Below, in pieces: positions 1 to 64,000 of a DNA stretch of 64,000 bases. Origin of the DNA: Xiphias gladius (Eukaryota > Chordata > Actinopteri > Istiophoriformes > Xiphiidae). The stretch's first letter is position 1. Every line of letters begins with the position of its first letter. Made by a program: the position numbers and the translations under genes. The DNA lies in assembly GCF_016859285.1 (NCBI RefSeq), contig NC_053409.1, positions 21,275,976-21,339,975 of the forward strand, given 5' to 3'. The notes beneath the pieces were generated by a model. That model did not search any database and was not told the origin of the DNA. It was given only the letters and a program-made list of their open reading frames with translations.

Positions 1-395
1 CTATCAATTTACCTGATTGTCTAATCACTGTAATTGGATTAGCCAAAGCCTCCGCCACAAATGACGCTGTAGCGCTGCGTTGGTAGCTCAGTCGTTCAGT
101 GACACTTTCAGATGAAGGTGCTGTTTGGAACGCATTCTGTTGAGATAGATGTTTCCACCCTGTTTGTGAGTATGTTTCATAGTGATTTGATATATTATGC
201 TGAACATGTGGAGTGAAGATATTTTGACCTCTTATGTCTGCTTTGATTTTTATTTTCTGAATTGTAACAGTGAAGTTGAAGGCTAGTAATGTTCTGGTAT
301 ATCATTGTGGATATCAGCGAAAATATAAAGGAAAATGTGACAAAACAAGTATTTTTATTCCTTTTTTTTTTCAGGGCAGGTTGCTGTCCTGTGGG

Positions 396-3300
396 ATGGA
401 TGACGCCCAAGAGCAGGACCACTACGAGGAGCGCCTGAAAGAAGTTTTTAACAGTTTCGACACAAGCGGGTGTGGCTCTCTGTGCCCAGAGGAACTCTCT
501 GACCTCTGCCAGTCGCTGCAACTGGATGACGCCACACCAGCTCTTCTCCATGCACTGCTGCAGAACCAGGACCACCTCACTGCCAGGGTGAGTTTACTCC
601 GCGGCCCCTGAAAGAAGCTGCTGTGATAATCTTTGAAACTGTGGAAAAAGCGGTTGCTGCATGTCTTGGTATTTCTGGCATGTTGTGGTGTGCAACTTTT
701 GGAGTGCTTTTTCTCAGAAAAGTTGTTTTTATAAGAGAATTACTGTTCCTTTTCTGATGTTCATGTGAGTCGTGGCCTTCTGGCTTTCCTTTGCATGGGG
801 TCCTCTGCACCCTTTGATTTTGGCAGATGCCTGTGAGCCACTCCGGCTTTCAGGTCTTTGTGTCTCCAGGCTTTTTGGCGCTTTATTAGTCGCCTTGTTG
901 AGGAGAAAATTTTTCCCCATCAGCCCTCATCCCATGTGTCTGTTGTCAGGACAACCAATCCAGTTAATCACCATCCACAGATGCATTCGTTTGTGGGTGC
1001 TACGTGTGGAAATGTATGAAATGGAGGGGACAATGGTCAGATGTGTACAATTGGACTTCAAACCATAGAATTTGTAAAAACTGCATTGTACATTCAGCAG
1101 ATCCCTGGTACATAGTTTTTATCCTTTCGGCCTAAAGTAGAAGGATGGCATAAATTACAATATGCTTACCTCCAAACTTTTGCATCAAGTTTCCATTTTC
1201 TACAAACTTGTGCACAGACTGATGGCTACTGTCTTGCGAGTGCTGGGGTGTGTGGTCAGGGTAAATGTTAGCAGAGGGGCCAGTGAACTGATTGCCTGCC
1301 CATGGTATCCAACAATAAGGTCAAAAAGAAAACCCCCCACCTAAAGCTGCCAGCCTCCGAAGCACAAAGGAAATCACCATACTTAGGGTTAGCAGCTGTT
1401 GATTCTTGAAGTGTGACCTCCCCGCTCCAGCTCTGACAAACCCTCCTCCGCCCAGACACCCAGGGACACCCGGCAGCCATCCGGCACACAGGGCATTACA
1501 CCCAGTCTAAGGAATTTCGTGAAATTTTGCTTTGTTTTTGCTTTGCTTCACATACGAAGCATTGTTTGCATTTTATACAAAGAAGTCTCACATTTATTTA
1601 GAACTATACTCCAGTGCGTAATCTCTTTCTTAAATTCTTGTTCCAGGTTGACTTTGACGATTTCAAGAATGCACTGATTCTGATTTTGTCATCAACCATC
1701 GAGCCACCTCAAGCAGAACAGGAAACCTTGCAAAAACCAGGTAACGGACAAATGTTACACAGACAAATGACTTTAAAATGCCTGCAGCATCAGCCTGAAA
1801 CCAAGTACAGAGCGTGACGCCGCATCATTAACCTAATCTGTGTGTCATGTCAGTATCAGTTTAATATGGAACCTTAAGAAGGCCGTGTCCATTCACCAAG
1901 CCATCCAAGCGGAGAAGGTGACGGTGCAAGCGTAATAACTGGAACAGCCCCCATGCTGTAAACCTGCATACAGAGGCACATAGCCAAAAGCGTAGACCTA
2001 AAGCCAATTAGCTGACAGTTGAACTGTTTGCACAGTCATGGTTGGCATGGCTTGGTATTTTATCGGTGTAGCTGAGTCAGTGAGTGCTTAAATACTAAGC
2101 TCTTTCTTGAAAAAATATATTTGTGTTCACAAGTTGTTGAATGTCACGATCCACTTGAATATCTTGATCCTTCTTTTTGTTTGAATAATCTGAGAGGTTT
2201 TATGGTAAATAAATACATTAACAGACTATTCACTACTATATCATGCAAGATATTTGTGTTACGAGGTGATGTGAACTGAAGTTAATATTTCACTGTCAGC
2301 ATGTGTGTCTTACTGTCAATGAAGCATAAAGTGTAGTAAACCCAAGTTCCCTTCAATTTCTCTGAAGTTTGCACCTGAAACACTGGTGACCTGTAGTTTC
2401 TGTTTTATTTAAACAAATGGGAAGGTTTGTTTTTAAGATTCTTTGGTTAGTGCTTTCAGAGAGGTACATATTGAACTTTTTTTCCTGTATCTGCAGGTTT
2501 TGAAAAGTCTTAAAAAGCACTGAATTTAGTTCCTTCAAAAAAGGCCATAGAAAAAAGTCTTAAATTTCATTAAAAAAAATCCTTTTTTTCCTAGACTTTC
2601 AGTCAGCACCGTCAGACCCATAGCAATCACAGCAATCACTTTGACTATTGCTAGTCACAGTAGCTAGGAAGCTCATTCTCTCATAATGGGATTTTAGCAA
2701 AAACATAAATTAACTTAAATTAATGAATCATTTTTCATTGGTTAATCTAGCCATCCATTTTCTGCTGCTTATCCAAGTCTAGATCACATTATTTAAATTA
2801 ATTATATAATTAGGAATTATTGTTATAATCTGAAAAAATGCATATAATAAAAAATTCTAGGCAATATTGTCCCTATTGGTTTAATTTTTTTGGACGGTAT
2901 GACTGTAAAATAGGTTTTAATTTGCATGCTATGAGGTATTCAAAAGGTCGTAAAATGTCTTAAATTTAACTGCAGAAACCCAGTTTAACCATGTTGTCAG
3001 TCTTCCGCATATTTAAATTTTTTTAAAAAAAAAGGCTTTGCAAGTAGATGTCACACTAATCATATGATTTTACAGTTCCTTGTCATTATATCCCCACAGA
3101 GTCTCCAGAGATTCAACCAAAGTTTGTGAAGGGCAGTAAACGTTATGGCCGCCGCTCCACGCCAGAGTTAATAGAGCCTATTTCAGACTTATCCGAAGTT
3201 ACCAATGCAAACCCGGCAGAGGGAGAGGATCTGGAGGACATCTATGACTCAGCAGTTCCCAGAAAGCGTGAGGTAAAAGGCTAAGACTGATGTCCTCTGA

Positions 3301-6300
3301 GTTTTTCCAGCACTGTTCTGAACCTCCAGACACTCAGTTGCCGTCCTTATCGCCTCCTGTCCTTACAAGTACCGTGTTTCTCTGCAGCCACAGAGCGGTG
3401 GCGAGGTGTTATTCTTAGCTAATCAGCTTAGTGGCATTCAGGAGAGATCCTGAGATGTAATATAGACAATCAAACGCAGGATTCAGAAAGCTCTGTTCAT
3501 TGCATAACAAAGCAGCACTGTCTGTAAATAACACTGCGAGAATAATTACTCTTTAATAAGCTTTGGCTAATCAAGATGTACCCGCAAAGTTCGTGTAGCA
3601 TCATGCAGTGTTTCCAGTTTAATGTTTCATGATTCAATTCAGTGTCAAGTTGAACTTTGCCCTGGCTGTGAATGTGTTGGACAAGGAATTTACATCATGT
3701 CCAAACGTATCAGTTTTTTCAGCAGATAAAAAGAGAGAGAGGTGCACATTGTAGTGTTTATGGTTGTCAGTTTCTTCAGCATTTGCTGTCAAGTGTTCTT
3801 CTTTATTTAAAATTGACATGAGATTCCTCCCTAAGTCAACACAGGATTGCAGTGGCTTCAGTGCAACAGGTTTTAGTGTGACGGCGTTATACAACATCAG
3901 TTCAGCCTTGGCCAGGCACAGCTGAACACTCTGCTTGGCTCCTCTGGTTGATGTTCTAGATCCTTTTCTTGGATAATCCTGCCTTTACTGCTGACATAGA
4001 GAGTTGTTTGACATATGTAAGGATAATCAGTACTCTGTGCTCTTTGTGACTTATCAAGAAAAAGTGCCAAAATTCACTACTTCAAGCTTCTCAAATGTGG
4101 AGATTTGCTGTTTTTCGCTGTTTTATGTGACTATAAATTAAATATCCTTCGGTTTTGGTTGCACAAGCAATTTGAAGACATAACCTTGGGCCCTAAGTAA
4201 CTGTGAAACTATTTTCTGACATTTTATACACTGAATGATTAATTGATTATTTGAAAAACTTAATCAACAGATTAATAAATAATGGTCAGATGCATCCCTA
4301 TGTTAAAGTTTTTCATATAAATAAATTAATAAATTAAAATAAAATAAAGGATAGGATTTGTTGACTGCTGTGGCCTTGGGACAACAGGATCATTTTTTTT
4401 AATACTAATACCAGGTTGAGCGTGCAAGCATGGAGGTGTTACAGTAGAATAAATCACAACAAACAAAAGTTTCCAACTGGTCACCAAAATGGTCTAATGT
4501 TGGCCAGTCCAGCTTATGTGTGGATGGATGTGTTAATATTCTGCGTGTTGTCTGTGACTCCAGCCCAAATGCCTGCCAGTGACAAGACAAATGCTTTTCG
4601 AGACACTGAACTGAAGCGTGTCTTGGCATTGACTAATCTAGGTCGCAACAATTCTATAATGTCCGGCCTGGGGACCAGCAGATGGGGCTGGGTCAGGGGT
4701 GCTCCTCAACAGAGACTGCAGGCCTGGGGTTTGGGGAGGAGGAGGGAGTTTTAGCTGTGACAGAGGAACAATGAGCCCCACTACTCCCGCCCTCCCAGAT
4801 TCCTATACACCATGTATCAAAACGCCACTTGCAGTATCCCATCTGTTCTTCATTCCCTCACTGTTTGCTTCCCAAACAATAGATGGCCACGCTGGGATTG
4901 GGGCTGGAGAACAGTGGGTCACACCCAACGAAACCCCCTCCTCCTTTGGCATTTCTTGAAAAGCACAAGAACTTAAATTATTTTTGAGTTTTTTGAGAGT
5001 TTGTGCAAAGTCTGTTAAGAGCAAAAAAAGACAAGGTGTTGATTTTTCTGATGCATCTACTACGCATATGTCTATTATTGCCAGCATTCCTGATTTACCC
5101 ACTGACCCTCCCTTAGGGCCCGTGCCATCACAAAAGCTCTCTTGTGTGTGTGTTTTTTTTTTTTTTTTCTTCTTCTTTTTGTGAGAGACACTCCAGCCCC
5201 CCTTGCAACCAGACTCAACCTTGCCTAATTTAAAAACATGTTTGAATTTATAAACGGCTGATTGTCACAGGACAAAAATTGCCTGCTGGCCATAGTACCA
5301 CATTAATATGGTTCTTTTTGTCACAGATGAGTTTCTATATTTTGATTGTTTAAAAGTGATGCTAAAGGAGAGCCAGACTGATACCAGTGAAGCTGTTGAG
5401 CTGACTGTTTATAGGCTCTTTGTGACATTAATTTCAATTTCTTTTTGTCTCTAACAGCGCTGGAATGCTCACGAAACAAGCACAGAGTATGAGGCAGAAG
5501 GTACGTCAAAGTCGCATTATTTTTTAGAAAAGTACTTCATACTGAAGATTTCTGTAAGAAACTGATCACAGTCTTTTATCTGGTGTGTAGGCCAGATGCA
5601 TCTCTGGAACCCCGATGAGCCAAGCACACCTCGGGGATCCATCGTTCCTCTGTCAACCCATTTAGAGGAGAGGCTGCAGGAAGCCTGTGAGGAGCTGGCC
5701 ATATCATGGGACAGATGTGCCAGTCACACCGAACTAATTGCTCTCTGTGAGCATCTGGGCCTGGAGGTTAGTTAAATATTGAATGGAGAAACTGTTTATT
5801 TCAGGGCAGCTTTTTAAATCTCATTATCAATACTTGAGTTAAATGATTTGAAATCAATTTGAGTTTCTACAAAATCCCACTGCATTTCAATGCACTCTGG
5901 CACACAATGGAAAATACATCTTCGCAAAACAACAGGATTATGGCTCTAAATGAATGTGATCATAATTTATTGATGGAAAATAGCCATGCATTCCTGCATT
6001 GCCTCGTTTTTCTGGTTTTTACTCTGATTACATAGCTCATTTAGACAATTTCAGTCCACAAAAATGTAAGTATGTTTTCTGCCTCCCAAGGACTCTGTTA
6101 CACTGTTGATCATATATCATATACATACATATATGGCTGCAACTGTCTCTTTAGGAAATGTTACTTTGAGAAAAACATCCTGTTATTTTTCAGATAAATG
6201 GAGATGTGCTCCTGAGTCTAACTGGCGATGGAGTGATGAACGTTCAGGAGTTTGTATCCAGGGTTGTAAACCACAACAAACCCCCCACACCATCCGCCTC

Positions 6301-9300
6301 CACACCCTACAGGCAGCTTAAACGACATCACTCCACTCAGGTGCCGCATTTGTTTGCTGAGCTCTACCTGGTTACAGGATGTGAGCGCAATTCCCTTGTT
6401 GTTTATTAATTAATTTTACTGGTTATTTGTTTTAGCTTTATTAAAGAGTTTTCTACGCAAATTTCCATGATATGAAAAAAGTTAGGTAAAGATTCTTGTC
6501 TCTGTAATAGAGTACTTGAAAGCAAGATCTCAGGTTGCATTTGGTCCCCCGAAATGCATTAAGTAGAATTTTGGAGATTAACGCAAGTAAAATAAATAAA
6601 TAAATAAATAAAATTTTCACTCCATACAGCCCTTTGATGAGGGAGGCCGTAGGATTGCCACCCCCTCTGCTTTGACCAGCACCATTGGCATGCGCCTCTT
6701 CTCCACCCTTGATGATGGTACTGGTTTCACTGCAGTTGAATACATCCTGGATGCCTGGATAGAAGAAGGTATCGAAAACAGCAATGAGATCCTGCAGGTA
6801 CAGCAGTATACTTATTCCTGTAATTATGACTGTGGTCATTAGTCTTAGTTATCATTAGCTTTTTAAATGTGTGAATGGAATACATTTGTACATTTTTAAA
6901 ACAGACAGCTGATCGCAGACAGGATGTCACAGAGTTTGTGCAGTTTAGGAGAAAGTTATTTACAAAATTTCAAAAGACAGTTTTCCATTTGCTTTACTCC
7001 ACAGTGCAAATAGTAAAGAATTTGTTAATTAAACTCCAAAAAGACAAATACATAATTATTTTTTTGCAGGCTTTGAATTTCAACCTAGATGGCAAACTGA
7101 GTCTTAGTGATCTCACCATGGCACTTGAAAATGAGCTGCTCGTTACTAAGAATGGGATTCACCAAGCAGCACTGGCGAGCTTCAAAGCTGAGATTAGACA
7201 CCTCCTGTGAGTATGACTCATCAATATAATGCAGTTCATTCAGATCTCAGTACTCTTTGTTTATATTTGATTAACTATATTTGGAATCATTATAGAGCTG
7301 CTGATTAGTCTGAAACAAAACAAGATAAACTGAACCTCCGAGATGATTTGTTGGTTTGTTTTATTGTCATTTGTCATGTTACATTACTCTTTGTACAATT
7401 ATCATCATCCCTGTTGTTTTCTCTTGTCAGAGAGCGTGTAGACAGGGAACTCAGGGAGAAAGAGAAAATCCGATCTGACCTGGAAAAAGCAGAAAAGTTG
7501 AAAACTCAGCTCGCCACTGAGGTGGACGAGCATCACTCCGCAATTGAACAAACGAATAACCTCAAGCTCAGGTAACCCTCCTTTATCTTGGCCTCATTAC
7601 TGAGGTGGATTTTAAGGATTAAAATGCTCAGGGATTACAACTGTCACCCTTATCCATCTAGTCCATTCATAGAGACTGGAGTTGATCCTAATTAGTTTTG
7701 TATATGAGATTACATTTAAAAATATATGGAGTTCATTTTATTTTTTCAAAATACATAATCCCCCTTTAAGAAGCAAATAATTTACAAGTTTGTGGAGACA
7801 TATGGTCAGCTAAATGTAGTTTCCTGCTAAATTCTGACAGAAATAAAACCATATTTGTAATTATAGTCAGCATTATGTTATCTTACTTACTATATTACTA
7901 TTTTACTATCTTAATACTATTGTACTTTTCAATATTTAAGCATTAACATTCTGTATTCTCTGTGGATGAATGTCTACAGGAAGCTTGAGCAGGACCACAA
8001 AGAGAAGCTAGCAGCAGTGCGATCAGAGTTGATCAAGGAGATGGACCAGATCCAGCAGCAGGCGGGCCTGCAGCGAGAGGAACTGGAGACACAGATCGAG
8101 AAGATCAGGGAGGATGAATCTTTTCTCAGAGACCACCTCTCCATTTCTGTGAAGGTACCAGAAGGATTTTTTCCTATAATTTGTGATGTTTATAATGTAC
8201 TGTGCATCTTTGCTAAAATATGCATTTATATTTATTAACAAACAAAAGTATTCAGTGACCAAATTGCTCCATGTAAAAATCTTAACATCAGTTTTCTCAC
8301 TATACATTACACTATCATCTGCTTATCCAAAGGGAATAACTGATTGATTTGCGTAAACATAACCTATGTCGTTTTTATTTGTGTCTTTCAGGAAAATAGA
8401 CGTCTTGAAACGGAGCTGCTGGACAGCACGGAAAAACTACTGGAGGCACAAAGCCATATTACAAAACTCCAGACAAGTTTGGACAACATAATGAAAGAAA
8501 AGGTACCAAGGGATTCTGTGGCTATACATGAGAGTTTGGCGTTACATAAAGCTGATTTTTTTTCTGTTATGGGTGTTGGATCATGCTGTTTTTCTGCTTT
8601 GGGAAGAACCCATATAAGCCTACTTGACTTATGTATGTTCTTATTTTCTGTAGTTTGGAGACTTGGACCCTGGCAGTGCAGACTTCTTCCTCCAAGAAGA
8701 ACGTATTAAACAACTGCGCATTGGCTATGAAGCTCAGTGCAGGGTAAGATGTGGCGACAGTGATATTAGCTTTACAAACTGGGTTTGAGATACCTTGAAA
8801 AATTGAACTGTAGGTGAAAAAGACAATCCTGTACTGTATGTAGTGATAGAATTCATTATTTTTACGTATTAAATGAATAAAACATGTTTAACACATAATT
8901 GTCTTTTTTTTTTTTTTTTCTAGGAGCTGCAGGATCGTATTGATGAGCTGCAGTCAGAGTTGCAAGAGTTCCACGGTCTTGGTCGTGTTCATCAGTCCAG
9001 CCACAAACCTCTCTCTGAAGAGTTGGACAGTAAAAGCCCAGGCATGGAGTCTGATCCAGGTAGGCTTAATGAATACTTATATCATTTATACTTAAAATGA
9101 ATCCTTAAAGAACTCGTCACAGAGCTCTAACTACATCTGTTCATGACACACACATGTTTTGCACTGAAACAAGTCACCAGCCACAAACTTCTAATTTGAT
9201 TTTTTTTGCAGGCATCGGTTCAGAGGAGGTTCAGCCATTCAGCATGAGCCTGGAGGCAGAGATGATGCTAGAGCAGCTGAAGGGGCAACACCTTCAGGAA

Positions 9301-12300
9301 ATGGAAGAATTGCGAAACCAACTGGAAAGCAAGGTAAGTCTACTAGATAGCACATATTTCACATTTCTCAAACATCTGTGAATTATATTATTAAAAACAA
9401 ACTGAGAAGAGACATATAGATGCAGTATCAGTATTGTGAATTGAGGCATGATGTGGCATTTTAGCCACTGATATGTACTTTAATTGGATTTTCCTGGTTC
9501 CTGTGCCTCAAAGTACTTTTGAAGTTTTCTTGCTGAGAGTGAGATGTGTCTTTACAAGTAGTCGTTAAGCTAACTTGCTGCTGGCTGTAGCTTCCTATTT
9601 ACCGTAGACAGTTTTTGTTATATAGGACAGAGCCATCCTAGCCGCTGCCTGTAGCTACATATTTACCATACAGAAAAGAGAGATTGATTTTCAAATCTAG
9701 CTCTGCAAGAAAGCAAATAAATGTAACTCCCAAAATGTTCAACTATTCGTTTTAATTCCTCTACTTTTTTTATTGCTACAGATCAGTGAATTTGATAAGA
9801 TGGTAGAAAAGCAGAGGGCAACCCATGAGGAACAGAAGGCTGCGTTAGCTGTCCAGTGCCAGCAGGAGGTCCAGGTTTTGAGGGAGGAGATGGCCACCGT
9901 TCAGAGCCAGGTAGAGGAGCTCCAGAGCCAGCTAGAGCAGGCGGAGCTGGAGCAGACCTGTCTGGAGCAGAAGCAGGCCGAGGAGAGGGAAGAGCTCAAA
10001 AATCTGCAAGAGGAGGAAGTCGGAAACCTCAGACAAAAGCTGCTGGAGGCCCACGCTTACACTGTAGACCTTGAGGAGCAGCTGAAGACCCTTGAAGCCC
10101 AACAGGCTGAGATGGATGAAAACCTTCACACTGAGATGGAGGAACTGAAAAAACAACATGCCATGGAGGTCAAGAAACTAGAGGAGGAACATGTAGGACT
10201 TGCTGAAGCCAGATTTGAAGAGGGGAGAAATAAATTGCAGGAAGAAAAGGCTGAGTTGGAGAAGAAGTTGTTAGATGATTATGAAAGGGAGAAGGAACTT
10301 TTCCAACAAAGCCACGAGGCTGAACTGGAGTCTAAACTAGAGGAGGCAAAGTTGAGGTTTGAGGAGGAGCGGGATGACATCATGCAGAGACTTACAGAGC
10401 AGTGGCAGAAAGAGAGGGCTCAGCTGGATGAGCAGAATAATGAGTCTCTGCAGGTGTTGCTGGAGGAAGAGATGTTGAGACTTGTCAAGGAACAAGAAGA
10501 GAAGGAGAGCAAGCTCAGAGAGCAGTGGGAGATTGAACGAGCTCAGCTTCAGGACCATCATGAGGACACTTTACTCAAAAGAATACTTCAAGAAAGACTG
10601 GAGTTACAAGAGCAGTTTGAGCAGAGGGAGAAAAACTTAAAGGAGGAGTGGGAGAGGGAGAGACTGCAGCTGGAGGAGGATTATGAAGGGATGCTCCAGG
10701 ACAGGTTGAATGAAGAGCGGGAGAAGCTTGAGACCGAGAAAGAGGAGGTGGAGAAGAGACTAGAAAATTTAACATCAGAGGAGAGGGCTCGTCTAGAGGA
10801 GAGCCACCGAGAGGCCGTGAAGGAACTGACTGCAAAGCACACTGAGGAGAGGGACGCACTCAGCAGCATGCTGGACAAACTTCGAGATGAAATCGCTCAA
10901 GAGAGGTGAGACCCATGACTTTTGAGAGATTTTTCAGAATTTCATTTATGTCATAGTAACTTTTTTAAAAGTGCATTATTTACAAGAATAGTTTTACATT
11001 TTGGGAAATTTGCTTATTTGCTTTCTTGTCGAGAGTTACAAGAGAAGATCGATACCTCTCGCACAGCTGTAGGGTACATGTAAGGCTATAGCCAGCAGCC
11101 AGTTAGCGTAGCGTAGCTTAGCTTAGCATAAAGACTTAAAGACAGGGGGAAATGTCTGGCTATGTCCACGACCTCACCTGAACCAAAGTTCACAAATAAC
11201 GCGTTATATCTTATTTGTTAAATCCATAGTGAAGTATAAAAATGACAAGTTGTGGTTTTACAGGGGGTTGTGTGTCAGACTGTTTCCCCGTAAAACCACA
11301 ACTTCTCATTTCTATACTTAAGCATTGTGTGGACTAAATAAACAAAATATAAAATATTAATTATAGAGCTTTAGAGGTGCTGGTAGGTGGCTTTATTACT
11401 TTTGGATAGAGCCAGGCTAGTTCTTTCCCTCATGTTTCCACTGTTTATGCTAAGCTAAGATCTACTGGCTGTAGCTTCATATTTACCATACAGAGGGTGC
11501 TATCGATCTTCTGATCTAACTTGCGGCAAGAAAGCGAATAAGTGGATTTTCCAAAATGTTGAACTATTCCTTTTAAAATAAGAAAAAAGTTGTATTTGGT
11601 CAGGATTGTTAAAATTTCTTGTACTAGTAAGAGTTCAAAACTGTTGCCATAACAATCATTGAATAACCATGTACAGGAGGGAAATTGAGATCAGCTTCAC
11701 CCAAAGAATTAAAGAAGTGGAAGATCGTTTCTCAGGTGATCAAGAATCTATTGCAGAGCGTTTTCAGGCTGATGTTTTAAAACTGGAACAGCACTACCAA
11801 AGTGAGCTGAAGGCGCTTGTTAAAAGCCATGGTGAGGAGAAGCTCCACTGGGAGACACAGATACAGAAGGCTCTTGAGAATGCTGAGGAACAAAGAAGAA
11901 TGATAGAAGAGTCCATGGAGCAGGAAAAAGAGAGCCTGAATCAAGAGTGGACAAAAGAACAATACAAGCTTGAAAGTATTCACAAGGAAGAACTGGAAGA
12001 ACTGATGATAAAGAACAAGAAATTGCAGAACCAACTGGATGATTTCGTTAGTATGGCCCAGACAAAAGAGATAGAGCTCAGTAGGCAGCTGAATGACCTC
12101 CATAACCGTCTCCAGGAAAGCCTGGAGACCAAAGACGAGCTTCTTGCTCAGTCTGAGAACAAAGCATTTCAGATTGAGCTCCTGTTAAATCAAACAGTGG
12201 AAGATTTTAAACAGGAGAGGGAAGAATATCTGAGTATCCAGTCAGAACTCGAGGCAAAATACAACGAGATCCTCATGATGTCTGAGAGGCAGATAAAAGA

Positions 12301-15300
12301 AAGGATTGAATTGTTAACAGAGCGAGATGATTTAAAGATGAAGATTGAGGAGCTGGAGATGCTACTTAAACAGGCAGTAGTGGACTTTGAACTCGAGAGG
12401 AGGGAGTTACAGGAACATACTTCTATTCTTGAGGAGAAGTTAAAAGATAATCTTGAGAGTGACAGTGAAGAGCTTATAGCAGGGAGAGATCTGCTTATAG
12501 TAAGAATTAAAGAGCTAGAGAAGGAACTCAATCAGGTTTTGGCCTCTAGGGAAAAGGTTGAGAAAAAAGAAATAGGGGAATCAAATGACTTAAAAACATT
12601 TACAGAGGAGGTGCAAAACACCAGAGAATGTATTTCTTTGTCCGGTGAAGAACAGGAAACACGTTTGGCACCTGAAATCCGGATCAATGATTTTGTTATT
12701 CCTACAGATTCCTCTAATGAGGAACTAGTTTGTTTGTCACCATTTCTGCTTGAACAAGATATTGATGCAGGGAAAGTAATGGATACCCCGGATGCAGGGT
12801 ATGGAGGCCCTGAAAATATCATAAATGTTGATGATGAATATGATAAAGAGGCTCCTACTACCAATGATGATGAAGTTGTCAACATGCCAAAAATAGGGAT
12901 GGATGACGCTGAGAACCGAGAACATGACAATCAAATTGTTGTGACTGAGAATAATAACACATGGTCTAAAAACGCCAGTGGTGTTGGTGAGGGATGTGAA
13001 AATGAAATAGGTACTGTTTCTGAATGCCAAATTGGAGTTTCAAGCCCCGAAGAAGGCCCTCATGTTGGCTGTTGTTCCACAGAAATTGGACTTTGTCATG
13101 AAGAAGACACTAAATCAAAGAAAATTGAAAACACTGAGGAATCTGTTTCCCCAGAGATGGAGTGTGAGCCACTCCCATCGCTTAAGGTGTTTGAAGGTGT
13201 GGGTGCTGATAAAGATGCAACACATGGTGAGAATAAAATAGCTCTTGAATCATGTGAGGATGAGTACAAACCTCGAGATTTACCCACTTTGAACTCTGGA
13301 AGCTCTTCCCCTGAAGATGAGCCGTGTCATGAGACTGTGGTTTATCCATCAGTGCTGGAGGAGACGGGTGACCCTGGTGAACTGTATCTGGAGGATGTTG
13401 AGGTTAATTGTTTACTAAATAACTCTCACCACCATAACCAGGAAGCTGAATTGGTTTCAGACTCAGACTGTGAAAATTTAACTGGTATATTAAAGGATGA
13501 GCATGCCGACTGCGCACATGATTGTCTGGAAGATCTGGATCAAGATGGTGATTGTGAGGGTCAGGATCGCTCTCTCCATAAACTACAGGTTTTGTATAAC
13601 ACCGCTACAGAGGAGAACATTCTCCTACATGAGAAGATTTCTCTGCTTCAACAGAAGACAGAAATACTAGAGAATCTTCTGGCTCATAACAGTGAAAAAA
13701 TCAAAACTGGCCACCAGATTTTGGAGGAAAACTATAGCCTAAAAGTTAAATTGATCCTGTTAATGGAGCACATCAAAGAGCTAGAGATAAAGGCCTTAAA
13801 AATGACAGATCTTCAGATTCGATATGAAGATTGCATGTGTGAAAATGCCAAACTTAAGGATCAAAACAGTGAACTTGAAAAGAGGGTTTGGAGCCTTGAA
13901 AGCAGGATGAATATTCTCCACAATTTCCAAGATAAGCAGATTTCACTTGTGGATGAGATCAGCAGGATGAGGGAAGAAAACACCAAGCTGTCAGAGTTGT
14001 TCGGTGAACTGGAGAGGCATGATGAGATTCTTTCAGCCGTGCATCCAGACGCTGGGCAGTCAGAGAGCCCCACGGAGGAGGATTTGGTGGATCTGACCAG
14101 TCAGCTGCTGGTTAAAGTTCAGACGGCGAGTGACCTCGAGGAATGCTGTGAACAGTTTGAGAAGCAGAACACCAAACTTCGCAGAGCCGTCACAGACCTC
14201 CAGGACAAGTCGCAGACATTAAATGAAACAACACAGAGCCATAGGTAACGTGGAGAAAAACTAGGATCCCGTCCTCCCATGTCTCCCGTGGCTTCTCGTT
14301 GTCCCTACCCTTTGGTGCTTTGATTTTTAAGAGTGCTCCTCCTTTTGTTCCCAAGCACAACATAGTGCGGTATGTCCTACATGTGATTACCGTCCTGATG
14401 CCCCTAAACCTTTGTGCGGTGCAACAGATCTTGATCAACATTTGTGGTACTTTGATCCCTGTGGACCACCAGTAGAAAGGCAAATACTAGCAAGTTTAAT
14501 GTGTGTAATTCATAGAACAAGCTTCTTTTAATCAATATGTAGCAAAGCATTTCTGAACAATTCTGATGTATTTTAAACGTGTATTCTGTGGATTGTAGCT
14601 TTTAAGTATCTATTTTTTGACTTTGTCTAATGTAGTTTTTTCCGTCTATAGATCTGAGGCCAGTCGTCTTGCTGAAGAAAACCTTGTCCTCAGGCAAAAG
14701 ATTGCTGCGTTGAAGGAAGAGGACTTGAAAGAGGCCCAGGAAGAGTTGATGTAAGAAACACCAACTATTATTTTCAATGAATCATATCACTGCATTTTAC
14801 TTTTGTCGTTTAAATGGATATTTTCCCCGCTCGTTACATTTTAGACAAACTTTGGAGTACTTAAAAAAAGAGAAGAGCGCAGCTCAGAAGGCAGCAGAAA
14901 ATTTCAGGAAACAGGTACTTTACATGTCACTTGATAAATTAAGTTTTCGAAACAGCTTGCTCTGTGTCTTTTCTACAGTCAGAAACAGGTCATGAAATGT
15001 TAATGGGTTTCCTCCTCTGCAGATTTCAGAGCTGCGTTTTCAGAGCCAGCAACTGGAGGATGAGAATGGGATGCTGTCGGAGAAAAATGTCCAAAATATT
15101 GCTGATATGGAGAACCTGCAACAGCAGCTGGCAGAGCTGATAAAGGAAAACGAGAGGAGGGAGGCGTTCCCTGCTGAAGAGAAAAACAAGGTAAACAATA
15201 TGTCGTGACAGACTGATGGTCATCATAGTGTTGTGGTCGTAGTGGGTAGTTAATTGGTGGCTGTTTTGTGTTAGCTGGCAGCTTGTGTGTCTGCTCTGGA

Positions 15301-18300
15301 GGTAGAGCTGACCAAAGCTCTGGAGGACACTGCACAGCTGGAGGAGAGAAATATCCAGCTGTCACAGCAGCTGTCTGGCCTCAGAGAGAAGGTGAGAATG
15401 AGGCCATGGATAATTTAATGGATCTCACATCAACTCCATCAAAGCATGGCAAAGAAAAAAAAGTATTAAAAGCACCTGTTTCATAAAATGACCCAGCGAA
15501 TGTAAGTGAAGACAAATATCTATGAAGAATTTCGCATGCAATGATGAAGGTAAAGAAATAGTGCTAAAGAAGTATTTTCTAGTCTTGAAGCACCTGTGAT
15601 ATACTGAGATATTTAGGTGTGATCTAGCTTCAGCAGTAAATATTTATTACAGCAATAGTTGTCGTCTTGTTCTTAGGCGGTCAAGTTGGACTCTATGGAG
15701 AATCAGCTCAGCCATCTGGCAGAGGAGAGGCTGTGTGTGGATGTGGAGACTCAGGGCCTCCGCAACCAGCTGGCCAAAGCTCAAGAGAGGGTAAGAGCCT
15801 ACTGTAACCACAGCATCTTATTTTTTAAATTTTTTTATTTTTTTCAGTTCAGCAGCTGCTGGAGAAAACTAGTAGTGTCTTCTGGTTTTTGGTATGAAAA
15901 TAAATCAAACTTTACAAGTGGTCACATTCGCCATTTTTATTACCTAAGTTACTGAGTCTATCAGGAGAAAAAAATTATCCTTTTTCCACTCTAGGCCAAG
16001 ACAGTGGATGAAACTCTTCAGGCTGTGAACCATCAAAGTGCTCGTCTTAAAACAGACGTTCGTGTTTTGCAGAAGGAGAGGGATTCCCTCAAACATGAAG
16101 TTGCAGTCCTACACAAACAGCTGCAGCATGCAGACGATAAAGTAGGACGTTTCTGATCTTTGTCACTTATCAGACTAATAAAATTAGGCAGGCACACTAT
16201 CCAACCTTATCCATATGTAGAGCTGTCTTTTTCCCAAATTTAAAATCTATTTACCTCAATGCATGAAACTATTTGGAATTATTTTTAAGTAAGGTAACAC
16301 AAAATCAGGGATGGTGTGGCATTGAATGCTCCCTGTGATTGAATATATGAAACTGATAGCGGAAACACTGAATTTTTATAATGACAATGACAAAGAAACT
16401 GAATTTAATGTGTATCAATCACATCATAAAGCCGATACTCTTATATTTATGGGATCGGTGCATCCTTAAATTAAATGATAGTGAAGTGCATCGCCAGAGT
16501 GACAAAGCACAATTAGACCTAGTCTGCGAGTAAAGTTTGAAGATGTTCAATTGTACAGGAAAATGAAGTAGCCTTGTGCATACAAGATCAGTGGACCTGA
16601 CATCTGCCTTTGTTTGTCCCAGAACCATGTTTTAGAGATGACCCTGCAATCGAGTGGTCTGCAGATTCAGAGTAAAAAGCTGTACAGAGATGAGATGTCT
16701 CGGCTGATGGAACAAGAGCAGCAGCTGCTGAGGCAGGAAAACGAGAGGCTTCAGGCAGAAGTGCACAACATCAAAGGAGACATGGTGCACTCCAGAGAAA
16801 AGGTGAGCTGAGGCCTACAGCAACCTGAAATTAACTTTAGCAGCCGACAGGCATATTAGTGTTATAATATCTCTCCCTGTCTCTAAACTGTAAGCCCCTT
16901 GATTCTATGCTCCAGGTCCGTCAGCTCGATGCTACCATCTTGTCCTTGAAGCAGCACAAACAACAGAGTCAGTCCTCCCTGGTGAAGGCCTTGGAACAGG
17001 AGAACGCCTCTCTGAAGCAGGAGCTCGAGGCACAAAAGGAGCTGACCAAGGTAAAACGTTTTGTAAATCTAACCATTGAATCTTTGTCGTGTTGTTAATT
17101 TTTGTGGTACCCTCTTAAATTCCTATTACTTTATGTACTTTGGTTTCAGGGCTGTGAAGCGGGACAAGGACACACAGAGCTGCAGAGCCTTCAGCAAGAA
17201 AATGAGGCACTCAAGGCCCAAATGGCTCGACTGTCTACACAGCTGCTAGAGGTATATCGTGATGGCAACGTTTCTCGTCTTACTTTATTTGGATTTTAGA
17301 GTAAAATGTATTGAAGTTCTCCTGTGTTATTGTAAATTGGGTATTGCCTGTAATTTAGAGTACTTAAGCTTTGGCCTTCTTTGTGATTATAGTCACTGTT
17401 TGTAACTGCAGCTTTACTACCTGCTTAGTTCCCTCATACTCTACATATTTCTAGCTACTTCTTAGCCATAGTTCTCTCCTCACAGTTTTTTCACTTTGTC
17501 CAGACATTTCAGGCTCAGCTGGTTGGACTTCTGCCTCCGTCGCCTCACAGGATGCCCAGAGGACAGCATCGGGTTGAAGATCCGGACAACATGCAGGTAC
17601 AGTACAACCTGAACCTTCCCTGACAGCAGACCTGGGCAAGTGTACATGATTATATTGGAAAATATTTGACCTATATCAGATAAGCATGGCTAAATGCTTT
17701 ATTGGAAGGCTTGCAAAATGAGATATCGTCACTTTGAAGATGAGGGCTTTTGCATGTGTTTCCAACCAGTATTTTTCAGTCTAATTTGGAGTTGACCTAC
17801 AGTACAGTTAAAGCTGAACAACAGTTTAGTACCTGAAGATTTAGTGCCATTGCATCATGTTGCATGGTTTGGTATTATATTCATCTCCTGCCATTTTTTT
17901 TCTTGCCATCATTATTTTCCCTTGTCACATTGTGGTTATTTGTTCTCATAATAATCACAGGTTCATCATTATTGCCTATAAGAAGGAAACTATGAACTAC
18001 ATCTCATGTTGGACATGTTTTTGGGCTATAATGGGAGTTACATGTATTTACACCCATTGTATTTCTTTTACTTTTGTGTAGAATGTGTCCCCACTCAAAT
18101 AAATCGCTCACTTCAGGTGCTGAAAAATGTTATTTTATATTCTTTTCATTTGATTTGTGGCTGTAAAGAGAAAAACTACATCACAAAAACTTTCCAGATC
18201 AAAGCAAAAATTAAAAGCAACAATGTTTTAATTTAAGAGTTTAATTTTCCAAACACCTGAGCTGAGTGTCATTTAGTTGAGAGAGTCATCATTTATCTTT

Positions 18301-21300
18301 ATTTTCCATTCCCTTTTTTTTTTTTGTTTGAATGCTGGGTTTGCTGTGCTCCTTGTTTTGGTGATTGTCGCAGATCCACCTCAGCACCTGTTTGTCTTCA
18401 TCTCCTTAAGTCGTGTGTAGTGTTTACTTTTTGGGTTTGGAATTTAGCCTGTAGTACCTGTGTGTGTCTTCGTTGTGTTCACTGTCTTTATTTAATTTTC
18501 GATCTCGGGACTGAAGTAAAGTCAGTGGTGCAGGTACAGTACAACTGGGCGTGGTCCCTGTGGCTGTTTTTTCCATTTGTCACCTTTTGCGGAGTCGCAC
18601 TGCACAAACTTCTGTCTCTTCCCAACAGGTAGATGTAGATTGTCCAGGTTTTTTTGTAAATGGAGTCATCTCACTGTTAGTGTATTTTAACAGCATCTGA
18701 CCTCTTGGTGTGTCATTTTAATCTGCAGCTGGACACCCAGTTATCAATAGGTTACCATGAATATAGTGGAAGGAAGGAAACACAATTATTTAATACCTTC
18801 ATTTAATACATTCATTGTATATACCACACATTTATGTTAAGATTTTTTTGCCAGCTTAGCTCAGTTTTGTTTATATGTCTGGTCATTCACATGACCTCGT
18901 GGGATTATTCAGACACGTAAATCAGCAACAAACCAAACATGATGATATATGGAAATGGAAATTAAATAAGATAAATAAATGCACACAGCTTCACATAATA
19001 CAAAAATAAACATAATGTACAGATATAAAGAAATATAACCCTAACAAAATAAATCCATATTCAAGCCATATTAACTGAGGTTTTTATCCACTATAGTTAT
19101 TTTTGTCCTATTTAGCTTTGAAAAAGTTGATTTAAACCGTTTAAAAAAACAAACAAAGAATGCACTTTTCTAAACCATAGAATAAATTTATTGTACACGC
19201 AACTGTTATATAAAGTGGGATTTTAGTTTTATGTTGGTGGTGGTTTTACTGTATAATGTTTACCAGCTGGCAGGTCATTTGTTCTGCACTACAGCAGTGA
19301 ACATCAGTTATTGAATGAAGTAACTTTGGGTCTACTCAGGTAAATAGTCTCCCAAAGTGTTCAATATTAAATTAATGAATAAGAAATAAATAATATATGA
19401 ATAAATTCGGACAAAATATGTAATGTAACCATGAAATTGTGACAAGATCTAACTTTTTTTTTTTTTTTTTTTTTTTTTGTAATAGTCAGCATGTTATGTG
19501 ATTGGCTGTCCACTCACTCAGACTGAAGCAACGCCCAATCACATAACTGGATCTGTCCTGTTGGTTATTTCATAAAGCCACAAAATTTGCAATTAACTCA
19601 AAGTTTATTTAAACTTAAAACAGTACTCACATGCTTGTATGTACGTTAACACAATCTGTTCGTCTTTTTTGTTTGTTTGTTTGTTTTAGTGCAAAATTTC
19701 CCATTTTTGTTTTCCCACACGGTGTTGCCTGGGGAGGGATGATAACACAAGGAGGATTCTTTTGTTATTATTAAAAAGACTTCAATTTGAAGATATCCAT
19801 TTGATTTGTTTACTTTGGAATGCATTTTATTTTGTCCCACATCCCTTACTCTGCATTGGGAAGACATCTCTTTATAGCCAGTATGGACCAGGACTAATGA
19901 TTGCAGCAACCCAAAACTCTTTCAGTGTACATGTTGGCATGCTGGTATTGTTTGAAGACAAACTTGAAAAATATTGGATTATTTCACAATTTCATGGTTG
20001 TGTATTTTTGTCTGTATTTATGTACATCATTAATTCATAATTCTTATCATTCTCATAAGTCATCCTTATTTATTTAGTGCTGAACACACTTCTCAATATG
20101 TACTGACCATAAATAGGCCTGCTTACTGACCAGCCCTCTGTAGGTTTTTAGGATTAGAGGAGAGGGTAGAGCTCTGGTGAAGTGTACCTGCCTTTTCTCT
20201 CCAGGGGGCCATGCCGGAGCAGCGGGCGGCTCACGCAGACAGCTACCGGCGGATCGGCGGATTGTAACGTCGAGCGTCTTTCTCCGCTCTCCACTTTATC
20301 CTCTTTTTACCTCCAAGACTGCTCTGCTCGTATTCTGCACTTCCTCTGCTTTGTTTGGAGCAAAAATCAGACTGTAGCACAAAATGCCGTCTTCTCTGCA
20401 TCCTTATAGGAGATTGTGAACAAGTTTTCTGCCTGATCCAAAAGGCACGGCTGTGTAATTGTATTTCCTTTCTGCTAGGTGGCAGGAAAACACAGAAAAG
20501 ACCCCCGGTGGTTTTTCCCAATGGGATTTCAATTAAAGTAGTCACATTACCATTGAAAATGCAAAGTTTGTAGGACATGCCGTACAAAATTCAACATCTA
20601 CATGTAAAGACTACAATGTGGCATCTTGACAAACATGAATTATTGGAATTTTTAATTCTTGATCACAGGGAGTCTTTTTAACGCAGGAAGTATTTTCTGG
20701 GAATGTTCTGTTCTGCACTTGCTGTACCATTTACCATTGTCTGAGACAGGTTGTGTATATATAAATACATACATTTATATATATATATATATGTCCTCGG
20801 AGGCTAAATCTTGTTTGACAGTTTGCCTTATGATCATCAAGGAGTGTTAATGTTGAGGCGAGGTTAGTGCCTGACAGCCTTCTGAGCCTTCTCTAACAAT
20901 CAAGCAATTTCAACCTGTTGTTGTCAGGTGATGTTACTGCCTGTGTCCAGTCAGGGTTTCTGGAGATTTCTTAATGGAGGTACAGAGTCTTCACTGTTTG
21001 TCTTTTTCTTGTTTATGCCTGTATTTCCTATTTGGCACTGCACATATTTGAATGTTTCTCCAAGCTACCTGTTGATGTTAATTTTGAGTTCTGGGTCTGT
21101 GTGTTGCTGTTTTTGTTGCTGCTGCACAACCAAAGTGAATCAAAAGTTTCGGGGTAATGGTTTTTTTGTTTTTTTTCCTCTCTCTCTCCGTAAATAAGGA
21201 CCGTTAAACACGTCACACAACTATTAACTTTCCATATTTATCTGGTATTTATTATTAGAAATTCCATGTGAACCAAATCATTGTTTTTAGTACAATTACT

Positions 21301-23211
21301 ACAATAGTACAATTATATGTTGTTATTATTGTATCTGTCCTGGTTTTTGAATCATGCAGTGAGTCTTGTTTTTCTTTTTTGCACCATGTATAGACTTAAA
21401 TGTATTTTATTTGTTTTATTATTTTGTTATTTATTTTAGGAGAATCATGTTAGGGTTTATTTTATTTATGCATTAAATTATTTTTTGTAGCGGTATCTGG
21501 AATACATGGCATAATTTTATACCTATTTATATATATATATATTTGTTTTGTTTTTTTTAGTGTATTTGCTTCTCTTTACAAATGTACTAGATCTTAATGC
21601 AGAAATCAAGAGAAAATAAAAGCACCTAGCTCACAAGAATTTGGTTTGTATGTTGTTTCTGAATTGTCTCACCCCAGAGTCTTATAGTTTACACCCGCTC
21701 AAAGGCAAGATCATTCAAATTTCATTATATTTTATTGCATTTGCAGCAATTTGATGATATCATTCATTGTCTTTTCACCAGGATGAAAGAGAGAGGAAGA
21801 TGAAGAATATGGAGGAGCGTATGAGGGAAATTGAACTGTCACTGCATAACGTCAAGCTGCTGCTCAAAGAGAAGGTTGCTCAGCTGAAAGACCAGGTCAG
21901 TTCAGAAAGCTCATATCCATAATTCAGCGTCTTCTCTTGTAAAATCAACTTAAAGGGGAAAAAAATTGTACTCAAAAATATATCAAATACATAATTTTGA
22001 AAGATTTTCAAAAGTACTACAGTTATGGAACTTGGAAGTGTTTTTGTATAAAAGGCCACAGTAGATTTTAATTCGATTTTTAGAAGTGGAAAAACCAGTA
22101 TGGAGGAAAAATTGGATTTTCTCTGAGATCTAGTAGCCTACAGAGCCTGACCTATACTTAATTGATGAGTCCAATATTGATATTTGAGAGATATAAAATC
22201 CGATTACCATATATGGGCCGATATTCTCTTCTCTTAACAAAACAGCTTGAATGAAGTGTTATTGAACTCCAGCGCACTGTCAAGACTGAGTTTTATTGAG
22301 ACGAAAAAATGTCAGGTATCAAATTAATGGTGGGAATACTAAATCTAAATCTTTAAACTGAAGCCAGAGGTTGTAGCAACCAATCAAAAAGGAAACCAAA
22401 TCTGAAAACACGTGATCCAAATCTCCTGAGACAATTACCACATCAATAATAATAAATAAAATTATCCTTATCAAACAAGTAAAATAGTCAAAAAAAAAAA
22501 AACCCCGAGAAATTATCCAAATATTTCACGAGGAGAAAGCAATATGCATAATGGCAAGAGGAAAATAGCAACCAAATTCAAAATGGGGAACATCCCAACA
22601 ACATGTCGCAGCAAAAAGTGAATTACCAATTCACCACCAAGTGTTCTGTCAAAAGTAGATCCAATAAGTTTCCCTCCTTTTTAAAAAGTGTGTTAAGGTT
22701 GCTGCCCCGTGTTCAGACTGAAGCAACGCTTGAATTGTGACCAAGACATTGTATGTCCTGAGCAGGATATTTTAGTTAGAAAGACATATCTTTTGCAGAC
22801 ATATCTTTTGCCTCCCTGTACTGAAATTTCTTTGCTACATATCGGTCAACGTACAGTATAGCAATACATCACAACAAGCTAATGCTAGCTGATAATATTG
22901 GCCAGCCAATTGTTCATTCAGGCTCTAATAGCAACATTAAATGGGATTAATTATGGATCGAAACCTTCATCATCTACTTTCTCTGACTTTCCCAGCTTCA
23001 CAAGAACGGCAAAGCGGATGTGCTGATCAAAGACCTGTATGTGGAGAACGCCCAGCTGCTGAAAGCTCTGGAGATAACCGAGCAGCGGCATAAAATCGCA
23101 GAGAAGAAGAACTACCTGCTGGAAGAGAAGATCTCCAGCCTTAACAAGATAGTGCGAGACCTAAACCCATCTCCCCTTCCCTCACTACCGTACCACTATA
23201 AATGTTCATAA
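396..23211 (+). CDS. NIN: Ninein, centrosomal microtubule-anchoring coiled-coil protein (28 coding exons)
   Basis: Ninein anchors microtubule minus ends at the mother centriole's subdistal appendages (family knowledge). Exons: 375-587 (ATG 396), 1647-1740, 3100-3272, 5458-5500, 5591-5766, 6194-6340, 6630-6797, 7070-7206, 7431-7571, 7980-8154, 8392-8502, 8654-8743, 8924-9059, 9212-9333, 9782-10905, 11677-14244, 14652-14750, 14845-14914, 15023-15190, 15275-15391, 15677-15790, 15995-16141, 16623-16802, 16916-17050, 17150-17251, 17504-17596, 21782-21895, 22996-23211. All junctions are GT-AG; the 7152 nt total stays in frame (2383 aa). Residues 1-380 carry EF-hand-like segments (FDTSGCGSLCPEEL near residue 20; LTGDGVMNVQEF; FNLDGKLSLSDL), the rest is Glu/Gln/Leu-rich coiled coil. 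KRYGRRS, TPSASTPYRQLKRH, ENELLVTKN and DLYVENAQLLKALE match human ninein. ATG 396 follows a polypyrimidine-AG at 374 and starts MDDAQEQ, like human MDEVEQD. The protein is longer than the human one (about 2,100 aa), mainly through exon 16. Confidence 0.96.
588..1646 (+). other. NIN intron 1
   Basis: About 1.06 kb with no coding exon, RNA gene or clear repeat visible. The open frames here do not match ninein and lack coding character. Confidence 0.6.
1741..5457 (+). other. NIN introns 2 and 3 around exon 3
   Basis: Apart from exon 3 (3100-3272), I see AT-rich intron with one fish interspersed repeat at about 4065-4302 and a T-run near 5153-5169. A GC-richer, less repetitive stretch at about 4480-4960 could be a conserved non-coding segment, but the sequence alone does not show that. 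Confidence 0.5.
4065..4302 (-). repeat. Teleost 'GGGCTGCAACTAA...AATCGATT' interspersed element, minus orientation
   Basis: It contains, in reverse orientation, hallmark segments shared with the copies at 39.2-40.1 kb and 50.5-54.8 kb: 'cttctcaaatgtggagatttg', 'gcacaagcaatttgaagaca', 'tgattaattgattatttg' and 'taatggtcagatgcatcccta'. It is a degenerate non-coding element within NIN intron 3. Confidence 0.65.
6589..6613. repeat. (AAAT)n microsatellite
   Basis: A run of about six AAAT units just upstream of the acceptor of NIN exon 7 (6630). It separates the probable branch region from the short pyrimidine tract ttttcactccatacag. Confidence 0.85.
9500..9765 (+). repeat. Partial relative of the foldback element
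   Basis: Segments such as 'gctggctgtagcttcctatttaccgta', 'gctacatatttaccatacag', 'gcaagaaagcaaataa' and 'ccaaaatgttcaactattc' match the right arm of the larger element at 10986-11573. One end is eroded. It lies directly upstream of the acceptor of NIN exon 15. Confidence 0.6.
9782..10905 (+). CDS. NIN: NIN large coiled-coil exon 15
   Basis: This 1124-nt exon encodes about 375 residues (roughly 635-1009) of almost uninterrupted Glu/Gln/Leu/Arg heptads with repeats of the type EEERxxLxEQ. It enters in phase 0 after a tacag acceptor and leaves in phase 2 at a gtgaga donor. Together with exon 16 it makes up half of the protein. The base composition is strongly purine-rich on the coding strand, so the reverse strand shows Leu/Ser-rich shadow frames that are not genes. 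Confidence 0.92.
10986..11573. mobile_element. Foldback/MITE-like DNA element with long terminal inverted repeats
   Basis: The left end (gaatagttttacattttggg, then gcttatttgctttcttg and ttagcttagcataaagac) is matched in reverse complement by the right end (gctaagctaagatct, gcaagaaagcgaataag, ccaaaatgttgaactattcc), giving arms of about 200 bp. Inside is a second near-perfect inverted repeat at 11231-11265/11286-11320 with a loop of about 20 nt. There is no coding capacity, so it is a non-autonomous element, here between the two largest NIN exons. The family is common in percomorph genomes; I do not assign a superfamily. Confidence 0.75.
11677..14244 (+). CDS. NIN: NIN giant internal exon (exon 16), in-frame cassette
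   Basis: This single exon of 2568 nt encodes about residues 1010-1866. Both boundaries are phase 2 (an Arg codon is split at each end) and 2568 is exactly 856 codons, so skipping keeps the frame. It starts in coiled coil (RREIEISFTQRIKE), passes through a low-complexity acidic stretch (about 12550-13600, rich in Glu, Asp, Ser and Asn), then returns to coiled coil. It lies just upstream of the segment EASRLAEENLVLRQKI, which places it at the same position as the roughly 2.1-kb exon 18 of mammalian NIN. That exon is reported to be differentially included in neural progenitors and neurons. Here the splicing is inferred, not observed. Confidence 0.9.
17597..20204 (+). other. NIN intron 26, 5' part
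   Basis: No supported coding exon is seen in these 2.6 kb. It is AT-rich, with a T-run at about 19453-19478 and a 12-bp inverted repeat at 19494-19505/19535-19546. Open frames such as the one near 18324-18632 are Cys/Phe-rich, lack splice-consistent borders and look random. Confidence 0.6.
19494..19546. repeat. 12-bp perfect inverted repeat (hairpin) in NIN intron
   Basis: The arms ttatgtgattgg (19494-19505) and ccaatcacataa (19535-19546) are perfect complements around a 29-nt loop, just after a long T-run. The loop-side 17-mer tcagactgaagcaacgc recurs at 22713-22729 in the last NIN intron, so this may be a fragment of a dispersed repeat. No function is claimed. Confidence 0.55.
20205..20267 (+). 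CDS. NIN: Candidate alternative last coding exon of NIN
   Basis: A pyrimidine tract ending ctctccag at 20204 is followed by 63 nt that read, in the phase 0 left by exon 26, GAMPEQRAAHADSYRRIGGL and then TAA. The exon lies in the 4.2-kb intron between exons 26 and 27. A plausible 3'UTR follows, with a polyA signal (AATAAA at 21615) and GT-rich sequence behind it. Use of this exon would replace the canonical C-terminal 109 codons. Mammalian NIN has a neuron-associated isoform with an altered C-terminus that loses centriolar targeting. Whether this exon is its homologue is inference; the codon phase, acceptor, stop and polyA signal are visible. Confidence 0.6.
   Translation, partial: GAMPEQRAAHADSYRRIGGL
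21615..21620 (+). terminator. Polyadenylation signal for the alternative NIN last exon
   Basis: AATAAA lies in 'gagaaaataaaagc', followed within about 30 nt by T/G-rich sequence (tttggtttgtatgttgtttc). It is 1.35 kb downstream of the alternative stop at 20267 and about 160 nt upstream of the acceptor of exon 27, so it is well placed to end a short NIN transcript. Competition between cleavage here and splicing to 21782 would decide the isoform (inference). Confidence 0.55.
21896..22995 (+). other. Last NIN intron
   Basis: About 1.1 kb with no coding exon visible between exon 27 and the final exon. An A-run occurs at about 22490-22501, and a 17-mer shared with the hairpin region at 19.5 kb lies at 22713. 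Confidence 0.55.
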
Positions 23212-24110
23212 TGCATCACCTAAAATACCTATACGTGCTCAGGGCATCAACAGCACTCCAAAGTCAACCATACACTGCACTGTTTGTTTACTGCAAATTC
23301 TTCTTCCGTCTTTGAAAAATACATTTCTTATTGAACCCTCCTGCAACAGATCCAACCAAATGGACAGGGAAAAAAAGTTGTTTTTTTTCCTTTCATGTCC
23401 ACTGCCATGTTTTATCCTGTTTTTAGCCTAAATGTTACGGTGTTAAATATGCAGTATTTTTTCATTTTATATTAAGCAATAATGATCTTACATGTGTTGG
23501 ACCTATGAGGAACCAAATGTGAAGGTTAGCCTGTAAAGAAAACATGCTATTTTACAGTTATTTATAATTTTTTAAATATTTTTCAAAGCAGTAGCTGTTA
23601 CTAGTAAATGAGTAAATATTTTTACCATGACACTATACTCCTCTCCCAAAAGAGAGACGCAATACTGAAGTGCACTCTTTATATAAGTGTTCTTTTGTCT
23701 TTGTTGTCAAAGAGATTGTGTACATCTGTCTGTCCTTTAAGTCTCTAGCCCCTCATGTAAAGAAGAAACAGAAGCAAGTCAGTAGTGAAATCATGTAAAG
23801 AGAAAAGTCAAATAATCTGATGACCTTTTTAAGGTATTTGCTTTCGTGTAACACCACCTGGAGTTGCGTTCACTTTACATGTCTGTCAATTCGCAATACT
23901 TGGTATTTATGTTTGAATAAAATCCTATGATCTGTTGCAATATGTAAAGTGAGAATGTGTAAAGCTGTAATTGAAAATTATTCCATCATGAATGTTTGTG
24001 ATTCAAATCGAGGACCTTGTCTTTGTAACTGCTGCAGAGTAAGCACTAAAGTGTAAAACAGGGTAATGTTTTGTGTTTTCAGTATAAATAAAATACATAA
24101 ATTGTGTTTG
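23212..24110 (+). other. NIN 3' untranslated region
   Basis: AT-rich sequence follows the stop codon at 23209-23211. Two polyadenylation signals occur, at 23916 (gaataaaatcc) and 24087 (aaataaaatac); the second is followed by a GT-rich stretch (ttgtgtttggtctg). The last 240 nt lie inside the tandem duplication, so both signals are present again at 25186 and 25357. Confidence 0.7.
23916..24092 (+). terminator. NIN polyadenylation signals
   Basis: AATAAA at 23916-23921 and AATAAA at 24087-24092 are both on the NIN strand. A GT-rich downstream element starts at about 24100, so the distal signal is the better-supported cleavage site. Confidence 0.65.
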
Positions 24111-24242
24111 GTCTGATTTGGTATTTGATTAATTTGTTGCTTCTGTTTAACGATAATCTCCTCACTCCCCTGCTGGTTTATCCATCTATAGATGGCCGTG
24201 GACCCTACAAATAGGATACAAGACATTCATTTCCCTCAAGCA

Positions 24243-24420
24243 GTGGTGGAAAGTAACTAAGGATATTTTTACTCAAGTGCTGTACTTGAATGCATTTTTC
24301 AAGGTAAAACACTTGCAGGTTTCTAGCATGTTTTACATTTCTATTCCAGTACATCTTAGAGGTAAACATTGTACTTTGTTTTGTTTTTTTTAACTTGTAT
24401 TTTACATCCATATACAGATA
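24243..24420. repeat. Teleost 'GTGGTGGAAAGTAACTAAG' element, end fragment (also at about 25513-25690)
   Basis: The opening 'agtggtggaaagtaactaag', followed by 'ttttactcaagtgctgtacttgaa' and 'ccagtacatcttagaggtaaacattgtac', is the characteristic left end of a widespread fish element. It lies inside the duplicated unit, so it appears twice. Confidence 0.7.
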
Positions 24421-24879
24421 TAAGCTTATGATCTTTGCACTGAATATGTTACCTAGTAGTATGTGAAGCAATTTAAACGAGCTCCACCTCAACATTAAAC
24501 TTTGATTTATGATCAATAAAGAGCCAATCATATATTTATACAACACTGGCATGGGGCCAGTCTGCTAAGTGTGCACTCTTGATACATTTTAAACAGCTTG
24601 CTCTTAAATATTTGCGTGCTTGGGGACATTTTCAATGCAGGTCTACTTGGAATTCATTATTCCCACTCAGAACCAAATGTAACAACCGCTATTTAACGCC
24701 ATACGTTTGCACAACTTTTGCTGCTCCGTGTGCAGAGCTCACATCTCCTGTGATCGGTTTGGAGTCAAGGCACTCGTACGCATTTGTTAAATTTTGCTGT
24801 CGCTTGTGCGTTGCGTCGGTGGACGAGCTGTGTACTTCAGTCAACCCTATTTGTGTTTGTGCTCAACGGTCCGCTCGCA

Positions 24880-25140
24880 GAAGGGCAGGACCGCGCAGTA
24901 ACCATTCCCGGCGAGGAACGGCGGTGGGAGTGCATCGCTGCTCAGAGCGGACTGGACCGCCGCAGGAAAGACGCTCCCAGTCGCTCGAGTTAGCTGGCTA
25001 ACTTGACGCTAGCTGATCGGAAGCTTAAAATGTCGTCTCTCTGCGCTTTGCAAAGTGAACGGGACGGTCGCAGAGTCGAGGGATTGTGCCATGAGATTGC
25101 AGCGCCGTGTTGTTGATGTTTCCGAGCCTTGAGTTATGCT
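24880..25140 (+). promoter_or_regulatory. Duplicate (orphan) copy of the SAV1 promoter/5'UTR
   Basis: CpG-rich sequence almost identical to the stretch just upstream of SAV1 exon 1 (26150-26407). The copy keeps the SAV1 ATG (25136) but only two codons of it. The frame then reads into duplicated NIN 3' sequence and stops after 16 codons. The exon-1 splice donor (26502) is absent from this copy, and NIN-type polyA signals follow at 25186 and 25357. Confidence 0.6.
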
Positions 25141-26407
25141 CACTTTACATGTCTGTCAATTCGCAATACTTGGTATTTATGTTTGAATAAAATCCTATGA
25201 TCTGTTGCAATATGTAAAGTGAGAATGTGTAAAGCTGTAATTGAAAATTATTCCATCATGAATGTTTGTGATTCAAATCGAGGACCTTGTCTTTGTAACT
25301 GCTGCAGAGTAAGCACTAAAGTGTAAAACAGGGTAATGTTTTGTGTTTTCAGTATAAATAAAATACATAAATTGTGTTTGGTCTGATTTGGTATTTGATT
25401 AATTTGTTGCTTCTGTTTAACGATAATCTCCTCACTCCCCTGCTGGTTTATCCATCTATAGATGGCCGTGGACCCTACAAATAGGATACAAGACATTCAT
25501 TTCCCTCAAGCAGTGGTGGAAAGTAACTAAGGATATTTTTACTCAAGTGCTGTACTTGAATGCATTTTTCAAGGTAAAACACTTGCATGTTTCTAGCATG
25601 TTTTACATTTCTATTCCAGTACATCTTAGAGGTAAACATTGTACTTTGTTTTGTTTTTTTTTAACTTGTATTTTACATCCATATACAGATATAAGCTTAT
25701 GATCTTTGCACTGAATATGTTACCTAGTAGTATGTGAAGCAATTTAAACGAGCTCCACCTCAACGTTAAACTTTGATTTATGAACAATAAAGAGCCAATC
25801 ATATATTTATACAACACTGGCATGGGGCCAGTCTGCTAAGTGTGCACTCTTGATACATTTTAAACAGCTTGCTCTTAAATATTTGCGTGCTTGGGGACAT
25901 TTTCAATGCAGGTCTACTTGGAACTCATTATTCCCACTCAGAACCAAATGTAACAACCGCTATTTAACGCCATACGTTTGCACAACTTTTGCTGCTCCGT
26001 GTGCAGAGCTCACATCTCCTGTGATCGGTTTGGAGTCAAGGCACTCGTACGCATTTGTTAAATTTTGCTGTCGCTTGTGCGTTGCGTCGGTGGACGAGCT
26101 GTGTACTTCAGTCAACCCTATTTGTGTTTGTGCTCAACGGTCCGCTCGCAGAAGGGGCAGGACCGCGCAGTAACCATTCCCGGTGAGGAACGGCGGTGGG
26201 AGTGCATCGCTGCTCAGAGCGGACTGGACCGCCGCAGGAAAGACGCTCCCAGTCGCTCGAGTTAGCTGGCTAACTTGACGCTAGCTGATCGGAAGCTTAA
26301 AATGTCGTCTCTCTGCGCTTTGCAAAGTGAACGGGACGGTCGCAGAGTCGAGGGATTGTGCCATGAGATTGCAGCGCCGTGTTGTTGATGTTTCCGAGCC
26401 TTGAGTT

Positions 26408-26412
<5 letters not shown>
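25141..26412. repeat. Tandem duplication, copy 2 (1272 bp)
   Basis: The second head-to-tail copy runs directly into SAV1 exon 1. Relative to copy 1 it has an extra T in the T-run near 25650 and an extra G at about 26156. The junction (gagttatgct|cactttacat) shows only about 2 bp of microhomology between the flanks, which fits non-homologous or replication-based duplication. A false duplication in the assembly cannot be excluded from sequence alone. Confidence 0.95.
26150..26407 (+). promoter_or_regulatory. SAV1 CpG-rich promoter / 5'UTR
   Basis: CpG density rises sharply here against the AT-rich surroundings (for example 'ggaccgcgcagtaaccattcccgg', 'cgctcccagtcgctcgag'), and it continues through the SAV1 first coding exon. 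No TATA box stands out. The start site is not defined by sequence. Confidence 0.6.

Positions 26413-34229
<7,817 letters not shown>

Positions 34230-34285
<56 letters not shown>
34230..34285. repeat. (GT)28 microsatellite at the start of the SAV1 3'UTR
   Basis: A pure GT run of about 56 nt starts 3 nt after the SAV1 stop codon (TGA at 34225-34227). It explains the Val/Cys- and His/Thr-repeat frames seen on both strands, which are not genes. Confidence 0.95.
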
Positions 34286-34287
<2 letters not shown>

Positions 34288-34721
34288 GCAGGGACGCTGC
34301 ACTGCCACACCTCTCTGAGGTTTCCACAGTTTGGGAGCGGTCAGGGTTTCTTTTGAAATCATGATTGACTCTTAATTGCCTCTTTACCAAACACATCTGT
34401 GCCTTCGCTTGATCCAAATATATCAGCCAGGAAGTTGAGACGCACATTGGCGGGGGGGGGGGCCCTCTTCCCCCCCCACGTTACGCTCAGTTCACTCAAT
34501 TTATGAATGACCGTGTGACTGAAAAACACTCCAATGAAGAAAAGAAACCTATAATGTGCTACATCTGGGGAGACTGCTTGTGGTGCCATTTACAGCCACT
34601 GCCCTGAGAACTGAATTGCTGTATGGATTTCTGTTTTTAAGACTGAGGAGAACAGAGTCTGAAAAACTCTGGATTTTCGTTCAAAAACACCCTGAGATTG
34701 TGCCTTTTTTTTTTTTTTTTT

Positions 34722-34731
34722 AATAAATAAA
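34722..34731 (+). terminator. SAV1 proximal polyadenylation signal
   Basis: Two overlapping AATAAA hexamers (taataaataaaacg) about 500 nt after the SAV1 stop. Downstream sequence includes tgtctgctcatatcgtgt. Further AATAAA motifs at 35338 and 35730 are distal alternatives. Confidence 0.55.
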
Positions 34732-37700
34732 ACGCAGCATTTTTAAAATGTCTGCTCATATCGTGTATACACCGGCTACTCCGTCATTTTTTCCTGTGGG
34801 AGAAAACGACAGGCAGCTTCTTCTAATTTGTTAGCGTATGAAATACTTCATGACTGTTGTTCCTTTGCTATGTTACCCTCATAAACTGAAACCACACTCT
34901 TTTACATTAAACAAAAAGTGTGTATTTTTCTTTTTTTTTTTTTATGACATACTGTATGCTTTATAAGACAATCCACCAAAACTTTAACGGATATTTAAGT
35001 TTTGATATGAAACACGTCTTTATTTAAAAACCTTTTGATGGATGAAGCATCACATTTGATGCAGTGGTTTGAGCATCTCTCGGCTCTTTGGCATTACTGT
35101 AAGTCAGGAATATTCTTGTGTTTGTGTGTATAATGAAACATAAATAAGCTACTGGAACTTTTTAAAACACTTCAGAAGACACATTAAGTTTGCCAAACAA
35201 GTGCAATTCAATTTCTTCTTGTTTCATTCTTTCTGAATATTTCTTGCCTTGGTGATGCCTTATTTTTATGGACTGACATATCTCTTTTGGGATTACATGG
35301 AAGTACAGGTTCTTGGAACCATATTCTATTGATTAGCAATAAATTAAACCTTTTTAAGATATTCAGAAACGTCTTAAAGTCTGAGGTTTTGTCTAGTAGG
35401 GACTGGTGCGAGTGTTCTATAACTGCGTTGATAACGTTAGGAAAGATAAATCGATTACCACACTTTAACGTTTAAAAAAAGGTGTCAGGAGCTGGCGAAA
35501 ATATGACTGGTTTATAGGAGTTTTATATGAGTGAATGCAAATCCATACACTTCTGAATGTCGTAAAAGGGTGTGTGTTTAGGTAACAGTAGAATAGGTTG
35601 GTAAAGAACCTTGGGCTTCTCTTCAATGAGTTCTTCACTATGCAAGAAGGTCTCGATCGCATCTTTTCAGAATGGTGTCATCATTTTGTACATATCTCAT
35701 GTTGTGGATTGCAAATACAGGACATAAGCAATAAAGTCTGCAGTGAAGAAAAATACACTTATGACGTTACAGTTGTTGCCTCTTTGCTGCCCGTTTACTT
35801 CGACACGGAGCGTGGACACACGGAGCCTTAAACAGACTTAATTTTGAGATGTAAAATAATTAAAAGCGACTTTTCTCGATAGGGTTGTTTTTGGACTTTC
35901 AGGGAGTCAGAAAGAGTAGATGTAATTTTAATAATTTTTAACAAGTTAATTGACCTTTTTTTGGGGGGGGGGGGGGACACCTCTTATTCAAAGTATTTTA
36001 ATATCTTAAGACATATCTTCAGGGAATCTTTAAAGAAATTACTCAAGCCTAGTTTTCATTAATTTGGTCCAACTTTATTATTCATTTCTTTGTAACTGAA
36101 ACTTTGCAATGCATGTGCTGAAACTAAGCAGCGTTGACTTGGAAGAGCTTGCCCAGAGGTTGATTCATTTGACCTTTCGGTACACTGAGGCTCCCACTAT
36201 ATCCGGAGTTTATTTAAGTGTCGTTGAGGGCGGTTTGAGGAATGAATACAAAAAATCCAAGAAAAGTATGCGTTTTTTTTTCCCCCCCTCTTTTCTGCCA
36301 GACAGAATATTCAATTCATAGTTAATTTGGAGTGTAAATGCAACACAATGTAAACAAATGCTACTTTTCTGACTTATGAATGGACACAACACTCCAAAAA
36401 AAGTCACGAGGAAATGGGATTTTAAAACCTCACTAATCTTAAACTGGATTTAGATGGTTCTTTGTGTGAAGGCCTCACTGATGTTGATTATACATTGTGG
36501 AAGACTCAAGAAGCCACTCTGCTGCAATGCCTTTAAATTTTCAACCCTTGAGGTCAGACCTCAGTATAAACTTGCTAAATATGCATGACAGTGTTCCTGT
36601 ACTGTCGGTGACCAGAATCTACATGGAGAGAGAGAAAAAAAAAAAAAAACAAACCCGAAAAAACGTTTCGATGCAGCAGCTCTATGTGATGCAGACATGT
36701 TACAGTGCTATGATTCTGGGTTATTGAATAAGCTAAAAACGATGACCACAATTATACAAAGGTGAAGTATTCGAACACTAAAAAGTGCTGTCACCGATGC
36801 AAGCCTTTTGTTTACAAACGCAAGCTGTTTTCGCAACGCAAAAAAAGTCAGGGTCTGGCCTCTTTCACCACGCAACAGTTTTTCACAGATGATTCAACTG
36901 AAGCGTGTGAAGATGATGGAAAAAGATGTGGAACGGGGATTCTTTTTAGAGGGCCTGTAGCCCTGCCTAATATCCTCTAACTTTGATTCCTCGGTGGCCG
37001 CAGAATAGCTACATTCCTCGGATTTGCTCGAACATTCGGTGAGAAAACACAACAATGGTTTCACCCACCACCTCTACATCACAATGGAAACTAAACGCAC
37101 TCTTTCCCTTCAACCTCAAAAGGCCTAACACACGTATAGAGGATCACCGGGACTCGGCGAAATTACAAAACTGCAAGCGGACTACAAAGTGAGAGATAAT
37201 GTCAGCTATGTTGTGTAAACTTCAAACTGTTGTTCCTGTGTTTTTTGCCTTCCCACCCACTGCTGTTATTTCAAAGTGCGTGCCAGAACAAAGCTACTCC
37301 GTGATCCAGAACTCTGTCAAAAGTAACACCAACCTCCGAAACAAAACAAACATAGTGTTTACAACTAATAAATGTGCCATTCGGTGTCTGCGTGTAGCCA
37401 GGCTGCGGTAGATGCGAAATCTTTTTTTTTTTTTACGTGTGATGGCACAATACCACTTTGTCACAACCACTCAAACTCAATTTTTTTTTAATAAAGTATA
37501 CCTGGTTTTAGAGCTTAAAGATGACAGACATTAACCATTTACCATGCTGATGATGCTTTTAACGCTTCATTATTTAACATACAATACACATTTTGGCTTT
37601 CAAACATCGCAGATCGTAGATATTGTTTCTTATAAACAGCACTAAACTTCAAAGAACGGAACAATTGTCACAAGTGGGGATTTCACAGATTAGGCTATAC

Positions 37701-38112
37701 TTTGAAAATCATCATCAATGACAAATGATGAGAAAAACCCCGTCCGATATGAAATAAACAGCCGACAGGAAGTTGGATATGCCGAGGTCTCCTCTGGCAG
37801 AGTGCCTACAGTATCTGTACAGTTAATTTTTTTTTTTTTTCACAGACGAAAAGTGCGAGACAATGACTCATGGCATCCGTCGCTTGAAAGCGGGCACCCG
37901 GTGAAGAGGTGCTCTGGCGTTGCCTATACATGAACATTACACAGTCCCTTAGTAGGTTTAAAGTAGTGAATGTGTATTGGTGGGCGGCACCAGCCAATAC
38001 CACGATAAAAGAGTGCCTGATGGGTGAGGATGTTCCTCTGCCGCGCCGCGCCCGCCCCCCCCCACCCGGTCCGCCACCAGGAAGTCCCTGCTGTGCTCTG
38101 TCTTTTATCCAA

Positions 38113-47330
<9,218 letters not shown>

Positions 47331-47780
47331 AATACTGTCCTTATATCCCTCCGTTCGTCCGTTAATGAGCGGCCCTAGTCGGTAGTCATGAGTGTCGTGG
47401 GTGGGGAGGATGCCCTATCTCCACCGAAACGATGCTCCTATCGCAGGAGGATGATGGAGCTATTATTCCCAGCGCGATGCGGCGGCCGCAGGCGCTGCCA
47501 GGTGGCGCTGTTGTCTGTTGTTCCTCCGGGCCGTGAAGTAGCAGAGGCTAATAACGCGGGCCGCGAGGGGTGCGCGCGTGCGTGTGCGCGTGGTTCACCG
47601 GTCGTCGTGTTAAAATCAGCGCGACCACCGGGAACGGCCCCCGCGCAAACTGATACCGAGGCGCTTTTTCCATTCAGCCGGTTAAGCAAATGCCTTACGC
47701 GCATTTCCGGCGTCCGCCGGTAGGTGGCGCCGGTTACACAGAGCTCGGAATACGTGTCGCCTCCAAGCGCTGTCGTAAAT
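47331..47780 (-). promoter_or_regulatory. ATL1 CpG-rich promoter region
   Basis: Dense CpG (for example 'gcgcgatgcggcggccgcagg', 'aacgcgggccgcgagg', 'gtgcgcgcgtgcgtgtgcgcg') lies directly upstream of the ATL1 ATG at 47330 on the minus strand. This is typical of a CpG-island promoter. The start site cannot be fixed by eye. Confidence 0.6.
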
Positions 47781-48394
47781 ACCAGAACACGAGTTAACTG
47801 CTGCATGATGGTATAAAGAAGCGGCAGAGGTGTAGTAGTGAGGGGAGTAGTGGAAGTAAGTACCCCGGGCCCCGACATGAGAAGGGCCCACAAAAAAAAA
47901 AAACCTGGACATAAACTGGATGTTTTTATCTACAATTTAAAAATTTTAGCATATCAGCATTGAAGGCTGTTACTGGTGGTTGAATAAATAATTTGAAAGA
48001 CTCTACGGTAAAATCAGTTTGCAAAGGCCACTGCGGCGAAAATATAAAGACAAATGCAGTAATGCAGCAAACCTTTCTCGGCGCAGGGGACCAGAGTAAA
48101 ATGGCTCTCCACGTTTGTCTTATGTTCAGCGTATAATGACTTTAAAAAAAAAAAAAAAAAAAAAAGTTCTACAATGTCGTAAAACCTCAAAGCGAAAGCT
48201 TTACAAAGTAATTAGAGTATTTTGCAAAAATAAAAAAGGAAAACTGTCTTAAATGTGTTTGAAACACGTATTCACTGATTACTCTAATTACTATAATAAC
48301 CACTACAGCTGCATGTGTTTACTTGTCAAGTCAGTTACTTGTACAGACGCAAGAATGGATGTATTAAAGAGGAAAGGGGCCCACTGAGGCAGCA

Positions 48395-48880
48395 GATGGT
48401 GGAAGGTAACTAAGTATATTTACCTGAATATAGTTTTGAAGTGCCTGTACTTTGCTCGAGGATGTCCATTATATACTCCTACTCCACTTTTAGAGGGAAA
48501 CATCGTTTTTTTTTTAAATTCCACTGTATTAATTTGACAACTTTAGTCACTAGGGTCTTTGAAGGTCAAGCGTTTTCATACAAAACACACAATCTTATAA
48601 AATACTATACATTGTTATAGGTTAAACTCTCCAAGAATATTTAACGCAAATAAAATTTACTCCACCTCAACCCGCTACATTCACAAAATGCAAAGCATCA
48701 TATCTTATATGCTTGTTTATGAGTTTTTAAAATCTTAATCTGCAAAGTTATTTGCAAGAAAAATGTAGTTGAGTGGAACTACAAAGTAGAAGAAAATTAA
48801 AATACTAAGGGTAAGTTCAATTACCTCAGAACTGTACAGAACTGAAGTAATTGTACTTACGTATAATCCATCACTGAGGA
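48395..48880. repeat. Near-complete 'GTGGTGGAAAGTAACTAAG' element in the ATL1-MAP4K5 spacer
   Basis: The left end 'gatggtggaaggtaactaagtatatttacc', internal 'ctactccacttttagagggaaacat' and right end 'aagtaattgtacttacgtataatccatcactg' form inverted termini. It is non-coding and sits between the two divergent promoters. The rest of the spacer (47.8-48.4 and 48.9-49.4 kb) has A/T runs and no gene. Confidence 0.65.
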
Positions 48881-49379
48881 CTGCCGAATAAATATTTTAT
48901 CATTGTTACGCCGCTGTCGATCTACAAAGGGGTTCTCCCTCTTTCTAATAACAAATACTTTCATTACATGCCCCGTTATGTCGCAATTATTCCGCTATTT
49001 AGTGTTTAAATGTGGTCGTGGGACCGGACATTTTGTATTGTGCTCGTTTTTCCCCGAGAGTGTAGATTTTACGAGGAGCTCCTGAATGCAGCATCAGAAT
49101 CCAGTAACTGCGACTCCGCAGAGATTAGCGGTGGACAGACTGTTGCTTTTTCGGGAGATTTTTTTTTTTTTTTTTTGGGAGTACCTTCAAGAGTAATACT
49201 TCACATTATTTATGTCGCTTGACGTTAATATTTTACAGATGAGCCTGACGCTCGTCTAAAACTGCCAACAGAGGGAAATGACATGTCAGCGGCTAAACTT
49301 AATGCTGGCATTGTTGCGAGGACTGAACTAGACTCTAACGTCTGTGCTGCCCTCGCACCGAAGGAGACAGGGCAAACAG

Positions 49380-50111
49380 CAACAGCCGAGTGAAGTTTAC
49401 TACTGTTTCCTCGATAACAAAGGGGGACCGCTTTTCTCTTCTTGTGCGATTATTCGACGCCATCGTACAATTAAAAGCCTGGAAAAGATTTAAAATGCAA
49501 AACGCGCCCATCCACCGTGTTTGTATTGTAAAAGGTAGGCGCAGTTGAAGTTAGAACCAGCGGCGTAGCCGAGTTAACGTTAGCTAGTTAGCATTAGCTG
49601 GCTTGATGCTAAGCCCCTAACTCACCACATCCAGAGTAATGTCAGAACTGGATCTGGCTATTTGCTGGAATGACAACTGTCCATGCTAGCGTTATACTCA
49701 AGCTAATGTTATTTTAGTGGCCTCTGGTTGTTATATGCGTGAGTGTGAGCCCTAAATAAGTTTAATTTGAGGGTAGGTTTAAGAGAGAATAAGTACCGAA
49801 GTTATTGGTCTGACAGATGTCATGGTATGTGACAAAACATCCATATTTCCGTGAGTTGTGTTACCGCTGAAGAACATAAATAAAAAAACGTGTCATGTTC
49901 GTGTTACCGTTGGACCTATTTTGCATTTATGGTCTCCTAATGCTTTTCCTCCAAAACTTTTTCTTCAGCCTCTCTATCAGGACATGGAGCACGGGGAAGG
50001 ACCGTCTGAGTAACAGCGATTAACTTCTCTCCGGGACCTCGGCGTCATCAAACCAGCATCAGACCAGATCGAGCCAACTAAATGTAAAAGCGTCGTTTGG
50101 TTCAAGCTACC
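49380..50111 (+). promoter_or_regulatory. MAP4K5 promoter / 5'UTR region
   Basis: Moderately CpG-rich sequence with 'aaaacgcgcccatccaccg' and 'accagcggcgtagccgag', upstream of the MAP4K5 ATG at 50112. The final stretch, 49975-50111, probably includes 5'UTR. An upstream non-coding exon cannot be excluded. Confidence 0.45.
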
Positions 50112-53100
50112 ATGGATATCTTCCGCCGGCCAAGCGGCGAAATCCAGAGGAGGAACCCTCAGCAGGACTTCGAGCTCATTCAGAGGGTGGGAAGTGGCAC
50201 ATATGGAGACGTGTACAAGGTACAGTGGAGTTACTGGTTCCCACAGCCTGTCATTAGAGCTGGCGATATCTTCGTTTACCGTCAGATGATTTATCAACCC
50301 CATAGTCTTAATTTAAGGCAGAGCGTTGCTTGTATTTTAAGTCGTGATAACATGTGGTGAGCAAATTTGACCGTAGCTGTTCAATGAAGGGCCAGTTTCT
50401 GCATGCATTCATGTTGTCCTTTACAGCTACAAAAATATCCCTATTGGCAGACATAACCTGGCTGATACGACATTATACAGTGAGCTAAGGATGGGGATCA
50501 TGTCTCTCACCATACAGTGCTGTCACATGAAACAAGCTGGGTAATATATTAGGGCTGCAACTAATTTTTTTTTTTTTCATTATTGTTTAATCTGTTGATC
50601 TTTTTTTTTTTTTTTTTCCAATTAAGTGATCACTTCTATAATAAAATGTCAGAGAACTGAAAAATGTCCATCATAACCTCCCAGAGTCCAAGGTGAGGTT
50701 TTCACATGTCTTATTTTGTCCAACCAATGGTACAAAACCCAAAGATATTCAATTTTCTGTCATAGAAAACTAAGAACCAGCAAACATTCACAATTTAGCA
50801 GCTGCAACCAGTGAATTTTTGGCATTTTTGCTCAAAAAACATCTTCGATGATTAATCGATTATCAAAATAGTTGCCGATCAATTGACTGATTGTTTCAGC
50901 TCTATAATATATTAATTGTGAGATATAAGAGAAAACTGTCTTATATGAGCTGCAGTGATGAGGTGATAAATCAATTAGTAGGTCAAAAGAAAATGATCCT
51001 GCAACCATTTATATAATCGAGTATTTGATTCAGTCATAGGCCAAACCTTTGCTGGTTTCAGCATCTCAAATGTGAGGATTTGCTACTTTTGCTGGTCATA
51101 TATGTAAATTATATATTTTTGGGTTTTGGACAGACAAAACAAGCAATTTGAAGATATCACTTTGACCCCTGGGAAACTATGATGAGCATTTTTCACTATT
51201 TATTGACATTTATGGACGAAATGTTTGGTTGATTAATCAAGAATATAGTCTGCAGATTAATCAGTAATGAAAATAATGGTTCATCCCTACTGTTGTCTTT
51301 GAGTTTGGTAATGTTGTGCTATACCTAGATGTTGTCCTTTCCTGTGCTTTAACTGAAACAATTTCCTGAACTTGTTTGGCTGTTCAGGCTGAGTGAAATG
51401 AACAGTGAATGTTTGTGCTTGCTTGTCCATTTTATACACATCACTTTTTCTTTTTGCAGTGGAGACCACGTTACCCATTCCTAGTTTAAAGCAGCAGTGA
51501 TCATGTAAATGAATACTGGCTTACCATTGGTATTTAGTAGAATTACTGATATTGAACTCTCTAAAAAAAAATCTTTAGGTCTACATATTGCCCTCAATAT
51601 TGATGACATGATGGTGTGGGCAACTATGCTGTAAACATATATTTTTCTCGCCAAACTATCAACTAGAGCCTTTCGATATCTGTGTGACTTGAGCGATAAA
51701 AGAATGAACAACTCATATACTAAATTTATTTGCTGCCTTTAGAAGTCCTTCCAGTTTCACACAGTTATTTTAGACACCTGAAATCAAACTAGGGAAGAGG
51801 GCAGTTTTTATCACACAAGACAGTATTGCTTTATTACTGCATTAGTATCAACTTGCATGTAGTTTTGGAAGAAAAGTTACTGGCATTATTGTAAATCCTT
51901 CATTTGCATTTACTGGAGAGATAGCAGGCACCATGCTACTGCAACGCACTAAAAATGAATCTGTTTTTTGAAGTCTACACAGAAACTATTTAGCCAAACA
52001 TCGTAGTTTATCCAGATTTATCCCACTGTCTGTTGGCTGGAGTGAGGTGTTGGCTCTAGTGAGGTGTGTTTTACTGGAGAATTTTCTTGTTTATCCATCT
52101 GCCACAGACAAACAGATGACCCATCTAAACCAGAGTGTGATAGCTCAGGCAGCCTGTCATGGTCCCCCTTCATACAAAGCCTCTCTGGCCAGCCCCCACC
52201 CCCAGGCAGGCCACCGGTGGAATGCTGCGCCTGGTATTCTCCCAGAGCTCGCAGGCTGAGGGCTGCAGTGGGCTGAAATATGATCAGGCCCCTGTCTAAA
52301 CATGCGTTTCAGTATGGGTGTGTTCTGCGCCACACTGACAGCGGAAACACCTCAAAGTGGGAAAAGTGCTCATTTGGTCTGCTGTGCACAGTTGAATTTT
52401 AACGTGCACAGCATTCCTCGCTTTGGATGATTTATTACATCTGATTATATTAGTTTGGGAGTCACATATTCTTGCCCTTTGTTATTACTGTGATAATGAT
52501 TCATTTATCTTCATTATAGTGTCATACCCTTGGCGCTCAGTGTAGCTTATTGTTAGAATGCCTTTATATGTTTGTATTTTGATTACAATTAGTGCTTTTT
52601 AAATGTTACTACACATTATGTGCTAAAATCTTTCTCAAAGCCTAATTACTTTTACCGACATATATATATATATATTATAGAATCCTACACAGTCGGTCAC
52701 TTGTACCCACTTTATTAATAATGTTTATGTCAAGTGATTTTGATCCTTCACAGTGTGCAAGAACTTTGTTGAAGTTGTTAAAATTTAGATGTAAGGAAAT
52801 ATTTTCTTCCCTATTGTAAAGAGTTTCTCGTGTCCCCATCGTCACTACAGTTACCTTAGATCCATGTAGACATCAGGCGTACCTGTTTTTCCCTGAGTCT
52901 GACATGATGATTGATCTTGTGTCAGATCTCGTCACTTTAGACGTCTGTTACGTTGCCAGACTCCTCCTTTCTTCAGTCAAAGTTGTTTAAGGTTGTTAAA
53001 GCTGTCTTGTTTGCTGTATCATGTATTTGAAGTGTGAGCTTAAAACTTCCTCTTTTTGTGTTTAATTCTCAGGTTGGCTTTAGGTACTTCAGGAAGCCAG

Positions 53101-56100
53101 ACACAAGTTGTAACCAAATATTTCGTTGTTACTTACACATAATTCAAGGCAGGAGAGTCATAGACTTCCACAGTTGAAAATAAGCATTTTAAAAAATCTC
53201 AGAGCAACAAATGTGCCATAGAACAGTACACACACAGCAGAAAAGCTGTCCTGTTTTGCGGAATATTATTTGTTTAGTTGTTTTCTGTTATGTGTTGTTT
53301 TGTGTATACACGTGTGGTTGCTGCTTCAGAACAAGGTTCAACTTTGTGTTGGTTATTGTTTATATGTGTGAATCACCAGCACTTTTCCAGTGCTGAGAGG
53401 TGGCCATGCTGGAGGGTTTTATGGTTTCCGGTTGATTTAGCTGCTCGTCTCATTACTTCACTCCCACGGATTAGGGAGCATCCCGTCTTGACCTGGATTT
53501 GGACATCAGTGCAACGTAGTTTGAGATAGAAATGTCACAAACGATGGATGGATACTTCTTAAAATGTATTTCTATACATTCAGACGTATTTTTAGGCATA
53601 ATACAAGATGACACCGTTAAGCTTGTACTGTACAAATATACAGAAGAAACAATAATGAACTAATTATCCAACTCTAAGACTGACTAAATCTCAAGTCATG
53701 TACAGCAGAGATATTTAAAAGGTTTACTGATAGTCATAGTCGTGGACAGACAGTGTCCAGCCTCTCCCCGCTGACTAACACTGTCCATAGGTTGACCTAA
53801 TGACCTCTGGGCTGACACTTATTTAAGAGGGTTTTTGGTTTGACTTTTGTTGGCCCAGTGTGAAAATATAGTAGAGGTTAACAATCATCAAGGCAGAATG
53901 CGATGATTTTGAATTTGTCCGAAGGAGGTCCTGACATCCAGTACAGTTGAATATTTTCAGTCCACTTCTCACAGAGGCGGAGGATCATCCAAATGACAGT
54001 CTTTTGTTTAATGCCTATCTAGGCGAAATCTGTAACTGATTTCCCATCAAAATACAGTGTCATGTTATGTAATGGTCTAGGGCTGCATGTAGCTATTATT
54101 TTCATTATCAATTCCTCCTACAATTACTTATTTTAATTCGTTTCTGGTTTCGTCAATAAATGATAGTGAAAAATGAGTGAAAAAGCTTAAAACATCAGTG
54201 ACAAGGTCTGAGAGCTGAAGGTAACACTGGCAAACTGCTTTTTTTGTTTGACCAACAGTCCCGTACTCTAAAATATTCAATTTACATTGATATAAAAGAA
54301 AGTAGAGCTCCAACTAATAATAATGTTCCCTCTCAGTTAATTTCCAATTAATTGATCAATCATTTGGTCTCTAAAATATCTAAAAATTGTAAACAATGTC
54401 CATCACAGTTCCCTAAAGCCTATGGTGCTGTCTAAAAATATTCAGTTTACATCAAAAAAGGCAGACAAAGGCGTCAGAACCTTGCATTTGAGTAACTGGA
54501 ACTCGAGAATGTTTGTCAATATTTTTCCTTGAAAAATTACTTTAAACGAATAATCAGAATAGTTGCCGATTATTTATTTATTTATTTTTTCTCAATGGAC
54601 TAACAGCTTCCACCCTAAAAGATGGAAGAGCAACAAATTCTCACATTTGAGAGGCTTGAACCCACAAATATTTGATTGTTCCTTGATAAATGATTTAAAC
54701 ACCTACTCAATTACATTTAATTAGGCTATACCACCTAATTGGTAATTATTCATTTTCTACCACTAGACTAATTGATTTTTTTCAGCATTATAAATCTCAT
54801 AGTTTTGTCTTTGAATTAACAGTTGAATAAGTTTTGATTAAAGAAATAATAGTAACAGTACTGTGACATTTGTAGCCCTGCTGACGAATGTGCTTTTTTT
54901 GTCTTTCAGGCTCGAAACATACAAACAGGAGAGCTTGTTGCTGTGAAGATCATAAAGTTGGAACCAGGTAAGATATACGATCTTATTATCTCAGTTTTTC
55001 TCATCATAGTGAGGAGAAAAAATTCAGTTTTCGGATTTTTTTTTTGTCACAGCTGAAAAATAAGATCTGGAAAAATAAGTCTGTCATTTTCCAGGGTTTT
55101 GAATGGAATGCGTAAAAAGGACTAAAGAGACTGAAAAATCTTGTTGTACAATGCCAATGTGTATAACTATTAACACTAAATATTACTGTGTTGATAGACC
55201 CAGTACTGTTTTACATTTTTCTATATTTTTCATGTTTAATTACACTAATTGTTATTATAACTAGTTATAGTTATAGTTACAGTTATGTAGCCACTGTCCT
55301 GCACTCTACATTTAATTTGAACCAAACTCTGCAAAAAGTGCGTCATTTGGAAAACAAAAAAGTCTTATCAGAGCATATCAAGGGCAGTGTGACATTAGAT
55401 TGTGTAAGTGAAGGAGGAGAGGAAGGAGGACATTTCTGACAGAGCCCGGCTCTGAGGTTTGTGTTGGTGATGACCTAGTGACAGAGTTAGTGCGATCCAG
55501 ATTAGTGGGATTACGAAGAGGGCTTTGTAGCACTGGCAACCAGACAAAGCTCAGCTGATTACCAGTCAGTGAAGGAAGAGATTCACTTGTGTTTATTTTC
55601 TCTTTCATTCATCGTGTCAATGTTGGTGTAAGGCTGGGAGTGAGAGGATATGGGACTAATGGTATGTTTTTTTGTTTTAGATTTACACGTGGTTTTTCTC
55701 AGGTGTCATCTTGTCCAGTGTTTCATTCATAAACTCCAGATTATCTGTCTGAAATACATTTTTGCCCCCTTCCGATCAGACTGTAGAGGTCTTGAGCTTT
55801 AATATAAGGCCTTGACATATTCTGCTGGCATATAGGAAGAGAGGGGATTAGAGTGTGTTCGTGTGTGAAGCAGAAGATCGTGGGGCTTAGCTGCAAGTTG
55901 GAAGAATGCCTGGAGAAAGGATACATTTTTCGTGCTGTTATGATTCTCATGAATAGAAATTCTAAATGTATACTCGCTGATTTATAGTGTAATCTTAGTG
56001 AATATCATTTGTAGGAATGACCCCTGAAACCCAGCTCTAAATTGTCTGCTCTTTAATTGGTACTCGAAGAAAACCGGGCACTGATTCCCGCCACACACAT

Positions 56101-59100
56101 GCAGAGCAGAGAAGGCAAGGAGGAGAAAATGACACTGGGTTAAAGTAGGCTAAAATACACATTTACTCGAGTTGAAGACATCTACGCTTGTTACTGTAAG
56201 TGCAAGAAAACCTTCATTTGCAGAAAAGCAATATTTTCAACTGCTTTGCTTACAGTCTCCCATCGACTGCCATTATGTTTTAGCCAAAATGCACATTTTA
56301 GGCTAATAGCAAATTGTATTGAACAAGCTTAAAGTAAAGCTGACTGTTTGTATTCTAACTGTTCAGCCTAATTAGCCACGCGTCTTAAATTTTGGCTAAT
56401 TGTTATCGATTTTCTGTCTGAGACGGTAGCTCCCAAGCCCAAGCCAGCCCGTCCTCCTTCTACGTGCCTAGTGAATCCACATCAGCAGTGGGAGGGAGAG
56501 CTAGAAGGACAGGATTGATGACAGATGAGTGATAGTGACTATTTTCTATGTTTTTCATTATTTTTAAACCTTATTCAGTCTTCTAATTTAGAAAATATAA
56601 TTGATCTTGTTTCCAGGGAGATATTTTTATCTAATTATGACTTAACTTTTCTAAACATTGTTGTCAGTGCTCTCAAAATATTTTAATAATGATACTAATC
56701 CTGTTCTGAATTTATTATTTTTCTTGCACAGTAATAAAAAAAATAGTAGCATTGTTAAGTATTGATAAAATACTGGACCAATAAGCATATCAAAAAGAGT
56801 AGTAGTTGCAATAAAATACCCATCCCTAAAAATTAGTTGAAACTTGCAAACTTGACAGGTAAAAGATGAACGAAGAGTAATGAAATGAGTAACAGATAAG
56901 CCATGAAAATTGAGCCATTGTGAAGTTAAGGTTTAAGAAAGTAAAAAAACCCCAAAAAAACAGCAGTATTGTTGTTTAACAGAGAAAATATTACTAATTT
57001 TGAAGTTGTTGATGCAAAAATTGTCTCATGTTTCTGTACATGTACCTCAGTAGCAGCATAACCCTGGGCAGGTTTTTCTGACACACACAGAAAAAGTTTG
57101 GGCACCCCTGGTCAAAATTTCTTCTACTATGAATAGCTAAGCAAGTAAAATATGACCTGATCTCCAAAAGGCATAAAGTTAAAGGTGAAACATTTCTTTA
57201 ATATTTTAGGCAAGAATACTTTTTTATTTCGACCTTTTACAGTTTTAAAATAACAAAAAATGAAAGGGGCCTGTAATAAAATTTTGGGCACCCTGCATGG
57301 TCAGTACTTAATAACACCCTCTTTGGAAAGTATCACAACTTGAAATTGCTTTTTATAGCAACTAGGAGTCTTTTGGTTTTTGTTTAAGGAATTTTTACCC
57401 ATTATTCTTGCAAAAGGCTTCTACTTCTGTGAGGTTCTTGGGCCGTCTCGCATGCACTGCTCTTTTGAGGTCTATCCACAAATTATTGATGATGTTTTAG
57501 GTTGGGGGAATGCAAGGGCCATGGCAAAACCTTCAGCTTGCACCCTTCAAGGTAGTTTATTGTGGATTTTCAGGTGTGTTTAGGATCATTATCTTGTTGT
57601 AGAAGCCATCTTCTTTCCATCTTCAACTTTTTTACAGATGTTGTGTAATTTGCTCCCAGAATTTAATGGTATTTAATTGAATCCATTCTTCCCTCTCCCA
57701 GTGAAATGTTCCCTGTACCCCGGCGGCAACACAAGCCCAAAGCATGATTGATTGACCCCTGTGCTCAACAGTTGGAGAGGTTTTCTTTTCATGAAATTCT
57801 GCACCGTTTTTTCTCCAAACATACCTCATTGCAGCCAAAAAGTTCTATTTTAACTTCATCAGTCCCCAGGACTTGTTACCCAAATGCATCAGGCTGTTGT
57901 TCGTTTGCAAACTTCTGACGCTGAATTTTGCGGTGGGGACGCAGGAAATGTTTTCTTCTGATGACTCTACCATGAAGGTCATATTTGTGCAGGTGTCGCT
58001 GCACAGCAGAACAATGGACCACCACTCCAGATTCTGCTAAATCTTCCTCAAGGTCTTTTGCATTCAAACAGCGGTTTTGATTTGCCTTTCTGGCAATCCT
58101 ACGAGCAGTTCTCTCTGAAAGTTTTTTTTGGTCTTCCAGACCTCAACTTGAACCCACCATTCCTGTTAACTGCCATTTCCTAATTACATTACAAACTGAG
58201 GAAACGGCTACCTGAAAACACTTTGCTATCTTCTTATAATATTCTCCTGCTTTGTGAGTGTCAGTTATTTCAATTTTCAGAGTACTAGGCAGCTGATTAG
58301 GGGATCCCACGGCTGCTGATTGTTGGGACAAGGTTTCGGGAGTCAGAGGATTTATAACGCTTTGACATTTGCATTACCTGGCTTTTGCTAACGATGACTG
58401 TGAATAAATCATAACCCTAACAAGCTAATTAAGGTCTGAGACCTTGGTATAAGTTATCTGAAAGTGCCCAAACTTTTGTGTATTGCTCCTTTCCTTTTTT
58501 TTTTCGCTCTAAAATTGTACAAAACTAAAATAATACACTAATCTTGCTTCAAACCTTGAAAAGAATGTTTCACCGTTAACTCTATTGCTTAACTATTCAC
58601 AGTAACAGAAATTTTGACTGGGGGTGCCCAAACTTCTTATGCTAGCATGGCATAATAAGTTTGCTCTATTCATATTTGCTTATTCTTTTTTTTGAGAGGA
58701 AACCAAGATAAACCCAGCCCAGGTCATCCTGTTTAATCAGGACTCTCTTTTCTGTACTCCCGCTTTTGCAAGAGTCACTCCTTTCTGTGCTCGAGGTAAA
58801 CAGCTTTGGGCGGACCGTAGAATCAAACAGGTTTGACCAGGAGGAATGACGCTGGTATGAAGCAAGGGACAGAGAGAGAAAGGAGTTAGGAGTGGTGAAG
58901 CCCCCTGGCTAAAGGGACTGTGGTGTGCAGAGCAGGTTAATCTGATCATTTGGAGGCTAAATGACCAGTGAAGATGAAATTAGTGCTGGTCTTCACTCAC
59001 AGACCATTGATGGAAACTTTTAGTAGCTGCTTCTTTTAAACACTATTACTTCATCTAATTATCCCTCTTTTCTTCTTGTGACGGTTATTATCGAAAATTT

Positions 59101-62100
59101 TCTTTGTTTCTGTCGCTGAGAAATAGGCACCAGCCTCCTGGAAGTTTCCATTAGAAATTCACCTGCAGGCCATTTGGGTGGAAACAACGTCTCTCAACTC
59201 TGCATGCTGTTTGAGTTTATTTTCTATAAGCTGTTACGTCGGAACAGAAGCAGGAACGTTTTGAAAAGCTTTCAAAGTTTTCACTTGATACACTTTCCAT
59301 TTTTAGTTTAAAGAAACTTCTTTAAGTCAAAGATGTAATTTTATGAGAAAGCTGACAGAACATCTATGAAATCAACTTGGCATGAGATTGGTCAAGACTC
59401 AACATTTAGTTACGTCCTACACAATGAATTGAAACTTGAAACCATGAGCGAAGATGTGTATATTCAGAAAGCAGAGGGAAGCGCTCAGTTTGAGAGGAAG
59501 TGGCTACACTCTTAGGCGTCAACTCACCAAGAGAAGAAGATTGTGGGGGGACTTATTATGGGTGCTTTTTGTTTTTTGCCCAAGCACAGAGTCATGTCAC
59601 TGAAATTACCGTTGCTCAAATTTTTGTGGGTCCGCATACCATTTTCCCTCTGTCAACATATATTTTTGAAAATGACTGTGATCAACAGTAGTTCCTCCTA
59701 ATGTGAAATGACAATAAAATGAATAACGCTGTAAATACAGATGCAGTAAAAGTAATTGTAAACGAATTAATGAGTTCCCCTAAGGGCCACTTGCTCATAG
59801 TATTTTGTAATGCGGCACACACACTGAGACTGGAAATAATTTTCACATTCATCGTCATTAAAGCCAATTATTAAAGCTGTGAAGCACTAGCATTTGTAGT
59901 CATGTTAGACATTCATTACCTTCCTTATTATGCCACAGGAAAACAATACACAAGGCTGAAAATCACAACTAGTGAAGGGTTCTGAACTCGGTAATACTGG
60001 CACCTCACCATACCCCCTGATGAAACTCTGGAGCCTAGTTCATATATTTCTTGTTACAGACTCATCAGGCATCTGTAACAAGATTAAGAAAATGGAAGTA
60101 ATTGGCATGTTGGAATACATCATTGTAGGTTGTGGCAGGGTGCTGAGCCAATGAGAGAGATGTCTTAAAAAGAATTTGAGTAGAAATTTGAATCAAGCTC
60201 TTTAAAGCAATATAAAAATAATGGCAGCATCCCAAGCTACATGTAAAACCAACTCCAATCAAACTCCAATGTAGTCAACAAGGATGCAGGTATAAATTCA
60301 AAGCTCATGAAAATTTTCTGGTTTGTTGCTTATCAGCTGGATAGTTATGCAGGTGTTGGCGTTCCAACCAGCCTTTATTTAAGGCTCACACGTGAGAGAG
60401 ACTAACCCCTCATTGACAGAAAACAGGACTGATGTAGAGCAACTGCCTCTTCGGGTAAGAGCTTCTCTGGCCCAGGAGGTATCTCCATTTATCCTGTTTT
60501 CTTCCAAACTTCAACTGCTCCTTTATCACTGGTTCAGTGTCTGGAGCTACGTACGATGGTAAGATGCAGATCAAGACACTTCTTTTTGTTCTCAGGCCAC
60601 AGTCGGTGGTAGTTGCCAATTTTTGCCAGACACTCTGACTGTTTTTTCAACCAGCTGATTTTTATAACAAAATACAACCATCAAATAAGCCTTGTTTACA
60701 TGCCACATTGGTGAGCAGAATTGACACACTTGATGCAGAAAAAAAAGAAAAAATTGGTTTGTTTACAGTAATTTCCACCACAAGTAATGTGCGGCCTGCT
60801 GTTTTGATTTTAATGTTTTTGGCAGAGATTGTGTCCATTAAATGGGCTTAATCTGGACTGTTGCCTATGATGACAGTCCGTTGATAGAGCACTGAAGCTG
60901 GCAGAGTCTGCTAGATTTTAACCTCCTGTTAATGTATTCCAGGGCCGTGTCTCTGTACAATTGGGAGCAGCTGGGCTTACATATTTTTGTCTTCTTACTT
61001 CCTACTGGTCGGATGTGTTAGAGTGCTTGGCTTAACTGGAAAGCAGCCTGAACACTATCCTATACCACATATACTATAAAAAGTACAAGGTGTTCTTTTT
61101 ATTGTTACTATCTGGTCTATAATCTGGTGTATTTACAATGAACAATATAGTCAGGGAGAAACGGGAAGACTTTGTTCTGTGGTTTTTTTAGTTTGGAAAA
61201 TCAAAAGGAAAGATTGTAGCGTTTTCTGAAAGCCGAAGTTTTATTCATGCTCAACCTATGTATCATCGGAAATGCTTTGAGTGGTTATTTTTGTCAACAT
61301 TTCAAATTCAAGATTTTTTGTATTATCAAAAACATTACTTTCATTGTATAGGTTTTGCAGATGAATCATAACCAAAATTGTTTTAATTTCATACCCGCAA
61401 TCATTTTGTGAGGTTTTTATTTCCAAATAGAAAGTAATCTTATTTAAAATGAAGCAATTCCCTGTACAGAAAATGGAAAAAAATAATTTTGTGTCCATGT
61501 GTCTGTGTGATTTCTCCCTCTGTTTCCAGGGGATGACTTTTCCATCATACAGCAGGAAATCTTCATGGTGAAGGAATGCATGCACCACAATATTGTGGCC
61601 TACTTTGGGAGCTACCTCTGGTAAGAGCCAGCTCAAAATAGTCTTGCTTTGTCATGTTATTTTCAGTATTTTCTCTTCCCTTGCTGCCAGTTCAAGGTAT
61701 AACATTTATGGAAGTCATATGCTACTGTCAAAGGGACTGAACGACTCACTGCCTGAAACTCACAAGACGTATTTAATTACGTAGTCACACCTGTGTGTGA
61801 AAGTATGACTCAGTGTCTTTAACTGGGCCGACCGGTGCTTACTAGGCCCTTCAGTGCCAGGATGCAGCTCTCATGTTTTAATGGAGCCTATGTTTTTGTG
61901 GCTGGTATCTGAGAGGAAGTAGGCCTGGTCTGCCCAGCGCTGCCTCAGACTTCCAGCAGGTTTAACTGGAATATGAGCCTCTGATCTGTTTCATATGGCT
62001 GTTTGTCCAGAGAGATTCATGTCTTATCACAGCAGGTATGTCTTGTATAGTCTCGCCACACAGAGAACAAATGGTTACTGTAAAACCTTAATGAGCAACC

Positions 62101-63928
62101 AACCATGCATTAATTACTATAAAACTAGTTTCATTCTATTAGAAGAACCACAGTTTTATTTGGGGAAGTTTGGGTTTCCTTTCAGACCTGTTTCCTGACC
62201 TAAATAATTTCCACATCCAGCGTAAGGATGTGAAAAGTATCACACTTGTGATTGGGAATCTAGGGCAGTGTATAGTATCATCACCTCTGCTAGCCAACTG
62301 TGACAGCTGAAATCATGCAATTTTATCACGGTTACACCAGTCTTATTTTTAGCTTTTTGTCCAGGCGTATACATGATTATTCGTTGTTTAGCTAGCATTT
62401 CTTAGTGAAGTTAATGGAGAAAGGATTGATAATTTATACAGCTCAAATTGTTCAAAAAGATACCTTTGACAAACTTAAAAAAAAAAAATCTGTTTCGTTA
62501 ACTGGCAATGCAACAGTTCCTAACATATTTTCTCTCCGTTCTTCAGTCGAGAGAAGCTTTGGATATGTATGGAGTACTGTGGTGGAGGATCTCTGCAGGA
62601 CATTTATCACGGTGAACTTTATTTTTAAGACATAGTCATAAAATGGTATTTAATACTGTGCACATGGTAAATCAATCTCTGCCTGTGTTTTATAGTAACA
62701 GGACCTCTGTCGGAGCTGCAGATAGCATACGTCTGCAGGGAGACCTTACAGGTAATTTTACTTTCTAAATAAATCTTAAATGAGCATTTCAGAGTTTTTA
62801 GTTTCAATTTAATTTGTACTGAATACTTTTTTTTTTTTTTTCCCCCTTCTTCTTTACAGGGTTTGGGATATCTGCACACCAAGGGCAAGATGCACCGTGA
62901 CATCAAGGTATCATGTCTTTTCTATTTGTTTTGTTTTCTTTTAACCTTAATTTTATCCAGGGCATACCAATTCTAATATGCCACATACAGACACCTTACA
63001 TAATGCCAGCCAGCACAGACAGATTTACAACAAAATCTCAAAACATTTGACAAAAAGGAAGAAAAAAAAGAAAAGCAGAGGAGTGAGACTGACAAAAAGG
63101 AGAAGCAGTGGCAAAAACTGTCGACTTTTAAACAGTTTAGAAGACTGACACCTCTCTGGTTAATCAGCACTGCAGAGGTGTTAACTGACGTCACAGGAAA
63201 AGTGTAGCTTGGGATATGCATGCTCAGAAGCATGTGACCGATGGTGTTACTTACCGCACTTTTGAGGTTGAGCCAAAGTTGATCAGGCTTGGTGAATGCA
63301 CACAGGCTGGAGCCTCAGTCTCGTGTTATCACAGAAGGTCAGGGCTGGACCTATTATCTTTACTCAGCTCTACGGAGTGAGCACTTCCTGTTTCCTCTAC
63401 TCTCACCGCAGGATGTCACCAGAGAGACTGTCAGTCACAGCCAACAGAAACACTGTCAGTGGGACTGTCAAAAACTTTGGTACTGGTGTAACAGATCCCA
63501 ACAGTTAATGTTTCAACCAGACCAGATGTTACCGAAAAAATTTAACACATAATTGGCACTTTGTTATGGACCAGTTTTGCATCTCATCAGTCCAGCTCAA
63601 TATTTTAGGCCTTAGACTCATGGTACTAAAATGTTGTTATGGTCTTTTCAAAATATTTTCTCTTAACTAAAAATAAAAAATAAACTTTTATGGGACTTTT
63701 TAACAGGGTGCCAACATACTTCTAACAGACAATGGAGATGTGAAGTTAGGTAAGTTGCTGTTTGGGTCTTAATTCTCAAGGACTTGAACTCCTCAGTAGC
63801 TTTGAGTTGTTTGTTGATTACATAATCTGAAAAGCCCTGTCAATACTTGTTACAGCTGATTTTGGAGTTGCAGCCAAAATAACAGCCACCATTGCCAAAA
63901 GAAAGTCCTTCATTGGAACACCTTATTG
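50112..63928 (+). CDS. MAP4K5: MAP4K5 (GCK-family Ste20 kinase), N-terminal part, truncated by the window end
   Basis: MAP4K5 (KHS/GCKR) phosphorylates upstream of the JNK pathway (family knowledge). Exons: 50112-50219, 54910-54967, 61530-61620, 62547-62611, 62696-62751, 62860-62907, 63707-63749, 63856-63928; the last ends at a gtgagt donor, so the gene continues outside the window. The 181 visible residues hold the glycine loop GSGTYGDVY (27-35), catalytic Lys49 (AVKIIK), alpha-C Glu65 (QQEIF), hinge MEYCGGG, HRDIKGAN (138-145), DFG (158-160) and the activation segment [15 protein letters not shown]. Residues [19 protein letters not shown] and [12 protein letters not shown] favour MAP4K5 over MAP4K3 (KVIKLEPGEDF, SAQITAT), as does synteny. 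The C-terminal CNH domain is not in view. The N-terminus ([12 protein letters not shown]) differs from human MEAPLRPAADIL. Confidence 0.95.
50555..50910 (+). repeat. Teleost 'GGGCTGCAACTAA...AATCGATT' element, plus orientation
   Basis: It opens 'agggctgcaactaat', includes 'aaaacccaaagatattcaatttt' and closes 'ttaatcgattatcaaaatagttgccgatcaattgac...gtttcagctct'. This is the best-preserved copy in the window. It lies in MAP4K5 intron 1, back to back with an inverted copy. Confidence 0.75.
50945..51293 (-). repeat. Inverted copy of the same element
   Basis: Read on the minus strand it gives 'agggatgaaccattattttcattactgattaatctgcag', then 'caagtttgttttgtc'-type and 'caaatcctcacatttgagatgctg' segments matching the preceding copy, so the two form an inverted pair about 35 bp apart. 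Confidence 0.7.
51300..54079 (+). other. MAP4K5 intron 1, middle part
   Basis: No exon or RNA gene visible. There is a short (TA)n at about 52661-52677 and a GC-richer patch at 52130-52290 without repeat character. Open frames here are short and have no coding signature. Confidence 0.5.
54080..54795 (+). repeat. Two to three tandem degenerate 'GGGCTGCAACTAA' elements
   Basis: The first copy (about 54080-54300) opens 'agggctgcatgtagctattattttcattatcaatt'. A second (about 54305-54580) opens 'agagctccaactaataataatg' and closes 'acgaataatcagaatagttgccgatta'. A fragment follows to about 54795 with 'aattctcacatttgagaggcttgaacc'. It ends about 115 bp before MAP4K5 exon 2. Confidence 0.6.
54968..57079 (+). 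other. MAP4K5 intron 2, 5' part
   Basis: The first 2.1 kb of a 6.6-kb intron. No supported exon. Short (TAGTTA)n-like sequence occurs at 55261-55285. The region 55380-56100 is comparatively GC-balanced and repeat-poor. Confidence 0.5.
57086..58651 (-). mobile_element. Tc1-like transposon with decayed minus-strand transposase
   Basis: The terminal inverted repeats are 'aaaaagtttgggcacccctggtcaaaatttct' (left) and its complement 'ttgactgggggtgcccaaactt' (right). They extend about 200 bp, with internal copies 'attttgggcaccctgcatgg' and 'aaagtgcccaaacttttgtg', again IR/DR-type. The minus strand shows transposase pieces: HTH-like ([21 protein letters not shown]), linker ([21 protein letters not shown]) and catalytic-core ([32 protein letters not shown]) segments. 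They are in different frames and interrupted by stops, so the gene is dead. It is a different family from the element at 32.8 kb, and nearly full length at 1.57 kb. Confidence 0.85.
57640..58335 (-). pseudogene. Tc1-like transposase remnant
   Basis: Three minus-strand open pieces (58331-58143, 58067-57876, 57838-57632) follow the order of a Tc1 transposase: N-terminal DNA-binding part, linker, and the catalytic region with a YVWRK-(x)-GGSIMLW-like motif, here [15 protein letters not shown]. Stops and frameshifts separate them, and the C-terminal part with the final catalytic acidic residue is not recognisable. No function is expected. Confidence 0.75.
58652..61529 (+). other. MAP4K5 intron 2, 3' part
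   Basis: 2.9 kb with no supported exon, RNA gene or obvious repeat. The stretch at 58740-59250 has balanced composition and could be conserved non-coding sequence. Short open frames on both strands are random in character. Confidence 0.45.
62908..63706 (+). other. MAP4K5 intron 6
   Basis: About 0.8 kb between the HRDIK-encoding exon and the [16 protein letters not shown] exon. No additional exon or repeat is recognisable; the open frame at 63289-63552 is not kinase-related. Confidence 0.5.
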
Positions 63929-64000
63929 GTGAGTGTGTTACCCTCATAAAATGAGCCTTTAGGCCCTCAGGCCTTGCTGAATAGATTCAGGAACCATGCC

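Follow-up and report, generated by a model that had tools for sequence, protein, structure and literature searches.

The window analysed here, a stretch of DNA 64,000 nucleotides long in its entirety, has a fish-like gene content in which NIN is directly followed by SAV1, both on the + strand. NIN was identified through a large upstream exon (11663-14248) that matches several fish proteins named ninein (97 matches, in a search in which scoring was limited to the 7994 candidates with the most words in common). The identity of SAV1 is indicated by 617 database matches; among the best 120 of these, the six best named ones are 88-91% identical to the predicted protein and are called "protein salvador homolog 1", and the top matches are SAV1 of two cichlids (91% and 90%), of Pholidichthys (91%) and of further ray-finned fishes, which would suggest a percomorph-like source. 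The five-exon model of SAV1, for which the splice sites were chosen by hand, starts at 26408 and is open across 414 codons, yielding a 414-residue protein, and two NIN exons are open over 402 and 861 codons. The features that define the two genes around the intergenic spacer are the following.

23209..23211, + strand: NIN stop codon, placed from the last open frame in the translation
26408..26501, + strand: coding part of SAV1 exon 1 (31 codons and 1 base; donor GT at 26502, 7.0 bits)
27701..28210, + strand: SAV1 exon 2, with an in-frame ATG at 27706

In Pfam, the WW domain was the sole match for SAV1, and no match was obtained for the two NIN frames or for a minus-strand frame at 40210-40767. 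A search of solved structures with SAV1 retrieved, among the best 60 of 70 matches, SAV1 chains (the WW region and the C-terminal part) along with other WW proteins, none of which bears on the duplication. Exon 2 of SAV1 contains a pure CAG tract of 14.3 units (28045-28087) that encodes polyglutamine, and the glutamine runs in the 11 relatives compared are shorter than that of the SAV1 in the window; a long TG dinucleotide run lies directly 3' of the SAV1 stop codon, at about 34228-34285. A narrow literature search on the synteny of SAV1, NIN and ATL1 found nothing on this neighbourhood.

A head-to-tail duplication of the NIN-SAV1 spacer

Alignment, self-BLAST and a repeat search all delineate two adjacent copies of the spacer, arranged head to tail around a single junction.

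23871..25140, + strand: copy 1, distal to SAV1 (1270 bp)
25141..26412, + strand: copy 2, adjoining SAV1 (1272 bp)
25139..25142, + strand: novel junction, at which the SAV1 coding start is joined to the NIN 3'UTR with 2-bp microhomology (TC)

In self-BLAST of the 64 kb (low-complexity filtering, E-value limit 1e-5), the copies constitute one of 8 pairs, with 1287 columns at 99.1% identity; the other 7 pairs do not exceed 86% identity (57 columns for that pair) or a length of 217 columns (68% identity for the longest). There is no second near-identical pair in the window, and widespread assembly duplication within it was rejected on this ground. The repeat search detected the copies at spacings of 1270, 1271 and 1272; Tandem Repeats Finder (TRF), run on 20000-30000 with a longest period of 500, did not list them. 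A 24-base stretch of the unit, used as an exact pattern, had 0 matches in viral contigs, in a search that may not include records from the genome of the window itself.

The copies differ by 5 substitutions (copy 1/copy 2: 24318 G/25588 T, 24494 A/25765 G, 24513 T/25784 A, 24653 T/25924 C and 24912 C/26184 T) and by two 1-bp homopolymer indels, with an extra T at 25654 and an extra G at 26154 in copy 2. An apparent eighth difference, at the final base, is produced by the bounds chosen for the alignment. The substitutions amount to a divergence of 0.39% over 1270 bp. All 7 differences are confined to the middle 595 bp of the unit (24318-24912 against 25588-26184), and the first 447 bp and the last 228 bp are identical in both copies; under a uniform distribution, such clustering has a P value of 0.044 for all 7 differences and of 0.15 for the 5 substitutions taken alone. 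The preliminary description, in which near-identical tandem copies of about 1.27 kb with about five substitutions and two 1-bp indels had been counted by eye, is thus confirmed by alignment and self-BLAST.

From left to right, the unit encompasses NIN 3'UTR, the NIN poly(A) signals, a CpG-rich stretch and the beginning of SAV1 through codon 2. Its left edge lies inside the NIN 3'UTR, downstream of the stop codon and 45 nt upstream of an AATAAA, and its right edge falls in codon 2 of SAV1. The earlier statement that the unit carries the NIN poly(A) signals together with the SAV1 5' flank is therefore correct, with the right edge slightly beyond the ATG, and so is the statement that no full exon was copied, given that one breakpoint lies in the NIN 3'UTR and the other in exon 1 of SAV1.

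Each copy also contains the repeat-like stretch AGTGGTGGAAAGTAACTAAG, at 24242 (24242-24261) and 25512, respectively, which recurs with 3 mismatches at 48395 and which we take to resemble the end of a fish MITE. We rejected a repeat element as the cause of the duplication because neither breakpoint falls in the MITE-like stretch at 24242. Structured RNA was also discarded, as a scan of the window against Rfam (gathering thresholds) gave 0 matches.

Sequence of the breakpoints

The junction includes neither a gap nor an insert, and the two shared bases (TC) make the placement of the edges ambiguous by 2 bp. An exact 2-bp microhomology is unremarkable and within chance expectation (P 0.16 among random pairs). 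Beyond the exact match, the parental breakpoints agree at 11 of 15 positions when counted by eye (CCT.GAGTT..G.TC). With mismatch penalties of 0.5-1.5, the anchored homeology score has P values in the range of 0.0007 to 0.0104 against random position pairs, and at penalties of 1 or 1.5 the score is matched by 0.3-1.0% of such pairs; at penalties of 2-3, it is not significant (P 0.066-0.175). The outcome accordingly depends on the scoring, and the test was picked after the repeat search had shown the extension. At this level, the homeology of the breakpoints lends mild support to a biological join. No tandem array with a TRF score of at least 50 is present between 22812 and 28044 (scan of 20000-30000).

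Microhomology-mediated tandem duplications are characterized by a short shared sequence at the breakpoints and a clean junction. The junction described here resembles these in having a short shared breakpoint sequence and a single clean join with no insert, but differs in that the exact microhomology is only 2 bp long and within chance, and the homeology is scoring-dependent.

A real duplication or an assembly artefact

Taken by itself, the sequence is compatible with both a true and a false tandem duplication, the two alternatives that had been correctly framed in the preliminary description, and we lean towards a real event with moderate confidence. This preference stems from the gapless junction, the edges free of tandem arrays, the lone occurrence of such a pair, the open reading frames and the imperfect homeology of the breakpoints. 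The open SAV1 model and the two open NIN exons imply that no frameshift error is visible in these regions. The divergence of 0.39% does not discriminate between the alternatives; it fits a real and a false duplication alike and lies within ordinary heterozygosity.

In a false duplication, either both haplotypes would have been placed in tandem (a heterotype error), with the gap possibly closed by a gap filler, or an overlap between contig ends would have been left uncollapsed (a homotype error). We consider these two variants, taken jointly, an appreciable possibility that falls short of being probable. Five substitutions in 1270 bp is an ordinary allelic distance, for comparison with a diversity of 0.3% in herring (PMC5524536), and 2 of the 7 differences are homopolymer indels, a kind that sequencing error also produces. 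False duplications are reported to be widespread in assemblies, with 7 to 24% located on the same scaffold (PMC9516828), and homotype duplications are described as lying near contig boundaries and having about the length of a read (PMC8081667). In our view, a unit of 1.27 kb would be of a suitable size for Sanger or corrected reads. The near-identical tandem copies with allelic divergence found here do resemble the heterotype and homotype duplications as described in these two sources. Among the marks of false duplication given by Ko et al. 2022 (PMC9516828) are half depth, gaps between the copies, discordant pairs and single-copy k-mers; according to the same source, gaps are most often present although some false copies were joined by wrong gap filling. 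Unlike the false duplications so described, the copies here are separated by no gap, with 0 N at the junction and in all 64000 bases of the window. Furthermore, no array with a TRF score of at least 50 occurs near either edge, an exact overlap of 2 bp at the junction would be too short for an overlap join, and no second such case is found in the 64 kb.

Chance similarity, or an interspersed repeat that happens to occur twice, is extremely improbable. The short MITE-like stretch within the unit does recur at 48395, which would suit a repeat, but the copies extend head to tail over 1270 bp with 5 substitutions and have gene-specific content, and self-BLAST reveals no further copy in the window, which makes this reading untenable.

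We favour a real, young, simple tandem duplication of the entire spacer between the co-directional NIN and SAV1 genes, which was probably microhomology-mediated. Combined with the transcriptional consequences outlined below, this account is, in our estimate, somewhat better than an even proposition.

Predicted fate of transcripts from the upstream copy

The duplication brings the putative promoter of SAV1 and the terminator of NIN into a new order, defined by the following features.

23916..24092, + strand: NIN poly(A) signals, copy 1 (AATAAA at 23916 and 24087)
24601..25140, + strand: CpG-rich stretch before SAV1, copy 1 (putative promoter and leader)
25136..25186, + strand: chimeric 16-codon frame, from the SAV1 Met-Leu start into the NIN 3'UTR
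25186..25362, + strand: copied NIN poly(A) signals, copy 2 (AATAAA at 25186 and 25357)
25801..26412, + strand: CpG-rich stretch and leader, copy 2, joined to SAV1 (putative promoter)

The observed/expected CpG ratio averages 0.46 over the window; it ranges from 0.87 to 1.21 across the three 200-bp bins of copy 1 (24601-25200) and is 0.61, 1.06 and 1.14 in the copy 2 bins to 26400. The copied AATAAA hexamers are positioned 45 and 216 nt past the junction, and the second signal of each set (24087 and 25357) is followed by a G/T-rich stretch (0.82). The last nucleotide of the stop codon of the chimeric frame is at the same time the first nucleotide of the copied poly(A) signal. The duplicated unit lacks the SAV1 exon-1 splice donor (26502). 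Donor scores were computed with a splice-donor matrix; between 24701 and the first copied signal, the best donor-like site reaches 5.1 bits, compared to 7.0 for the donor of SAV1 exon 1. Just beyond the first copied signal, there are donor-like sites of 7.5 bits (25219) and 5.5 bits (25309), which could weaken termination. Given that U1 protects transcripts from premature use of poly(A) sites (PMC5499120), the missing exon-1 donor and the weakness of the donor-like sites make early cleavage likely.

Under the proposed mechanism, the downstream copy would continue to serve SAV1, whereas the upstream copy would start transcription of an RNA that never extends to SAV1, being cut at the copied NIN poly(A) signals. 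Copy 1 is predicted to yield a short transcript, a few hundred nt in length, that contains small frames (28, 13, 24 and 16 codons); its last start codon ahead of the junction would be SAV1's own, fused into the 16-codon frame. NIN would end at its original first set of signals, with the second set as a backup. The effect on the dose of SAV1 should be small, barring an enhancer-like action of the second CpG-rich stretch or use of the new donor described below. If the duplication is real, then, the extra promoter is most likely self-terminated and yields a short RNA rather than more SAV1.

The preliminary description had read the arrangement as a gene with two promoter copies in tandem. That the CpG-rich flank was duplicated is borne out; a second working promoter of SAV1 is not, in view of the copied poly(A) signals and the missing donor, and the notion of two promoters for SAV1 is probably wrong in effect. 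For a real duplication in which both copies drive SAV1, as in a dual-promoter gene, and raise or diversify its expression, one can point to the retention of the CpG-rich stretch in both copies and to the fact that these differ merely by 5 substitutions and two 1-bp indels. The RNA from copy 1, however, would have to read through two copied NIN poly(A) signals, has no exon-1 donor and would carry an unspliced leader rich in start codons (24900-26407 contains 26 ATG, compared to 3 for 26172-26407), so we hold the dual-promoter reading to be very unlikely. It is the poly(A) signals past the junction and the missing exon-1 donor that make copy 1 more likely to be a separate, self-terminated unit.

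A donor-like site in the downstream copy and the N-terminus of SAV1

One of the 5 substitutions creates a candidate splice site in the SAV1 leader, which the preliminary description does not mention.

26180..26188, + strand: strong splice-donor-like site CCG|GTGAGG, copy 2 only (9.1 bits)

At 24912/26184, copy 1 reads CCGGCGAGG and copy 2 reads CCGGTGAGG, that is, C against T, and the site with T at 26184 scores 9.1 bits compared to 7.0 for SAV1's own donor. The C is probably ancestral, as a change of CG to TG is common. If SAV1 transcription starts upstream of 26182 and the site is used, splicing from 26182 to exon 2 would leave the usual start codon out of the mRNA. The first ATG in exon 2 (27706) is in frame and would give a protein of 381 residues, with 33 fewer N-terminal residues. 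Among the best 120 of the 617 database matches, many of which are labelled predicted isoform or partial or are nameless, 86 SAV1 models start with MLSRKK, 6 start exactly at the exon-2 Met (P0012, P0034, P0097, P0099, P0101 and P0105) and 28 have another beginning, among them partial records and models in which a different first exon is joined ahead of LMPSF. With such labels, the models indicate no more than that forms starting at the exon-2 Met are plausible. An extended scenario, in which a real duplication made a complete mini transcription unit in a single step by copying a promoter along with the neighbour's terminator and left the copy adjoining SAV1 free to change, and in which the T at 26184 shifts part of the SAV1 mRNA to the form starting at Met 27706, appears unlikely.

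Two cichlid SAV1 models (P0001 and P0002) have an in-frame start 7 codons ahead, MFSEPGV-MLSRKK. The leader in the window, ATGTTTCCGAGCCTTGAGTTATG, resembles this sequence when the protein is back-translated by eye, on which the equivalence of the ATG rests, and converting one into the other takes a change of 1 bp in length plus one or more substitutions. This similarity is a slight indication that the leader immediately ahead of SAV1 is old. An upstream ATG frame (26388-26474) overlaps the SAV1 start out of frame. The SAV1 model of a sturgeon (P0041, Acipenser oxyrinchus) starts with two exon-1-like modules in tandem, MLSRNKS...LLRR followed by MLSRKKS..., and these may represent an independent duplication around SAV1 exon 1.

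Age of the duplication, if real, and its relation to known cases

With a rate of 6e-9, close to the mean fish mutation rate of 5.97e-9 (PMC9995274), 5 substitutions correspond to about 0.33 million generations, with a range of 0.11-0.77 million from Poisson limits, an estimate that is valid only if the duplication is real and free of gene conversion.

In Drosophila, tandem duplications that place the 5' end of a gene before new sequence have been described as "recruited non-coding sequence" (PMC5460883, PMC4503668), and "dual promoter genes" are named beside this type (PMC4503668). The duplication described here is similar to the recruited non-coding type as given in these sources in that it captures the 5' end and the putative promoter of a gene and sets them before sequence not previously driven; in the assembly as given, the SAV1 leader and start codon are joined to the NIN 3'UTR at 25140/25141. 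It differs from the Drosophila cases in that the captured sequence is the 3' end of a neighbour with its poly(A) signals, so that immediate termination would follow, and in that the host is a fish. If real, the NIN-SAV1 duplication belongs to this known kind, with the terminator of the neighbouring gene as the recruited part.

If the duplication is an artefact, it provides a further warning against accepting promoter duplications from an assembly unless reads support them. SAV1 is a scaffold gene of the Hippo pathway, and a change in its leader that would alter the N-terminus is directly checkable. If the duplication is real, it represents a natural test of the case in which duplication of the spacer between co-directional genes adds a promoter with a terminator just behind it; the downstream gene should hardly be affected by duplications of this kind, which would nevertheless create a new short RNA.
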